A program made the translations under genes and the position numbers. Below are positions 1 to 64,000 of a DNA stretch of 64,000 nucleotides, piece by piece. The number at the start of each line of letters is the position of its first letter. Position 1 is the stretch's first letter. This DNA is from Actinacidiphila acidipaludis (GTDB lineage Bacteria; Actinomycetota; Actinomycetes; Streptomycetales; Streptomycetaceae). Location of the stretch: the NCBI RefSeq assembly GCF_019890725.1, contig NZ_JAINZZ010000035.1, forward strand, positions 1-64,000, written 5' to 3'. The notes under the pieces are model-generated. The model did not search any database and was not told the origin of the DNA. It saw nothing but the letters and a program-made list of their open reading frames with translations.

Positions 1-102
1 CCCTGCGAACTGCGACTTGCGTGTACCGCTGCCCGGCAGTTCATGTCTGCCGGGCCTCATCGATCTCGACTATGACAGAAACCATAACCACACCACGACC
101 AA

Positions 103-627
103 ATGTCTACTCCAGCCGAGACAGATTTCAGCGTGTCCGAAGATGAGGTAAAGGCTCTCGAACGGTGGAGGGCGGAGAGGTCGGCGACTGCGGTGCCGGG
201 CTGGCGTTCGCACGTCCAGCCCCACGGCGGCATCTGGACGAGCCGGTGCATAGACTTCGCTCTCATGCCGACGCATGACGAGCTACTCGTTGACATCGCC
301 GCCCGCGTGGAGTCCGGGCAGAGCAACCAGATGCCCCTGACCGTGGTCACCGGGGGCGCCGTCATCACCGGCCGCCTGGCTCCCGAAGCCGTGTGGCGGC
401 AGAGGGTCTCGGAGGTGCTGACGGCCTCGGCCCAACTGGGCGAGTTCTCCGCTGCCTTCGGCACTCCCGCCGGGGAGGACGGACGGCCGCCCACGCACCT
501 GCACTTCCATGTCGCCCGCATTCTGCAGGGCGCGGTGGGAATCCCGGAGACCGGCGGCATGTACCGCGTTGCGATCGAGCACGTGAGCGCCTGGACGGTG
601 GGTGACTTCAGCTATTCCGACCACTGA
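103..627 (+). CDS. hypothetical protein
   Basis: The frame encodes 174 residues with codon use typical of the window. I see no signal peptide or membrane segment. The N-terminus is acidic, and a His-rich HLHFH stretch lies near residue 130. I do not recognise the family. The ATG follows an A-rich stretch without a Shine-Dalgarno sequence, so a later start is possible. It stands alone at the left edge; the next intact gene is on the other strand. Confidence 0.6.
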   Translation: MSTPAETDFSVSEDEVKALERWRAERSATAVPGWRSHVQPHGGIWTSRCIDFALMPTHDELLVDIAARVESGQSNQMPLTVVTGGAVITGRLAPEAVWRQRVSEVLTASAQLGEFSAAFGTPAGEDGRPPTHLHFHVARILQGAVGIPETGGMYRVAIEHVSAWTVGDFSYSDH

Positions 628-654
628 CCCGCCGCCGCGCACTGATGGCCGCCG

Positions 655-800
655 GGTCGACCCGATGCAGCATGCCGGCCCGCACGACATCCCGATGGCC
701 GTTTTCGGAATCAGCGATCCGCGGACCTGGTCGGCCGAGGACTGGCCGTCCCACGTCATCCCCCACCGCGCCTACGGACTTGCCGCAGCCGCGGTACTCG
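655..800 (+). pseudogene. possible remnant of a membrane protein
   Basis: The roughly 320 bases between the two flanking genes hold a short coding-like stretch that reads DPRTWSAEDW followed by HRAYGLAAAAV. This resembles the C-terminal end of conserved actinobacterial membrane proteins, but it has no start and runs into non-coding sequence. The likeness is from memory of the family and is weak. I see nothing else in 628-946. Confidence 0.25.
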
Positions 801-946
801 CGGACGAAGGCGGGGCACCAGCCCACGTATCGACATCGCGGCCGACTGAGACCCCAGTCCAAGGACTACGCCTGATCGGCCCGCCAACCGCTCAGCCGGC
901 GTCGACCGGCAGGCAGATCCGTTCGGTGGTCGGACACGTATCGATC

Positions 947-3298
947 TCAATCTGCGACACGTCTGCTTGTCCCGTCACTCACGTTCGCATGCGACGACGC
1001 TGCCGACGTCTCCCAGGTGCCTGCAGGCAGTTCGGCCCAGACGGTCTTTCCCTGCGCGTTGTACCGGGCCCCCCACCGGTTTGCGAGTGTCGCCAGGATG
1101 AACAGTCCCCGGCCGGTCTCGTCGACCGTGCGGGCGTGCTGTACGTGGGGAGCGCTGTTCGCGGCGTCGCTGACCTCGCAGGTGAGCATCTGTCCGAGGA
1201 CCAGCCGTAGCCGCAGCGGCGGAGCGCCGTAGCGGACGGCGTTTCCGACGAGTTCGCTGACGACGAGCTCAGTGGTGAAGGCCGTCTCCTCGTCGACTCC
1301 CCACAGGTCCAGCTGGTGCCGGGTCGCCTCGCGGGCGATCGGCGCTGCCTCGGGGTCCGAGGGCAGCGCGCGGGTCAGTAGACGGTCGTCGGGTTGCGCC
1401 TTCGTCCGTGCGAGGAGCATCAACGGCTCACCGTTCGAGGCGTCTTGTCCGGAGCGGAGCTCGGATTCGAGCCTGTCACTGAGTTCCTTGAGGGGTCGCG
1501 CCTCAACGCTGTCCAGAAGCGGCAGCAAGGGACCCGATGGCCTGAGCATCCTGCTGGCGGCGGCCGTGCCCATCGCGAGAGTGCTTCCTTCAGGGAGGTC
1601 AACGGTATCGGCGGGGAACGGGGCCTCGCCTGCCCCGGCGAGTGGCGGTCCCGCGGGGCCGGAGATGTGGACAGACGTGCCATCGGGGAGCCGAGTAAGC
1701 GGCGCGGGAGCACCTGCGCGGGCGACAGTGCAGGTGCGCTCCACCGGATCATAGACGGCGGCAGTGCAGCTGGCGGTCAGCGGCTCGTGCCCTGGGAGGT
1801 CCGACGGGGCATAACCTGCGGCGAGACGAGTGGCGGTGTCGTTGAGGCGGGCCAGCAGTTCGTCGGGCTGCAGGTCCATGTCGGCCAACGTCTGGACGGC
1901 CGTACGCAGGAGACCGACCGTGATCGCCGTGGTGATGCCCTCGCCTGCCACCTCGCCGACGACGAGGAGGGTGCGTGAGCCGGGCAGAGCGATCTCGTCG
2001 AACCAGGCGCCGCCGCCCTCGGAGGTTGGCTGGTGCAGGTGGGAGACCTCCAAAGTGTCCTGGGCTGCCGGCTCCTGGGGGAGCAGCTGCCGCTGTACGG
2101 TCCATGCGGTGATCCACTCGCGCATGTACCGGGTGACGTTGTCGATGCACAGCGAAGTGTGGGTGCATACGGCCGACGCTACGGCGAGGTCGTCCTCTTC
2201 GAAGGGATCCCTCTGCCCACCGCGGTAGAAGGTGACCACCCCGAGTGCCCGGTCACGCAAGCACAATGGCGCCACGATCAGGGAGTTCGCACCGGACCGC
2301 CTGATGATGTCGCCGCGGATCGGATCGGCTTCCTGCCACACGCTGTCGTCATTGCCCGCGAGCAGGCGGGGCCGGAGATCGGCCAGGACCTGCGAAAAGG
2401 GGGTGCCGGTCGGCAGCGGACCTACCGGTGGGCCGGCGAAGGCCGAGCCGGGGCCCGCGGAGGCCGCCCGGCGCAGGGAGACGTTCTGGTGCACGGGTAC
2501 CAGCGGCGCCTCCTCGCCTCGAACAATGCCATCGATCAACTCGACGGCCACGGTGCTCGCGAAGGCTGGCACTACCGCCGCCACCAGTTCCCGGCAGACC
2601 GCCCCGAGGTTCAGTCCCTGTCCCACCTGGGTGCGGACCGTGTCCAGCAGCGCCAGGCGGGCCCGTGCTTTCTCTCGCTCCGTTGCGTCCGCAACGGAGG
2701 CCACGAGACCGGGGACGTCACCGTCGCCGCCCTCGAGGCGGAAATATGAAACCGAAAGCGTACGACGCCCCGCCCGGCCCGGCGCCCGGACTCCCCGGAC
2801 CACTCGGTTCACCACTGGCCGCCCGTCCTGCAGGACCCCCCGCGCGATGTCCGCCTCCTCAGTGCACGTCTCAGGCTCGAATACCTCGGCGAAGTGCCTG
2901 CCCAGCACGTGCCCATCCGGCACCCCGCACTGCCCTACCTGCAAGCTGCTCGTCCGCACCGTGCGCAGTTGACCGTCAAGGACGTGAACTCCCGACGGGA
3001 ACGATGCGAAGAGGGATCGCAATGTCGCCGCGTCCCGCCCGGGAAGGGCCTCTCCGGCCGCGAGGATCTGCCACACCACAGAAACCCCGCGAAGTATGGG
3101 TTTGACCAGTACCGACGTGAAGTCCGGAAATTCCGCACGCCGGTCCTCGTCAGCGGCGGCAAGGTCCTGCACCGGAGTGATCGTCTCTCGGCCGACGGCG
3201 TCTTCGGCGGACAGCCCGACGAGTTCCTCGGCCAGGCGTCCCCACTCGATCACCCGGCCCTGCTCGTCGAGAAGGGCCAGCACGTCATCGCTGGGCAT
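947..3298 (-). CDS. PAS-PAS-GAF-SpoIIE-HATPase protein with a degenerate phosphatase domain
   Basis: This is a cytoplasmic 783-residue regulator of the RsbU/SpoIIE plus RsbW type, a family that normally controls anti-sigma factor antagonists by dephosphorylation. Domains in order are PAS (about 2-60), PAS (92-200), GAF (215-390), SpoIIE/PP2C (425-632) and an HATPase anti-sigma-like domain (640-760) with its N-box ELVVSELVGNAVRYG intact. The phosphatase metal ligands look lost: the usual GGDWYD is GGAWFD, GDVxGHG is GEVAGEG, TDG is absent (AMGTAAA), and the terminal DD before LLLART is EP. It may therefore act as a sensor and kinase rather than a phosphatase. The ATG at 3298 has GGAGG nine bases upstream; 3304 is an alternative. 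It lies 88 bases downstream of the next SpoIIE gene, probably in the same transcript. Confidence 0.88.
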   Translation of the reverse strand: MPSDDVLALLDEQGRVIEWGRLAEELVGLSAEDAVGRETITPVQDLAAADEDRRAEFPDFTSVLVKPILRGVSVVWQILAAGEALPGRDAATLRSLFASFPSGVHVLDGQLRTVRTSSLQVGQCGVPDGHVLGRHFAEVFEPETCTEEADIARGVLQDGRPVVNRVVRGVRAPGRAGRRTLSVSYFRLEGGDGDVPGLVASVADATEREKARARLALLDTVRTQVGQGLNLGAVCRELVAAVVPAFASTVAVELIDGIVRGEEAPLVPVHQNVSLRRAASAGPGSAFAGPPVGPLPTGTPFSQVLADLRPRLLAGNDDSVWQEADPIRGDIIRRSGANSLIVAPLCLRDRALGVVTFYRGGQRDPFEEDDLAVASAVCTHTSLCIDNVTRYMREWITAWTVQRQLLPQEPAAQDTLEVSHLHQPTSEGGGAWFDEIALPGSRTLLVVGEVAGEGITTAITVGLLRTAVQTLADMDLQPDELLARLNDTATRLAAGYAPSDLPGHEPLTASCTAAVYDPVERTCTVARAGAPAPLTRLPDGTSVHISGPAGPPLAGAGEAPFPADTVDLPEGSTLAMGTAAASRMLRPSGPLLPLLDSVEARPLKELSDRLESELRSGQDASNGEPLMLLARTKAQPDDRLLTRALPSDPEAAPIAREATRHQLDLWGVDEETAFTTELVVSELVGNAVRYGAPPLRLRLVLGQMLTCEVSDAANSAPHVQHARTVDETGRGLFILATLANRWGARYNAQGKTVWAELPAGTWETSAASSHANVSDGTSRRVAD

Positions 3299-3386
3299 TC
3301 GCATGCACCTCCGCTGCCCTGTAACGGTGCTTTTCACCGCCCCTGACGTCGTGGGGACGGCTTGAAGTCTGACCACAGTGCTCAGG

Positions 3387-4568
3387 TCACGGCCAACCTG
3401 CCGGGTGGGCTGCTGGCCCGTCCGGGTCGGTCGCCAACTGTGGCCGGGGCAGGCGATGGGGGGAAGCGCGTTCGATGATCAGCAAGGCGGCGTCGTCGTT
3501 GAGTGGCTGGCCGGTATGGGCGAGCAGGTCCCGGTGGATGTGGTGCAGCAGGCCGTCAGGGCTTGAGGCGGAGAAGGCGGCGACCCGTTCCACGAGCGGA
3601 TAGAAGGCACCGGTCGGTGAGCGCGCCTCGATGACGCCGTCGGTGTAGAGCAGCAGCTTGTCGCCGGCTTCCAACGGGAATTCGTCGGGGCGGAAGCGGG
3701 CCGCGTCCAGGCCGCACAGGCCCAGCGGGGGTGCCGGGTGCGTGGCGCTCAGGACGGTGATCTGATCGCCGCGTACGAGGAGGGGCGGCGGATGACCGCA
3801 GTTGATCATCTCGGTCTGTGAGCCTTGGTCGTGGATGTTGAGGGTGATCGCGGTGACGAAGTGCTCGCCTGGATCGAGGGTGGTGTCGGCGACGTCCTCC
3901 ACGTTCCGGCAGACGCTCTCCTCGAGGACAGCGACCAGTTCGGGCAGGGTCGTGTACCGGTGAGCACCTTCACGGAAGGCCCCCAGCACGACGGACGCAT
4001 CGGCGATGGCGGCCAGACCGTGTCCGCGGGCGTCACCGATGAGCACTCGGGTACAGGCGTGGTCGGTGTGCGCGACGGCTAGCAGGTCGCCCCCGATCTG
4101 GGTCTCGTCTTCAGCTGCTAGATACAGCCAGGCCACCCGGAACGGTCCCATACGGCGAGGCGGAGGGCGCAGCAGGACGTGCTGCGTTGTCTCGGCCACA
4201 GACCGTGCCCGGTTCAGCTGTCTGGTGCGCCGCTCTCGAACATGACAGAGGAAGACGACCGAGGCCGACAGGATCACCAGGGCGAGGAGTTGCGCCATGT
4301 GATTCGCCGTGGTCAGCCCACCGTGGAGGACCGAGATGATCAGCAGGGCGGCTATGGCCACAGCTCCCATGACAGCGGTCAGCCGCGCGCCCGCGAAGGA
4401 GGCCGTCAGAGCCGGCGCGACGACCAGAAAGGGGCCCAGATGAACGCTGGTCCCGATGGCGATGTCCGCCGCGGTGATCGCCAGGATCAGTGCGAGCGTG
4501 ACAGTCACCATCCAACGTGCCGTGCGCCGCTCCGAGAGACCCTCGATCCATGTATGCCGTTTGCCCAT
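3387..4568 (-). CDS. membrane-anchored PP2C/SpoIIE-family serine phosphatase
   Basis: The 393-residue protein starts with a short basic segment, then three to four hydrophobic helices (about 20-125), then a SpoIIE phosphatase domain. Metal-binding motifs are mostly present: GGDLLAVA (the second Asp of the usual GGDxYD is missing), IGDARGHG, YTDG and NDDAALL. The family dephosphorylates anti-sigma factor antagonists. The ATG at 4568 was chosen because GAAGG sits five bases upstream; an in-frame ATG at 4586 is possible. A paralogous relic with the same membrane segment lies at 32385-32850. It is probably co-transcribed with the PAS-GAF protein downstream. Confidence 0.9.
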   Translation of the reverse strand: MGKRHTWIEGLSERRTARWMVTVTLALILAITAADIAIGTSVHLGPFLVVAPALTASFAGARLTAVMGAVAIAALLIISVLHGGLTTANHMAQLLALVILSASVVFLCHVRERRTRQLNRARSVAETTQHVLLRPPPRRMGPFRVAWLYLAAEDETQIGGDLLAVAHTDHACTRVLIGDARGHGLAAIADASVVLGAFREGAHRYTTLPELVAVLEESVCRNVEDVADTTLDPGEHFVTAITLNIHDQGSQTEMINCGHPPPLLVRGDQITVLSATHPAPPLGLCGLDAARFRPDEFPLEAGDKLLLYTDGVIEARSPTGAFYPLVERVAAFSASSPDGLLHHIHRDLLAHTGQPLNDDAALLIIERASPHRLPRPQLATDPDGPAAHPAGWP

Positions 4569-4666
4569 GAACACCTTCTCGTCCATCGCCTGTGATCTGC
4601 TGGATGACGGTGTCGGCGCCTGCGTGCCGTGCGGGCCTCCCGGCGTGCGGCGACCTGCGTGGCTCG

Positions 4667-5299
4667 CTATGGGGGTGGCTCCTGGCCGGTCTGCTCGTCC
4701 ACCATGAACTCCGCGTACCAGTCGGGCCAGTTGTCGTCGAACCCGCCGGTGCGCATCTCGTGCTCGCCATGGGCCGCCGCGGCGCGCCGCAGCGCCGAGG
4801 CCAGGTCGTTGCGCGACGCGTACTGGGTGGGGCCGGGTTCGACACGGCCCGGTAGTCGGCTGGTGACCTCCTGCATCTGCCACCCGTTGCCGTCGGGGTC
4901 CTCGAAGGAGAACAGCGAGCGGTAGCTGCCGCGGTCAGGATCGGGGCCGGGGTGGATGCCGTCCGCGGCGAGGTGAAAGATGTCGCTCACGCTGACGCCG
5001 GCGGCCTGCACTGCGTCCTGCGCCGCCACGATGTCCGGGGTGGTCAGGAACATACGCTGTGCCGAACCGGGCGCCGTCGGCACGAGGTCGGCACCGAACT
5101 GAACCGAGCATGATGAACCGGGCGGTGTGAACTGGAAGCGGCCCGGCGGAGTCTTGTCCTCCCGCCAGCCGAGCCTGCGGTAGAAGTCTCTGGCACGTTC
5201 GGGATCCGAAACCGGGATGGTCATCACCTCGAGCTTCTCGTCCGGCCTGCCGACCGTCGACGTGCCGCTCACTCCCTGGCTGACCTGGGATGTACCCAC
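4667..5299 (-). CDS. VOC (glyoxalase/bleomycin-resistance) family protein
   Basis: The 210-residue protein has one vicinal-oxygen-chelate module (about 23-145): it opens with EVMTIPVSDPERARDFYRR and closes with FSFEDPDGNGW. The C-terminal 60 residues form an extra helix carrying DDNWPDWYAEF, found in Streptomyces homologues. Such proteins act as glyoxalases, dioxygenases or drug binders; the substrate cannot be told. The start is a GTG with GGGAGG five bases upstream. It is the first gene of a possible three-gene minus-strand group with the two SpoIIE proteins. Confidence 0.85.
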   Translation of the reverse strand: MGTSQVSQGVSGTSTVGRPDEKLEVMTIPVSDPERARDFYRRLGWREDKTPPGRFQFTPPGSSCSVQFGADLVPTAPGSAQRMFLTTPDIVAAQDAVQAAGVSVSDIFHLAADGIHPGPDPDRGSYRSLFSFEDPDGNGWQMQEVTSRLPGRVEPGPTQYASRNDLASALRRAAAAHGEHEMRTGGFDDNWPDWYAEFMVDEQTGQEPPP

Positions 5300-5508
5300 A
5301 GCGACCTCCCTGAGGTTGCTCCCCCCATGACGCTACTCGTGTGCCCCACGCGTTGCAGCGCGGTCACCGCCGACGAGCCTGGCCAACTGGTTCAGACATG
5401 CCATGGGCCTGCCAGTGCGCAGGAGCAGTCCGTGGCACATGCCGAGACATGGGCCTGCGTGATGTTGCCTTCTCGAACCAGGGAGCAGGTCATGCCGTCC
5501 CGCTCCCT

Positions 5509-7011
5509 CTAGCCTGCAGGAGCGGACTCCGTGGCCACCGTCTCGGCCGGCGTCGGGCCGTCGGCGTCGTCGGTGCCGCCAGCCGGGCGGCCCAGCCGTG
5601 GCAGGTGGAGCAGCAGCCCGGAGGCGAGGCCGAGGGCGCCCAGTACCCACCACACGCGGTGGAAGGAATCCACGGCGGTGGCCGGTGTCGGCGTGGCGAG
5701 GACGGCCACGAAGACGCTGATGCCCAAAACCGCTCCCAGCTGGCGGAAGCTGGCGTTGATCGCCGAGCCGACGGCGAGCCGGGCGGCCGGCAGGGCCTGG
5801 ACGGCCGCTCCCGACTGCACCGGCAGCGTGAGGCCGATGCCGAGACCGATGATCAGCGACGCGGGCAGGAAACCCGTCACCCAGTGCGGATGGCCGCTCG
5901 TTCCCAGCGCCAGCAGCGTCAGTCCCACGGCCCAGCACAGCGCCCCGGCGGAGAGCACCCGCTTGGGTCCGTAGGCGTGCCCGAGACGGCTCGCGGTGCG
6001 GGCGACGGCGGTGACGACGAGCGGCGAGGGCGCGCTGGCGAGCGCCGCGCGCAGCACCGAGTACCCCCACACCGTCTGTAGGAAGAGGATGTTGGCGAGC
6101 AGCATCCCGTAGAAGGCCGACGAGAACACCAGCGACGAGGCGTTGACGACGCGGAACTGCCGTACGCGGAAGAGCGCGAGGTCCATGACCGGATTGGCGG
6201 CGGCGCGGGTGCGCAGCAGGAACACCGGCAGCAGCGCGACGGCGACGGCGAACGCGGCGATCACGCGAGGGTCGGACCAGCCCCAGGACGGGCCCTCGAT
6301 GATGGCCAGGCTCAGCGCGGCCGGCATCGCGGCGACCAGCACCACGCCCACCGGGTCGGGCAGGCCGTTGGCGTGCTGCTCGCGGGTCTCGCGCAGCAGG
6401 CGCAGTCCCACGACCAGGACCAGGGCGCAGATCGGCACGTTGACCAGGAAGATCCAGCGCCACGAGGCGTACTGGGTGAGCAGCGCGCCGGTGGTGGGGC
6501 CGAGCGCGGCGGCGGCCGCCCCCATCGCGCCCCAGGTGCCGATCGCCATCGGGCGCCGGGCCGGCGGGAACTCGGGCAGCACGAGGGCGAGCGAGGTCGG
6601 TGTGACGAGGGCGGCGAAGGCCGCCTGCAGGGCCCGGGAGCCGATCAGCACGCCCGCGCTGGGCGCGATGCCGCACAGCGCACTGGTCAGGGCGAACCCG
6701 GTGATGCCGGTCAGGAACACGCGCTTGCGGCCGTAGCGGTCGGCGATCCGCCCGGCCGGGATGAGCACGGCGGCGAAGACCAGGCTGTAGGCGTTCAGCA
6801 CCCAGGCCAGGTGCCCGGTGGTGGTGTGGAAGCCGCGGCTGATGGTCTCGAAGGCGACGTTGACGATGGTGGTGTCGAGGAACACCACGAAGACGCCGAG
6901 GCTGCTGAGGGCGAGGACGCGCAGGGCGCGCCGCCGGGCGGCCGGGGAGTCGTGGGCGTCCGCGGTGGTGCCGCTGGTGCCGGGGGCGGGCGTCCGCTCC
7001 GGGATGGTCAT
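5509..7011 (-). CDS. MFS transporter, DHA2 (14-TM) drug exporter family
   Basis: The 500-residue integral membrane protein carries about 14 hydrophobic segments. The family signature after TM2, GRIADRYGRKRVFL, is present, as is the DHA2 motif C region following TM5 (ALGPTTGALL). These are proton-coupled drug or metabolite exporters. The ATG at 7011 has GAGGGG four bases upstream, so the longer frame to 7095 is not used. It is divergent from an HxlR regulator with a large inverted repeat between them, which suggests control of the exporter by that regulator. Confidence 0.92.
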   Translation of the reverse strand: MTIPERTPAPGTSGTTADAHDSPAARRRALRVLALSSLGVFVVFLDTTIVNVAFETISRGFHTTTGHLAWVLNAYSLVFAAVLIPAGRIADRYGRKRVFLTGITGFALTSALCGIAPSAGVLIGSRALQAAFAALVTPTSLALVLPEFPPARRPMAIGTWGAMGAAAAALGPTTGALLTQYASWRWIFLVNVPICALVLVVGLRLLRETREQHANGLPDPVGVVLVAAMPAALSLAIIEGPSWGWSDPRVIAAFAVAVALLPVFLLRTRAAANPVMDLALFRVRQFRVVNASSLVFSSAFYGMLLANILFLQTVWGYSVLRAALASAPSPLVVTAVARTASRLGHAYGPKRVLSAGALCWAVGLTLLALGTSGHPHWVTGFLPASLIIGLGIGLTLPVQSGAAVQALPAARLAVGSAINASFRQLGAVLGISVFVAVLATPTPATAVDSFHRVWWVLGALGLASGLLLHLPRLGRPAGGTDDADGPTPAETVATESAPAG

Positions 7012-7105
7012 GGTGCCCCTCGGTGAGTGTGCTCGGGTGCGCGGGAGCGCGCGTCCGGAGTGGGGGTGCGCGCATCGGGGTGCGTGCAGCCGCACGGTGG
7101 AGTGT

Positions 7106-7163
7106 GTTGTGATTTCCTACTGACTCGGCTCGACTGTACCGGCGGTGGGTAGGAGAACACAAC
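7106..7163. promoter_or_regulatory. inverted-repeat operator between MFS and HxlR genes
   Basis: Two 15-base arms, GTTGTGATTTCCTAC at 7106-7120 and GTAGGAGAACACAAC at 7149-7163, match as inverted repeats at 13 of 15 positions with 28 bases between them. The right arm overlaps where the -35 of the leaderless HxlR promoter should lie. HxlR proteins are dimeric winged-helix factors that bind such dyads, so this is the likely site for autoregulation and control of the exporter. No binding has been shown. Confidence 0.6.
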
Positions 7164-7174
7164 CGACCCGGAGC

Positions 7175-7180
7175 TACGCT
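7175..7180 (+). promoter_or_regulatory. -10 box of a probable leaderless HxlR transcript
   Basis: TACGCT fits the actinobacterial TANNNT -10 pattern and ends six bases before the ATG at 7187. That spacing puts transcription initiation at the start codon, which explains why there is no properly spaced Shine-Dalgarno sequence. Confidence 0.5.
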
Positions 7181-7186
7181 GGGGGC

Positions 7187-7708
7187 ATGGACGGCAGCAA
7201 GGCAGAGGCGCGGACCGCGCACGCGGCGGCAGCGGATACGGCGCGTACGGGCGACGAGGCCCCGCTGGCGCGGATGTCGGCGATGCCGGTCGAGCCGCGG
7301 CCATGCTCGATCGCGGCGGCCCTGGACATCCTCGGCGAGCGGTGGTCGCTGCTCGCACTGCGGGAGATGGGCTACGGCGTACACCGCTTCGCGAAGATCG
7401 CCGGCTACACGGGAGCGTCCCGGGACATCCTCGCCGACCGGCTGCGCAAGCTGGAGGACGCCGGTGTCGTCGAGCGCCGCCAGTACAGCGAGCACCCGCC
7501 GCGCTACGAGTACCACCTGACGCAGTCCGGCCGCGAGCTCTTCCCCGTCCTGCTGGCCCTGCGCACCTGGGGCGACCGCTGGGCCGTCGACTCCCCCGCG
7601 CTCGACCTGCGGCACACCTGCGGCGAGTCCGTCGACGTCGCCCTCCACTGCGCCCACTGCGGCGACCCCGTCACCCGCGAGTCCCTCACCCCGGCTCGCC
7701 CGCGGTAG
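7187..7708 (+). CDS. HxlR-family winged-helix transcriptional regulator
   Basis: The 173-residue protein has the HxlR signature CSIAAALDILGERWSLLALREM near residue 38 onward, then the recognition region and a wing with YEYHLTQSGREL. After the domain there is an extra C-terminal segment with paired cysteines (HTC, HCAHCG) that could bind a metal or sense thiols. The start is supported by a -10 box six bases upstream (leaderless). It is divergent from the MFS exporter and shares the operator region, so it most likely represses that gene and itself. Confidence 0.9.
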   Translation: MDGSKAEARTAHAAAADTARTGDEAPLARMSAMPVEPRPCSIAAALDILGERWSLLALREMGYGVHRFAKIAGYTGASRDILADRLRKLEDAGVVERRQYSEHPPRYEYHLTQSGRELFPVLLALRTWGDRWAVDSPALDLRHTCGESVDVALHCAHCGDPVTRESLTPARPR

Positions 7709-7910
7709 CGGACTGTCAGCGGGGCGCTCGGTCCTACCGGCTACTCCAGCGGAATCTCCCGCGTCGGTCGCCTCCCCGCCGCCTGCCCCCTGGCGTGGCG
7801 GAACGACTGATCATCTGCGCCTGGCACGCTCGAGCTTGGACATCCTCGCCGAGAGGTCGCGGCAACCGGGCGGGAGGAGATCGACGCGACGGGCGTGCTG
7901 CCCCCGGCCG

Positions 7911-8936
7911 TCAAGCGGGGGTGAGTACCATCCGGAAGCGGGCGCCTCCGGAGAGCATCTTCTGGTAAGCGGCTTCGGCGTCGTCCAACGATGCGGTCTC
8001 CGTCATCGGCCGGATTCCGTGCAGCACGCTGAAGGCCATGGTGTCCTCCACGTCCTGTGAGGTGCCGGACAGGTGACCGCGGATGACGCGGCCGGTCAGG
8101 AGGAGCTGGTTCGGGGACGTCCCCAGTGGTCCGGGGTCGGCTCCGATGACGACGAGTTCGCCTCGTGGTGTCATGCCTTCCACGGTCGCGCTGACGGCCT
8201 GGGAGTTGCCGGCAGTGGCCAGGACGGTTGTTGCACCCCCCAGGGCCTGCAGCGCCTCCGCGACCGGGGTGTGCGAGGTGCTGTCGATGTAGTGGTGAGC
8301 GCCCAGTTGTTCGGCGAATTCGGCCTTTTCGGAGCCTCGGGCGATCCCCACGGTCTCGAAGCCCATGGCGACCGCATATTGGACTCCGAGGTGTCCCAGA
8401 CCGCCCAGACCGAGGACGGCGACGAGGTCTCCGGGCTCAGCCGGACTGCGTCGAAGCCCGTTGAACGTGGTCACGCCGGCGCAGGCCAGCGGCCCGGCGT
8501 CGACTGCCGCTAGGTCGTCCGGGACCTTGGCGAGGGCGTCGGCGGGCGCGATCATCTGTTCGCCGAAGCCTCCGTCGTAGGTCCAGCCCGGGACTTTGAG
8601 GCTCTCGCAGGTGATGAAGTCGCCTTTGCGGCACCGTTTGCAGTGGCCGCAACTGCCGCCGAACCACCCGACCGCCACTCGGTCGCCCACGTGCCAGCCT
8701 CGCTCGGCCACATTGTCGCCGAGTTCTTCGATGTGTCCGGCGATCTCGTGACCGGGCACGTCCGGGAACGTGACTCCAGGCAGCTGGCCGTCGACGAAGA
8801 GGGTGTCGCTGTGGCAGATACCGCACGCCTCCACCGCGAGTCGGACCTGTCCGGGGCCAGGACGCCGCACTTCCCGCTCGACGATCTCGAAGCTGCCACT
8901 CGGGGAGGTTACCTGCGCGACTCGGTAGCTGGTCAT
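7911..8936 (-). CDS. zinc-dependent alcohol dehydrogenase (MDR superfamily)
   Basis: The 341-residue enzyme has the GroES-like catalytic domain with the catalytic zinc site (CGICHSD near residue 38, GHE near 62) and the structural zinc lobe with four cysteines (CGHCKRCRKGDFITC, 95-109). The Rossmann domain carries GLGGLGHLG (175-183). It should oxidise or reduce an alcohol/aldehyde with NAD(P). It resembles AdhA/AdhP-type enzymes; the substrate is unknown. AGGAGG lies five bases before the ATG. It stands alone, with 200 featureless bases downstream to the HxlR gene. Confidence 0.93.
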   Translation of the reverse strand: MTSYRVAQVTSPSGSFEIVEREVRRPGPGQVRLAVEACGICHSDTLFVDGQLPGVTFPDVPGHEIAGHIEELGDNVAERGWHVGDRVAVGWFGGSCGHCKRCRKGDFITCESLKVPGWTYDGGFGEQMIAPADALAKVPDDLAAVDAGPLACAGVTTFNGLRRSPAEPGDLVAVLGLGGLGHLGVQYAVAMGFETVGIARGSEKAEFAEQLGAHHYIDSTSHTPVAEALQALGGATTVLATAGNSQAVSATVEGMTPRGELVVIGADPGPLGTSPNQLLLTGRVIRGHLSGTSQDVEDTMAFSVLHGIRPMTETASLDDAEAAYQKMLSGGARFRMVLTPA

Positions 8937-9241
8937 CGATCCCTCCTACGGTGACGACAGGGACCTGCTACCAGCACAGCAGGTCGGGGATACTCACGCA
9001 CCTCGAGCCCGGTGAGTGTCCCGGCCGGGTCTGCGCGGGGATTGTGGCCGACACGACATGACGGTGCCGGCGAAGGGGAGCAGGCTGAGAGGAGGAGCGC
9101 GGGGGTGACACCTGGCGAGCGATGAGGTGAGGCGCGCAGGGCAGAGGCACCGAGGGCCGTCCGAGGCTGCGTGGTTTCCTGGAGAAGTGAGCCGAATTCG
9201 TCGGGTGTGAACGACGAAAGGTCTCTCTGCTGCCGGAATCC
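8937..9241. other. intergenic stretch, nothing recognised
   Basis: About 300 bases upstream of the alcohol dehydrogenase. It should contain that gene's promoter on the minus strand. I see no convincing coding sequence or repeat. Confidence 0.4.
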
Positions 9242-9421
9242 ATGCGTACGGGCGTGGCCGAGAAGGTCGGCGAGCCCAACGACGTCCTGCGGCTGGAAAG
9301 CCGGTCCGTGCCCACGCCGGAAGCCGGCCAGACGCTGATCCGTGTGACGGCGACCCCCGCGCACGCCAGCGATCTGCACGTGCTGCGGGGCCGCTACGGC
9401 TTCTCCCCCGGAACATACTGA
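9242..9421 (+). pseudogene. N-terminal stub of an MDR (quinone oxidoreductase-like) enzyme
   Basis: A 59-residue frame reads as the first part of an MDR oxidoreductase: a start resembling MRTGVAEKVGEPNDVL, then RSVPTPEAGQ, then HASDLHVLRGRYGFSP, and then stops. Family members run to about 310-330 residues, so more than 80 percent is missing. The end overlaps, in antisense, the last codons of the lysE-like gene. This looks like a deletion junction near 9410 that joined two truncated genes. Confidence 0.7.
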
Positions 9422-10071
9422 GCCTTGTCCAACCTCAGTTGGAGCACGTCAGGTGCAGTGCGCAGAGCGAAGATGCCGAGCAGGCCGCCTGCCGTGAACC
9501 GCTGGGTGGTCATGACGCGGGGCCGGGCGGCGAGAAACCCGGACACCCGTGCTGCACCCAACATGATCACAGCGTTCACGGTGATCCCCACAATGATCTG
9601 TACACCGCCGAGCTGGAGCAGTTGCTTCCAGGCCGGACCGGCCTGAGGGTTCAGGAACTGCGGAAGTAGGGCGGCGTACAGCAGAGCGATCTTAGGGTTG
9701 AGCAGGTTGGTCAGCAGCCCCATCGAAAACAGTCGGACGTCGGAGACTGGGGGCAGGTCCTGGGCCGGGGCGAAGGGCGAACGGCCGCCGGGCTTGAGCA
9801 TGCCCCAGGCGAGGTAGGCCAGGTAGACGGCTCCGGCGAGCTTGACCACTGTGTAGGCCACCGGCACGGCAGTGAACAGCGCGGAAAGGCCCGCAGCCGC
9901 GGCCACCAGGTAGCACAGGAAGCCCACGGCGGTCCCACTGAGGCTGACCAGACCCGCCCTGCGGCCTTGGGTGATCGCGCGGGATGCGAGGTGGATCATG
10001 TTCGGCCCCGGAGTCAGGGCCATGCCTAGTTCGACCAGAGCCACTCCTCCCACTGCGGACAGAGTGATCAC
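9394..10071 (-). CDS. LysE-family amino-acid exporter
   Basis: The 225-residue membrane protein has six hydrophobic segments and the family signature near the start, ALTPGPNMIHLASRAI. RhtB/LysE proteins export amino acids or related compounds. The GTG start has AGGAGG seven bases upstream. The last dozen residues (DKAQYVPGEKP) are encoded by sequence antisense to a truncated oxidoreductase, so the natural C-terminus has probably been replaced. The transport domain itself looks complete. Confidence 0.9.
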   Translation of the reverse strand: MITLSAVGGVALVELGMALTPGPNMIHLASRAITQGRRAGLVSLSGTAVGFLCYLVAAAAGLSALFTAVPVAYTVVKLAGAVYLAYLAWGMLKPGGRSPFAPAQDLPPVSDVRLFSMGLLTNLLNPKIALLYAALLPQFLNPQAGPAWKQLLQLGGVQIIVGITVNAVIMLGAARVSGFLAARPRVMTTQRFTAGGLLGIFALRTAPDVLQLRLDKAQYVPGEKP

Positions 10072-10380
10072 CGGTCAACCTCCTGGTGGTTCGCGGGGTG
10101 CCTGGTACCCCGGAGCGGGGAAGCGCCCACTGCAATGGACAACAGGCGCATCTACAGCGCCTGCTTCGCCCACCGAAGGATATGGCCTTGCCGTTCGGCA
10201 CATCCACGCTCCCTGCCCGCCTGCCCCGCATCTCGGGGGAACCTCGAACAGACCATGGCCGCCCTCAAGACCGGCGAACCGTTTGGACGCGAGCGGCCCG
10301 ATCACACTGCGGGGTCGACAGAGCGTCGCCTTCGCCACCTGGCCTTCCAGCAGAGCGAAGCCATCTGGCGCAACCCGTCG
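10072..10380. other. intergenic stretch with a short unassigned open segment
   Basis: This contains the upstream region of the LysE gene. A short plus-strand segment around 10254-10390 (MAALKTGEPF then RRLRHLAFQQSEAIW) has coding-like composition but is not recognisable and runs into the antisense of the SnoaL-like gene. I make no gene call. Confidence 0.3.
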
Positions 10381-10779
10381 TCAGACGGCGTAGGCCTGCG
10401 AAACCTTCAGCGTGTCCTCGTAGAGGTAGAACTTGACGATCTTGTCGCCCGCCACTTGGAAGTGCATCGCGATGGGCATCTCGTACGTGCGGCCCGTGCT
10501 CTTCGCCACGCGGGTGAATCGGCCCAACATGACCGCGTGGTCGCCGTCGACCACAAGGGCCTCCACGCGGTCGACATTCTTCTCCGGAACGATGTTGTCC
10601 ACCAGCGTCCGGAGATAGCCGGGTACCTCACTGGACTTGGAACGGCGCCCGGTCCAAGGGAGGGACGGCGATCCGGGCACGTACCAGTCGATGTCCTCGC
10701 CGAAGACCTCCGCGACCGCGTCCGGGTCCCCGGCGGCAAGCAGACCGAAGAATTTCTCGACAACCTCACGTGTAGCCAT
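10381..10779 (-). CDS. SnoaL-like / NTF2-fold protein
   Basis: The 132-residue protein fits the NTF2-like fold: an N-terminal helix (VVEKFFGLLAAGDPDAVAEVF), then DIDWYVPG and a beta sheet ending in FYLYEDTLKVSQAY. Members are small polyketide cyclases, isomerases or ligand binders; catalysis cannot be inferred here. The ATG at 10779 has GGAAGG ten bases upstream. The gene is solitary. Confidence 0.85.
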   Translation of the reverse strand: MATREVVEKFFGLLAAGDPDAVAEVFGEDIDWYVPGSPSLPWTGRRSKSSEVPGYLRTLVDNIVPEKNVDRVEALVVDGDHAVMLGRFTRVAKSTGRTYEMPIAMHFQVAGDKIVKFYLYEDTLKVSQAYAV

Positions 10780-11202
10780 GATGCGAAAGCCTTCCAGAAC
10801 GAGAGACCCCGTACCTATGTCCAGGTAGATGAATCGCCGCACGCCCGACCGCAAGGCCGGGTGAGCGGTACGGAAGCAGATGAACCCGGCCGGATTCCAT
10901 CCCGGGGAGTCCCGACCACGAGTACGCGGGAACGCAGCAAGATCTGCCGGAAGGTGGCCGGCAGAGGTTTCTCCTTCTCCGCCGGGCGTGGCTTGCGATT
11001 GTGGAATTTTATCGATCAACGCGCCTGCCCGGGCGCGGCCTGGCGACGGCCGAGCCCATGCGTGCCGTCACCGTTTCAGCCTATGCGTCTCACGGACAAC
11101 GGCGCACGCGGGACTGCGGCGCACAGGCTCTCTGCGATGGCGGGCGAGGTGACCTGTTCGCCCGCGGGCCCCGGGCCCAGCGGTCGATGCCGTGCGGATG
11201 GC
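10780..11202. other. intergenic stretch between divergent genes
   Basis: About 420 bases between the SnoaL-like gene and the pentapeptide gene. The plus-strand frame stays open through it, but composition and the absence of any recognisable domain argue against coding. It should hold promoters for both genes; I see no clear motif. Confidence 0.35.
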
Positions 11203-12300
11203 ATGCTGCTCGTCATGGGGGCGGGTGATGCGTCGACGCGCTGGAGCACGGGCAGGCAGGCCGGACTTGAGCAGCCGTGGCTGTCGCGCCATCGCTTGCA
11301 CATGCTCGCCGTCGTCGGGCTGCTCGGCGTGATCGGCGGCGTGCTCGTGATCCTCGGGCCGGTGTCCTGGCTTGTTGCGGGTGACAGCGTTCGATCGCTG
11401 AAGGGCAAGGATCAGGCGGACGCGCTGAACTCTGTGCGGCAGACGGTCCTCGGCGCCTTTGCCGGCGTCACCGTCTTCGCCAGCCTCGCCTACACCGCCC
11501 GCACCTACGGGCTGTCCCGAAGGGGCCAGGTGACCGAGCGATTCCGGTCCGCCGTGGAGCAACTCGCGTCACCCGAGCCGGAGATCCGCATCGGCGGCAT
11601 CTACAGCTTGGAGCACGTCCTCGCCGAATCCCCGCAAGACCACATGGCGGTGGTCAGCGTCCTGGCCGCCTACATCCGCAACCACACCGACGCCGCGCCG
11701 GGAAGGCCCGGCATTCTGCCCGAAGACCACAACGCCGACCGCCCCGCGCCCCCTTGGGGAACACAGCCCTCTCAGGACGTCCAAGCCGCCGTCGACGTCC
11801 TGGCCCGCCGTCCGCACCGCCACGAACCCCGCAGGCTCGACCTGCGCGGAGCCGTACTGATCGGGCTCACCCTCCGCAGCTTCGAGTTCACCACGGCACC
11901 GCGGCTCTCGCCCATGTTCCTGACCTCGGCAGACTTGAGAGGGGCCGATCTTCGCGGCACCGACTTCCGGCGCACGATCCTGAACGGAGCCGATCTCCGC
12001 AGAGCCTGCCTGGTCCACGCCCGACTGGCCGGAGTCGCTCTGCACGGCGCCGACATGCGTCAAACCCTCCTCACGGACGCCGATCTGCGGGAGGCCGATC
12101 TGGGCGCGGCGGACCTGCGCGACGCCACGGGCCTGACCGCCGGCCAACTGGCCACCGCGTTCATCGACGCCGAGACCTCTCTGCCCGAGTCACTGGCCGC
12201 CGACCCCTGGGTCGCAGCCCGGCTCGCCGACTGCTCTGCCTGGCGGTCGCACGAAACCCACGGCTGGAGCGTTCCTCCTCCCACGCACCGGCCTGGCTAA
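11203..12300 (+). CDS. membrane protein with pentapeptide repeats
   Basis: The 365-residue protein has two membrane helices (about 30-55 and 82-102), then a soluble region with SAVEQLASPEPEIRIGGIYSLEHV typical of actinobacterial pentapeptide-repeat membrane proteins, and then a right-handed helix built of A(D/N)LR repeats between roughly 235 and 305 (SADLRGADLRGTDFRRT, DLREADLGAADLRDA). Its role is unknown; such domains are usually structural or binding surfaces. The start is uncertain: ATG at 11203 or 11215, neither with a strong ribosome site. The frame is open much further upstream but without coding character. Confidence 0.8.
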   Translation: MLLVMGAGDASTRWSTGRQAGLEQPWLSRHRLHMLAVVGLLGVIGGVLVILGPVSWLVAGDSVRSLKGKDQADALNSVRQTVLGAFAGVTVFASLAYTARTYGLSRRGQVTERFRSAVEQLASPEPEIRIGGIYSLEHVLAESPQDHMAVVSVLAAYIRNHTDAAPGRPGILPEDHNADRPAPPWGTQPSQDVQAAVDVLARRPHRHEPRRLDLRGAVLIGLTLRSFEFTTAPRLSPMFLTSADLRGADLRGTDFRRTILNGADLRRACLVHARLAGVALHGADMRQTLLTDADLREADLGAADLRDATGLTAGQLATAFIDAETSLPESLAADPWVAARLADCSAWRSHETHGWSVPPPTHRPG

Positions 12301-12309
12301 ATACGCTGC

Positions 12310-12520
12310 CGGCGCGGTGGGCCTGATGAGCCTGTTCCATGGGGTAGGTGCGGGCCACCCGCAAGGTCAGGGCGCCTTCTTCGGCCTGGCGTGCCAGCCG
12401 GCCCAGGATGTCGTGGCGTCCGTCGTAGGAGGCCCGGTCGGGACGGACCGTGCCGATCACCCGCAGCCCCTGCAGGCACATCACCGGGAAGCGCGTGGTA
12501 TCGACGGCGCTCCGGTCGTC
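12310..12520 (-). pseudogene. C-terminal fragment of an MDR oxidoreductase
   Basis: On the minus strand this reads as the end of a zinc-binding-type MDR enzyme: FPVMCLQGLRVIGTVRPDRA, then LARQAEEGALTLRVARTYPMEQA, the usual penultimate strand-helix of the family. There is no N-terminal part; upstream in frame the sequence ends at the neighbouring NAD(P)-binding gene. An N-terminal stub of another or the same gene lies at 9242-9421 in the opposite orientation. Confidence 0.55.
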
Positions 12521-12530
12521 GGCCAGCGGG

Positions 12531-13151
12531 TCAGCCGAGTGGGACCAGGACCTCGGCGCGGTGGGTCGGGGCCTCGGCCTCGTCGATCAGGAGAGCGGCG
12601 AGCGTGTCACGGGTGATGCGAGGCGGGAGGAAGGGCCGCCGGTAGTCGGCCAGGCGCAGGATGCGCCGGTTCGGGCTGACGGGCCCGTTGGCGACGTCTG
12701 GTGCATGGAAGACGGTGGTGCCGCCGGCCAGCGCGATGTGGTCGGCGGCGGCCTTCTCGGCAAGCTCTCTGCCCACGAACATCCGCATCACGGCCTGGTA
12801 GATCGCTCCACCTGCGCCGGTGGAGACCCCCGAGCCGAGGGCGCCGAGCCAGATCGCGCGGACCCTCCGGGCGGTCAGGACCTTTGCGCCGGCCTCAAGG
12901 GCACCGGGGCCGTCGCCCTTGCTGACGCCGAGGGCGGAGACGACGACGTCGACGTCGGAGAGGTCGGGGAAATCAGCCGGCGAGGTGACATCGGCCCGCC
13001 TCACCTCGACACGGTCGTGTGCGCTGGGGTCGCGAACGGTGAAGACCTCGGGGCGGCGGACCAGGGCGACGACTTGGTGGCCGCGGGCGAGGGCTTGCTC
13101 CACGGTGGCATGGCCGGTCTTGCCGCTGGCGCCCAGTATGGCGATACGCAT
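12531..13151 (-). CDS. NAD(P)-binding protein, NmrA/atypical SDR type
   Basis: The 206-residue protein has a Rossmann start MRIAILGASGKTGHATVEQAL with the GxxGxxG pattern, then DVVVSALG. It resembles small NAD(P)H-binding (NmrA-like, YwnB/biliverdin-reductase-like) proteins without a clear catalytic Tyr-x-x-x-Lys. Function is probably redox sensing or a small oxidoreductase. It is divergent from a TetR gene; its promoter carries two operator copies also found upstream of the MMPL operon at 18.6 kb. Confidence 0.85.
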   Translation of the reverse strand: MRIAILGASGKTGHATVEQALARGHQVVALVRRPEVFTVRDPSAHDRVEVRRADVTSPADFPDLSDVDVVVSALGVSKGDGPGALEAGAKVLTARRVRAIWLGALGSGVSTGAGGAIYQAVMRMFVGRELAEKAAADHIALAGGTTVFHAPDVANGPVSPNRRILRLADYRRPFLPPRITRDTLAALLIDEAEAPTHRAEVLVPLG

Positions 13152-13166
13152 GGCTTTTCCCTTGAC

Positions 13167-13217
13167 TGAACAAGTGTTGGTCAACATGAGTGAACAGGTG
13201 TTGGTTATTGATGTCAA
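13167..13217. promoter_or_regulatory. putative TetR operator pair and minus-strand promoter
   Basis: Two direct copies, TGAACAAGTGTTGG (13167-13180) and TGAACAGGTGTTGG (13191-13204), lie 24 bases apart. On the minus strand a promoter overlaps the second: TTGACA (13217-13212), 17-base spacer, TTCACT (13194-13189). The same arrangement recurs at 18602-18651, so both sites are likely bound by the TetR regulator encoded next door. Confidence 0.65.
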
Positions 13218-13284
13218 GCCGCTTCGAGCCGGTAAGGTGAACACGCGTTGCCCAGTGATTCCGCCGGACCCGGGAGGGGTGGGA

Positions 13285-13998
13285 ATGTCTGCTGGTGAGC
13301 CGGCTCCGCCGCGCCGGCGCAACCCGCGTGGGCAGGGCCAGGTGCTCAAGGCTCAGCTGGTCGAGGCGGCCGCTCGATTGCTGGCGACCCTGGATCAGCC
13401 CGAGACCTTGACGCTGAGGCAGGTCGCACGTGAGGTCGGTGTGGCTCCGGCGAGCATCTACAGCCACTTCCCGGACCTCGGCGCCCTCGTCGACCATGTC
13501 CTGCGCCAGCGCTACGACGAACTGGCGCGCCTGATGGTCCAGGCCGCGGCGGCGGCCACCGATCCGCTGGACGAACTCGTCGCCCGGTGCGCTGCCTATG
13601 TTCACTGGGGCGTCGAGCAGCCGGGCCACTATCGGACGCTCTTCGGCGGACGGATGCCCGCGGACCTGGCACCCCGTCCGGACTCCACCGCCGGCACCGG
13701 TCCGGATGCCGAACAGGCCGGCGACTCGGTTCACGGAGCCGGGGCCGAACTGCTGGAGTCGCTGATCGCCGCACTGGCAGCGGTCACCGACCCGGCCGGC
13801 ACACGGGCCACGCCCGAGCGGAGATGGCAGGCCGGTCTGCTCCTGTGGACCGCCATGCACGGCCTGATCAGCCTCTACAACGACCACGGCGACCTTCCCT
13901 GGCCACCGTTGGACGACCTGCTCGCCGATCTGATCGGCCTGCACACGGCACGGTCCGCGCAGGAGATCGCAGACCTCCTTTCGGATCATTCGGTGTAG
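13285..13998 (+). CDS. TetR-family transcriptional regulator
   Basis: The 237-residue protein has an N-terminal helix-turn-helix: LVEAAARLL, then LTLRQVAREVGVAPASIYSHFPDLGALVDHVL (about 18-68). The ligand-binding domain follows, ending in a region with WTAMHGLISLYNDHG, typical of the WHG/TetR_C_13 group. The ATG follows GGGAGGGGTGGGA. It is divergent from the NAD(P)-binding gene and its 3' end overlaps that of the histidine kinase by 13 bases. Shared operator motifs suggest that it represses both neighbours. Confidence 0.93.
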   Translation: MSAGEPAPPRRRNPRGQGQVLKAQLVEAAARLLATLDQPETLTLRQVAREVGVAPASIYSHFPDLGALVDHVLRQRYDELARLMVQAAAAATDPLDELVARCAAYVHWGVEQPGHYRTLFGGRMPADLAPRPDSTAGTGPDAEQAGDSVHGAGAELLESLIAALAAVTDPAGTRATPERRWQAGLLLWTAMHGLISLYNDHGDLPWPPLDDLLADLIGLHTARSAQEIADLLSDHSV

Positions 13999-15470
13999 CC
14001 GGGCTCCGCGATGACGGACTCCTTGTCGCGCGGCGGCGCGTCGGCGCGGTGCGCGTCGAGCCGGACGGTGACGGTCGTGCCGACGCCGACGGCGGACTCC
14101 ACCGAGACGTGGCCGTGGTGGGCGTGGATGATGGCCTCCACGATGGCCAGTCCCAGGCCGGAACCGCCGTAGGTGCGACTCCGGCTGGCCTCGGCACGCC
14201 AGAAGCGTTCGAATACGCGCGGCAGGTCTTGGGGTGCGATGCCGGGGCCGTCGTCTGCGACCACGACGTGGACGTGGCCGGGGTCGGTGGTGACGGTGAC
14301 GTGCACGGCGGTCTGTGTCGGGGTGTGCTGGCAGGCGTTGCCGACGAGGTTGCGCAGCACCTGCTGGAGTCGGGCGGCGTCGCCGGTCACCTGGGCGGGT
14401 CCGGCGGCGGTCAGCGTGATGCCGCGGTCGGGGTAGATGACTTGCGCGTCCTGCACCACGCTGGCGGCCAGCGCGGTCAGATCGAGGGGCGCCCGCTCGA
14501 TGGGTCTCCCGGCGTCGAGGCGGGCCAGCAGCGAAAGGTCCTCGACCAGCAGTCGCATGCGGCCGACCTGGTTCTCGATGTGGGCGAGCGCGGTCTCCAG
14601 CCGGGGCCCGGTGAGTCCGCCCTGGCGGTGCAGGTCGAGCCAGCCCGAGATGGTCGACAGGGGGGTGCGCAGTTCGTGCGAGGTGTCCGCGGCCAGGGAG
14701 CGGACGGTGGCCTCGGCGCGTGCCTGCGCGTCGAAGGCCCGGTTGACCGCTTCGGCCAACTGGTCCGTCTCACTGCGGTTTCCGCGGGTGGGAAGGCGTT
14801 CGGTCAGGTGCCCTTCGGCGATGGCGTCGGCGCTTGCGGCCATCTTGGCCAGCGGCCGCATGCCCAGGCGCAGTACGAGGACGGCGAGGGCGAGCAGCAG
14901 GACCAGAGCGCAGGCGACGATGGCCAGTTGGCGTGTGATGAGGGTGTCGGTGGTGGAGTCGTCGACCGAGGTGTCGATCACGAGGATGACGGCGGCCGGC
15001 TTCACGGCGGGCGCGCCCGACCGCTCCAGGGTCAGGCCGAGGCTGGGGATGCGGATCGCGCTGAGGTCGTCCAGGCCCTCGACGTCGTCGTAGTCGACGA
15101 CGTGCCCCGCGGGGACGGTGGCGGTGGCGGTGACCATCGCCTCGGGGGCGAGGTCGCCCGTGCCGGTGGACAGCAGGATCCGGTCGTGCCCGTCGACGGC
15201 GATGCTGCCCAGCGGTGGGCCCAGCAGGGCGGAGAGTTGGTCGCCGTTGGCGACCTGGGGCCCCCGGACGAGGACAGCCCGCATGCGGGCGGCGCTGTCC
15301 CGCAGGGTGCGTGTGTAGCGCTTGTGCAGGAAGCTCTCCAGCAGCAGCGCGCTGGTTAGCGAACTCGCCGTCAGCCCTGCCACGAGCAGGACGGCGAGTC
15401 CGGCCAGGATGCGCAGGCGGACGCCGGCGCGGGCCGGGCGCAGGCGGCCGTGGATACCGGCGAGGTTCAT
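13986..15470 (-). CDS. sensor histidine kinase
   Basis: The 494-residue kinase has two membrane helices (about 20-45 and 170-195) flanking an extracellular sensor segment, a HAMP domain, a HisKA domain with SHELRTPLSTISGWLDL, and an HATPase with VLRNLVGNACQHTP (N-box), DDGPGIAPQDLPRVFERF and GGSGLGLAI. It should phosphorylate the adjacent regulator. Its ATG overlaps the regulator's stop (ATGA), so the two are translationally coupled. The signal is unknown. Confidence 0.95.
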   Translation of the reverse strand: MNLAGIHGRLRPARAGVRLRILAGLAVLLVAGLTASSLTSALLLESFLHKRYTRTLRDSAARMRAVLVRGPQVANGDQLSALLGPPLGSIAVDGHDRILLSTGTGDLAPEAMVTATATVPAGHVVDYDDVEGLDDLSAIRIPSLGLTLERSGAPAVKPAAVILVIDTSVDDSTTDTLITRQLAIVACALVLLLALAVLVLRLGMRPLAKMAASADAIAEGHLTERLPTRGNRSETDQLAEAVNRAFDAQARAEATVRSLAADTSHELRTPLSTISGWLDLHRQGGLTGPRLETALAHIENQVGRMRLLVEDLSLLARLDAGRPIERAPLDLTALAASVVQDAQVIYPDRGITLTAAGPAQVTGDAARLQQVLRNLVGNACQHTPTQTAVHVTVTTDPGHVHVVVADDGPGIAPQDLPRVFERFWRAEASRSRTYGGSGLGLAIVEAIIHAHHGHVSVESAVGVGTTVTVRLDAHRADAPPRDKESVIAEPGYTE

Positions 15471-16282
15471 CGGGCGGCCCGCTGCCTGAGGGTGTAGCCG
15501 ACCCCGCGGACGGTGTGCAGCAGTGGGGTGCGGCCGTGGTCGATCTTGCGGCGGAGGTTGGAGACGAAGCGTTCGACGACGACCGAGTCGCCGCCGAAGT
15601 CGTACTGCCAGACGGCTTCGAGGATCTGCGACCGGGACAGCACCTGGCCCTGGTGGGTCATGAGGTGGCGCAGCAGCCGGTATTCGGTGGGCGAAAGGTC
15701 GACGAGGTCGCCGCCGCGGCGCACCTCGTGGCGCAGGTCGTCGATCTCCAGGTCGGCGCAGCGGAGTGTCGACTCCTCCGCGGCCGGTGGGCCGCCGCGG
15801 GCCCGGCGAAGCAGTGCCTGGAGGCGGGCGCCGACCTCGACGACGCTGAACGGCTTGGTGACGTAGTCGTCGCCGCCCAGGCGCAGGCCGCGGACCCGGT
15901 CCTCCACGGCGTCCCGGGCGGTGAGGAAGAGTACGGGAACCGTGAAGCCCGCCGCCCGCAGGAGTTGCAGGACCTCGAAGCCGTCCGCCCCGGGGAGCAT
16001 CACGTCCAGGACGATGACATCGGGCGGGCGGTGGGCGACCTGGGCCAGGGCCTCGGTCAGGTCGCCCACCGCGGTCACGGTGAATCCGGCGAAACCGAGC
16101 GCGGAGATCAGCAACTGCCGGATACCGGGGTCGTCGTCGATGACCAGGACGCTGTCGGGTCCGGGGCCCCCGCCGGATCCGGGCCCGGGGCCGGCGGGCA
16201 CATCGTCGACACTCATGCGCAGTGTGCTCCTTGAGCCGGGACGGCGGCTTCCCGCAACCCCGGTATCGGCAGAACTGGTCAT
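15467..16282 (-). CDS. OmpR-family response regulator
   Basis: The receiver domain has the acidic pair in VLVIDDD, the phospho-acceptor in VIVLDVMLPGADG, the Thr of LFLTARD and the Lys of TKPF. A winged-helix Trans_reg_C domain follows with LSPTEYRLLRHLM and RRKIDHGRTPLLHTVRGVGYTL. The start at 16282 overlaps the MMPL stop (ATGA) and gives 271 residues; an ATG at 16216 with AAGGAG ten bases upstream is an equally credible start (249 residues). It is the middle gene of an MMPL-regulator-kinase operon. Confidence 0.93.
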   Translation of the reverse strand: MTSSADTGVAGSRRPGSRSTLRMSVDDVPAGPGPGSGGGPGPDSVLVIDDDPGIRQLLISALGFAGFTVTAVGDLTEALAQVAHRPPDVIVLDVMLPGADGFEVLQLLRAAGFTVPVLFLTARDAVEDRVRGLRLGGDDYVTKPFSVVEVGARLQALLRRARGGPPAAEESTLRCADLEIDDLRHEVRRGGDLVDLSPTEYRLLRHLMTHQGQVLSRSQILEAVWQYDFGGDSVVVERFVSNLRRKIDHGRTPLLHTVRGVGYTLRQRAAR

Positions 16283-18492
16283 CGTGCCGCGGACTCGGTT
16301 TCCCACGCGTCGCCGGTCGTGGCGCGGTCAGCTCCGTCGGCGCCGGTGGTGAGGCTTTCACCTTCGACGTCCAGGTGCGGCAGGATGCGGTCCAGCCGGC
16401 GCGGTATCCGCCAGGCGCGGTCGCCGAGCAGAGCGAGCACCGCGGGCACGAGCGTCATTCTGACCAGGAAGGCGTCGACCAGGACGCCGAAGGCCAGCGC
16501 GAAGGCGATCGGCATGACGTCCGGGTCCTTGCCGAACAGGAAGTCGAGGAAGACCGCGATCATGATGAGGGCGGCGGAGGTCACGACCCGGGAGGCGTTG
16601 CGTGCCCCGACGACGATCGCGCGGCGGGCGTCCTTGCGGTGGCCGTACTCCTCGCGCATCGCGGAAACCAGGAAGACCTCGTAGTCCATGGCCAGCCCGA
16701 ACAGCACCGCCATGACGATGATCGGCGCGAAGCTGGCGACCGGGCCGAGGCTGGGCACACCGAGCGGACCCGCGAGCCAGCCCCACTGGAAGACGGCGAC
16801 CGTCGCGCCGAAGGCCGCGCCCACCGAGAGCAGGAAGCCGACGGTGGCCTTGACCGGGATGGCGATGGACCGGAAGGCGATCATCAGCAGCACCAGCGAC
16901 AGGCCCACGACGACGACCGCGAACGGGGCCAGCGCGCCGCTGAGTTTGTCGGAGACGTCGATGCTGACGGCCGTCTGGCCGGTGACGGCGACATGGCCGC
17001 CGCCGGCACGGGCCACGGGTGCGGTGACCTTGTTCAGACGGGAGACGAGATCGCTGGTGGCCTGCGTCCGCGGACCCGTGGTGGGGGTGACCCGGATGCG
17101 GGCGGCCGTACGGTCCTTCGCGATGTCGACCCCGCTGATGCCCGCTACGCCGTCGACGCTCTTGAGTTTCTGCTCCACGGCTGTGGCGGTCCGCACCGTG
17201 GCCTTGGCGTCGGCGCCTTCGACGAGGACGATCAGCGGGCCGTTGGCGCCGGGCCCGAAGGCACGGCCGATCATGTCGTATGCCTGGCGGGTGGCGGTCG
17301 ATTCGGGGTTCGACCCGTCGTCCGTCAGGGCCATCGTCAACTGCAGGGCGGGCACGGCCATCGCCCCGAGCCCGACCGTCACGACGATCAGATTGCGCAC
17401 CGGGTGGCGGAGCACGCCGCTCACCCATTTCGTTCCCATGGTCGCCCTGTCCGGGTGGGAAGTACGGGCAGCCCTGGAGCCGGGCTTGGGAACGAGCCTG
17501 CGGCCTAGGGCCGCCATCAGGGCGGGCAGCAGCGTCAGCGCCATGATCACGGCCATCGCGACGGCGCCCGCCGAGGCCAGGCCCATGGAGGTCAGCATCG
17601 GTACGCCGGCGACCGACAGCCCTGCCAGTGCGATGAGCACCGTCGCACCGGCGAAGACCACGGCGCTGCCGGCGGTGGCGGTGGCCTTCGCCACCGATTC
17701 CCCGACGGGCATGCCGCCGGCGAGTTGGGCGCGGTGACGCGAGACGATGAACAGCGCGTAGTCGATACCGACCGCGAGCCCGAGCATGACCGCCAGCGTG
17801 GGGGCGTTCTCGGAGATTCCGACCGCTGAGGCCAGGCCCATGATCGCCGTCATGCTGCCGATCACGCCGAGGACGGCGGTGAGCAGCGGCATCCCGGCCG
17901 ACAGCATCGAACCGAAGGTGATGACGAGGATCGCCAGGGCCACGAGGATGCCGATCAGCTCGGTCGGACCGACCGGGGACGTCGTGGAGGCATAGGCGTC
18001 ACCGCCGTACAGGACGGTCAGCCCCACTTTCTCCGCGGGGGCGCCGGTGGCTTTCAGGGCGTCCAGCGTCGCGGCGGGCACGTCACTGTCCTTCGCGGCA
18101 CTGAAGTCCACTGGGGCCACCGCGGTCCGCCCGTCGGCCGAGACCATGCCGTTCGCGGCGGGGTCGCCGACCGCCGTGACCCCGGCGACCTTGCCCGCGG
18201 CGGCCAGGCTGACGCGCAGCGGCCCCTGGAACCCGGGCTCGGTCAGCTTGTGACCGGGTGCTGCCTGGAAGACGATCTGCGCGGCTGGCCGGTCCGCGTC
18301 CGGCCAGTGCCGGTCCATCGTGGTCAGCGCGGTCTGGGCCGGGGAGCCGGGGATGGATTTGCTGTTCTGGAACGAACCGTGGAACAGCAGTCCCAGGCCG
18401 GCGACGGCCACGAGAACGATCAGCCATCCGGTCAGCATCGTGCGCCATCGTCGGGCGCCGAAGGCGCCCAGCCGGTACAGGAGCGTAGCCAT
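16279..18492 (-). CDS. MMPL-family (RND superfamily) transporter
   Basis: The 737-residue protein has about 12 membrane helices in two MMPL halves with periplasmic-type loops after TM1 and TM7. Characteristic pieces are GLAVGIDYALFIVSRHR in the first half and LFGLAMDYEVFLVSAMREEYG in the second, each with the acidic residue used for proton coupling. Actinobacterial members export lipids, siderophores or antibiotics. The ATG at 18492 has a GAGGG seven bases upstream. It is the first gene of an operon with a two-component system and has the duplicated operator upstream. Confidence 0.94.
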   Translation of the reverse strand: MATLLYRLGAFGARRWRTMLTGWLIVLVAVAGLGLLFHGSFQNSKSIPGSPAQTALTTMDRHWPDADRPAAQIVFQAAPGHKLTEPGFQGPLRVSLAAAGKVAGVTAVGDPAANGMVSADGRTAVAPVDFSAAKDSDVPAATLDALKATGAPAEKVGLTVLYGGDAYASTTSPVGPTELIGILVALAILVITFGSMLSAGMPLLTAVLGVIGSMTAIMGLASAVGISENAPTLAVMLGLAVGIDYALFIVSRHRAQLAGGMPVGESVAKATATAGSAVVFAGATVLIALAGLSVAGVPMLTSMGLASAGAVAMAVIMALTLLPALMAALGRRLVPKPGSRAARTSHPDRATMGTKWVSGVLRHPVRNLIVVTVGLGAMAVPALQLTMALTDDGSNPESTATRQAYDMIGRAFGPGANGPLIVLVEGADAKATVRTATAVEQKLKSVDGVAGISGVDIAKDRTAARIRVTPTTGPRTQATSDLVSRLNKVTAPVARAGGGHVAVTGQTAVSIDVSDKLSGALAPFAVVVVGLSLVLLMIAFRSIAIPVKATVGFLLSVGAAFGATVAVFQWGWLAGPLGVPSLGPVASFAPIIVMAVLFGLAMDYEVFLVSAMREEYGHRKDARRAIVVGARNASRVVTSAALIMIAVFLDFLFGKDPDVMPIAFALAFGVLVDAFLVRMTLVPAVLALLGDRAWRIPRRLDRILPHLDVEGESLTTGADGADRATTGDAWETESAAR

Positions 18493-18601
18493 GACCCATC
18501 CCTCATCAGGTAGTGGAAGTGACACCGGCGATCCTGATCGGCGTGCTTGACGGCCGGCCCGCACTGCGCTTGACGGTTGCCTGACGGTCTCGCGCGATAA
18601 G

Positions 18602-18651
18602 TGAACAACCGTTGGCGATGTGAGTAAACAACCGTTGGTTATCGCTGTCAA
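18602..18651. promoter_or_regulatory. second copy of the putative TetR operator and promoter
   Basis: TGAACAACCGTTGG (18602-18615) and TAAACAACCGTTGG (18625-18638) repeat with a 23-base period. The minus-strand promoter reads TTGACA (18651-18646), 17 bases, TTTACT (18628-18623), the same geometry as at 13189-13217. It would drive the MMPL-regulator-kinase operon with a leader of about 120 bases. Confidence 0.65.
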
Positions 18652-19245
18652 AGCGAACCAGCCCGCTGCACGATCTCCGTCGCGGCCCGATGCCGGCCCG
18701 CGAGGCAGAGGCGGCCCGCCGGCGGTCACGCAGGCGTGGACGAAGTGCCGTCGCCCGCACCCGCAGCGTTCAAACCTGGTGGATACGGGGCGTGACCGCG
18801 GTGCGGGCTGCGGTAGTCCGAAAGCTGGCCCCCGTCCGCCACGGCAACCAGCTGTGGCAGGCGGGCCGTTGCGCGGGTCCGCGGGTGCGACGGAGATACA
18901 GCAGCTGGACGAATCGGACACGTTCCACGTCGCCCTCCGCGTACTGCCGCTGTCCGCCCGGCGTACGCGAGCTGCTGAGAAGCCGGGCTCCGCATGTGAG
19001 GAGGCCATCCGAGGGTAAGGAGTCCCCCGGCCAAGGGCCTGGAGAACATTCAGCGCTCACGACCGGCAGGGGCAATGACCCCACGCCGGCGGCGACCGCC
19101 GGAAGATCTTCAGCTCTCGGCCGACGGTCGGCGAGCGAGCGGATGAGGTCCAGGTAACCGGGCGTTGACGGCAGCGCCCACCGGGCTCGTCAGCTTGGCG
19201 ACATATTCTCCTGCCTGGGTGATCGGCGCGGGACGAGGGGCGGGC
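18652..19245. other. long intergenic region, mostly non-coding
   Basis: About 600 bases separating the divergent MMPL operon and LuxR-type gene. Apart from a MerR fragment on the minus strand, I see no gene. The promoter of the LuxR-type gene should lie at its right end. Confidence 0.4.
18890..19000 (-). pseudogene. fragment of a MerR-family regulator
   Basis: A stretch of the minus strand reads LLSSSRTPGGQRQYAEGDVERVRFVQLLY, split here as LLSSSRTPGGQ, RQYAEGDVE and RVRFVQLLY. This matches the wing and following helix of the MerR DNA-binding domain. The helix-turn-helix start and the effector domain are absent, so it is a relic. Confidence 0.55.
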
Positions 19246-22245
19246 ATGGAGGTATCCGAACGGAGCGGCAGCAGCGGGTCAGCGGTCGTGCACGCTCCGG
19301 AATTCGTGGGCCGCGAGCGAGAGATGGCCGAGCTCGCGCGGGCCCTTGCCGCGCCGCCGACGGCGGTGTGGATCGAAGGCGAGGCGGGGATCGGCAAGAG
19401 CAGGCTGCTGCGCGAGTACCTGGCCTGGACGGCGGGCCGGGCCGACGGTGCCGGCCGGGTGCTGGTGGCGCGCTGCCCGCCGCTGCACCACCCGCAGACC
19501 CTGGGCCCGCTGGTCGACGCGTTGCGGCAGGCCACAGAGACGGTGGCGGGGCTACCGCTGAGCCCGCTGGCAGGCGCGCTGCGGCCGCTGTTCCCCGAGT
19601 GGGGCGGTGATCTGCCGGCCGCGCCTGGGCCCGCCGAGGACGCGACGGCCGTCCGGCACCGGGTGTTCCGGGCGCTGGCCGAATTGCTGGCCCGTCTGGA
19701 CGTGGCGGTGCTGGCCGTGGAGGACGTGCACTGGGCGGACGAGGCGACGCTGGAGTTCCTGCTCTTCCTGGCCGCTGGCCCGCAGTCGATAGGCCTGGTG
19801 GTGACCTGCCGGCCCGAGGACGTGGTCGGCGGTTCGCTGCTGCGGCGGCTGGCCACGCGGCTCGCCGCCGACTCGGCCTCGGCAGCGGGGCGGCTTCGGC
19901 TGGCCCTCGGGCCACTGGACGTGGCCGCCACGGCGCGGCTGATGTCGTCGATGCTGGCCGGGGAGCACGTCTCCGACAGGTTCGCCGGGTTCGTCCACCA
20001 GCGCACCGAGGGCGTGCCGCTGGCGGTCGAGGGCGCGGTGCGGCTGATGGCCGACCGCGCCCACCTCAGCTTCGGCGCCGACGGCTGGGGAGGTTGCCGA
20101 CCGGACGAGATCGGCGTGCCCGCCACGGTCCGCGACATGGTGCTGGAGCGGCTCGGACGGCTCGGCCCCGAGGGGCGGGCGGTACTCCAGGCCGCGGCGG
20201 TGCTGGGCCGGCCCGCCGACGAGGCCACTCTCCGCGCCGTGACGGGACTTGCGGCCGGGCGAGCCCAGGCGGGCCTGATCGAGGCCCTCGGCGGCGCCCT
20301 GCTGGACGACGACGGCTGGGGCCAGGTGGCCTTCCGGCACGTGCTGGCCCGCCAGGCGGTGTACGAGGCGACACCGGCGTCCCGCCGACGGACGCTGCAC
20401 CGGCGCGCCGGACGGACCCTGGAGGCGCTGACGCCGCCGCCCGTCGGGGAGTTGGCTGACCACTTTCGCGTGGCCGGGGAGAAGAGTGAGTGGTCCCGTT
20501 ACGCCGAGTGGGCCGCCGACCTGGCGCTCGACTCCGGCGACGAGACGACCGCGGGTGCGCGTCTGCACGACCTGGTGGTCAACGCCGACCTGCGACCCGC
20601 TTCGATTCTCCGGCTGATCAGGAAGTTTCCGTTCGCGTCGTTCGCCGGGCCGGCCCGGTTCCGGGAGCTGGTGCCGCCGCTGCGGGCCGCTCTGGCCTCG
20701 GGGGCATGCACCCCAGGACAGGAGGCCGACATCCGCGCCCAACTCGGCAACGTGCTGCTGTTCATGGGAGAGGACGATGCGGGCCGCGCCGAGCTGAAGC
20801 GGGCGATCCCGCACCTGGGCCATGATCCGGCCGAGGCCGCGCGGGCGATGATGCGCCTGGGCTGGCCGCGCAGCAGCAGCTGGCCCGTCTCGTCCCACCT
20901 GCGGTGGCTGGAGCGCGCCGCCGAGCTGGAAGTGCCGTCGATGACGGCCGCCGACCGGGTGGGCTTCGCGGCGGACCAAGCCACCGCCCGGCTCATGCTG
21001 GGCGAGACGGACGGGTGGGCGCTGGTGGCGCGGATCCCCGATGACGCCGACGCCCCGGCGGAGTGGCAGCAGATCACCCGCGCCAACGTGAACATCGGCG
21101 ACATGGCGATGTTGTGGGGTCGGTATGCCGTTGCCGCGCAGCGGCTCGGCACGGCCCTCGTGCAGGCCGACCGCCGCCGGTACCGGCGCTACGAGTCCGT
21201 CGCCATGGTGACCCGGACCCATCTGGACTGGCTCACCGGCGCCTGGGAAGGCCTGGCCGAGCGGGCGGCGGCGCTGGCCGAGTCCGAGGACATCCTTCCG
21301 CTCGCCCGGCTGGAGTTGCTGTTCGTCGTCGGGCAGTTGCACGCCGTGGCGGGCGCCTACGGGCCGGCCGCCCAGCAGCTGCGATCGGTGCTGGACGGGG
21401 AGGTGGGCAGCGGGGCGCTCGCGGACTCGATGGAACCCGCCGCGGCGCTGGCCCGGCTGGCACTGTCCGCCGGCCGCGTCGAGGAGGCGCTGGAGATCAC
21501 CGGGGAGCCGGCCGACCTGATCGCCCGCAAAGGCACCTGGGTCTGGGCGTCGGACCTCGGCCCGGCGCGGGTGGCCGCGCTGGCTGCCGCCGGCCGCCTC
21601 GAGGAGGCCGCGCGACTGACTGCGGCGTTCGCGCGGGGGCTACGAGGCCGCGACGCCCCGGGGCCGCGCGCCGGACTGGCCACCTGCCGGGCGATCCTGG
21701 CCGAGGCGCGCGGCGAACACGCCTCGGCCGCGGGGCTGTTCGCCCGCGCGGCCGTGGCCTGGCAAGCACTCCCCCGCCCCTACGAAGCACTGCTGGCCCA
21801 GGAGCGGCAGGCCGGCTGCCAGATCGCCGCGGGAAAACGTGAGACGGGGCTTTCCCTCCTGGTCGAGGTTCGGGAACGGCTGATCGCCCTGGGGGCCCTC
21901 GGTGACGCCGACCGGGTGGTGGCCTGCTTGCGTGAGCACGGTGTCGCAGCGAAGCGGCCCCAGCGCGGCGGCCGGCGTGCCCATGGCAGCCGGTTGTCGC
22001 CCCGGGAGCTGGAGGTGACCCAGCTGGTGGCCACCGGACGCAGCAACCGGCAGATCGCCGACGAGCTGTTCCTGTCACCGAAGACGGTGGCCCAGCACCT
22101 GAGTTCGGCCATGCGCAAGCTCGGCGTCTCCTCGCGCACCGCCCTGGCGGTCCTCGCCACCGGCGCGGGCACGGCCGACGCGCAGTTCGCGCAGGGGGAT
22201 GTACCGGACCGGCCGTCCGGCGGCGTGACCACCAAAACTAGGTAA
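19246..22245 (+). CDS. large LuxR-family ATPase regulator (LAL type)
   Basis: The 999-residue cytoplasmic protein begins with an AAA/STAND ATPase module: [15 protein letters not shown], Walker [12 protein letters not shown] near residue 49, and Walker B-like [14 protein letters not shown] near 160. A long TPR-like helical middle follows, and the LuxR/GerE helix-turn-helix is at the C-terminus ([37 protein letters not shown]). Such proteins are usually activators that sense a ligand and hydrolyse ATP. The ATG at 19246 has GAGGGG five bases upstream. The secreted protease genes downstream are possible targets. Confidence 0.93.
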
Positions 22246-22593
22246 TCCGCCGGATACCCAGCACGGTTCGCCGAGGCAAGACTTGACGGACAGGCACGTC
22301 ACGGGACGTCGAGTGCGACGGTGCGTGTCTCGACGATGGCGTCGACATGCCCTCCCTGACCGCCCAACCCGTACACGTGGCAGGGCTTTGCGGGTCGGCC
22401 CAACCCGAGCCCGCCGCACGGCACTTCCGGTTCCCAGCCCCCGCCGACAGCTCGGGGAAAAACGCCCCATCGGTTGAGCCGGCGCTCCGCGGATCCCGGA
22501 TCTGTGTGCGGGCGCCCCGGCCGTACGGGATTCGCACCGTCCCTCCCGGCGACGCCGCCGAAAACGAATGTCCCCTGCACAAGGAGAAATCGA
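22246..22593. other. upstream region of the secreted-protein operon
   Basis: About 350 bases without a recognisable gene. It should hold the promoter of the two secreted-protein genes; I see no clear hairpin or known box beyond AAGGAG at 22581-22586. Confidence 0.4.
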
Positions 22594-25014
22594 GTGTTGA
22601 GTGACCACAGACGCCGCCTGCGGCTGCCGTCGGGTCTGAGTCGCCGTGCCGCGCGCCGGCTGGCAGCATTCACCGCGCCACTGCTGGTGGTGGTGTCCCT
22701 GACCGCCACGCTGAACGCCGTCCCGGCGCAGGCCGATTCGCCGACCGTCCTCACCGAGGCCGCCGCGCAGACCGCTGTGCCCACCGCACCGGCCGGCCCC
22801 CAGGCGCGCGGGGAGGGGCAGACCGTCACAACCCTGACCGGCGGAAGGATCTTGGTGCGCGCCGACGGCACGCAGGTGGCCCAAGGCGGCGGCCCGGCGC
22901 TGAGCTACTCCGGCTCGAACGGCGACCGCTACATCGTTCCCGCGGAGGCCGCCCCGTACGCCGGCCGGTCGCTGGACTGGACGCTGTTCGACGTCTCGGC
23001 GCTCGTGCGCGACCACATCACGGACGGGGCGAGGATCCCCGTGGCGCTGTCATTCAGCAGGGCCGGTGCGATCCCGCCGCCCGGGATCACCCTCACCTCC
23101 TCCGGCGCCGGCATCAGCGCCGTGGGCTACATGACCCCTTCCTCGGCCGGGGAGTTCGCCGCGTACCTGCGCGGTCGGATCGCCGCCGACGTCGCCGCGG
23201 GCAAGCCCGCCGGCACCACCCCGCTGCCCGGCATGAACCGGCTGGCGCTGGCCGCCGCCGCACCCGGCCAGGGCGTGACCCCGCAGTACGCATACCAGAT
23301 CGCGCAGTTCGACACCCAGGGCCTGACCGGCCCGGCGAACGCGCTCATCAGGCTGTGGGACATGGACTCGTTCACGGCCGTGTCGACCACGCTCGCCTCC
23401 GTCGGGGGGACGGCCCGCATCGCCGTGCCGACCGGCCACTACTTCGCCGTCGCCGAGTTCGTCGAGTTCGACGACCAGGGCAACCCGACCGAACTGCGGT
23501 TCGTCTCCGTCGGATTCACCGTCCCCGACAGCAGCGGAACCGTCACCACGGTGAGCCTGGACGAGAAGAGCGCCACGACGCCGTCCACCGCGGTCACCCC
23601 GCGGCCGGCCCGGCAGATCAACCAGATCGTGACCTGGGGTCTGCAGAGCACGACCGGGCAATGGGACCTCATCTCGGCTATGGTCAGCGGCACGAAGGGG
23701 ACCGACATCCAGGGCGATCCGGGAACCGATGTGTACGTCGCGCCGACGGCCTCCGGCCCGCCCGCCGGGACGCTGCGCTACGTCGTCCAGTGGGACGGAA
23801 TCGCGCCGTCGTCCGGGAGCGGCTTCCCGTATCCCGGGGAGAGCGCCTATCCCTACCGGTACGACCTGGCATTCGGCTGGGAGAACCAGATCCCGAAGAG
23901 CCCGTACCAGGTGAAGAACCGCGACCTGGCCACCGTCCACCAGCACCTGTACGCCGACCCGGCGCAAACCCCCGCGGACTTCGAGTTCAGCAAGGCCCCC
24001 ATCGACCCGGTCCTGCCCGCGGAGTTCGCCGGGTTGCAGCTGAGCGACGGGCTGCCTCGCGAAGCGCCCGGGGACTTCACCGACTACGTCGGCACCGCAG
24101 ACGGCGGCGACTGGATCTTCAACTCGAGCGTCGGCCCGGGCTACGGACTCAACCAGACCGCTGCCGATCCGCGCACCTACGCCGGTGGCCACGAGTACTC
24201 GACGGACTGGGGTCGCGGGCCGCTGACCCCGCAGTGGGGCCAGCACACGCCGCGGCCGGACGCCCTGTACCTGAACTGCGAGGCGTGCGTCACCGAGAAC
24301 GCGGGCGAGGCCTACGTGGTCGCGCTGTATCCGGCCGACGGCCAGGACACCCAGCAGGCCGCGTCCGGCAGCCGCTACATGGACGACAGCGGGGCCTGCT
24401 ACATCAACGGGCAACTGGTCGCCAGCTCCCCCGCCTGCATCGACGACCACCCCCTCACGGCGGACAGCGACACCCCGGCCCCGCCCAACACCTACCGCCT
24501 GGTCTACGACACCAAGCTGCGCCCCGACGTACCCCAGTACAGCCAGTCCACCGCCACCCACACGGACCTGACCTTCACATACGCCTACAAGCCCCAGCCC
24601 CCCGCGGACATGGCCCTGCCGTCCGGCCACCAGTGCACCGAATTCCCCGTCCAGGGCACCTGCGAGATCCTGCCGGTGCTCACGCTCAACTACCTGCTGG
24701 ACGAGAACGAGCTGAATACCAGCTCCGCCCCGGTCCAGCAACTGCGGCTGGACGTCGGCCACCTGACCTACGACGGCATCGGGTCGCACGCCGCCATCAC
24801 CTCCACCTCGGTGGACGTGTCCTTCGACGGCGGCGCCACCTGGCAGCCCGCGGTGGTCGGCGGGCACGACGGCCACTACACCGCGCACTGGCCCAACCCG
24901 GCCTCCGCCCGAGGCACGAGCCCCGCGCTGCGCGTGACCGCAACCGACGCCGACGGCGGGTCGATCACCCAGGTCGTCGACAACGCCTACACCATCGCCG
25001 CGAACGCGCGCTGA
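22594..25014 (+). CDS. secreted protein resembling an S8 protease without its catalytic domain
   Basis: The 806-residue protein has a long signal peptide: basic N-region, hydrophobic core AFTAPLLVVVSLTATL, cleavage after PAQA. The N-terminal part (TVTTLTGGRILVRADG, then DRYIVPAEAAPY, then LDWTLFDVSALV) and the middle (GHYFAVAEFVEFDDQGNPTEL, then TVTTVSLDEKSA) resemble the pro-region and C-terminal modules of large Streptomyces S8 proteases. None of the subtilase catalytic motifs (DTG, HGTH, GTSMA) is present. The resemblance is from memory of the family. The GTG start has AAGGAG seven bases upstream. It is 26 bases before an S53 protease gene, so the two are probably co-expressed and co-secreted. 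Confidence 0.8.
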   Translation: MLSDHRRRLRLPSGLSRRAARRLAAFTAPLLVVVSLTATLNAVPAQADSPTVLTEAAAQTAVPTAPAGPQARGEGQTVTTLTGGRILVRADGTQVAQGGGPALSYSGSNGDRYIVPAEAAPYAGRSLDWTLFDVSALVRDHITDGARIPVALSFSRAGAIPPPGITLTSSGAGISAVGYMTPSSAGEFAAYLRGRIAADVAAGKPAGTTPLPGMNRLALAAAAPGQGVTPQYAYQIAQFDTQGLTGPANALIRLWDMDSFTAVSTTLASVGGTARIAVPTGHYFAVAEFVEFDDQGNPTELRFVSVGFTVPDSSGTVTTVSLDEKSATTPSTAVTPRPARQINQIVTWGLQSTTGQWDLISAMVSGTKGTDIQGDPGTDVYVAPTASGPPAGTLRYVVQWDGIAPSSGSGFPYPGESAYPYRYDLAFGWENQIPKSPYQVKNRDLATVHQHLYADPAQTPADFEFSKAPIDPVLPAEFAGLQLSDGLPREAPGDFTDYVGTADGGDWIFNSSVGPGYGLNQTAADPRTYAGGHEYSTDWGRGPLTPQWGQHTPRPDALYLNCEACVTENAGEAYVVALYPADGQDTQQAASGSRYMDDSGACYINGQLVASSPACIDDHPLTADSDTPAPPNTYRLVYDTKLRPDVPQYSQSTATHTDLTFTYAYKPQPPADMALPSGHQCTEFPVQGTCEILPVLTLNYLLDENELNTSSAPVQQLRLDVGHLTYDGIGSHAAITSTSVDVSFDGGATWQPAVVGGHDGHYTAHWPNPASARGTSPALRVTATDADGGSITQVVDNAYTIAANAR

Positions 25015-25040
25015 TCCGGCCGGAAGAAACGAGAACCCGT

Positions 25041-26348
25041 ATGAGACACCTCTTCCCGGCAGCGGCGATACCCGCCGCGCTGGCCGCGATCGCCGTGTTC
25101 GCAGCGCCCGGGGCAGCGGCCGCCGACCCCGCGGCCCACACACCGCAGCAACCGGGCGCGTCCACGGCACAGCACGGCCGGCTCCCCTCGAACGTCCGTG
25201 AGGCCTGCCCGACGGCCGGTCCCCGCCAGGTCCGCTGCATGGCCCTGGTCCGCACCGACGTGCACGGCGGCCGCGGCCTCAGGGGCCGCGCCGCCGCGCA
25301 CGCCGCCGCAGGGACCGCGGACGACACGACCGTACTGCCCGACGGGTACGGCCCGGCCGACATCCGCTCCGCCTACAACCTGCCGTCCACCGGGGGCGGC
25401 GGGCAGACCGTCGCCGTCGTCGAGGCCTACGACAACCCGACCGCCGAGGCCGACCTCGCGGTCTACCGCGCCACCTACGGGCTGTCCGCCTGCACCACCG
25501 CAAACGGCTGCTTCACCAAGGCCAACCAGCGAGGCCGGCAGGCCGGTTACCCGGGCAGCGACCAGTACACCGGCTGGAGCCTGGAGACCGCACTCGACCT
25601 GGACGCGGTGTCGGCGGCCTGCCCGGCCTGCCACATCCTGCTGGTGGAGGCGGACAGCACCGACGACGCCGACCTCGCCGCCGCGGAGAACACCGCGGCC
25701 CGCCTCGGCGCGACCGAGATCTCCAACAGCTACGGGGAGGACGAAGGGTACGGGATGTTCTCGTACGCCTCCGCCTACGACCATCCCGGGGTGGCGGTCA
25801 CCGCCGCCTCCGGTGACTCCGGCTTCTCGGTACCGAAGTTCCCCGCCGTACTGCCCACGGTGACAGCCGTCGGCGGCACGTCGCTGGCGCGGGACCCGGG
25901 AACCGCACGGGGCTGGTCGGAGACGGCCTGGAACTTGTCGAGCAGCGGCTGCTCGGCCTGGTTCGACAAGCCCGCCTGGCAGACGGGTGTCCCCGACTGC
26001 CCCGGCCGCGTCACCGCCGACGTGTCCGCGGACGCCGACCCCAACACCGGCGGACTCGCCGTCTATGACACCACCCCCGACCTCCAGGCGTACCCCGGCT
26101 GGATCGAGGCGGGCGGCACCAGCCTCGCCTCCTCGCTCGTGGCCGCCGTCATCGCCTTGGCCGGGAACCCGGCCGACTTCCCCGACGCCTCCCGCCTTTA
26201 CCGCCACTCCGGCGCACTGCACGACGTGACCGGCGGCTCCAACGGGGCTTACGGGTTCGACTGCGGCGGCGACAACCTGTGCAACAGCGCGCCGGGCTAC
26301 GACGGCCCCACGGGACTGGGCACACCGAACGGCCTCGGCGCGTTCTAG
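25041..26348 (+). CDS. secreted S53-family (sedolisin/kumamolisin-like) serine-carboxyl peptidase
   Basis: The 435-residue preproprotein has a signal peptide (1-28, cleavage near AAA-ADP), a short propeptide, and an S53 catalytic domain. The catalytic set is complete: Glu182 and Asp186 in WSLETALDLD, the oxyanion Asp259 in AASGDSG, and Ser361 in GGTSLAS. The C-terminal calcium-site region (DVTGGSNG, GYDGPTGLGTPNG) is present. Sedolisins work at acid pH. The propeptide is shorter than the usual 150-200 residues, which may reflect a small actinobacterial subfamily. It is preceded by the protease-like secreted protein in the same operon. Confidence 0.92.
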   Translation: MRHLFPAAAIPAALAAIAVFAAPGAAAADPAAHTPQQPGASTAQHGRLPSNVREACPTAGPRQVRCMALVRTDVHGGRGLRGRAAAHAAAGTADDTTVLPDGYGPADIRSAYNLPSTGGGGQTVAVVEAYDNPTAEADLAVYRATYGLSACTTANGCFTKANQRGRQAGYPGSDQYTGWSLETALDLDAVSAACPACHILLVEADSTDDADLAAAENTAARLGATEISNSYGEDEGYGMFSYASAYDHPGVAVTAASGDSGFSVPKFPAVLPTVTAVGGTSLARDPGTARGWSETAWNLSSSGCSAWFDKPAWQTGVPDCPGRVTADVSADADPNTGGLAVYDTTPDLQAYPGWIEAGGTSLASSLVAAVIALAGNPADFPDASRLYRHSGALHDVTGGSNGAYGFDCGGDNLCNSAPGYDGPTGLGTPNGLGAF

Positions 26349-26392
26349 TCTCCGCGGTTCGTCCACGGTGCCGTCCCGGTCTCGGGCCGGAG

Positions 26393-26469
26393 CGCGAAAG
26401 TGCCTTCTGAGCTGGGTTGACGGGGCCTGTCCACGGTCTCCGTCACCGGAGCGGAAGGCACTTTCCGCG
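26393..26469. repeat. large imperfect inverted repeat (possible MITE or terminator)
   Basis: CGCGAAAGTGCCTTC (26393-26407) is matched by GAAGGCACTTTCCGCG (26454-26469) in inverted orientation with one extra base, around a 46-base loop. GTCCACGGT also occurs twice (26361 and 26430). It lies 45 bases after the S53 protease stop. The size and long loop fit a small IS-derived element better than a terminator, but either is possible. Confidence 0.45.
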
Positions 26470-26634
26470 TGCACTCCCCTCCGCCGTGAAGCAAGGCCGT
26501 CGTGTGGACCGGCGGCTACCACGCGCCGTGGCCGACACCCCGGACCCCCGTTGCCGGTGCGCCGGCCATTCCGGGTCAACCCGACCCGGCCGGGGCCCTC
26601 TTAGCACTGCCCGAGCTGCCCGGCGACCACGTAT

Positions 26635-26640
26635 TACGGT
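26635..26640 (+). promoter_or_regulatory. -10 box of a probable leaderless methyltransferase transcript
   Basis: TACGGT lies seven bases before the ATG at 26648, fitting TANNNT at leaderless spacing; the gene lacks a Shine-Dalgarno sequence. The same TTACGGT occurs before the XRE gene at 34949. Confidence 0.45.
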
Positions 26641-26647
26641 GGGATAC

Positions 26648-27430
26648 ATGTCCGAGCCCTCCGTGCGGGATTTCTACGACGACTTGGCCCACGACTACCA
26701 CCTGATGTTCCGGGACTGGGACGCGAGCATCGCCTATCAGGCCGAGGTATTGGGCGGGCTCGTCCGCCAGTCTCTCGGGGTGGGACCGCACACCGTCCTG
26801 GACTGCTCGTGCGGGATCGGTACCCAGGCCATCGGGCTGGCCCGGGCCGGGCACCACGTCGTCGGCAGCGACCTGAGCCCGGTCGCCACCGCGCGCGCCG
26901 CCACCGAAGCGGCGGCCCGTGGCAGCAGGCTTCCGGCCGCCGCAGCTGACATGCGCCAACTACCCTTCAGGAAAGCGGCATTCGACGTCGTCCTCTGCGC
27001 GGACAATTCGATCACGCACCTCCTCTCCCGGCGAGATATCAGGGCGGCACTCCTCGGCATGAGACGGGTACTCCGAGACGGCGGACTTCTGGTGATCACG
27101 GTTCGTGCCTATGACGAGACGCGCCGGACCGGCCCCACGGCCACACCTCCTCAGGTCTCGGAAACACGCGACGGCCGAGTGATCACCTTCCAGCTGTGGC
27201 ACTGGCATGACGACGGCGAACGCTACGACCTGGAGCACGTGCAGCTCATCCACGCGGAGAACACCTGGCAGGTCCGAGTCCGCCGTGCCACCCACTGGGC
27301 GCTGACGGGCCGGCAGCTGACAGAGTTCGTGGCTGAAGCCGGCTTCACCGACATCGTCTGGCACAGTCCGGCCACAAGCGGGTACTACCAGCCCGTACTC
27401 ACCGCACGGCGCGCTCCCTCGGCGCAGTAG
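26648..27430 (+). CDS. class I SAM-dependent methyltransferase
   Basis: The 260-residue protein has the Rossmann methyltransferase core: motif I VLDCSCGIGTQAIGLA (about 48-63), the acidic residue after strand 2 in VVGSDLSP, motif II/post-I around AADMRQLPF, and LRDGGLLVIT. The start segment FYDDLAHDYHLMFRDWD is typical of UbiE/glycine-sarcosine-type small-molecule methyltransferases. The substrate is not identifiable. It appears to be leaderless. Its 3' end faces the WD40 gene with 82 bases between the stops. Confidence 0.9.
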   Translation: MSEPSVRDFYDDLAHDYHLMFRDWDASIAYQAEVLGGLVRQSLGVGPHTVLDCSCGIGTQAIGLARAGHHVVGSDLSPVATARAATEAAARGSRLPAAAADMRQLPFRKAAFDVVLCADNSITHLLSRRDIRAALLGMRRVLRDGGLLVITVRAYDETRRTGPTATPPQVSETRDGRVITFQLWHWHDDGERYDLEHVQLIHAENTWQVRVRRATHWALTGRQLTEFVAEAGFTDIVWHSPATSGYYQPVLTARRAPSAQ

Positions 27431-27512
27431 CCCGGACAGCGGTTTCGCTCGACGCCGGCGCAGGACGAAGATGACGCCCAGGACCGGGCGCAGGGATGTG
27501 GCCTGGTGTCGA

Positions 27513-30500
27513 TCACGAGCACGTCCGCTGGTACGGGAGGCCTGGCACGTAGCGGTCCCATTCGGCCCGGTCCAGGCCGCGGCCGGCACGGCTGCAGGCA
27601 CGCACGACGGCATGGGCGCGAGCGTCGATGATCTCGGTGAGGTCGTCGAGGTAGACGAGATGGTCGCCACCGCCGGTCGCCAGCGTGCGGTTGTCCGCGC
27701 TGAAGGCCACCGCCGTGATGATGGCCGCATGCCCACGGCTCTGCAGCAGCAGATGCGGCTGTGCGGGTTCGGTGACGTCCCAGAGAAGCGTCCGCTCGTC
27801 GTTCCCTGCGGTCGCCAGGAGGTGCCCGTCGGGGCTGAACGCGACTGAGCGCACCCAGCCGGTGTGCTCGAGCAGCGGGGTGGCGGCCATCCGCGGACGC
27901 TCGCGGTCACGGACGTCCCACAGGATGACGCTGGTGTCGACACTGCCGGTAGCAAGGGTGCGGCCGTCGGGACTGAACGCGAGCGTGGTCACCCGGTTGG
28001 TGTGTCCGCTCAGTGTGGCTGAACGCCGGTAGTGCGCCGGGTCGGTGACGTCCCAGAGGATCGTCGTGGAGTCGTAGCTGCCGGTAGCAAGGGTGCGGCC
28101 GTCGGGACTGAAAGCCATCGCCGCGATTTGGGCTGTGTGCCCGGCGGGCGAGGCGATCTGCGTCGGCCGGCCCGGGTCGGTGAGGTTCCAGAGGATCACC
28201 TTGTCGCCGCCGGTGGCGAGTACGTGGCCTTTCGGGTCGAAGGCCAGCGAGATCACCGCATCGTTCTGCGCCGGAAGACTTCCGATGTGGTTGGGGGCGT
28301 CCGGGACGTGCACGTCCCACAGGCCCGTGGTTCCGTCCTCTCCGCTGACGGCGAGGGTGTGCCCGTCAGGGCTGAAGGCCAGTGCGTCGACCCAGCCGTT
28401 GTGCGCCGTGAAGTGGGCGGCCTTGCGCGGGAGCTTGCGATCGCTCATGTCCCACACGTTGACGGTGCCGTCCGCGCTGCCCGTGGCCAGCACTCTGCCG
28501 TCCGGGCGATAGCCCACGGCGCGCACCGCGTCGCGGTGACCGCCGAGCCTGAATGTCGGTTTGATCCCGGCCTCCGTACCGCTGCGCCAAAGGATCACGG
28601 TGTCGTCGGCACTGCCGGTTGCCAGCGTGTTCCCGTCAGGGCTGAGTGCGACTGCCGCGGTCAGGTTTCCGCCGGCGCCACCGACCAGTGTGTGCTGGAT
28701 CGGCCGGGTCGGGTCGGTGATGTCCCAGCCGAGCATCCTGTGGTCGCCGCCCACAGCGAGCACGCTGTGTCCGCCGGCGGTGAACCGCACCGCGCTCGCG
28801 GGGCCGTCCCACCCACCGGTGAGTCGGGCGATCACCTGCGGCTTGGCGCGGTTGTGTGTGTCCCAGAGCCGGACGGTGCCGTCGCCGTCGCCGGTGGCCA
28901 CGCGGCGCCCGTCGGGGCTGAACGCCAGTGAGCCTGTTCCGCCGCTGTTCTGCTCGGTCAGCGTGGACAGGTGGGCCGGGGCGTCCCGATGCCGGACGTC
29001 CCACAGGATGGCGGTGCCGCCCGCGTCACCGGTCGCCAGCGTGTGCCCGTCCCGGCTGAAGGCCGCTGACAGGACCGGCTGCCGGTGGCTGGTGAGGCGA
29101 GTGATCCTCTCCGGCGCCATCCGACCGGAAGTGTCCCAGAGGACAACCGTGTCGTCAGCGCTGCCGCTGGCCAGAGTGGTCCCGTCGGGACTGAACACCA
29201 GCGCGTCGACGGTGGCGGTGTGGCCACTGACGCTACTGAGCGGTGTGGGACGGCTGGGGATGGTGACGTTCCACAGAGCGATGCTGCCGTCCGCGATCCC
29301 GGCGGCGAGGGTGCGCCCGTCGGGGCTGAACGCCAGCGCGTCCACCCGGGCGCTGGTGCGCAGGGAGCCGAGCCGGCGGGTGCCGTCCCATATGATCACC
29401 TGGTTGTCGGCGCCGCCGGTGGCCACGATGTGGTTGTCCGGGTGGAATGCGACCGCTGAGACGGCCCGCGTGTGGCCGGCCAGTGTCCCCGCGTAGGGGT
29501 CGAGCAGGCCGGTGAGGAGACTCGCGGTGGTGGCCGTGTCGCTGTGCAGCCGGTCAGCGGCGATGCCGAGCATGAGTGCCAGTTGTGGCGCGTTCCCGCG
29601 GGCGCTGTCGGCTTGGTCGAGCAGGGAACGGGCGATGGCGGCCCGCTGCTGGGCGCGAGCCTCATTACGACCCTGGTAAGCCAGCACGGTCGCGACCACG
29701 GACAGCACGAGCAGGAGGGCGAGCGCGCTGATGGCACCGGTCCGCACCCTGCGGCGTCGCTGCTCGGCCCCTACGCTCGCATCGAGGAACTCCCTTTCCG
29801 TGGGGCTGAGCTGGTCCGGGTGGTCGGCCGCCCAGTCCCGCGCTCGATGTAATCGGTCGCCCCGGTGAAGGCGGTCGGCGTCCCGCCGGTCCCGCAGCCA
29901 CTCGCCTGCGGCCTCGGAGAGTTCCTGCTGTACCAGGAGCCCGGCTCGGTCGGCCTTGATCCAGTCGCGCAGCCGACCCCAGACGCGGAGCAGCGCCTCG
30001 TGGGAGATCTGGCCGGTATCGCCGTCCACGGTGATCAGGCGGGCTCGGGCAAGCTGGTCGCGGGCAGTCGCTACGGCGGGGGCGTGCTCCACCAGCTCGG
30101 TCAAGTCGATCCGGCGGCGCGTGTCCTCGGTCCCCTCCCCGAGGCTGACCATCCGCAGCAGCATCATGCGGGCCGCCTGCTTCTCGTCTGCGGCGAGTGC
30201 CCCGTACACGGTCTCGGCCTGACGGGTGACCGCGTTCCACACCCCACCGGTGGCCCGATACCCGGCCAGAGTGAGCGTGCGGCCCCGATGGCGATGTTGC
30301 CAGGTGAGGAGCAGGGCGTACGACAGCAGCGGCAGCGTCCCGGCAGCGAAGTCGTGTTCGGCCCGCAGGTCGTGCAGCAGCAGTTCGACCAGCCCGGGTT
30401 CCAAGGCGAGACCGGCGGCATCGGCCGGCTTCTGGATCGCTTCGCGGAGCTGCTCGGGATCCATCGGCCGAACCCGCAGCGTGGAGTCGTCGAGTACGCG

Positions 30501-31877
30501 GGCCAGCTCCGGGTAGGCCAGGCAGTGCGCGTAGAAGTCGGCGCGCACCCCGAGGACGACCAGAGCGTGCTCCTGGGCTGCTGCGCACACCGCCCGGACG
30601 AAGTGCGCACGTTCGTCGGCGTCCTGGCAGACGGTGAACAGCTCCTCGAACTGGTCCACCACGAGCAGCAGTCGGCTGTCCCCCGCGTTCCTGCCGCCCG
30701 CGTAACGGCGCAGCGCCTGGTCCACGACGTGATGCAACCTGGTTGCGTCGGCGCCGAGTTCGGTGCGGATGGCGTCTGCGGTCACGCCGGCGGGACCGGC
30801 CAGCCGGGTGGCCAGGGTATCCAGCGGGTGAGCGCCCGGCGTGAGGACCATGCTCGGCCAGGCCGAAGAGCCGCGCACCGGAAGTTCACCGCGGGCCACG
30901 GCCGGCACCACCCCGGCCCGCAGCAGTGAGGACTTGCCCGAGCCCGACAGACCCACCACGGCCACCGGTGCCCCCGTCCGCCAGCACGTGGCCATGTGGT
31001 CGAGGAGCTCACGGGTGAGCTGTTCGCGGCCGAAGAAGAAGCGGGCGTCGTCGGCGGTGAACGGCTCGAGACCCCGGTAGGGGCAGACTCCATCGGCCAG
31101 CGGTTCCCCGGTGTCCGCGAGGTCGGTGACCGGCGGGTTGGCGCCAACGGGATTCCTGGCAAGGACAAGGTCGCCGGCCTGGCCGCTGAGAAACCGAACC
31201 GGCGCCGGAATACCGCGCAGTGGCAGCTCCCGCCGGAGGTGACGGAAGGCACCCTCCACTGTGAGCTCGGGCAGCCCGGCGGGGTCACCCTCGCGCAGCA
31301 GAGTCATCAGAGCCCCGGTGAAGCTGGTGTACCGCTCCCCAGGAAGGGCCAGGGCGAGTTCGTCGGCGGACGCGGAGGACAGCACGTAAGCCCCGGCGAG
31401 CGGCGCGAGTTCGAAAGCATCGGTGGCAGCGGTACCCAAGGAGCCACGAGCCCGCCCGGAGTAGCAGCAGTCCAGCACCACGACGACGGTGCGCGCACGG
31501 CAGACCGACAACGCGTCCGCGACCACCGCGTACGGCAAGGCCTTGAAGCCCAGACCCTCGCTGAAGTGGTCGGTCTCACGGGTGGCCAGGTGCAGCTTGT
31601 TGCCGGGGCTGACCAGCCCGTGACCGACATAGTGGAAGTAGAAGACGTCCTCAGCCTGCTTTGCCGCATCGATCAGGGCGTTGCCCAGTTCGATCGGGTG
31701 GGGATCGACGATCGGTGGGAGCAGGTTCTCCGGGCGCAAGCCGCAGCGATCGATCAGGACGCTGCCCAGGTCCCGTACCGTGTCGGCGACAGCGGGGACG
31801 TCCGGAAGCCGGGAGCCGGCAACGTGCGTGCCGGTGCCGGCCAGCAGAGCCCGAGTCCCGGCCGAGTGCAGGTTCAT
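27513..31877 (-). CDS. caspase-like protease / STAND NTPase / WD40-repeat protein
   Basis: The 1454-residue protein joins three modules. The N-terminal caspase-like (C14/metacaspase-type) domain has its catalytic pair in HYVGHG (His86) and DCCYSG (Cys138). The nSTAND NTPase starts at CPYRGLEPF (265), with Walker A GLSGSGKSS (Lys315) and Walker B LLLVVDQFEELF (402-413). A membrane-like helix lies at 714-735. Fourteen WD40 repeats follow (about 800-1430), enough for two seven-bladed propellers. Known relatives are predicted to sense an invader or stress through the repeats, oligomerise with NTP and unleash the protease. Some repeats are nearly identical at DNA level. Its start overlaps the stop of the EACC1-type gene upstream (ATGA), so the two form a unit. 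Confidence 0.95.
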   Translation of the reverse strand: MNLHSAGTRALLAGTGTHVAGSRLPDVPAVADTVRDLGSVLIDRCGLRPENLLPPIVDPHPIELGNALIDAAKQAEDVFYFHYVGHGLVSPGNKLHLATRETDHFSEGLGFKALPYAVVADALSVCRARTVVVVLDCCYSGRARGSLGTAATDAFELAPLAGAYVLSSASADELALALPGERYTSFTGALMTLLREGDPAGLPELTVEGAFRHLRRELPLRGIPAPVRFLSGQAGDLVLARNPVGANPPVTDLADTGEPLADGVCPYRGLEPFTADDARFFFGREQLTRELLDHMATCWRTGAPVAVVGLSGSGKSSLLRAGVVPAVARGELPVRGSSAWPSMVLTPGAHPLDTLATRLAGPAGVTADAIRTELGADATRLHHVVDQALRRYAGGRNAGDSRLLLVVDQFEELFTVCQDADERAHFVRAVCAAAQEHALVVLGVRADFYAHCLAYPELARVLDDSTLRVRPMDPEQLREAIQKPADAAGLALEPGLVELLLHDLRAEHDFAAGTLPLLSYALLLTWQHRHRGRTLTLAGYRATGGVWNAVTRQAETVYGALAADEKQAARMMLLRMVSLGEGTEDTRRRIDLTELVEHAPAVATARDQLARARLITVDGDTGQISHEALLRVWGRLRDWIKADRAGLLVQQELSEAAGEWLRDRRDADRLHRGDRLHRARDWAADHPDQLSPTEREFLDASVGAEQRRRRVRTGAISALALLLVLSVVATVLAYQGRNEARAQQRAAIARSLLDQADSARGNAPQLALMLGIAADRLHSDTATTASLLTGLLDPYAGTLAGHTRAVSAVAFHPDNHIVATGGADNQVIIWDGTRRLGSLRTSARVDALAFSPDGRTLAAGIADGSIALWNVTIPSRPTPLSSVSGHTATVDALVFSPDGTTLASGSADDTVVLWDTSGRMAPERITRLTSHRQPVLSAAFSRDGHTLATGDAGGTAILWDVRHRDAPAHLSTLTEQNSGGTGSLAFSPDGRRVATGDGDGTVRLWDTHNRAKPQVIARLTGGWDGPASAVRFTAGGHSVLAVGGDHRMLGWDITDPTRPIQHTLVGGAGGNLTAAVALSPDGNTLATGSADDTVILWRSGTEAGIKPTFRLGGHRDAVRAVGYRPDGRVLATGSADGTVNVWDMSDRKLPRKAAHFTAHNGWVDALAFSPDGHTLAVSGEDGTTGLWDVHVPDAPNHIGSLPAQNDAVISLAFDPKGHVLATGGDKVILWNLTDPGRPTQIASPAGHTAQIAAMAFSPDGRTLATGSYDSTTILWDVTDPAHYRRSATLSGHTNRVTTLAFSPDGRTLATGSVDTSVILWDVRDRERPRMAATPLLEHTGWVRSVAFSPDGHLLATAGNDERTLLWDVTEPAQPHLLLQSRGHAAIITAVAFSADNRTLATGGGDHLVYLDDLTEIIDARAHAVVRACSRAGRGLDRAEWDRYVPGLPYQRTCS
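27943..28112. repeat. exact 35-base direct repeats inside the WD40 region
   Basis: The sequence starting CTGCCGGTAGCAAGGGTGCG at 27943-27977 recurs exactly at 28078-28112, a period of 135 bases or 45 codons, equal to one WD40 repeat. It points to recent duplication or gene conversion between neighbouring blades. Confidence 0.8.
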
Positions 31878-32332
31878 CCGGCGGTGTCCTCCTCGCCGGC
31901 CGCTGGAGACCCGGCGGCGACGGCTGGCGTGCTGGCCGCGCTTGCGGACAGTTGCGCGGCAAGGTCGGCAACTGCGGCTGTCCCGAAGTCCGGTACGTCG
32001 GTGGCCGTCAGCTCGTACGACGTGCCGTCCGGCCTGGTGACTTTCAGCGTGACATCACTCGTGCGGTGCCGGATCCAGGCGATCAGGACACTCGCAACGG
32101 CCGTCGCGATGCCGCCAGGCGCAAGGGCGACCGCCAGCGCCTCCACCCCCGCGCCGAGCGTGCCGGGCACGACGGGCCCGTCCACCAACCGGACTCTGCC
32201 GCGTAACCCGTCCTCGTTGAGCAACCACTCCCGCAGGGACCGCAGTTCATCCGCCGCGCGGTGTCCCTCGACCTCCAGCGTCACGTCCACGGGCCTTCCC
32301 TCAGCTCTTGCCGACACGCTGACACGCACCAT
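31874..32332 (-). CDS. EACC1-type (effector-associated constant component) small membrane protein
   Basis: The 152-residue protein opens with a beta-rich segment (VRVSVSARAEGR), then ADELRSLREWLLNEDGLRGRVRL, a hydrophobic helix around GGIATAVASVLIAWI, and then DVTLKVTRPDGTSYEL. This pattern matches the EACC1 family described as the constant partner of caspase/trypsin-like effectors and STAND proteins in actinobacterial conflict systems. It should tether or regulate the effector at the membrane; the mechanism is unknown. The ATG at 32332 was preferred over a TTG at 32344; neither has a clear ribosome site. The stop overlaps the caspase gene start. Confidence 0.82.
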   Translation of the reverse strand: MVRVSVSARAEGRPVDVTLEVEGHRAADELRSLREWLLNEDGLRGRVRLVDGPVVPGTLGAGVEALAVALAPGGIATAVASVLIAWIRHRTSDVTLKVTRPDGTSYELTATDVPDFGTAAVADLAAQLSASAASTPAVAAGSPAAGEEDTAG

Positions 32333-32384
32333 AGTGACCGACAATCACCAGCCGTGCAGCGCGTGTTCGGCCCTGGCCCAACGA

Positions 32385-32850
32385 CTACTTCGTTGCCGGG
32401 AGGCGCTGGATCGCCAGAAGGGCGACGTCGTCGGCTGGTTCCCTGCCACATGGCTGAACAGGTCGCCTTGAATCCCCCGCAGCAGGGCGTCGGGGGTGGA
32501 CCCCGAGAAGGAACGCAGCCGCTCGCCCAGCGGGTAGAAGTCGGTCGGTGGAGACGTGGTCAGACGTGGTTCCGGCGGATCAGCAAGGGCGGCGGGTGCC
32601 CGCAGTTGATCAGTTCGGCGGGCTCGTCCCGATCGGCGGCGATCGCCACGAGCCCCACGAACGCGGTCATCTGCGGCCCCGCGAAGGCGGCGGTCACCGC
32701 CGGAGCCAGCGCGACGAGCGGGCCGAGATGAACGGACGTCGAGGACATCATGTCCACGACGCTGATCACCGCGATGATCGCGAGCGGCACCGCTATTGCC
32801 GCGCGGCCCCACGGCCTCGTAACTAGGCCGGTGCGGCACAGCCCCGATCA
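32385..32850 (-). pseudogene. relic of a membrane SpoIIE phosphatase
   Basis: Three pieces of one gene survive in order. A membrane segment (SVHLGPLVALAPAVTAAFAG) is joined by an internal deletion to AELINCGHPPPLLI, which ends at a stop. In another frame FYPLGERLRSFSGSTPDALL is followed by a one-base shift into DDVALLAIQRLPATK and the stop. Each piece matches the intact paralogue at 3387-4568. The linker, most of the phosphatase domain and the reading frame are lost. Confidence 0.75.
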
Positions 32851-33312
32851 GGTCCTCGCGACGCTCACCCGGAGAAGGAGGCCGCGCCCGCCTGGTGGCG
32901 GTGGCCCGCGCCGCCTCTCCCTGCCACGGATCAGCACGCGTCCGGCAGGTCCAGCCGGCACCAGGGCTGCGACGACCATCGTCAGCGTCCGATGCGGCAG
33001 TGCGGGGCGGCCGTGGGCGGGGGTGGACAGACACGTCATGCCGTGGTCCGTCGACATGGCCCCGACTCGTACCGCCTGCCTACTGCCGGCAAGCGTCATC
33101 GCTCCATGGCCGCCGGCCGTCATCGCGGTCCGCGTAGAACTGGGATCGATTCCCGGGGACATGGGAGACGCCATGGATGCGGAGAGGCCGCCGTGACAGC
33201 CGTCGGCGGCGGAGGCCGGAGAGCCGTGCATCAGGAACAGGCCGGCCAGGACGGCGCAGACCGCCAGCAGCCGGGCCGTGCCCCGCACGCCGACGTGCTT
33301 GCTGCCCTTCAC
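32848..33312 (-). CDS. small exported protein, DUF6153-like
   Basis: The 154-residue protein has a basic N-terminus and a hydrophobic segment LLAVCAVLAGLFLMHG ending in SPASAA, which may be a cleavable signal. A Met/His/Gly-rich region and a conserved-looking CLSTPA follow. The LAGLFLMHG pattern and CxxTP are typical of the actinobacterial DUF6153 group, of unknown function, possibly metal-related from its His/Met content. The GTG start has AGGAG nine bases upstream. The C-terminal tail is very basic. Confidence 0.6.
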   Translation of the reverse strand: MKGSKHVGVRGTARLLAVCAVLAGLFLMHGSPASAADGCHGGLSASMASPMSPGIDPSSTRTAMTAGGHGAMTLAGSRQAVRVGAMSTDHGMTCLSTPAHGRPALPHRTLTMVVAALVPAGPAGRVLIRGRERRRGPPPPGGRGLLLRVSVART

Positions 33313-33487
33313 CGCCCGTGTCTCCTGCCTTGCCGCCCCGGCCCATGCCTGAGGGCCGCGGTCGATGTGCCGTACGACATACGGCGGCCAGGGCGCACGC
33401 GGTGGCTCCCCACCGCCGGCGACGGGCACCGAGACGGGCATCGAGAGCGGAGGCGGCCGCGCCGGGCCGACCAGCCGCATCCGGTCT

Positions 33488-33793
33488 TCAGGGAAGCTTG
33501 TGGGCGAGAACGTCGAGTCGCTCGACGGAAGGCGGCTGGGCGAACAGATCGCCGGCTCGTTCCATCAGAGCCTTGCCCAGCCGGCCGTTGAGGTGGGTCT
33601 GACGTGCGGTATCGGTGGGGAAGACGTCGAAGATCGCGAAGGCGGTCGCACTCAGGCGCACGGCGAACCAGGCGACGGTGTCGGGCTCCTCCTGCACGAT
33701 GTCAAGGCCCTTGCGGAGAAAGTCGGCGACCTCTTCCTCCTTGCCGGGCTTGGCCTCCACGTACACGTACAGCCCGACCTTGACGTCCGCCAT
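33488..33793 (-). CDS. antibiotic biosynthesis monooxygenase (ABM) domain protein
   Basis: The 101-residue protein is a single ABM/dimeric alpha-beta barrel domain: VGLYVYVEAKPGKEEEVADFL, then EPDTVAWFAVRLS, then FAIFDVFPTDTARQTHL. Members are cofactor-free monooxygenases, quinol oxidases or stress proteins (YgiN type). AAAGGAG lies seven bases before the ATG. It is alone but in line with the DUF6153-like gene downstream. Confidence 0.9.
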   Translation of the reverse strand: MADVKVGLYVYVEAKPGKEEEVADFLRKGLDIVQEEPDTVAWFAVRLSATAFAIFDVFPTDTARQTHLNGRLGKALMERAGDLFAQPPSVERLDVLAHKLP

Positions 33794-33996
33794 GAGGAGT
33801 CTCCTTTCGGCGCTCGGCCGCCCGTGAGCGCCCGGGCACTGCCGTGACCGGTTGGCACAGAATTGGTCCATTATGTCTGGACTACTCTGCCTTTGCGTAT
33901 ATCCGCCTCCCGCTGGCAGGTCGTCACCCTCACCGCGCCGCAGCGCCCGCACCGTGCGGGCCAGAGGCGGGCGAGGAGGGCGGCGATCGGGGGGTG

Positions 33997-34758
33997 TCAG
34001 CCTCGGCGGCTGGGGAGCATGGCCAGGGCCTTGGAACGCTGCGCGACGAGGTCGTCGTAGGTGCCCTCGCGCTCGGCCCAGCGGTGCACGAGAACGCCCT
34101 TCACAAGGATCTCGTGGGGGGTGGGGTCCTGCGAGAGCAGGTGCATGACCTCGGTGGCGAAGTCGTCGAGGGGCAGCGCGTGCGGGTTCACCTTTTCCTG
34201 GCCCGCCGTGGCGACGGCCGGGGGGACGAGCTCGGCGACGTCCACACCGGTGCCGTCGAGCTGCGCGCGCAGCGCCTCGGAGTAGGCGTGCACCGCGGCC
34301 TTCGATGCGGCGTAGCTGGGCATGGGCGGGAAGGGCAGGAAGGCGATGCCGGAGGTGACGGTGACGAAGGTGCCGGCACCCCGCTGGACCAGGTGCGGGG
34401 TGAAGGCGTCGACGACCCGGATGGTGCCGAGCAGGTTGGTGTCGATCGTCGTCGCCGCCGTCTCGAAGTGCGCGGGGTCGCGCAGGTCCTCCAGGAGCAT
34501 GACGCCCGACATCGTCACCACGGTGTCCAGTTCGGGGTACCGGGCGAGCGCGGCGTCACGGGCGGATGCGACGGAGGCGCTGTCGGTGACGTCGACGCTG
34601 AACGTGCCGAAGCCTTCTTCGGCGAGTTCCGCGAGTGCCTGCGGGCTGCGGCCGCCCACGGCCACCGTGCTCCCCGCCGCGGCGAAGCGCCGAGCCAGCT
34701 CTCGCCCGATGCCCGAGGTTCCGCCGACGATGAGAACGGTGCGGTTGGAGAGGTCCAT
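33997..34758 (-). CDS. short-chain dehydrogenase/reductase
   Basis: The 253-residue classical SDR has the cofactor motif GGTSGIGREL (12-21), the NAG-equivalent motif as MSG (85), and the catalytic Ser in VTSGIAF and Tyr-x-x-x-Lys in YAASK. Its best match in memory is the DltE/short oxidoreductase group. The substrate is unknown. It is divergent from an MmyB-type XRE regulator, an arrangement common in Streptomyces in which the regulator controls the SDR. Confidence 0.92.
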   Translation of the reverse strand: MDLSNRTVLIVGGTSGIGRELARRFAAAGSTVAVGGRSPQALAELAEEGFGTFSVDVTDSASVASARDAALARYPELDTVVTMSGVMLLEDLRDPAHFETAATTIDTNLLGTIRVVDAFTPHLVQRGAGTFVTVTSGIAFLPFPPMPSYAASKAAVHAYSEALRAQLDGTGVDVAELVPPAVATAGQEKVNPHALPLDDFATEVMHLLSQDPTPHEILVKGVLVHRWAEREGTYDDLVAQRSKALAMLPSRRG

Positions 34759-34936
34759 GGAGGTGTTCCCTTCAGTTCAGGGCGCCGTCGGCGTTTCGAC
34801 CCGCGGCGCAGACAGTGATGCTCGCTGTCTCCTTCACAACGGTGCTATTGCAGTCTTGACGGCATCCGCCGGGTGTAGGAGTGCCCCCGTCTTCCCTGGT
34901 CCTGGCAGGGCCCCCTGTGAGACACGCGCACCGCAT

Positions 34937-34942
34937 TACGGT
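34937..34942 (+). promoter_or_regulatory. -10 box of a probable leaderless XRE transcript
   Basis: TACGGT ends six bases before the ATG at 34949, so transcription should begin at the start codon; there is no Shine-Dalgarno sequence. Confidence 0.45.
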
Positions 34943-34948
34943 GTGGGT

Positions 34949-35821
34949 ATGAAGGACGAGGAATCCGGCAACCCGCTCGGCAGCTACCTACGGGCCCGGC
35001 GTGAGCTGGTCTCCCCGGAGCAGGCAGGAATCCCGCCCGGCGGCAGGCGCCGCGTGCCCGGCCTGCGCCGTGAGGAGGTCGCCCTGCTCGCCGGGATCAG
35101 TCCCGACTACTACCTGCGCCTGGAGCGCGGCCGCGACAAGAACCCCTCACCGCAGGTCCTCGAATCACTCGCGCGCGTCCTGCAGCTCGACGACGTCGAA
35201 CGGACGTATCTGCTCGGCCTCGCGTCGGTACGCCCCAGGGCGCCGCGCCGCAAGAGGCCCGAGCAGGTACCGGCACGGGTGCACGAGCTGCTCGCCCACC
35301 TGCAGATCCCCGCGTTCGTCGAAGGGCGCGCGTTCGATGTCCTGGCCTCCAACCCCATGGCCGTCGCGCTCTCCCCCCGCCTGCGACCCGGCCAGAACCG
35401 GCTGCGTTCTCTCCTCCTCGATCCCGAGGAACGCGCCTTCCACCAGGACTGGGAGAACGCCACCGCCGATTTCGTCGCCGCCCTTCGCACCACCGTCGGG
35501 GACGACACCGACGACCCCCGATTCGTCGAGCTCGTCGGAGAACTCGCCCTGTCCAGCCAGCGGTTCCGTACCCTGTGGGCCCGCCACGACGTCCGCGGCC
35601 TCGACGGAGGCACGGCCACGGTCCAGCACCCCGTCGTCGGTGAACTGCGCCTCCACCGCGACAAACTCCCCGTCGACGACGTCATCCTCGTCGTCTACTA
35701 CCCCGACAAGGACAGCGACAGCGACGAGAAACTCCGGCTCCTCGCCTCACTCGCACACACCGAGCCCGCCGGCACAGCCCACGACGGACCGGCAGGCGCC
35801 CCGCGCCCGATGACACCCTGA
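34949..35821 (+). CDS. XRE-family regulator with MmyB-like ligand domain
   Basis: The 290-residue protein has an N-terminal helix-turn-helix (GSYLRARRELVSPEQ, then RVPGLRREEVALLAGISPDYYLRLERGRDKNPSPQVLESLARVL, about 10-75) and then the MmyB-like binding domain with FDVLASNPMAVAL, DWENATADFVAALR and HPVVGELRLHRDKL. The family usually controls an adjacent oxidoreductase; here a divergent SDR. The last 20 residues overlap the antisense of an HxlR relic. Confidence 0.92.
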   Translation: MKDEESGNPLGSYLRARRELVSPEQAGIPPGGRRRVPGLRREEVALLAGISPDYYLRLERGRDKNPSPQVLESLARVLQLDDVERTYLLGLASVRPRAPRRKRPEQVPARVHELLAHLQIPAFVEGRAFDVLASNPMAVALSPRLRPGQNRLRSLLLDPEERAFHQDWENATADFVAALRTTVGDDTDDPRFVELVGELALSSQRFRTLWARHDVRGLDGGTATVQHPVVGELRLHRDKLPVDDVILVVYYPDKDSDSDEKLRLLASLAHTEPAGTAHDGPAGAPRPMTP

Positions 35822-35854
35822 CCAACAGCCATCGGCCCGGCGCCGGAAGCGGGA

Positions 35855-36015
35855 CCGCCCGCATCCTTCCGCGCCGACTGCACCGACCACTCCGTGAGCG
35901 CCTTCAGCGGTTCCCGCAGCCTCTGGCCGAGCGCGGTCAGTTCGTACCCCACGCGCGGCGGTACCTCTGGTTAAACGGTCCGGCTGACCAGCCCGTCGCA
36001 TTCGAGCGAGTGCAG
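35855..36015 (-). pseudogene. relic of an HxlR-family regulator
   Basis: The minus strand reads LHSLECDGLVSRTV, a TAA stop where PEVPPRVGYELTALGQRLREPLKALTEW should continue, then loses the natural C-terminus. These are the wing and last helix of an HxlR protein. The helix-turn-helix half is missing. Confidence 0.65.
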
Positions 36016-36220
36016 CGGCGGGGGCTGTGGCACCGCGAATCGAGCGGGGAATCGAACCAGGTGCAGCTCTACGCCGTCGTCAAGGGCCGGCGCCGCGAGG
36101 CCGACACATCGTGGTGGTACCTCCTGCAGACCGAGGACCTCGCCGAGCGGTCACGGCTGGCCGGGGTGACGATGGAAGTGAAGGGGGCTGCTGACCACGC
36201 TGTGGGAAGGATGGGATGCG
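36016..36220. other. upstream region with an unassigned coding-like fragment
   Basis: A plus-strand stretch (VQLYAVVKGRRREADTSWWY, then LLQTEDLAERSRLAGV) looks like protein-coding sequence but has no start and no recognised family. It may be a third gene piece at this junction. AAGGA before 36221 serves the next gene. Confidence 0.3.
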
Positions 36221-36907
36221 ATGACATCTCCCTCCGATTCCACTTCCGGCACCGGCCCCCCGCGCTCGCACGGGACCGAGCCACAGCACGACTCGATCAA
36301 CGACAGCTTGACGTTCGTGGCGAACCGGGGCTGGCAGATCGTTCTCACCACGGGTCTGGCCGCGATCGCCCTGGGCATCGTGGCCCTGGCCTGGCCTGGC
36401 GCCACGCTGCGGGTAGTCGGTGTGCTCTTCGGCATTTACCTCCTGATCGCTGGTGTCTTCCAGTTGGCTGCCGCGTTCGGTTCGCACGTTCCCGGTCATT
36501 TGCGGGCGCTGCATTTCCTCGTCGGGGCGCTGTCGATCGTGCTCGGCTTGATCTGCTTCCGGGGCACCCTGGAGTCGATTCTGCTGCTCGCCCTGTGGAT
36601 CGGCTTTGGCTGGCTGCTGCGCGGCGTCATGCTGACAGTCACAGCGGCCTCCGCCCCGGGGATGCCCGCGCGCGGCTGGATGTTCTTCTGGGGGATCGTC
36701 GGAACTCTGGCGGGCATCGCGCTGATCGTCTCGCCTTTCACCTCGATCGCCGCGCTCACCCTGACCGTGGGCGTCATCGCGGTGGTCCTGGGGGTGGTCG
36801 AGGTGTTCTACGCCGTCAGGATGCGCCTCGACATCGGCCGCCTTGAACTCGGCACCGCCCGTGAGCGCCGCTCGCGGTTCCACTCCCAGCCGCATCCCCA
36901 GCACTGA
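36221..36907 (+). CDS. DUF308 / HdeD-type membrane protein
   Basis: The 228-residue protein has a polar 30-residue N-terminus and six membrane helices arranged as DUF308 repeats (WQIVLTTGLAAIALGIVALAWP, split here, and VGVLFGIYLLIAGVFQL; FFWGIVGTLAGIALIVSPF; LGVVEVFYAVRMR). HdeD proteins are linked to acid and stress tolerance in enterobacteria; in actinobacteria the role is unproven. AAGGA is nine bases upstream of the ATG. Confidence 0.9.
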   Translation: MTSPSDSTSGTGPPRSHGTEPQHDSINDSLTFVANRGWQIVLTTGLAAIALGIVALAWPGATLRVVGVLFGIYLLIAGVFQLAAAFGSHVPGHLRALHFLVGALSIVLGLICFRGTLESILLLALWIGFGWLLRGVMLTVTAASAPGMPARGWMFFWGIVGTLAGIALIVSPFTSIAALTLTVGVIAVVLGVVEVFYAVRMRLDIGRLELGTARERRSRFHSQPHPQH

Positions 36908-37047
36908 TCCGGGCCCCGGCTGCCGCAGCCGGGCGCAGTGCGCGCGGGCAACGGTCAGCACTCGTTGGTGCGCAGAACACGGACCTGGGGCCCCGGTCCT
37001 TCGGTTCGCGGCGGGCCAGTGACCAGTCAGCGGCGAAAGGATGTGCG

Positions 37048-37992
37048 GTGATGTCCAGCATGCGGGCGTGCGGTGAGGTGGTGATCGTGGCGAACCCGCG
37101 CTCCGGAGGCAGCAAGTGCGCTCGTTACCACGTGGTCCAGCGGGCCGAGGACACGGGAGCACAGGTCTGGATGACCAGCGCGGAGCAGGACGCGGCATCC
37201 CTGGCCAGGGACGCTGTGCGCGCGGGAGCCAGGGTGCTGGGAGTTGCGGGCGGCGACGGCACCGTTTCAGCGGTCGCCGCGGTCGCCGCCGCCACGGACC
37301 GGTCGCTTCTTGTGGTACCGGCGGGCACACGCAACCACTTCGCCCGCGACCTGGGCCTGGATGTCCGCGATCCGGGCCTGGCGCTCGGTGCCCTTGCCGA
37401 CGGCGAACCGGTCCGAGTGGACCTGGGCGCGGTCGGCCCACGGGTCTTCGTGAACAACGTGTCCTTCGGAATGTACGCCGACGCCCTGCTGGAACCCGGC
37501 TACCGGGAGGACAAGCCGGGTGCCTTCGCCGCGGTCGCCCCGGGCTACCTCAAGGGCGAGCAGTGGCTCGAGGCCCGTGTGAACACTCCGTGGGGGACCG
37601 TCGAATCTCCTCAGGTGGTGCTCGTCTCCAACAATCCCTACGACCTCGCCCCGCCCCGCCGGCCCGGATACCGCCCGTCGCTCACCACAGGCAGGCTCGG
37701 GGGCATCGTCCTCAAACGCCCGGCACAGGCGCCCCCGGACCTTCTGCGTCACCTGCGCGACCAACTGCGCCGGCACCAACACGGTCCTCCCCCTCCAGGT
37801 CAAGGGGCAGTCGTATGGTCGGCATCCGACATCACGCTGCACGGTGACGCCGAGCAGCTGGACGCAGGCATCGACGGCGAAGCCGTACGACTGCCTCTTC
37901 CCGTCGAATGCAGCATCCGGCCGGGCGCTCTGTGTGTCCTGCTGCCGAAGGACCGGCCAGGTCCTCCACGACCCCACGGCACACCTCGCTGA
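37048..37992 (+). CDS. diacylglycerol/sphingosine-kinase-family protein
   Basis: The 314-residue protein has the lipid-kinase catalytic domain: VIVANPRSGG near the start, the nucleotide motif GVAGGDGTVSAV, and VPAGTRNHFARDLGL. The second beta-sandwich domain is present with FVNNVSFGMY, a NNPY motif and IDGEAVRLPLPVECSIRPG. It should phosphorylate a lipid or related alcohol with ATP. AAAGGA lies six bases before the GTG at 37048; an ATG directly follows. It is downstream of the DUF308 gene and could share its transcript. Confidence 0.9.
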   Translation: MMSSMRACGEVVIVANPRSGGSKCARYHVVQRAEDTGAQVWMTSAEQDAASLARDAVRAGARVLGVAGGDGTVSAVAAVAAATDRSLLVVPAGTRNHFARDLGLDVRDPGLALGALADGEPVRVDLGAVGPRVFVNNVSFGMYADALLEPGYREDKPGAFAAVAPGYLKGEQWLEARVNTPWGTVESPQVVLVSNNPYDLAPPRRPGYRPSLTTGRLGGIVLKRPAQAPPDLLRHLRDQLRRHQHGPPPPGQGAVVWSASDITLHGDAEQLDAGIDGEAVRLPLPVECSIRPGALCVLLPKDRPGPPRPHGTPR

Positions 37993-38163
37993 CCCGCACG
38001 CGAGGGCCCCTCCACGAACAGCCACCGCCGCTCGCTCCAGTCCAAACCGGCTCAGCTCATGTCCGCCGACAACGCCGTCCATCGAGGGTTTGAACGGTCT
38101 GCAAGAACGGCCGACTCGGCCATCCCGGCGGGAGCTGGGACCGACGTCGCAGGGGAGACGACC

Positions 38164-38675
38164 TTGAGCGAGCCCACCCACCGTCACCAGGGCCACCGCA
38201 CCGGGCGGCGCCGTTCCGGCGCGCGGGGCGGCCCGCGGCGGGGGGAAGCGGCGCGGCCGGGGGGGCGTTGAAGATCACCGGCTTGACCATGGGCTTCGTA
38301 CTGCTCGCGACGGGCGGCGCGGCCGCCTACGCCTACTGGAAGCTCAACGGCAACATCAAGTCCGACGACCTGTCGGCGAACGGCAAGGACGGCGCCGGCC
38401 ACGAGAGGCCGGACGCCTTCGGGCGCACGCCCGTCAACATCCTGGTCATCGGATCCGACGGCCGCACCAGCTCCGCGTACTGCAAGCTCGGCGGTGCCTG
38501 CAAGCAAGCCGGCGGGCGAGCGGGCGGACGTGGAGATGGTGGTCCACATATCCGCCGACCGCTCCAACGCGACGGTGATGAGCGTACCCCGCGACCTGCG
38601 CGCGGACTGGAGCGGCTGCCACGACGCCGGCCATCAGGCCATGGGGCCGCAGCACGACACGATGACTCTCCTCGG
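38164..38675 (+). pseudogene. broken LytR-CpsA-Psr (LCP) family gene
   Basis: A TTG start with GGGAG six bases upstream opens a basic N-terminus (SEPTHRHQGHRTGRRR). The frame shifts in a run of seven G (38259-38265) into the membrane helix (ITGLTMGFVLLATGGAAAYAYW) and the LCP start TPVNILVIGSDGRTS. A second shift near 38505 leads to ADVEMVVHISADRSNATVMSVPRDL. The gene stops being recognisable near 38670, about a third of the way through. LCP proteins attach glycopolymers to peptidoglycan. It is fused to a kinase relic. Confidence 0.75.
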
Positions 38676-39430
38676 TCTGCCAGGACATCGCCGACGGCGA
38701 CTTGACCGCCCGGGCGGCGAGCAGCCATACAGCCGAGCTCGATCAGGTGGCCCGCACCCAGAACGTCCTGGTCGCTGAGCTGGCACGTCTCCTACAACAC
38801 GAGCGGCACTTCACGGCGAATACCTCCCACCGGTTGCGGACACCGCTGGCCGGACTGCAACGCGGCCTGGAGAGCGCGCTCACCACGCCGGATGTCGGCC
38901 TGCGTGCGGCGATCGAGGAAGCCCTGCCGAAGAGTGGACACCTGCACCACACGATCGACGAAGTCCTGCGCCTGGCCGAAGCCGAGAGCGGCGGGGGAAA
39001 GGCCGGGAGCACCACTCGGCCGGCCGCCATTCTGCTCGATCGCGTCGAAACCCGCTGGCACGGCGTGTTCGCCCAGGAGCAGCGCCGTCTCGCCGTACGT
39101 CTCACTCCCGGCGTGGAGGACCTGCCGCTGCCCGGCCGCGCTGTCGGCCAGGTCCTCGACGTGCTGCTGGACAACGCCCGCGTTCACGGCAGCGGGCGCG
39201 TGGACGTGACCGTGCGGGAGGCCAGTGGCGCGCTCGCATTCGACGTGGCCGACGAAGGGCGGACGACCTTCCCGCCGGCCAGGCTGTTCGACCGGGGGGT
39301 GACGGGCTGGGGCGGCGCCGGAATCGGCCTGTCACTGGCCCGGGATCTGGCCGAGGCCTCCGGCGGCAGGCTCTCCCTTGCCGGTTCCTCCCCCACCGTG
39401 TTCACGCTGCTGCTGCCCTGCGGTGGGTGA
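38676..39430 (+). pseudogene. 3' part of a sensor histidine kinase
   Basis: The reading frame enters in the middle of a HAMP domain (DIADGDLTARAASS), then HisKA with the phosphorylatable His (NTSHRLRTPLAGL), then an HATPase with VLDVLLDNARVHGSG and GGAGIGLSLARDL, to a natural stop. The sensor domain and membrane helices are missing; the upstream sequence is an LCP fragment. A TTG at 38702 could in principle start a soluble kinase, but no ribosome site supports it. Its end overlaps the convergent kinase gene by 99 bases. Confidence 0.7.
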
Positions 39431-40810
39431 ACGCGGCAAGGTGACCACGGCCAGCGCGCCGCCGCCCGTCGCCTGGTCGAGAATCACCGTCCCGCCGTGT
39501 TGCGTCGCGATCGCCCTGGCGATGGGCAACCCGAGTCCGCTCGAACCGCTGTCGCGGCTGCGGCTGCGGCTGCGGCTGGTGTCCAGGCGCACGAACCGGT
39601 CGAAGACACGCTCGCGGTCTTCTTCGGGGACTCCGGGTCCGTCGTCCTCGATCTCGATCCGCACCAGGTCGTCGGGAGTCTCGGCGATGCGGATGACGAC
39701 GCCGTGGCGGGCATACCGGACGGCGTTGCCAAGGATGTTGCGCAGCAGGCGGCTGAGGTCTTCCGGGTCACCGACGACCACTGATGCGCTCGATGCGGGA
39801 TCCACCGTGATCGCGATCCCGAAGTCCGGTGTGTGCGTTCGTGCGTCGTCGACCAGTTCGCCGAGGTCCACGGGAAGCCGCCGGGCAGGCTGCCGGTCGT
39901 CGCCGCGGGCGAGGGCCAGCAGTTCCTCCGCGAGGGTTTCCAGACGCTGTGATTGGCGCACCGCCCGCCGGGCGATGTCCGGCCACGGGGCGACGTGTTC
40001 GTGGGCGAGGCCGACTTCCAGAGTCGTACGGAGCGCCGCCAGCGGGCTGCGCAGTTCGTGTGAGGCATCGGCGACGAACCTGCGCTGACGCGCGGAGGAG
40101 TCCTCGAGCCGGCCGAGCATGTCGTTCATTGTGCGGGCCAGGTCGCCCACCTCGTCGCGGGTGCCGGGGTCGGGAACGCGTCGTGCCAAGTCCGCTGCGC
40201 TGATGGTGGTCACGGTGCGGCGGATGCCCTCCACCGGACGCAGCGCGCGGCCGACCACCAGCCAGACGGTACTGCAGGCCAGCAGGAGGATGCCGGGCAC
40301 GCCGACCAGGAGCAGGCGGGCGAACGTCTCATTGATCTTGCTGAGCAGTTCGGTGCTGGTGACGGCGATGATCGTCACGCTCGTGCCGTGCACGACTGCT
40401 CGCGTCCCGATGGCGCGGGCGTCACCACTGACAATGGCGTCGGCCGCCGGCTGTCGCAGCGGGGCAGCGGCGCCGGCGGGCAGGGTGTAGACCGGGCCTT
40501 TGCCGGCCAGTGGCGGTGTCGACGCGAGGACGGTGCCGTCGGAGGCGATCACCTGGGCCTGCGCGCTGGCGTCGAGGGCGGACCCCCGAAGCGGGTGGGG
40601 CCACGTGCCGCCCTGCCCAGACTGCGCGACCTGCGCGGCATAGGTCCGAAGCTGGTCGTCGACGGTCCGCTGGGCGGACTCCGTCTGCAGCAGGTAGAGG
40701 ATCACCAGGCCCAGGGTCACGGCGATCGTCAGGGCGAGCCCCGCGACGGCGGTGACCCTAGTGCGCACAGTGCGCAGCCCGATCCGGTGGCCGGTGCGCG
40801 GGCCGTTCAC
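39332..40810 (-). CDS. sensor histidine kinase
   Basis: The 492-residue kinase has two membrane helices (about 20-42 and 165-188), an extracellular sensor domain, HAMP, HisKA with DASHELRSPLAALR, and an HATPase with LRNILGNAVRYAR, DDGPGVPEEDRERVFDRF and GSSGLGLPIAR. The GTG start overlaps the stop of the response-regulator gene (GTGA). The last 27 residues or so (QQQREHGGGGTGKG onward) are encoded antisense to a kinase relic, so the natural stop seems to have been lost. It should pair with the adjacent regulator. Confidence 0.94.
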   Translation of the reverse strand: MNGPRTGHRIGLRTVRTRVTAVAGLALTIAVTLGLVILYLLQTESAQRTVDDQLRTYAAQVAQSGQGGTWPHPLRGSALDASAQAQVIASDGTVLASTPPLAGKGPVYTLPAGAAAPLRQPAADAIVSGDARAIGTRAVVHGTSVTIIAVTSTELLSKINETFARLLLVGVPGILLLACSTVWLVVGRALRPVEGIRRTVTTISAADLARRVPDPGTRDEVGDLARTMNDMLGRLEDSSARQRRFVADASHELRSPLAALRTTLEVGLAHEHVAPWPDIARRAVRQSQRLETLAEELLALARGDDRQPARRLPVDLGELVDDARTHTPDFGIAITVDPASSASVVVGDPEDLSRLLRNILGNAVRYARHGVVIRIAETPDDLVRIEIEDDGPGVPEEDRERVFDRFVRLDTSRSRSRSRDSGSSGLGLPIARAIATQHGGTVILDQATGGGALAVVTLPRSPTAGQQQREHGGGGTGKGEPAAGGLGQIPGQ

Positions 40811-41484
40811 GGCCGGTCCTCTCGGACCACGTAGCCGCCGCCGCGGACCGTCTCGATCACGGGCAGTCCGCCGGGATTCTCGATCTTTCGCCGCAGTCGG
40901 TGCACGTGCACCTCGACCACGGAAGGGCCTCCGTCGAAGTTGACGTCCCAGCAGCGCTCCAGCAACTCGGACTTGGACACCACGCGGCCCTTGCAGCGCA
41001 GCAGATGTTCCAGCACGGACACCTCCCGAGGTGTCAGGCCCAGGTCTCGCCCGTCTCGGGTCACGGCGCGGCTGGCGGGATCCAGCACGAGGCCGGCGGC
41101 CGAGAGGACCGCCGGCCGTGCTCCCAGGCCGCGGCGGGTCAGGGATCGCAGGTGCGCCAGTAGCACCGGATAGGAGAACGGTTTGGCCAGGTAGCCGTCC
41201 GCGCCGCTGTCCAGCCCTTCGGCGTGGTCCAGGTCCTGGTCCATGGCAGTGAGCATCAAGATCGGCATCCACAGTCCCTGGCCTCGCAGGGTGCGGCAGA
41301 CCTGGTACCCGTCCATGGCCGGAAGCATCACGTCCAGGATGATCACGTCGGGGGTGGTCTCGCGGGCCTTCCACAGCCCGTCCACTCCGTTGTCCGCCAC
41401 GTCCACGACGTAGCCCTCCGCCTTGAGCCCCCACGACAGGGACTCGGCGAGGTCGCGGTCGTCCTCGATCATCAGCACGCGCAT
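40807..41484 (-). CDS. OmpR-family response regulator
   Basis: The 225-residue regulator has a receiver with MRVLMIEDDRDLAESL, the phospho-acceptor in VIILDVMLPAMDG, the Thr in MLTAMD and the Lys in AKPF. The winged-helix output domain has LTPREVSVLEHLLRCKGRVVSK and RRKIENPGGLPVIETVRGGGYV. It is the middle gene of the second MMPL-regulator-kinase operon; 41 bases separate it from the MMPL stop. Confidence 0.95.
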   Translation of the reverse strand: MRVLMIEDDRDLAESLSWGLKAEGYVVDVADNGVDGLWKARETTPDVIILDVMLPAMDGYQVCRTLRGQGLWMPILMLTAMDQDLDHAEGLDSGADGYLAKPFSYPVLLAHLRSLTRRGLGARPAVLSAAGLVLDPASRAVTRDGRDLGLTPREVSVLEHLLRCKGRVVSKSELLERCWDVNFDGGPSVVEVHVHRLRRKIENPGGLPVIETVRGGGYVVREDRP

Positions 41485-41525
41485 CCGTTCAGCATCCTCC
41501 TGCGCCCTGCGGGTTCCTCCGCCGC

Positions 41526-43691
41526 TCAGCTGCCCACCGGTGCCCGGACCGGTGCGGGCCGTTCATCTTCGCCGGTCGAGCGGCCGACCCGCAGCAGCCG
41601 TGCGAGGGCGGCGGGCAGCCACCAGTTCCAGTCGCCCATGATCGCCACCAGGGCTGGCACCAGCAGGGTACGGACGACGACGGCGTCGACGAAGATACCG
41701 ACGCCCAGCCCCGTGGCGATCATCTCCACGACCACGTCGGGGGCGCTGGACAGGGACGCAAACGAGATCGCGAGGATCACCGCGGCGCACGTGACCAGTC
41801 GACCGGTTCGGGCGAGGGCGCCCACGATCGCCTGCTGGGTGGAGCCGGTGCGGTCGTACTCCTCGCGCATCCGGGCCAGGATGAACACCTCGTAGTCCAT
41901 GGACAGCCCGAACAGGAACGCGAAGGTGATGATCGGGATCCAGTTGCGGATCGAGCCCGTCGCCGCCACCCCGTAGACAGCCTGCGAGCCGAACCCGTGT
42001 TGCCAGAACAGTACGAGGAACCCGAACGAGGCTCCGAGGGAGACCAGGTTGACCACCACTGCCTTGATGGCCAGCGTCAGCGAGCGGAATTCGCGTGCCA
42101 GCAGGAGCAGGGCGAGCAGTGAGATCACCGCCAGCATCAGGGGGAAGTTGCCGTACACGGCCCGGTTGAAGTCGACGTTTTGAGCGGTGTTCCCGCCGAC
42201 CTCCACTCCTCCGGGGACGCCGGCGAGCGCGGCGCGTACGCGCGCCACGGTGGCCCTGCCGGCCGCCGTGCTGCCCTCGTGGTCGGGGATGGCGGTGATC
42301 AGCGCATCGTTGCCGCTGCGGAACGCCGGGGTCGAGGGGGCGAGGACCGCGTGGATGCCTGGCGTCTGGCGGGTGATCCGCACGACGTCTCGCACGGCGC
42401 TCGGGCCACCGTGGACCAGCATCTGTACCGGGAAGACCACCGCGCTGGGCACTCCCTGCCTCTCCAGGCCGTGCAGAGTCGCAGCGGCCTGACTCTGGCC
42501 GCCGAGGGAGTCCGCCCGCGGCTGACCGGTGTTCATGGACAGGGCCGGGACCGCCAGGCACACCACGACGAGCAGGCCGAGGCCTCCGGCTACCCAGCGG
42601 TGCCGCACGATGGCACCAGCCCACCGCTCCCACCCGGCGCTGTACGTCGTCGATCCCTTGCGGATGCGGTGCTTGTCCATCGCCAGCCCCCACCCGGCGA
42701 GGATCACGGGCAGCAAGGTGACCGCGGAGGCGATGGCCACCATCGGGATGAGCATGCCGCCGACACCGACGCTGCGCAGGAATGGCACCGGGAGGATGAC
42801 CAGCGACAGCAGTCCGGCAGCGACGGTCAGTCCGCTGAGCACGACCGCGCGTCCGGCGGTCGGGCTGGCCGCGAGGATCGCCTCTTCGTTGCTGCGCCCT
42901 GCTTCGCGTTCCTCACGCCAGCGGGTGATGAGCAGCAGTGAGTAGTCGACGGCTACGCCGAGCCCCATCACGGCGACCAGGTATTCCACCAGGAAGCTCA
43001 CGTCCATGGCGTAGGTGACGCCCAGGATGAGCAGGAACGTCGTCAAGATCGCGGGAATGGCGATCAGCAGCGGCACGATGGCCAGGGCCGAGCCGTAGAC
43101 GAACAGCAGCACTGCCAGAGCGCCGGCGGCTCCGATGAGCGTCTCCACCAGAACGCTGGGGCCTCCGCCTCCCGAGCCTTGGCCGGTGGACTGGATCTGC
43201 TCGAAACCGGTCACGGAGACGGTGACGCCTGCGGGCGCCGCCGCCTTGAGGGCGGGTTCGATGCGGTCCATCACTCCCGCTCCGGGCGGAGTGTCGGGAT
43301 TGGGCATGTCGAACACGGCCCACGTGGTCCGTTTGTCGGCGGACACCAACGTGGAGTCATGCGTGTTCGCCCAGTCCGCCACGGCCAGATGGCCGGCCTT
43401 GTTGGCGGCTGCGAAGGTGCGGGCGGCCATCTCCTGCCCGGCGAGGGTGTCCATGCCCTTGCCTGCGGGGAGGGTGAGGACGCCCAGTGTCGGCTGCTCG
43501 TTGCCGTCGACGCCGAAGCGTTGGAGCAGGTGATGGTTGGCGTCGTAGCCGGCGGTGGCGGGTGTGGCGAAGGTGTGCGAGAGGCGACCGGTGGCATGGC
43601 CCACCGTCAGGCCGCCCAGCACGGTCAGTGCCAGCCAGGCCAGGACGACGAAGAGCTTGTGGTTCAGACAGAGACGGGTGATGGCGTTCAC
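41526..43691 (-). CDS. MMPL-family (RND superfamily) transporter
   Basis: The 721-residue protein has about 12 membrane helices in two halves, with [19 protein letters not shown] and [21 protein letters not shown] holding the family's acidic coupling residues, and large extracytoplasmic loops after TM1 and TM7. The GTG start at 43691 has only a weak GGGGA upstream. The order MMPL, regulator, kinase repeats that at 13986-18492, although protein identity is clearly not high (different signatures and loop sequences). Confidence 0.94.
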
Positions 43692-44029
43692 GGCATGAGT
43701 CCCCAGACGGCAGATTCGGTGTCTGCGGGAAGTCTCGGGATCGCGTGCTTACAGAACCCTTTCACCAGCGCCCAGCGCCTGCACGGGACGACCATGCCGG
43801 TGGGTCCCGTCGCGGCATCGTCGGAGGTGAAGTGGCATCGATCGCCGGACCGATCTGTGTGCCGGGGCGAGTGGCGACGCTGCCAGGCGCGAGCATCAGC
43901 CGCAGTGTTCGGCACGCGATCGGCTCGCGCGAGCGGCCGTCAACACCGCGTCGGGGAGCCGGCGCGTCAAGTGCTGGCCGCTCGCCTTGGCCTCACCGCA
44001 TCAGTGTCCCCCGGCAGACCGGCGGCGTC
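43692..44029. other. intergenic stretch, nothing recognised
   Basis: About 340 bases between the MMPL gene and the kinase relic. It should hold the MMPL promoter on the minus strand. I see no gene and no copy of the TetR operator motif found at 13.2 and 18.6 kb. Confidence 0.4.
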
Positions 44030-44990
44030 CTCCAAGTTCCTGGACGGGCGGACCCTCGCCGAGTTGTTGGACGGGCTCCCGCGCGGGCTACCGGCGTCAA
44101 AGGCCGTCGAGGCGATGACGCCGATCGCCGCCGCGCTGGCGCACGCGCACGGCAGAGGGGTGGTGCATCGGGACATCAAGCCGGCCAACTTGATGCTGCT
44201 CACCGACGGCGGCGCGAAGATCCTGGACTTCGGCATCGCCAGCTACGCCGAGGCGACCACGTTACTCACCCGAGCGGGGTGGTGCTGGGCTCGGCCCCCT
44301 ACATGCCGCCGGAGCAGTGGCGCGGCGGCCCGGTCACGCCGGCGGCCGACATGTATGCCTTCGGGGCAACCCTGTTCACCCTCTTGACCGGGGGTCCGCC
44401 GTTCCCGGGCCCGACGGCGGCGGCCTGGATGCACCAGCACCTGGGCGTCCAACCGCCGCGTCTGCCAGGGCAGGCAATGCAGATTCCCGAGCAACTCGGC
44501 GACCTGGTTGACAGGTTGCTCGCCAAGGCCCCGATCGAGCGGCCGGGCGCGGCCGAGACACTGCGCTCCCTTCGGGAGACCATTGGTGAGTCTCCCGCGC
44601 ACCCAGCGACGTTGGTGATACGGCCGGCCGAATCCCCGGGAGCCGAGTCCACGCGCCTCGCCCCGACACCCGAGCTGGACACGCTCACCGCCGCGCGACC
44701 GGCCTCCGGACCCGCGGAGGGCTCCTCCACGCCCGCTCCCCCAGCCCCGCCCCTACCCCCGCATGCACCCGACGCCCCATCCGGGACCCGGGACCGCCCA
44801 GCGCCCGTTGACTCGCCCAGCGTGCCCGCCGGGCTCAGCCGCCGCACCCTCCTGCTGGTCGGTGCGGGTGTCGCCGCCGCGGCGGCGGGGGGGGTGGCGG
44901 CGGTCACCTGGTCCCCCTCCGACCACCACGGCACCGGCCCCCCTCGATGCGAACTATGGGCTGCGCGGATGCTGAGGTTTGCTGGGGTGG
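44030..44990 (+). pseudogene. broken Ser/Thr protein kinase (PknB type)
   Basis: The piece starts mid-domain at [13 protein letters not shown]; the N-lobe with the glycine loop and ATP-binding Lys is missing. The catalytic loop [10 protein letters not shown] and the DFG in [10 protein letters not shown] are present. A single base is missing in the G-run near 44279 before [13 protein letters not shown]. Then come the rest of the C-lobe, a Pro-rich linker and a membrane helix (LLLVGAGVAAAAAGGVAAV), and the extracellular part breaks off near 44990. Loss of the N-lobe shows that it is dead regardless of the frameshift. Confidence 0.8.
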
Positions 44991-45056
44991 TGACGGGGCC
45001 TCCCGGGAGCGGTGACGGTCGGCTGAGGTCGCTTTGGTTTGCTGCACTCTCACCAC

Positions 45057-45097
45057 GGCGGTCACCACGGCTGATCCGTCACCACCGTGGTAACGCC
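45057..45097. terminator. possible stem-loop terminator of the lipoprotein gene
   Basis: GGCGGTCACCACGG (45057-45070) pairs with CCGTGGTAACGCC (45085-45097) with one bulge around a 14-base loop, 90 bases past the lipoprotein stop. There is no U-tract, as is common in streptomycetes. CACCACGG also repeats here several times, so an operator function is possible. Confidence 0.4.
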
Positions 45098-45186
45098 TCG
45101 TATGCCCGGTCCGGGGCTACGAGGCACTACCGGCCGGCTGGCGCCGACATGCTGGGACCGTTGCATCAGCACCTCAGCAGATGTCT

Positions 45187-46053
45187 TCAGATGCTCGTGG
45201 GATGCGCAGCGACTGCCGCCGAATCCACGGTGTCCCACACTGGGGGCGCCGGGACGCCTGCTCCGCCGAGGAAGTGGAAGAGGTCGACGGCGAAGGAGGT
45301 GGTGCTGCCCATCTTGGCGAACCACCACAAGGGTTTCCCGTGGGCGTCGACCCACACGTCGAGTTCGGCGCTGTCGGCTCCCGCGAGCAGGGTGGGCAGT
45401 GCGTTGCCGGCTGCCTGGGCCAGGCGCTTGTCCGCGGTCAGTGCGGTGAGGGTGACAGCGCCCTGGTAGTGACGGCCGACGGTGTCGTCGAGGTTTTCCG
45501 CGCCCAGATCCGTCCAGCCCGTTGCGTCGGCGAGCATCCACACACCGTACTCGGGGTTGGCCTGCAGTCCATGAGTGGCTGGGCCGCCGTTGACCTGTGG
45601 CAAGGGCGCGCGCATCCAGTGCTTGCCCTTGAGCGGGCCGCTGGTCCGCGGATCGACGCTGTAGTAGAAGGAGTCGCCCGTCAGCAGTACTTCGGTCTTG
45701 TCTGCGGAGTTCAAGTGCTGAAGGCCCAGTTGCGCCGTGGGTGACTTCACGTCCATGGCCGGCCGCTCCCCCCAAGCGAACAGGCCGTCGAAGCGGACCC
45801 TGCGACCGTCGTGGTCTACGTACTCGGTGGCGATCACCGAGTGGTAGTCGTCGGTCCATGCCGCGACCCGGCGCATCAGCGCTGTCAGCCGGGCACGGTC
45901 CGCGGACGCGGTTGTTACCACCGGGGAGGCCGACCAGGGAACCGGCGACGGCGACGCGGCGTGCGACCCAGCGCCGGGGCCGGCAGAGCAGCCCGCCGCC
46001 CCCACCAGGGCCGCAGCCACAACAAGACGTGATACGAGCGTGCGCATCTTCAT
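45187..46053 (-). CDS. lipoprotein, LppX/LprG-like
   Basis: The 288-residue protein has a lipoprotein signal peptide with the lipobox LVGAAGC (Cys near residue 22), a Ser/Pro-rich linker, and a globular domain with TEYVDHDGRRVRFDG, LLTGDSFYYSVDP and AELDVWVDAHGKPLWW. The last pieces resemble LppX_LprAFG-type lipid-binding lipoproteins of actinobacteria. It should be anchored to the outer face of the membrane. The ATG at 46053 or 46047 could be used. Confidence 0.8.
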   Translation of the reverse strand: MKMRTLVSRLVVAAALVGAAGCSAGPGAGSHAASPSPVPWSASPVVTTASADRARLTALMRRVAAWTDDYHSVIATEYVDHDGRRVRFDGLFAWGERPAMDVKSPTAQLGLQHLNSADKTEVLLTGDSFYYSVDPRTSGPLKGKHWMRAPLPQVNGGPATHGLQANPEYGVWMLADATGWTDLGAENLDDTVGRHYQGAVTLTALTADKRLAQAAGNALPTLLAGADSAELDVWVDAHGKPLWWFAKMGSTTSFAVDLFHFLGGAGVPAPPVWDTVDSAAVAAHPTSI

Positions 46054-46150
46054 GCTGTAGCCCCCACCTCCGGCCCTCGGGCCATACGGACCGCCCCGTA
46101 CATGGCCGCCCACTGCGAGCGGCACTGTAGCGGTACCGGAAGTGGAGCCT

Positions 46151-46420
46151 TCAGCCGCCGGCCTGCAGCTTCGTCAGCCGTCTGGAGACATGGCGGGCGA
46201 GCTTGTCGTGCTGCCCCACGGTGCGGAGCAGAGCGGCCAACAGCTCCATCCCGAGTCGGTGGGCCTCCGCCCGGTCGGGGATCGACGTCCAGGCGTAGAC
46301 CGCCTGCTCCGCCCTGGCACGGGTGGACGCGTGTCCAGCTCCAGGTACCTGGGACGGCAGGACGAGGGTGTGCAGGTACCCGCGGGTTGCGGTCACCGGC
46401 TGGCCGGTGGTGAGGGCCAT
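46151..46420 (-). pseudogene. short coding-like remnant, unassigned
   Basis: An 89-residue minus-strand frame (TRARAEQAVYAWTSIPDRAE, then LGMELLAALLRTVGQHDKLARHV) looks helical and coding in composition but lacks a convincing start and is not recognised. It may be the tail of a decayed gene. Otherwise the 430 bases between the lipoprotein and the beta-lactamase-like gene are empty. Confidence 0.3.
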
Positions 46421-46483
46421 CCAACCGCGGCCGCCACCCGGTCGGTTGGGCCCACCACGAGGCTACGGCGTGAGATGCGTGCG

Positions 46484-47632
46484 TCAGGCGTTCGCCGCGT
46501 ACCGCCAGAACTCGCTGATGACCGGTGCCGGCACGGGGCTCATCGCTGCCACCTGAGTCAGGAGGATGGTGACCGCGCCCGTGGCCGGGATGACGTGCGC
46601 CGCTGTGCCTGTGCCGCCGACCCAGCCGTAACGGCCGGGCGTATTCCACGGGTTGGTCCGCTCGATGTCAACCGAACCGCCGAAGCCCCAGCCCTGGCCC
46701 TCCAGGAACAGCTGGCCGATGTCGCGCTGCGCCCGATTCGTATGGTCGGTGGTCATCATGCGCACGGACTCGGCCGACAGCACCCGGGAGCCGTCGGCCG
46801 CCACCCCGCCAGCCAGCAACATCCGGCTGAAAGCCAGCCAGTCATCAGCGGTAGAGGCCAGCCCGCCATTGCCGAGCGGTAGCGCGGGCAGGATGCTCCA
46901 CTCTCCGTCCGGGGCGTCTGCGAGCTCCAGGCTGCCGTCGTCGCCGGGCCTGTAGAAGCTGGTGAACCGGCCCCGCTTGGCGGCCGGCACCTCGAAACCG
47001 GTGTCCACCATGCCCAGCGGCCCGAAGATCCGCTCCGCCAGAAACTCCGGCAGCGGCTGTCCGGTGATCCGCGAAATCAACACCCCCTGCAGGACGGAGC
47101 AGGTGTCGTACAGCCAGGCAGCACCCGGTTGGTACAGCAGCGGGATGCGGCCGAGCGCCGCCATCCACTCGTCGGCCGGCGGGAAGTTGCTCGGCACCCG
47201 GCCGTCTTTTTGCACCGTGAACAACTCCTGCACTGCCGGCAGTGTGAAGTCGGAGGGGAATCCGTACCCGGCCTGGGAGGCCAGCAGGTCGAATACGGTG
47301 ATGGGCCGGTCGGCCGGCACCACGTCGTCCACCGGGCTCGCCGGCGTGCGTACGACGACCGGCTTCCCTAGCTCCGGCAGCCACATGTCGATCGGGTCGT
47401 TCAGTGCGATCCTGCCCTCCTCCACGAGGATCAGCAGTGCGGCGGCGGTGACGGACTTGGTGATCGAGGCGACCCGGAAGATGGAGTCCCTCGCCATCGG
47501 GGCGCCGTCGTCGGCGTCCTGCGCGCCGACGGCCGCCACCTCGACCTGGTCACCCCGGGCCACGAGGCCAACCGCTCCCGGCAGCGCGCCGGCCCCGACG
47601 TGGGCTTCGAGCAAATCGTGCAGGGTCGTCAT
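46484..47632 (-). CDS. serine hydrolase, beta-lactamase class C/esterase family
   Basis: The 382-residue protein has no signal peptide. It has the active-site Ser-x-x-Lys in VASITKSV (about 61-64), a Tyr motif at WLYDTCS in place of the usual YxN, and GGTGTAAHV as the third motif in place of HTG/KTG. It is more likely an esterase or peptidase of the EstB/beta-lactamase-related group than a true lactamase. GGAAGG lies seven bases before the ATG. It is solitary next to the IS region. Confidence 0.9.
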   Translation of the reverse strand: MTTLHDLLEAHVGAGALPGAVGLVARGDQVEVAAVGAQDADDGAPMARDSIFRVASITKSVTAAALLILVEEGRIALNDPIDMWLPELGKPVVVRTPASPVDDVVPADRPITVFDLLASQAGYGFPSDFTLPAVQELFTVQKDGRVPSNFPPADEWMAALGRIPLLYQPGAAWLYDTCSVLQGVLISRITGQPLPEFLAERIFGPLGMVDTGFEVPAAKRGRFTSFYRPGDDGSLELADAPDGEWSILPALPLGNGGLASTADDWLAFSRMLLAGGVAADGSRVLSAESVRMMTTDHTNRAQRDIGQLFLEGQGWGFGGSVDIERTNPWNTPGRYGWVGGTGTAAHVIPATGAVTILLTQVAAMSPVPAPVISEFWRYAANA

Positions 47633-47980
47633 GAGGCCGCCTTCCAGAAGATTGCTGTCGAAAGACAGACTCTTGCACGGGCCGGGAATCATCGGCCTCG
47701 ACAGGTCTGGTGGCCGGAGCCTCGTCACGGACCGTCTCACGAGGACCAGATCATGGTCGTGTTGCGAGCTCTGAGAAGCCGTTGCTTTATCGCTCATGGT
47801 GAGCGTGGGTTCGAGTGTGGCTTCCCGGTCGGGTGATCTTCGGTGGGAACGTGTATGAGGACTGAGAGGACTGAGCCTCCGGTGCATCTCAGGGTTGTCG
47901 AGACCAACGAGCACGCCAGGAGGCCTGTTGCCGCTGTTGTACGCCTTCGCCTGGGTCGGGTCCAGCTCGCTCACCCGGTC
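47633..47980. other. intergenic region before the IS graveyard
   Basis: About 350 bases upstream of the hydrolase. A 43-codon frame from ATG 47854 (VVETNEHARRPVAAVVRLRL) is coding-like but unassigned and may be part of an old insertion. Confidence 0.3.
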
Positions 47981-48243
47981 GTGTGACTGCCTCGCGCACC
48001 GTTTCGGGATCGCCAATGATCGCCCGGACCGGGAGCCGCGGTATCCGTCGGACATGACGGACTGCGAGTGGGCCGCCGTGCGGGATCTGCTGCCGGTGCC
48101 CGGCTGGATGGAGGGCAGGGGCGGGCAGCCGGAGGGCTACTGCCACCGGCAGATGGTCGACACGGTCCGCTACCTGGTCGCGGGCGGTACCACCTGGCGG
48201 GCGATGCCCGCAGACTTCCCTGCGTGGGATGGCGTCTACGAGT
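47981..48243 (+). pseudogene. N-terminal fragment of an IS5-family transposase
   Basis: The frame reads RYPSDMTDCEWAAVRDLLPV, then GRGGQPEGYCHRQMVDTVRYL, then TTWRAMPADFPAWDGVYE, the standard N-terminal DUF4096-type domain of IS5-family transposases. All DDE motifs are missing because the sequence passes at about 48243 into the antisense of another truncated gene. Confidence 0.75.
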
Positions 48244-48491
48244 CCGTCCCGCCACACCGGCACCACCGACCCGGGCACCGCACCAGCGACCGGCACCGAC
48301 CCGACGTCGGCAGCCGTGACCGGGGCCTTTCCGTCCCCACGCGGCTCCCCCAGAACCTGCCCGACCGTCTCACGAGCGATCACCAACCGCTCCCACGCGG
48401 CCTCCGCCTCCCGCACGTGGGCCTGGAGGACCTCCACCCGCCGCCAGGCAGCACGCTCACGCTCTTCCAACAGCCCCAGCACCGACGGCAC
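48243..48491 (-). pseudogene. 5' fragment of a conserved hypothetical gene
   Basis: A GTG start with GGAGG six bases upstream opens PSVLGLLEERERAAWRRVEV, then a coiled-coil segment, then GSVVPVWRDGL, and then breaks into the antisense of the IS5 fragment. Similar N-termini (LLEERE plus helical region plus PGSVVPVWR) occur in Streptomyces hypothetical proteins with a C-terminal HTH-like part, from memory. The C-terminal half is missing. Confidence 0.5.
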
Positions 48492-48665
48492 ACGGCACCT
48501 CCAACGAAGAGACGACACGAACACGTCATCTCTGCCGCCGAAGCATCTCCCTCATGCCTGCTGGCCCTACCGGTCGCTGTCGGACTTCTGGCAACGAGCC
48601 CACCCGTCCCGGCTGACCATCCCCTCGTAGCGTGGAGCCCGTGATTGCAGGGGAAGTTGGGATTC

Positions 48666-49010
48666 ATGGGGTCCAGGAAGAAGCCGTCGTACGACGCTGA
48701 GTTCCGTGAGGGCGCGGTGCGCATCGTGGTCGAGACCGGGAGGTCGGCCGGGGAGGTCGCCGAGGAGCTCGGCATCAACCCGGGCACGCTGCACAGCTGG
48801 GTGTCTCGGTGGCGGCGCAACGGGACGACGTCCTCGGACCGGCCCGTGCAACCGACAGCCGCCAGTGGCGGTGGCGGTCGGGTGCGGGAGGCCGAGCGGG
48901 CCGAGCTGGAGCGGTTGCGCCGGGAGATCGGGGAGAAGAACAAGCGGATCCGTGAGCTGGAGATGGAGCGTGATGTCTTCAAGCGATGCATGGCCCTCTG
49001 GGTGAAGTGA
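48666..49010 (+). CDS. IS3-family transposase OrfA
   Basis: The 114-residue protein has the IS3 helix-turn-helix (YDAEFREGAVRIVVETGRSA, then VAEELGINPGTLHSWVSRW) and a leucine-zipper-like C-terminus (LRREIGEKNKRIRELEMERDVFKR). It should bind the element ends. The frame of orfB is -1 relative to it with a 25-base overlap, the usual arrangement for a fused OrfAB by frameshift, though no A-rich slippery run is visible. Confidence 0.9.
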   Translation: MGSRKKPSYDAEFREGAVRIVVETGRSAGEVAEELGINPGTLHSWVSRWRRNGTTSSDRPVQPTAASGGGGRVREAERAELERLRREIGEKNKRIRELEMERDVFKRCMALWVK

Positions 49011-49900
49011 CCGAGAACGCTCCGGAGGCGGTGGCCGCCTTCATCGGTAACCAGAGGGTCGAGCATGGTGTCCCGCACCGGGTGTCCTGCCGGGTGGTCG
49101 GGGTGAGCGAGGCGTGGTTCTACAAGTGGCGCCGGCGTCCCGACGAGCCGACGAAACGCGAGGTCAGGAGGGCGATGCTAGAGGAGCGGATCTTCCACTT
49201 CTTCACCGAGTCCGGCGGCACCTATGGCTCGCCGAGGATCGTCTTGGACCTGTGGGCGGAGAACTGGAAGGTGTCGGTGAACACCGTCGCGGAGATCATG
49301 GCCGAGCTCGGTCTGCAGGGCCGCGAACCGCCCAGGCGGCGGTCGCTGACCCGGCAGGGCAAGCGGAAAGCCGCTCCTGACCTGGTGAATCGCCGTTTCG
49401 ACGCGGTGGCCCCGGACGTGCTCTGGTACGGGGACATGACGGAGATCGAGACCGGTGAGGGCAAGATCTATCTGGCCACGGTCCTGGATGCGTTCTCGCG
49501 CCGTTGCATCGGCTACGCCATGGGCGAGCATCATGACGCAGCCCTGGTCGGAGGGTCGTTGAAGATGGCCACCGCGACGCGTGGCGGCCGAAGGGACGGG
49601 ACGATCTTCCACAGCGACAGGGGAAGTGAGTACACGTCAGAGGCGTACAACACTCTGTGTGACCGCCTGGGTGTGGTGCAGTCCATGGGGCGGGTGGGGT
49701 CGGCGCTGGACAACGCCGCCGCGGAGTCGTTCAACTCACTGCTCAAGGTCGAGTACATCCCCCGGCACCGGTTTGCCACCCGCACCGAGGCCCGCCTGAA
49801 GATCGTCACTTGGATCACCGGGTTCTACAACCCACGGCGCAGGCACAGCGCGGCCGGCGGTCACGTCCGCTGGCGTGGTGTATTGACGGCCTCCGTCTGA
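48986..49900 (+). CDS. IS3-family transposase OrfB, C-terminally truncated
   Basis: The 304-residue frame has the integrase core with DDE residues in YGDMTEIE, HSDRGSEYTS and NAAAESFNSLLK. The normal end after FYNPRRRHSA is replaced by GGHVRWRGVLTASV, read partly into the left inverted repeat of the adjacent IS256 element. The start may be ATG 48986 or GTG 49007, which overlaps the orfA stop. It is probably inactive or impaired. Confidence 0.85.
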   Translation: MHGPLGEVTENAPEAVAAFIGNQRVEHGVPHRVSCRVVGVSEAWFYKWRRRPDEPTKREVRRAMLEERIFHFFTESGGTYGSPRIVLDLWAENWKVSVNTVAEIMAELGLQGREPPRRRSLTRQGKRKAAPDLVNRRFDAVAPDVLWYGDMTEIETGEGKIYLATVLDAFSRRCIGYAMGEHHDAALVGGSLKMATATRGGRRDGTIFHSDRGSEYTSEAYNTLCDRLGVVQSMGRVGSALDNAAAESFNSLLKVEYIPRHRFATRTEARLKIVTWITGFYNPRRRHSAAGGHVRWRGVLTASV

Positions 49901-49905
49901 TCTTG
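49885..49905 (+). repeat. IS256 terminal inverted repeat, left
   Basis: Pairs with 51182-51202 in inverted orientation. It also supplies the last codons of the truncated IS3 orfB. Confidence 0.75.
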
Positions 49906-49913
49906 TTGTGAGG

Positions 49914-51149
49914 CTAGGCGGTGAGTTCGGTGGGCAGGGCGGGTTCGGTGGTGTCTGACTCGTTCGGGTGGCCGGCTTTGGCGAGGAGTTCGCGGCTCAT
50001 GTAGCGGCGGGCTTCGGTCCATTCGTCGTTCTGCTCGGCCAGGACGGCGCCGACCAGGCGGATCAGGGCGGTGCGGTCGGGGAAGATCCCGACGACGTCG
50101 GTGCGGCGCCGGATTTCCTTGTTCAGCCGTTCCTGCGGGTTATTGGACCAGATCTGCCGCCATGCCTCCCGCGGGAAAGCTGCGAACGCCAGCACGTCGT
50201 GCTGGGCGGCATCCAGATGCTCGGCAGCCTTGGGAAACTTCGCCTCCAGAGCGGTCAGGACGTGCCGCTTCTGGGCGTGGACAGCTTCGGCGTCGGGTTG
50301 TTCGAAGACCGTCCGCAGCAGCGTCGCCACCCACGGCTGGGCCGATTTCGGGACCTGGGAGAGCAGGTTGCGGGCGTAGTGGGTGCGGCAGCGCTGCCAG
50401 GAGGCTCCGGGCAGCACCGCTGCGATCGCGCCGACCAGGCCGGTGTGGGCGTCGGAGATGACGAGCTGGACGCCGGACAGGCCGCGGGCGGTCAGCGAGC
50501 GCAGGAACGCCAGCCATCCCGCGCCGTCCTCCGCGGTGGCGACATCGATGCCGAGGATCTCGCGGTGTCCGTCGGCGTTGACACCCACCGCGACCAGCGC
50601 GTGGACGCCTGTGATCCGGCCGCCTTCGCGGACCTTCTGGGTCAGGGCGTCGACCCACACGAACGCATACGGGCCGGCGTCCAGGGGCCGGTTGCGGAAC
50701 GCGGTGACTTGCTCGTCGAGGTGTTTGGCCATGGCGCTGACCTGCGACTTCGACAGTTGAGTGACGCCCAGGGACTCTGCGAGCTTTTCGACCCGGCGGG
50801 TGCTGACTCCGAGGAGGTAGGCGGTGGCGACCACGGAGATGAGGGCTTGTTCGGCTCGGCGGCGGCGTTCCAGCAACCAGGTCGGGAAATAGCTGCCGGA
50901 CCGCAGTTTCGGGATGGCCAGTTCGATCGTGCCGGCGCGGGTGTCCCACTCGCGTGGGCGGTATCCGTTGCGCTGGTTGACGCGTTCCTCGCTGACTTGC
51001 CCGTATGCGGCGTTGCAGGCGGCGTCGGCGTCCGCGGACATCAACGCGTCGGCGAACGCCTTGACCATCTGCCGCAGCAGATCGGGACTCGCCGAGGCCA
51101 GGTTCTCCTCGGTCAGAGCGTGCAGGGGCAGACTGTCGGGTGCGGTCAT
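49914..51149 (-). CDS. IS256-family transposase
   Basis: The 411-residue protein has the Transposase_mut fold with the catalytic acids in FVWVDALTQK, LVISDAHTG and NNPQERLNKEIRRR. It has the usual length for the family and no frameshift. AAGGAG is nine bases upstream of the ATG. With matching terminal repeats on both sides the element could still move. Confidence 0.95.
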   Translation of the reverse strand: MTAPDSLPLHALTEENLASASPDLLRQMVKAFADALMSADADAACNAAYGQVSEERVNQRNGYRPREWDTRAGTIELAIPKLRSGSYFPTWLLERRRRAEQALISVVATAYLLGVSTRRVEKLAESLGVTQLSKSQVSAMAKHLDEQVTAFRNRPLDAGPYAFVWVDALTQKVREGGRITGVHALVAVGVNADGHREILGIDVATAEDGAGWLAFLRSLTARGLSGVQLVISDAHTGLVGAIAAVLPGASWQRCRTHYARNLLSQVPKSAQPWVATLLRTVFEQPDAEAVHAQKRHVLTALEAKFPKAAEHLDAAQHDVLAFAAFPREAWRQIWSNNPQERLNKEIRRRTDVVGIFPDRTALIRLVGAVLAEQNDEWTEARRYMSRELLAKAGHPNESDTTEPALPTELTA

Positions 51150-51181
51150 CGTGCTGATCTCCTTCGAGGCTTAGTCACTTC

Positions 51182-51202
51182 GAAGATCAGCCGGTGGCCG
51201 TC
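51182..51202 (-). repeat. IS256 terminal inverted repeat, right
   Basis: Pairs with 49885-49905. It lies 33 bases upstream of the transposase start. Confidence 0.75.
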
Positions 51203-51654
51203 TTTTCATGCGGGCACCAACCCGGACGCCGGAGCAAACCCCCGGAACGGGTCCCACCCCGCTACACCACTTCCAAGGACGCAACCCGGCCGCGGCCTGC
51301 CGCCGGAGGAGTTCGAACGGACCATCACCGCAGCACGCAAGAAGAGCGACCAGAGGTGCCAGGCCGCATAGGAGAGGTCTCTACGAAACCAGGGGATTGA
51401 CTCACCTCCAGGACGCACTCGCCGCCCTCAAGACCAAACAGGCCCTCCGAGTAACCATCCGGCAATCAGACCCGGCCCGCCACACGGCAGAAACGGCAGC
51501 CCGCACAGCCGCCACCCACAAGCTCACCGATGATCCTGCACAGCCCATCGTCGTGACGAACCGTCAGCGCCGCTCGAACCGCGCACAGGGCTCCCCCTTG
51601 CCGTAGCCCTGCCAACCACGGCGGTCTGTCCCTCGATCCCACAGGCACCCCCGC
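51203..51654. other. IS-derived remnant between IS256 and the stress operon
   Basis: A plus-strand frame to 51370 ends with GLPPEEFERTITAARKKSDQ, which resembles the C-terminal tail of IS3-family OrfB and so may be the piece cut from the gene at 49884. Further right a frame with LTHLQDALAALKTKQALRVT is unassigned. No intact gene is present. Confidence 0.4.
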
Positions 51655-52104
51655 TCAGATCAGCAGGTCGAAGAGTTCGAAGGCCTCGTCCCACTGGTCC
51701 GTGGAGGGACGGCGGGTGTCACGGGCGATGGTTTTGAGGGCGCGCGCGAGGGCGACGCTGAGGCCGCCGGCCAGATCGGGCAGCCGCTGCTGGGTGTCCT
51801 CGGCGGCGTCCATGCCGAGGTCGGGGCGGGCGGCGAGCTGGTCCAGCAGCGGCCGTAGTTCGATGCCCTCCTCCAGCTTCTGGAAAGCGTGGATGCTCTC
51901 TTGCAGGCCTTTGGTGACCGGCAGGTCCTGCGGCTCGATGATGTCCCGGTCGTTGGCCTTGGCGTCTGCAGTGCCGATGAGGAAGAGGTCGTAGAGCTTG
52001 GCGTCCACGAAGTCGTTATAGCGCTTGAGGTCGTTCTTGTTGACGTCGAGGCCGGCGGCTGCGCGGAAGAAGCGCTCGAACTTGGGAACTCCCATGACGG
52101 GCAT
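51655..52104 (-). CDS. DUF1931 histone-fold protein
   Basis: The 149-residue protein opens with MPVMGVPKFERFFRAAAGLD then NDLKRYNDFVDAKLYDLFLIG, the DUF1931 pattern. Structures of the family show a tandem histone-like fold, so DNA or protein binding is possible, but the function is unproven. AGAGGA is seven bases upstream of the ATG. It is the last gene of the stress operon, 37 bases after the reductase-like gene. Confidence 0.88.
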   Translation of the reverse strand: MPVMGVPKFERFFRAAAGLDVNKNDLKRYNDFVDAKLYDLFLIGTADAKANDRDIIEPQDLPVTKGLQESIHAFQKLEEGIELRPLLDQLAARPDLGMDAAEDTQQRLPDLAGGLSVALARALKTIARDTRRPSTDQWDEAFELFDLLI

Positions 52105-52141
52105 GGCATTTTCCTCTCTCATGGCAGTGGGTGGGCGGAGG

Positions 52142-53815
52142 TCATCGGACGGACTGTGCTCCCACCTCCCCGAGGTGCTCATGTGCCAGGCGTACGGCCA
52201 TGGCACCCTCGCCGACCGCGGAGGCCACCCGCTTGACCGAGCCGCTGCGGACGTCGCCGACGGCGAAGACTCCCGGCAGACCGGTCTCCAGCGCGAGCGG
52301 GGCGCGGCCCAAGGGCTCCCAGACGTCCGTCAGCTGGGCCACGTCCTGCCCGGTCGGAATAAACCCGCGCCCGTCCAGGGTGACGGCGCCGGCGAGCCAG
52401 GAGGTGGCGGGACGTGCGCCGATGAAGACGAACAGGGCGCGGGCTGCCAGCACTTGCCGCTCGCGGGTGCGGTTGTCCTCGACCACGACGGATTCGACCC
52501 GGTCCTCGCCCGTCACCTCCCGGACTTCGGTATGCAGCCGGACACGGATCCGGGGGTGCCGCTCGATCCGGTCGATCAGGTAGCGGGACATGCTGTGTTC
52601 CAGGTCTCCGCCACGGACCAGAAGATGGACGGCGGGCGACTCGCGTGCCAGGAACAGCGCCGCCTGGCCGGCGGAGTTACCGCCGCCTACGACGGCCACC
52701 GGGTCCAGGCGGCAGGTCCGCGCCTCCCAGACGGTGGCGGCGTAGTGGACACCGAGTCCTTCGAACCGCTCAACGCCGGGGGCGGTCAGCCGCCGGTAGC
52801 GGGCACCGGTGGCCACCACGACGTTGGTCGCGGTGACCCTGCCGCCGTCGGCGAGCCGCACCACGCTGTGCCCGTCGCCTTGTTCGAGGCCGGTTGCCTC
52901 GGCGGGGACGTCGATCCGGGCACCGAACCGGTCGGCCTGTACGACGGCGCGTTCGGCGAGCTCCATGCCCGAGATCCCGGCGGGGAAGCCGAGGTAGTTC
53001 TCGATCCGGGAGGAGGTGCCGGCCTGGCCGCCGGTGGCCACGGCGTCCAGGACGACGGTGGAGAGTCCCTCGGAGGCGCCGTACACCGCTGCAGCCAGGC
53101 CACCGGGTCCCGCCCCGACCACCACCAGGTCGCAGACACCCTTCGCGGCGCTCTCGGTCCGCAGCCCGATGACCTGGGCGAGTTCGGCGTTGGAGGGATT
53201 GCGCAGCACCCGGTAGTCGTGCCAGACGACGATCGGGGTCTCCTCGGGAGCAACACCGAGACGCCTCAGCAGTGCCTCGGCCTCGGTGTCCTTCTCCAGA
53301 TCCGCCCAGCGGTGCGGCAGACGGTTGCGGGCGGCGAACTCCAGCAGCCGCCGGGTGTCGGCGGAGAAGGCGGAGCCGATGATGCGGAAGCCCGTGCCGG
53401 TGCCGGCCAGCATGGTACGGCGCAGCAGGTAGGCCCGCAGGATCACGTCGCCGAGCGCGGGTTCGCGGCTCAGCAGGTCGCGCAGTGCGGCCGAACCCAC
53501 AGCCAGTACCTCTCCTGGCCTGTTCACCACCGCGCTGACGAAGGCGGTCTGGCCCTCCAGCAGGCCCAGTTCGCCGAGGAAGCTGCGCGGACCGTGCCAC
53601 TGAACGACGTGCTCCAGGTCGTCGTGGGCTTCGACCACGGCCACTGTGCCGGTGAGGACGACGAAGAACTCGTCGGTGCGTTCGCCTGCCCGGAAGAGCT
53701 GTTCCCCCTCACAGACCTGCCGTTTCTGTCCGCAGGATCTCAGCATCGCGATCTGGTCGTCCGTCAGCCGCGGGTAGGCATCGTGGACGTCGGCCGTCGG
53801 GGTCAGGGTCGGCAC
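52142..53815 (-). CDS. cyclic-nucleotide-binding domain fused to a thioredoxin-reductase-like flavoprotein
   Basis: The 557-residue protein has a CNB/CRP-like sensor domain (about 15-130: DEFFVVLTGTVAVVEAHDD, FLGELGLLEGQ), a thioredoxin/glutaredoxin-like linker (140-215), and a class II pyridine-nucleotide-disulfide-type flavoprotein (227-557) with FAD motif VVGAGPGGLAAA, GGQAGTSSRIENYLGFP and NADPH motif VAVVGGGNSAGQAA. The redox Cys-x-x-Cys of thioredoxin reductase is missing; the site before the NADPH motif reads YAATVWEARTC. It may use its linker domain or another acceptor. The GTG start has AAGGGAG six bases upstream. It follows the zinc-finger gene by 104 bases. Confidence 0.92.
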   Translation of the reverse strand: MPTLTPTADVHDAYPRLTDDQIAMLRSCGQKRQVCEGEQLFRAGERTDEFFVVLTGTVAVVEAHDDLEHVVQWHGPRSFLGELGLLEGQTAFVSAVVNRPGEVLAVGSAALRDLLSREPALGDVILRAYLLRRTMLAGTGTGFRIIGSAFSADTRRLLEFAARNRLPHRWADLEKDTEAEALLRRLGVAPEETPIVVWHDYRVLRNPSNAELAQVIGLRTESAAKGVCDLVVVGAGPGGLAAAVYGASEGLSTVVLDAVATGGQAGTSSRIENYLGFPAGISGMELAERAVVQADRFGARIDVPAEATGLEQGDGHSVVRLADGGRVTATNVVVATGARYRRLTAPGVERFEGLGVHYAATVWEARTCRLDPVAVVGGGNSAGQAALFLARESPAVHLLVRGGDLEHSMSRYLIDRIERHPRIRVRLHTEVREVTGEDRVESVVVEDNRTRERQVLAARALFVFIGARPATSWLAGAVTLDGRGFIPTGQDVAQLTDVWEPLGRAPLALETGLPGVFAVGDVRSGSVKRVASAVGEGAMAVRLAHEHLGEVGAQSVR

Positions 53816-53919
53816 GGTTCACTCCCTTCGTCGGAGACAGGTGCGGAGGCGGAGAGCACGGTGCGGAGGGCGGCCGGAGCAGCGGCTTGGGAGGAGGCGC
53901 CCGGGCCGGCCGGCCGCGT

Positions 53920-54183
53920 TCAGACCATCGCCTCATGCACGAAACACCACCGCCAGTCCTCACCAGGCTCGAGCGACTGGACGATCGGGTGCCCGTCCGT
54001 CGCCGCGTGAGCACGGGCATGGCGCATGGGCGACGAGTCGCAGCAGCCCACGTGGCCGCAGGTCAGGCACAGGCGCAGATGCACCCATGGACTTCCCATG
54101 CGCAGGCAGTCCTCACAACCGTGCGGCGTCTTGGGCGTCACCGGCCGAACCATCGACAAGTGCGGGTCGAGAAAGCTGGTCAT
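53920..54183 (-). CDS. UBP-type zinc-finger protein
   Basis: The 87-residue protein is a single UBP-type zinc finger: CEDCLRMGSPWVHLRLCLTCGHVGCCDSS, here as CEDCLRMGSPWVHLRL then CLTCGHVGCCDS, and HARAHAATDGHPIVQSLEPG, with Cys/His ligands in place. In eukaryotes this domain recognises the free C-terminal Gly-Gly of ubiquitin; bacterial partners are unknown. Its start overlaps the thioredoxin stop by one base (TGATG), so it is coupled to the stress operon. Confidence 0.92.
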   Translation of the reverse strand: MTSFLDPHLSMVRPVTPKTPHGCEDCLRMGSPWVHLRLCLTCGHVGCCDSSPMRHARAHAATDGHPIVQSLEPGEDWRWCFVHEAMV

Positions 54184-54707
54184 CACGGCCTCCTGGAGGC
54201 GGAGTGGGCTGGTCCATGGGACGCCGACAGAGACTCGTCCACCCACTGACGCAGTGCGTTCGCCGGAGCGGCGCCGGTCTGGCGGGCGACTTGCCTGCCC
54301 TGGTCGAGAATCAGCAGGGTGGGTACCGCTTGGACTTCGAAGCGCCGCGCCAGCCCGGGCGACTTGTCGATGTCGACCTTCACGAGCTTGATCCGCCCCG
54401 CCAAGCGCTCTGCGACCTGTTCGAGGGCGGGGCTCACCATGCGGCAGGGACCGCACCAGGTGGCCCAGAGGTCCACGAGCACGGGCAAGCTCGCTTGCTC
54501 GGCGATCTCCCCGAAGTCGGCGTCGCCTGCCTCGGCGATCCACGGCAGCGGCGCCCGGCAGTTTCCGCAACGGGGGCTGCCCTGCGCAGCGGCGGGCACG
54601 CGATTGGTCCGGCCGCAGTGGGCGCAGCTGACCGTCCGCGCCGAGGTACCGGCCCCATCGGGGCCACGGCCGCCGCTGTGGGCGCGGCCTTCTTGAGACG
54701 TACTCAT
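54183..54707 (-). CDS. thioredoxin with N-terminal zinc ribbon (Trx2/TrxC type)
   Basis: The 174-residue protein has a zinc ribbon with two CxxC pairs (VSCAHCGRTNR, RCGNCRAPLPW) and a thioredoxin fold with the active site WATWCGPCRMVSP and the cis-Pro in AVPTLLIL. It should reduce disulfides in stress-damaged proteins. The ATG at 54707 overlaps the clpB stop by one base and has AGGAG inside the clpB end. Confidence 0.94.
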   Translation of the reverse strand: MSTSQEGRAHSGGRGPDGAGTSARTVSCAHCGRTNRVPAAAQGSPRCGNCRAPLPWIAEAGDADFGEIAEQASLPVLVDLWATWCGPCRMVSPALEQVAERLAGRIKLVKVDIDKSPGLARRFEVQAVPTLLILDQGRQVARQTGAAPANALRQWVDESLSASHGPAHSASRRP

Positions 54708-57331
54708 CACGGCTCCTGGGGTTCGTCCTGGAGAGTGACGGACAGTTCGCCGCCATCGGCGTCGACCAGGATGGTGACGCCCTCGCGTGCCTCGCCGCTG
54801 AGCAGGGCGCGGCCGATCCTGGTCTCGACCTCGTGCGAGATGAAGCGGCGCAGCGGCCTGGCGCCGTAGACCGGGTCGTATCCCTCAGCCGCGATCAGCC
54901 GTCGGGCCGGCTCGGTGAGGACGAGCGTGATGCGCTGCTCGGACAGGCGGTCGCGCAGCTCGGCGAGGAGCAGATCGACGATGCGCTCGATCTGGGCGAT
55001 GCCGAGCGGGTGGAAGAGGACGATGTCGTCGACGCGGTTGAGGAACTCGGGCCGGAAATGGCCGTTGAGCTCGGTCATCACCATCGCCCGCGCTTCCGGC
55101 TTGATCTCGCCGGCCTGGGTGGCGTCCTGGAGCAGGTACTGGGAGCCCAGGTTCGAGGTCATGATGACGACGGTGTTGCGGAAGTCGACGGTGCGGCCCT
55201 GCGCGTCGGTGATCCGGCCGTCGTCCAGCACCTGGAGGAGGGTGTTGAACACGTCGGCGTGCGCCTTCTCGATCTCGTCGAAGAGCACGACGGAGTAGGG
55301 CTTGCGGCGCACCGCCTCGGTGAGCTGGCCGCCCTCCTCGTAACCGACGTAGCCGGGGGGCGCGCCGACCAGGCGGCTGACGGTGTGCCTCTCCTGGTAC
55401 TCGCTCATGTCGAGGCGGATCATGTTGGTCTCGCTGTCGAACAGCGCGGCGGCCAGCGTCTTGGCCAGCTCGGTCTTCCCGACGCCGGTGGGGCCGAGGA
55501 AGATGAACGAGCCGATCGGCCGGCGCGGGTCGCGTACTCCGGAGCGGGCCCGGATCACCGCGTCGGCGACGAGCTGGACGGCCTCGTCCTGCCCGACCAC
55601 CCGCTCACGCAGGATCTCGTCCAGCTTGAGCAGCTTCTGGCGCTCGCCCTCCTGCAGCCGGGTGACGGGGATGCCGGTCCACGCGGAGACGATCTCGGCG
55701 ATCTCGTCGGCGGTGACCACCTCGCGCAGCAGCCGGGCCTCGCCCTGTTTGGCGGCGAGCTGTTCCTCCTCGGCGGCCAGGCGGCGCTCCAGTTCGCTCA
55801 CGGTTCCGTAGCGCAGCTGAGCGGCCCGGTTGAGGTCGTAGGCGCGTTCGGCCTGCTCGGCCTCCTGCCGGGCGCGCTCCAGGTCCTGGCGCAGTTCCTG
55901 GACCTTCCGAATGGCCTGGCGCTCGGCCTCCCACTGGGCGTGCTTGGCGTCCACGTCGCCCCGCAGGTCGGCCAGTTCACGCCGCAGGTCCTCCAGCCGG
56001 GCGCGGCTGGCCGGATCGGTCTCCTGCTCCAGCGCGGCCTCCTCGATCTCCAACCGGGTGGCCCGGCGGGTGAGCTCGTCGAGTTCGGCGGGCATGGAGT
56101 CGATCTCGGTCCGCAGCCGCGCGCACGCCTCGTCGACCAGGTCGATGGCCTTGTCCGGGAGGAAGCGGTCGCTGATGTAGCGGTGGCTGAGGGTGGCAGC
56201 GGCGACCAGCGCATTGTCCTGGATCTTGACGCCGTGGAAGATCTCCAGCCGCTCCCGGATGCCGCGCAGGATGGAGATGGCGTCCTCGACGGTCGGCTCG
56301 TCCACCAGCACGGTCTGGAAGCGCCGCTCCAGGGCGGCGTCGGACTCGATGTGCTTGCGGTATTCGTCGAGTGTGGTGGCGCCGATCATGTGCAGTTCGC
56401 CGCGGGCCAGCATGGGCTTGAGCATGTTGCCCGCGTCCATGGCGCCCTCGGCGGCGCCTGCCCCGACGACGGTGTGCAGTTCGTCCACGAAGAGCAGGAT
56501 CCGGCCCTCGGCGCTCTTGACCTCGGCCAGCACGGCTTTCAGCCGCTCCTCGAACTCGCCGCGGTATTTGGCTCCGGCTACCAGCGATCCCATGTCGAGC
56601 GAGAACACCGTCTTGTCCCGCAGCCCTTCGGGCACGTCGCCTCGGACGATCCGCTGGGCCAGGCCCTCGACGATAGCGGTCTTGCCGACGCCCGGTTCGC
56701 CGATGAGCACAGGGTTGTTCTTGCTCTTGCGACTGAGGATCTGGATCACCCGGCGGATCTCGGCGTCCCGGCCGATGACAGGGTCGAGGCGGCCGGTGCG
56801 GGCCTCGACGACGAGGTCGCGCCCGTACTTGTCCAGGGCCTCGTAGGCCTCTTCGGGGTTGGCGGAGGTGACCCGCTGGTTCCCGCGCACCGTGGTGAGG
56901 GCGGCGAGGAAGGAGTCCTTGCTGACGCCTTGTTCGCCGAGGCGCCGGCCGGCGGCGGTGGCCGAGCCCTCGTCCACCAGGGCGAGCACCAGGTGCTCGG
57001 TGGAGACGTACTCGTCCTTGAGCCGCCTGGCCTCCTGTTCCGCGGTCTCCAGCAGTCGAGCAAGGCGCTGGGTCACCATCACCTGGCCGGGCGTGGCGCC
57101 CGGACCGGTCGTACGCGGGCGCTTGGCGAGGTCGGCCTCGACGGCGGCGCGCAGCGCCGCCGGGTCGGCGCCGGCGTCCGCCAGCAATCGGGCCGTCAGG
57201 CCGTCCTGCTGGTCGAGCAGAGCCAACAGCAGGTGCTCCCCGTCGACCTCGGTCTGGCCCATCCGTACCGCGACGCTCTGCGCTTCCTGCAGCGCTTCCT
57301 GGGACTTCTGGGTGAGGCGGTTCATGTCCAT
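54707..57331 (-). CDS. clpB: ClpB disaggregase
   Basis: The 874-residue AAA+ protein has a Clp N-domain (1-145), the first ATPase with GEPGVGKT (about 203) and LFVDELH, the coiled-coil M domain (about 400-530) that binds DnaK, and the second ATPase with GPTGVGKT (about 605), [24 protein letters not shown] and FDEIEKAH. It pulls apart protein aggregates together with the DnaK system encoded upstream. AAGGAG is eight bases before the ATG; the start overlaps the cbpM-like stop by ten bases. It is probably a second, cluster-specific copy rather than the housekeeping gene. Confidence 0.97.
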
Positions 57332-57711
57332 GTCGTCGGCTCCTTGGCGGCTCTTTCGCTGCGCCGCAGTGCGGTTTCCAGGCGTTCGATGCGGTCGAGC
57401 AGGTCCACGACGACGCCGATGGCCGCGTAGTTGAGGCACAGTCCGTCCCGCAGTCGCTGCACCCGGGCGATGGCCGACGGCGCGCTCGGCCGGAACCACA
57501 ACCGCCCTCGGGCGTCACGCTCGGCGTCCACCAGCCCGAGGGCGACGAAACGGCTGACGAGTTCGGGCGGCAGTCCACTTCGGCCGGCCACTGCGGCCAT
57601 GGTGAGCTGATACGGGCTGGGACTTGTCCGGTAGATGCGCACCAGGGGATAGGCGGCCCTCGTGCCGGCCTGTCCGGTGCCTTCGGCGGGAGAACGGCGT
57701 TCGGCTCTCAT
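57322..57711 (-). CDS. MerR-like chaperone modulator (CbpM/HspR type)
   Basis: The 129-residue protein has a single MerR-like winged helix ([32 protein letters not shown], here [18 protein letters not shown] then [11 protein letters not shown]) and a C-terminal helix pair ([25 protein letters not shown]) as in CbpM, which binds CbpA-type J proteins. HspR repressors share this core, so a regulatory role is possible. It overlaps dnaJ by four bases (ATGA) and clpB by ten. Confidence 0.8.
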
Positions 57712-58670
57712 GTCTGCTTCCTCGGGTCGAAGGAGGAGACGGCGGCCAGTTCCTCGAACAGCTCACGCTCGCGCGGGCTGGGCGAGGGCGGCACCATGAC
57801 CTGGATCTCGGCGTAGAGGTGCCCGGGGGAACCTTTCGGGTGTGGCATTCCCTCACCGCGCAGGCGCAGCCGGCGACCGGTGGAGGTACCGGGCGGCACA
57901 TGCACCTTGACCGTCCCGCCCGGACCGGCGACCGGAACCGTCGCCCCCAGCGCGGCCTCCCAGGCGGTGACCGGCAGGTCGACGTGGATGTCGCGCCCGA
58001 CGAGGCGGTAGCGCGGATGGGGGGCGATGCGGACCACGAGATACAGGTCCCCGGCGGATTCCGGGCCGCGGCCCCGGCCGCCCTCCCCCGCGAGCCGGAT
58101 GCGCTGCCCGTCGACGACGCCGGCCGGGATCGTGACGTCGTAGCTGCGTTCGCCTCCGGGCCCTCCCAGGGTGATCTTCCGTCGGCCGCCGCGGTAGGCC
58201 TCCTCCACACTGAGGACGAGTTCGGCTTCCTGGTCCGCGCCGGGGATCGGGCTGCCCCGCCCGGCGCCGCCGCCCCGGCCGCCGAACATGCCTTCGAAGA
58301 GGTCCTCGAAGTCCACGCCGGAGGTGTCGAACCCGGTCGACGTCCAGGTCCGGGCGCCCGCCCGGCCGCGGGCGCCTCCGAAGGGACCGCCGCGGCTTGC
58401 GCCGGCGAAGCCCTGTCCGGCCGCGACACGCTCGTCGTAGTCCTCCGGAATCTGCCGGAAGTCCGGGCCGAAGCGGTCGTAGCGGGACCGGGTGTCGGGG
58501 TCGGACAGCACGCTGTACGCCTCGTTGATCTGCTTGAAGCGCTCCTCGGCGGCCGGATCACGGTTGACGTCCGGGTGGTAGCGGCGGGCCAGGGTGCGGA
58601 ACGCCTGCTGGATCTCGGCGGCGTCGGCCGTGCGGGGGATGCCCAGCACCTCGTAGTAGTCGTCTGCCAT
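57708..58670 (-). CDS. dnaJ: DnaJ/CbpA-type co-chaperone
   Basis: The 320-residue protein has a J domain (2-68, with the HPD in RRYHPDVNRD), a Gly/Phe-rich linker and C-terminal substrate domains, without the Cys-rich zinc finger of class I DnaJ. That makes it CbpA/class B. It should deliver clients to the DnaK encoded two genes upstream. It starts seven bases after the grpE stop. Confidence 0.95.
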   Translation of the reverse strand: MADDYYEVLGIPRTADAAEIQQAFRTLARRYHPDVNRDPAAEERFKQINEAYSVLSDPDTRSRYDRFGPDFRQIPEDYDERVAAGQGFAGASRGGPFGGARGRAGARTWTSTGFDTSGVDFEDLFEGMFGGRGGGAGRGSPIPGADQEAELVLSVEEAYRGGRRKITLGGPGGERSYDVTIPAGVVDGQRIRLAGEGGRGRGPESAGDLYLVVRIAPHPRYRLVGRDIHVDLPVTAWEAALGATVPVAGPGGTVKVHVPPGTSTGRRLRLRGEGMPHPKGSPGHLYAEIQVMVPPSPSPRERELFEELAAVSSFDPRKQT

Positions 58671-58677
58671 GGCGGCC

Positions 58678-59256
58678 TCACTCCTGCTTGCGGCTGACCG
58701 CTACCGCGGCCGGCCGCAACTGGCGGCCGGCTTCGCCGTAGCCGGGCCGCAGCACCCGGACGACCGTGCCCGGAGCGGTGTCGGGTTCGTCCACCACGGA
58801 CACCACCTCGTGCTGCTCGGGGTCGAACGGCACGCCGGTCTCCTCGTGGCGGGGGTAGCCGAGGCTTCGCAGCACTTCGACGGCCTGGTCGCGTACCGCC
58901 CGGACCCCGCTGACGATCGCACCGGGATCGTCGGCGCCCGCGTGCGCGAGGGCCAGTTCGAGGTTGTCGACGACCGGGAGGAACGCCGCGGCCACTTTGG
59001 ACCGCTCGGCCTCCCGTTCCCGGGGAAGCTCGCGGGCGTAGCGCTTGCGGAGGTTGTCGACGTCGGCGAGAGCTCGCCGCCACCGGTCCTCCAACTCCTC
59101 CGCTTCAAGATTGCCGGTTCCCTGCGACCGCCCGTGCTCCCCGGTTTCGGGAGCCGTTGACGGATCCTGGGGTCCGGGCGTGCGCTCGGACGACGTCTGG
59201 TCGGGCTCGGGCGGGGGGCGGTCCTCGGCGGAACGGCTCTGTTCCTGATCCGACAT
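58678..59256 (-). CDS. grpE: GrpE nucleotide-exchange factor
   Basis: The 192-residue protein has an acidic disordered start, the long helix ELEDRWRRALADVDNLRKRY and the C-terminal beta domain with VPFDPEQHEVVSVVDEPD and VVRVLRPGY. It resets DnaK by nucleotide exchange. It starts nine bases after the dnaK stop. Confidence 0.95.
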   Translation of the reverse strand: MSDQEQSRSAEDRPPPEPDQTSSERTPGPQDPSTAPETGEHGRSQGTGNLEAEELEDRWRRALADVDNLRKRYARELPREREAERSKVAAAFLPVVDNLELALAHAGADDPGAIVSGVRAVRDQAVEVLRSLGYPRHEETGVPFDPEQHEVVSVVDEPDTAPGTVVRVLRPGYGEAGRQLRPAAVAVSRKQE

Positions 59257-59265
59257 GTGGCCGCC

Positions 59266-61170
<1,905 letters not shown>

Positions 61171-61306
61171 GGGAATCTCCTCTGTCGCGACGCGGGACCG
61201 GCCGATCGGCGCGCTGCCGGGCGTCGGAGCCGTACACACCGCACCTCTGGCCAGCCTGGCGCGGCGAGCCGCTCGGTCACTCGACCGGCGGGACCAATCC
61301 GCACCG

Positions 61307-61334
61307 CCGTTCCCGTCCGCCAGGACGGGGACGG
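61307..61334. promoter_or_regulatory. strong hairpin / dyad between dnaK and the PucR-type gene
   Basis: CCGTTCCCGTCC (61307-61318) and GGACGGGGACGG (61323-61334) form a 12-base dyad with a four-base loop; the one mismatch becomes a G-U pair in RNA. Between two divergent genes a terminator is not needed, so an operator for the PucR-type regulator is plausible. Confidence 0.45.
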
Positions 61335-61415
61335 CGTGGCTCTCAGGTGAAACCCCTGGCCGAGCGGCGTAGCGTTGAAGGTTAAAGCCGCTGTCGAGCC
61401 GCGAATGGACCTGCG

Positions 61416-63269
61416 ATGGACACTGCTCCCTTGCCGACGGCCGGGCCTCACCACCCCATCCAGCAGCCGGGGGCCGCCCGGCACACACTGCTACGGCTGG
61501 TCACGGTCATGCTCGACGGCGACGACGAGCGTGAGGTGCTGTGGGGTGCGATGGCGGCGATCGCCGCCACCGGTCCTTTCACCGCCGAAGCGGCGTACGC
61601 CGTGCACGACGGTCTGGCGCGGCGCTGCCCACCGTCCAGGGTCGCTTCCTCCGCCACCGTTCGGCCGGGGAGCGCAGCGGCAACCGGGCCGGCGGAGGTG
61701 GAGCCCACCGGTGAGGCCGCGGCTGAAGCGGCTGCCGCCGAAGAGGCGGCCGCCGACCGCCTCGACCGCCGTATCGGCGCTCTGGACGGCTACAGCCGGC
61801 ACCTGCAGGAGTTCGGCGGGCTATGGGTACAAGCCATAGCGCTGCGCTACCGGAACCACTGCCTCGGCTATCTCGTCGTCCGGTCCCCGACCTCGCCCTC
61901 GGCCGAGGAGACAGCGTTGACCGACATGCTCGCCGAGCAGACCGGGATCGTCCTCGCCCGCTTCGCCGGGAGGCGAGGAGAGCCGCCCCGCGCCCGCCCG
62001 GCGAACCCGCCCGGCGTCGAGGACCCACCCGAAACCGGGAGCACATCACGCACCACTGGCCTCGGCACGACCGTGCCCGCCCTGATCGCGCGACTCGCCC
62101 TCCACGACGCGCTCACCCGCGCCGCCGCCTCCGGCAAGGGCGAGGGCTCAATCCTCCAGATCCTGCACGACACCACGGGGTTCGCCGCCCGCACCGAGGA
62201 TCGCTTCGGCAACCCGCGGACCTGGGTGGGTCCCGGCCGGAACGAACCACAGAGATGCACCAGCGGTGCACCGCCCCCAGGGCCGGAGAACCAGCGCGAG
62301 GACGCCCTGATACAGAGCGCGCGACGCCGTCGCGGCGCCGTCCGGGACCGGGACTGGCTGGTCGCCCCCATCCAGATGGCCGGAGATCTGCTCGGCGTGG
62401 TCGCACTGGTCGATCCGAACCGGCGAGCCACGGAAGCGGACAGCTCGGCGCTCGAACAGGCCGCCCTGGTGCTGGCTCCCCTGCTCTCCCACGAGCGCAG
62501 ACTGGCCGAGCTGGAGCCCCATCTGCGCCGCGACCTGGTCAACCGGCTGATCGCGGGTGAGGCGACCGACGACGTCTTCACCCAGGCGGCAGCCCTGGGC
62601 CACGACCTGCACCGGCCGCACAACGCCGCCGCACTGGAGTGGTCCGGAACGACCGAGAGAGCCGCGCTGGGCGACGCGGTGGCCCGGGCGGCCCGGCGGC
62701 TGCACCGGGACGTGCTGGTCGGCTCTCGTGGCGCGACCACCGTCGTCCTGGAGGCCGACGAGGACCGGTGCGATGCGGGAGGCGAGCTGTACAGAGCAGT
62801 TTCCGACGAACTCGGCACCGGAGCCGGCTCGATCGGGGTCGGCGGCCGCTGCGAGGTCTTCACCGAACTTCCGCACTCCTACGATGAGGCCGTCCGCGCC
62901 CTCACCGTCCGCCGCCGTTCACAGGAACCGAACGGCAGCACCAGCTTCGAGGACCTGGGCTTGTGCCGCATGATGGGCTCCGGCGAAGGCGAACGGGAAG
63001 CCGACCGCTTCGTCGACGAATGGCTGGGACTGCTGCTGGACTACGACTCCCACCACCACACCGAGCTGGTGAGAACCCTCGCGCATTATCTGGAGAGCGG
63101 CTGCAGCTACGAAGCGACGTCCGAAACCCTCTTCATTCACCGCAGCACCGTCCGCTACCGCCTCCAGCGCATCCGCGAGATCACCGGTCACGACCTCGGC
63201 GAGGTCGAGACGCGACTCAACCTGCACATCGCCACCCGCATTCGCAACGTGCTCGACGCACCAGACTGA
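61416..63269 (+). CDS. PucR/CdaR-type helix-turn-helix regulator
   Basis: The 617-residue protein has a variable N-terminal half with two GAF-like segments (around 60-165 and 205-360, the latter with [20 protein letters not shown]), a GGDEF-like middle and the C-terminal PucR helix-turn-helix ([36 protein letters not shown], here [18 protein letters not shown] then [11 protein letters not shown]). Such regulators respond to small molecules or stress. It is divergent from the dnaK operon with a dyad between, so it is the best candidate for its regulator. Confidence 0.9.
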
Positions 63270-63433
63270 GTCGCCCCTCCCTCCACGGCCGAGGGGCCTC
63301 CAGGGGATGTGGACGGCGTCGCGGCGCCACGACCGCTGCACGGCTCGACGGTGTCTGCGGCGAGGTCGGCTGTTGCCCGACACGTCGCCACAGCGCCGAT
63401 CCACGTCGCAGGCATGGCATACATTGCCCTGCA

Positions 63434-63507
63434 ATGAGTACTGCAGAACCACGCAGCGGAACCGACGTTCCTGCGCTGCGGTCGCCGAGAGACGGCACAC
63501 GCTGATG
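63434..63507 (+). CDS. possible 23-codon leader frame
   Basis: ATG at 63434 opens STAEPRSGTDVPALRSPRDG and ends at a TGA that shares bases with the ATG of the next gene (TGATG). It could be a coupled leader or chance; there is no good ribosome site. Confidence 0.2.
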
Positions 63508-64000
63508 GGCGACCCGGAACCGACAGGTACGGCGGAGACTCCCCGGCCCGATGTCCTTCTGATCGCTGATCCAGGTTGGCCGACCGAGGTGGCCACGCGG
63601 CTCAAGGAAGACCTCGCGGATCTGCTCGCGGACATGTCGGCCGACGTGGACTGGCACATCACGGTGGAATCGAGCCCCTTGGGAGTGGTCGCGCAGAGCG
63701 ACCTGCCCCTGATGGTGCAGGCGCTCAACCAACGTCTGGAGGGGCGGACCTGGGACCTGGCGGTGTTCCTCACCGACCTGCCGTATCGCGACCAGGCCCG
63801 GCCGCTCGTCGCGATGTTGAGTCCTTCGGACCACATCGCCCTGCTCTCTCTGCCTTCCCTGGGCCTGTTCCGTGTTCCGCGTCGCGTTCGCGATGCCACG
63901 CTGGGTGTCCTCACCGAACTCCTTCCCGAGGCCTCAGGCAGCACGCGGGTTCCCGGACGGATCCAGGACGCGGGTCAGCGGCGGAATTACGTTCTGCCCG
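63505..64000 (+). CDS. unrecognised protein, cut by the window edge
   Basis: At least 165 residues are encoded: PDVLLIADPGWPTEVATRL near the start, then WHITVESSPLGVV, then TWDLAVFLTDLPYRDQARPL, with no stop before the end. The alternating strands and helices suggest a Rossmann-like domain. Similar N-termini occur in actinobacterial hypothetical membrane proteins, from memory only. Codon use is typical, so it is a real gene. Confidence 0.7.
   Translation, partial: MGDPEPTGTAETPRPDVLLIADPGWPTEVATRLKEDLADLLADMSADVDWHITVESSPLGVVAQSDLPLMVQALNQRLEGRTWDLAVFLTDLPYRDQARPLVAMLSPSDHIALLSLPSLGLFRVPRRVRDATLGVLTELLPEASGSTRVPGRIQDAGQRRNYVLP

What the first reader, a model, noticed from the sequence alone, without database searches (positions are those of the whole stretch)
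27513..32332. Caspase-STAND-WD40 protein coupled to an EACC1-type partner: a predicted suicide or anti-invader system
One protein joins a caspase-like protease with an intact His86/Cys138 pair, a STAND NTPase with intact Walker motifs and fourteen WD40 blades. A small membrane protein of EACC1 type sits directly upstream with an ATGA overlap. This matches the architecture proposed for NTP-dependent biological conflict systems in multicellular bacteria. The trigger and protease substrate are unknown. No further effector or constant component is encoded next to it, so this looks like a minimal two-gene form.
Basis: partly seen in the sequence, partly recalled or inferred. Interest (0 to 1): 0.75.

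Follow-up and report, generated by a model that had tools for sequence, protein, structure and literature searches.

The report
Membrane caspase receptor with EACC1 partner
A bacterium related to Streptomyces carries a known two-gene system in which a caspase-like protease and a molecular switch appear to sit inside the membrane while a large two-propeller sensor appears to hang outside, so the protease may answer signals from outside the cell.

Summary
ORF 27513-31877(-) encodes a 1454-aa caspase / nSTAND1 / 14-blade WD40 protein with H86, C138 and Walker motifs intact. An EACC1 gene overlaps it upstream by ATGA and probably starts at GTG 32290, not 32332. Both match curated models (PF19953; NF047832 "caspase_w_EACC1"). 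The locus belongs to the two-gene EACC1 system of Kaur et al. 2020; two genes is that system's normal form, not a minimal one. Over 100 database proteins share the layout.

It is present in 107 of 107 aligned proteins (this one included), with more basic residues on its N-side in all. Beyond it cysteines are rare apart from two invariant ones in the tail. Relatives carry HTH, TIR or kinase domains where this one has the caspase. This predicts caspase and switch inside, WD40 sensor outside: a transmembrane receptor rather than a sensor of intracellular invaders.

EACC1 follows the caspase, not the receptor chassis. Whether it is a membrane protein is unresolved. Ligand, substrate, cell death and defence are untested. 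New member of a known kind, with a testable topology.

The parts
31874..32290 (-). EACC1 (effector-associated constant component 1), 138 aa with GTG start; the ORF can be extended to ATG 32332 (152 aa)
   Evidence: PF19953 104.3 bits on the 152-aa form; close homologues start at the equivalent of 32290; a Shine-Dalgarno-like GAGGGAAGG precedes that GTG (read)
31874..31877 (-). ATGA overlap of EACC1 stop and caspase-protein start
   Evidence: read
27513..31877 (-). caspase - nSTAND1 - TM - 14-blade WD40 protein, 1454 aa
31173..31877 (-). caspase (metacaspase-type) domain, residues 1-235; H86, D136, C138
   Evidence: NF047832; conservation; fold
31083..31151 (-). variable linker, residues 243-265, no conserved P1-type residue
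29877..31082 (-). nSTAND1 NTPase, residues 266-667; Walker A at 309, Walker B at 403
   Evidence: PF20703 412 bits
29679..29735 (-). predicted transmembrane helix, residues 715-733, AISALALLLVLSVVATVLA
   Evidence: hydropathy 2.67; equivalent helix in 107 of 107 aligned proteins, this one included
27633..29507 (-). fourteen WD40 blades (two seven-bladed propellers expected), residues about 791-1415
   Evidence: (PF00400), anchors
27516..27632 (-). C-terminal tail (residues 1416-1454) with the two invariant cysteines C1428 and C1453
   Evidence: this protein and 106 of 106 other aligned proteins

Best explanation
This is an EACC1-caspase two-gene system whose large protein is a single-pass membrane receptor. 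Two WD40 propellers outside the cytoplasmic membrane sense an unknown ligand. The signal crosses one transmembrane helix to the nSTAND1 switch inside, which on exchanging nucleotide oligomerises and brings N-terminal caspase domains together so that they become active. EACC1, encoded just before the receptor with overlapping genes, binds the caspase domain as its dedicated regulator or adaptor (or first substrate). The caspase, expected to cut after Arg or Lys like metacaspases, then cleaves cytoplasmic proteins, most plausibly causing growth arrest or death of the compartment that was hit. Shown here: domains, active-site residues, caspase fold of the model, family membership, association of EACC1 genes with caspase genes. 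Predicted from sequence: transmembrane helix, inside/outside orientation, tail disulfide. Inferred only: oligomerisation, EACC1's role, substrate class, outcome.
For: TM helix in 107 of 107 aligned proteins (this one included); K/R in the 15 residues before it average 6.3 against 2.5 after, N-side higher in 107 of 107. In a second set of 77 nSTAND1-WD40 ORFs from genome contigs (slightly overlapping the first, e.g. Nonomuraea sediminis), TM in 77 of 77 and N-side higher in 76 of 77, one tie. C1428 and C1453 are kept in 106 of 106 others. The part beyond the helix holds an even number of Cys in 91 of 107 and 65 of 77. After clustering at 50% identity it is 31 of 37, against 15 of 37 for nSTAND1 and 20 of 37 for caspase; Cys density there without the two tail residues is 1.4 per 1000 against 8.1 in nSTAND1. 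In place of the caspase the same chassis carries HTH in 59 of 77 by my iterated profile, TIR in 2, kinase in 1, caspase in 5; Pfam confirmed HTH in 5 of 10 examined, TIR in 1, kinase in 1. HTH, TIR and kinase act in the cytoplasm, so the N-terminus should be inside. The host itself holds an HTH-nSTAND1-TM-WD40 paralogue. EACC1 was found in 3 of 6 chassis loci with a caspase and 0 of 74 without. Of 77 EACC1-type caspases over cut-off in 296 class genomes, 43 have EACC1 directly upstream on the same strand. Median identity to this protein falls from caspase (0.52) and nSTAND1 (0.50) to WD40 (0.335), as expected for a sensor.
Against: No experiment. Topology rests on hydropathy, the positive-inside rule and cysteine pattern, not on a trained predictor, and no set of cytoplasmic WD40 proteins was available as control. 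Homologues are related, so the counts are not independent; at 40% clustering (9 clusters) the even-count signal no longer separates WD40 (8 of 9) from nSTAND1 (7 of 9). Two invariant Cys could bind metal. 34 of 77 caspases over cut-off have no EACC1 over cut-off directly upstream (one search scored at most 15 candidates per genome, so EACC1 may be undercounted), and 3 of 6 chassis loci with a caspase have none. One of those three (L129) has also lost both catalytic residues. Of the 74 loci without a caspase 18 are under 18 kb, so neighbours may be cut off. Three of ten N-terminal regions examined have no Pfam match, two of them counted as HTH only by my own profile. Nothing shows interaction of EACC1 with the caspase.
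Confidence: 0.62

Rival explanations
1. Model of Kaur et al. 2020: EACC1 is a membrane-spanning sensor that activates the caspase, which cuts itself free of its C-terminal domain; that domain is the effector released against an intracellular invader.
For: Proposed in PMC7159879 section 33. Hydropathy of the EACC1 segment reaches 1.6 or more in 110 of 125 sequences.
Against: A WD40 domain beyond a transmembrane helix could not diffuse away as a cytoplasmic effector. The caspase-nSTAND1 linker has no conserved Arg, Lys or Asp. The EACC1 model breaks the hydrophobic stretch into a strand and a 15-residue helix (mean pLDDT 69.6). On this chassis the N-terminal domain is exchanged too.
Confidence: 0.15
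2. Gasdermin-like logic: EACC1 is the substrate; activated caspase cleaves it and releases a hydrophobic segment that damages the membrane.
For: A small, conserved, partly hydrophobic protein encoded next to a protease with variable partner domains, a layout like that of bacterial gasdermin loci (seen only in listings; details recalled).
Against: No gasdermin family match in EACC1 or the other three neighbouring ORFs scanned. The C-terminal part of EACC1 shows no conserved cleavage-like motif (column counts to residue 123).
Confidence: 0.15
3. Receptor for development or envelope stress rather than conflict: a membrane receptor that uses a caspase to trigger programmed death or remodelling of hyphae in response to the cell's own or neighbours' signals.
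For: Predicted extracytoplasmic sensor. Most relatives of the chassis carry an HTH output, that is transcriptional control. The neighbours scanned by Pfam are mostly stress, signalling and transport genes.
Against: Patchy occurrence: EACC1 over cut-off in 41 of 296 class genomes. In the 15 other genomes of the genus the (truncated) listing shows one distant caspase-bearing relative that extends into WD40 (G303, 42% over residues 3-933 in a 1885-aa frame) and no close one; a developmental gene would be expected to be more constant.
Confidence: 0.3

Closest known systems
EACC1 two-gene system (System 4 of Kaur et al. 2020, eLife 9:e52696, PMC7159879)
   Same: 5' EACC1 gene, 3' gene with N-terminal caspase and variable C-terminal part; STAND NTPases are among the C-terminal parts named there. 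12 of 42 EACC1-caspase pairs fetched from other genomes of the class have this same caspase-nSTAND1-WD40 layout.
   Different: Predicted extracytoplasmic WD40 sensor. In section 33 the C-terminal domains are treated as effectors and, for this system, only a PBP domain is called extracellular.
Database homologues annotated 'caspase, EACC1-associated type' (e.g. Streptomyces sp. MMS24-I31, P0108; Streptomyces nodosus, P0110)
   Same: Same layout; P0108 is also 1454 aa with 211 differences.
   Different: No structural difference found; between P0108 and this protein the linker (0.30) and the WD40 part (0.17) differ most, the caspase least (0.06).
Apoptosome / NLR-like STAND proteins (Apaf-1-type, bacterial NLRs)
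   Same: STAND switch with WD40 sensor controlling a caspase-fold protease (analogy, recalled).
   Different: Protease fused in the same chain; single transmembrane helix predicted to put the sensor outside.
HTH-, TIR- and kinase-nSTAND1-TM-WD40 proteins of actinobacteria
   Same: Same nSTAND1, transmembrane helix, WD40 part of similar length and two-cysteine tail (74 of 77 ORFs, the five with caspase included).
   Different: Cytoplasmic output domain is not a caspase, and no EACC1 was found near them.

Membership tests
EACC1-caspase two-gene system (Kaur et al. 2020) | EACC1 domain encoded by the 5' gene | tested here: met
   PF19953 104.3 bits, cut-off 23.6; ATGA overlap
EACC1-caspase two-gene system (Kaur et al. 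2020) | caspase-superfamily peptidase at the N-terminus of the 3' gene product | tested here: met
EACC1-caspase two-gene system (Kaur et al. 2020) | EACC1 has a single transmembrane helix with a small-residue patch | tested here: inconclusive
   hydropathy of 1.6 or more in 110 of 125 but the model shows strand 50-55 and helix 61-75 (pLDDT 69.6)
EACC1-caspase two-gene system (Kaur et al. 2020) | variable C-terminal module after the caspase | tested here: met
   nSTAND1 plus WD40; 30 of 42 other pairs did not show this layout
EACC1-caspase two-gene system (Kaur et al. 2020) | acts in defence or cell suicide | not testable with these tools
nSTAND1 STAND NTPase | profile match with intact Walker A and B | tested here: met
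   PF20703 412 bits; GLSGSGKS 309, LLLVVDQ 403
Caspase / metacaspase (peptidase C14) | His-Cys dyad in a caspase fold | tested here: met
Caspase / metacaspase (peptidase C14) | cleavage after Asp (caspase) or Arg/Lys (metacaspase) | not testable with these tools
   D136 invariant in 55 of 55 rows, as in metacaspase D-x-C motifs (recalled), suggests Arg/Lys
Bacterial gasdermin-protease operon | gasdermin gene beside the protease | tested here: not met
   no gasdermin match at E 0.01 in EACC1 or the other three neighbouring ORFs scanned

The most novel reading that the evidence does not exclude
Actinobacteria use a modular family of single-pass transmembrane STAND receptors: an extracytoplasmic double WD40 propeller closed by a two-cysteine tail, one membrane helix, an nSTAND1 switch inside, and an exchangeable cytoplasmic output (HTH, TIR, kinase or caspase). 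The caspase version with EACC1 is a transmembrane 'apoptosome' that turns an outside signal into intracellular proteolysis.
Probability: 0.62. Interest if true: 0.62.

Novelty: new member of a known kind. Interest (0 to 1): 0.42.

Why it matters
The EACC1 systems are predicted from sequence. The word EACC1 occurs in 13 held papers, of which only the two eLife papers that named and extended the system concern it, and further searches listed no experiment on it. If the sensor is outside the membrane, such systems do not primarily watch for invaders already in the cytoplasm. They would answer something at the cell surface, such as phage adsorption, envelope damage or a neighbour's signal. The output then is the N-terminal domain, not the C-terminal 'effector'. 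This turns an open question (what triggers bacterial caspases) into simple topology and cysteine tests.

Tried and rejected

L142 and L124 looked at first as though caspase and STAND were separate genes; three-frame reading shows broken frames instead, so I did not count them as natural splits; their ORFs as they stand are among the 77. The small gene upstream of the host's second caspase resembles EACC1 at its start only (hhalign probability 36%, no Pfam match): undecided. In one search the helix of L170 was not found because the WD40 match was placed too early; one search shows it at 665 (2.13).

PADLOC on ten neighbouring ORFs gave partial matches to common domains only (a methyltransferase part of mads_2, a kinase part of PD-T4-6, an HTH part of capH, AAA parts of several), no set that makes a known system; the rest of the window was not scanned with PADLOC. 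Searches for print mention of an extracytoplasmic WD40 domain on a caspase or STAND protein listed no paper that is about it; figures and supplements were not seen, and figure 2A of PMC3501461 may hold one.

Full report
WHAT IS THERE. The minus-strand ORF 27513-31877 encodes 1454 residues starting at ATG 31877. Pfam gives nSTAND1 (PF20703, 412 bits, residues 266-667) and WD40 (PF00400, 356 bits); NCBIfam gives NF047832 'caspase, EACC1-associated type' (181 bits, cut-off 140) over residues 9-219; PADLOC gives 'caspase' (31 bits) and a HEAT-ARM_XIII match on the WD40 part (139 bits). The upstream gene matches EACC1 (PF19953, 104 bits) and its TGA overlaps the ATG of the large gene. Close homologues of EACC1 begin at the position of GTG 32290, so the protein is probably 138 aa. 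Fourteen blade anchors lie 39-46 residues apart, after setting aside one spurious match at 1023.

FAMILY. The layout is that of System 4 in Kaur et al. 2020 (PMC7159879; passages and the whole of section 33 read): a 5' EACC1 gene and a 3' gene with an N-terminal caspase and a variable C-terminal part. nSTAND1 is named in PMC8195603 as sometimes present in EACC1 systems (passages). In 296 genomes of the class, 77 caspase matches are over the NF047832 cut-off and 58 EACC1 matches over the PF19953 cut-off; 43 form a pair with EACC1 directly upstream on the same strand, this locus included. One search scored at most 15 candidates per genome, so EACC1 may be undercounted. EACC1 can also lie downstream (L029, L065). 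I fetched the 42 pairs from other genomes; 12 of 42 have caspase-nSTAND1-WD40, and 22 of 42 have at least one hydrophobic helix after the caspase by hydropathy alone. So two genes is the standard form and this architecture is common.

A TRANSMEMBRANE RECEPTOR. Between nSTAND1 and WD40 lies AISALALLLVLSVVATVLA (715-733, hydropathy 2.67). Of the 120 homologues listed (of 187 found), 107 of 1350-1600 aa, this one included, were aligned. All 107 have a helix of hydropathy 1.6 or more here and more K/R in the 15 residues before it than after it (means 6.3 and 2.5), and all 107 carry the two tail cysteines 1428 and 1453. Beyond the helix cysteine is otherwise rare: after clustering at 50% identity and leaving out the two tail residues it is 1.4 per 1000, against 8.1 in nSTAND1. 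The count is even in 91 of 107 unclustered, in 55 of 64 clusters at 70% (nSTAND1 30, caspase 36), in 31 of 37 at 50% (nSTAND1 15, caspase 20), and in 8 of 9 at 40%, where nSTAND1 with 7 of 9 does not differ. A second set, 77 nSTAND1-WD40 ORFs from 80 genome-contig loci (3 loci gave no ORF with both domains; the two sets overlap slightly), shows the helix in 77, N-side excess in 76 with one tie, the two-Cys tail in 74 and an even count in 65, two of these being zero in ORFs cut off by contig ends. In the 12 pairs of the class survey the helix is present in all 12, K/R is higher before it in 10 and equal in 2, and the Cys count beyond it is even in 10.

OUTPUT SWAP. In the 77 ORFs the region before nSTAND1 holds HTH in 59, caspase in 5, TIR in 2, kinase in 1; the other 10 are unassigned or truncated. 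These counts use profiles that I iterated from single examples. Pfam, run on 10 of these regions, found HTH_31 in 5, kinase in 1, TIR in 1 and nothing in 3; two of those three are counted as HTH only by my profile. HTH binds DNA, so the N-terminus should be cytoplasmic; with one helix the WD40 part is then outside. The host has one more member of this chassis on contig C109: HTH_31 (32.7 bits), nSTAND1, helix with 7 K/R before and 3 after, WD40, four Cys beyond the helix. EACC1 was found in 3 of the 6 chassis loci with a caspase and in 0 of 74 without, 18 of which are short, so it goes with the caspase, not the receptor.

EACC1. Hydropathy suggests a membrane segment in 110 of 125 sequences, as published, but the model, of modest confidence (mean pLDDT 69.6), has b-a-b-b-a-b-b-a with the hydrophobic stretch split into a strand (50-55) and a 15-residue helix (61-75). 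Fold matches are weak and mixed. I regard its membrane nature as open.

MECHANISM. Outside ligand, WD40, helix, nSTAND1 oligomer, caspase activation with EACC1 as caspase partner, proteolysis inside. Median identity to this protein falls from caspase (0.52) and nSTAND1 (0.50) to WD40 (0.335) and linker (0.27). No conserved cleavage residue was seen in the linker, so release of a C-terminal effector by self-cleavage has no sequence support.

CONTEXT. In 15 other genomes of the genus the listing, which is truncated, shows one distant caspase-bearing relative reaching into WD40 (G303, 42% over residues 3-933, 1885-aa frame); the best long match outside the host is 54% over residues 3-811 in another family (G311). 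The short-chain dehydrogenase and the regulator on one side are conserved in two relatives whose 14-15 kb stretches around them lack the pair. Twenty ORFs of the window were scanned with Pfam: SpoIIE phosphatases, histidine kinases, MMPL transporters, ClpB, Hsp70, a beta-lactamase-fold protein, a Mutator transposase and others; PADLOC on ten neighbours gave only partial matches to common domains. Relatives of the large protein occur in 390 plasmid-collection records, 61 with at least 80% of the query in one place, all below 60% identity. This fits an accessory gene pair outside any recognised defence island.

PAPERS. Passages read: PMC7159879 (and its section 33), PMC8195603, PMC3501461, PMC5587647, PMC10907252, PMC13236601. 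Everything else was seen only as search listings.

Noticed in passing
L185 (own genome, contig C67), 445-3105 and 3114-3575, minus strand: Second EACC1-type caspase of the host (131 bits, below the NF047832 cut-off): caspase, hydrophobic helix, then a solute-binding-like stretch (below Pfam cut-off) and a VWA domain that would lie outside, with a small upstream gene resembling EACC1 only at its start.
   Followed up: partly
L186 / L002 (own genome, contig C155, around 20482-20619): Orphan EACC1 match (41.5 bits) with no caspase found within the fetched 5-kb stretch.
   Followed up: no
L129, 8013-8693: A caspase-nSTAND1-TM-WD40 protein (Saccharopolyspora sp. HNM0983) that has lost both catalytic residues and has no EACC1 found in the locus.
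   Followed up: no
L142 and L124: Two relatives of the caspase receptor with broken reading frames beside EACC1 genes that read through.
   Followed up: partly
L125 and L119: TIR-nSTAND1-TM-WD40 (Nocardia pseudobrasiliensis) and kinase-nSTAND1-TM-WD40 (Mycobacterium gordonae): same chassis, other outputs.
   Followed up: partly
window 49917-51149: Mutator-family transposase, a possible sign of mobility in the window.
   Followed up: no
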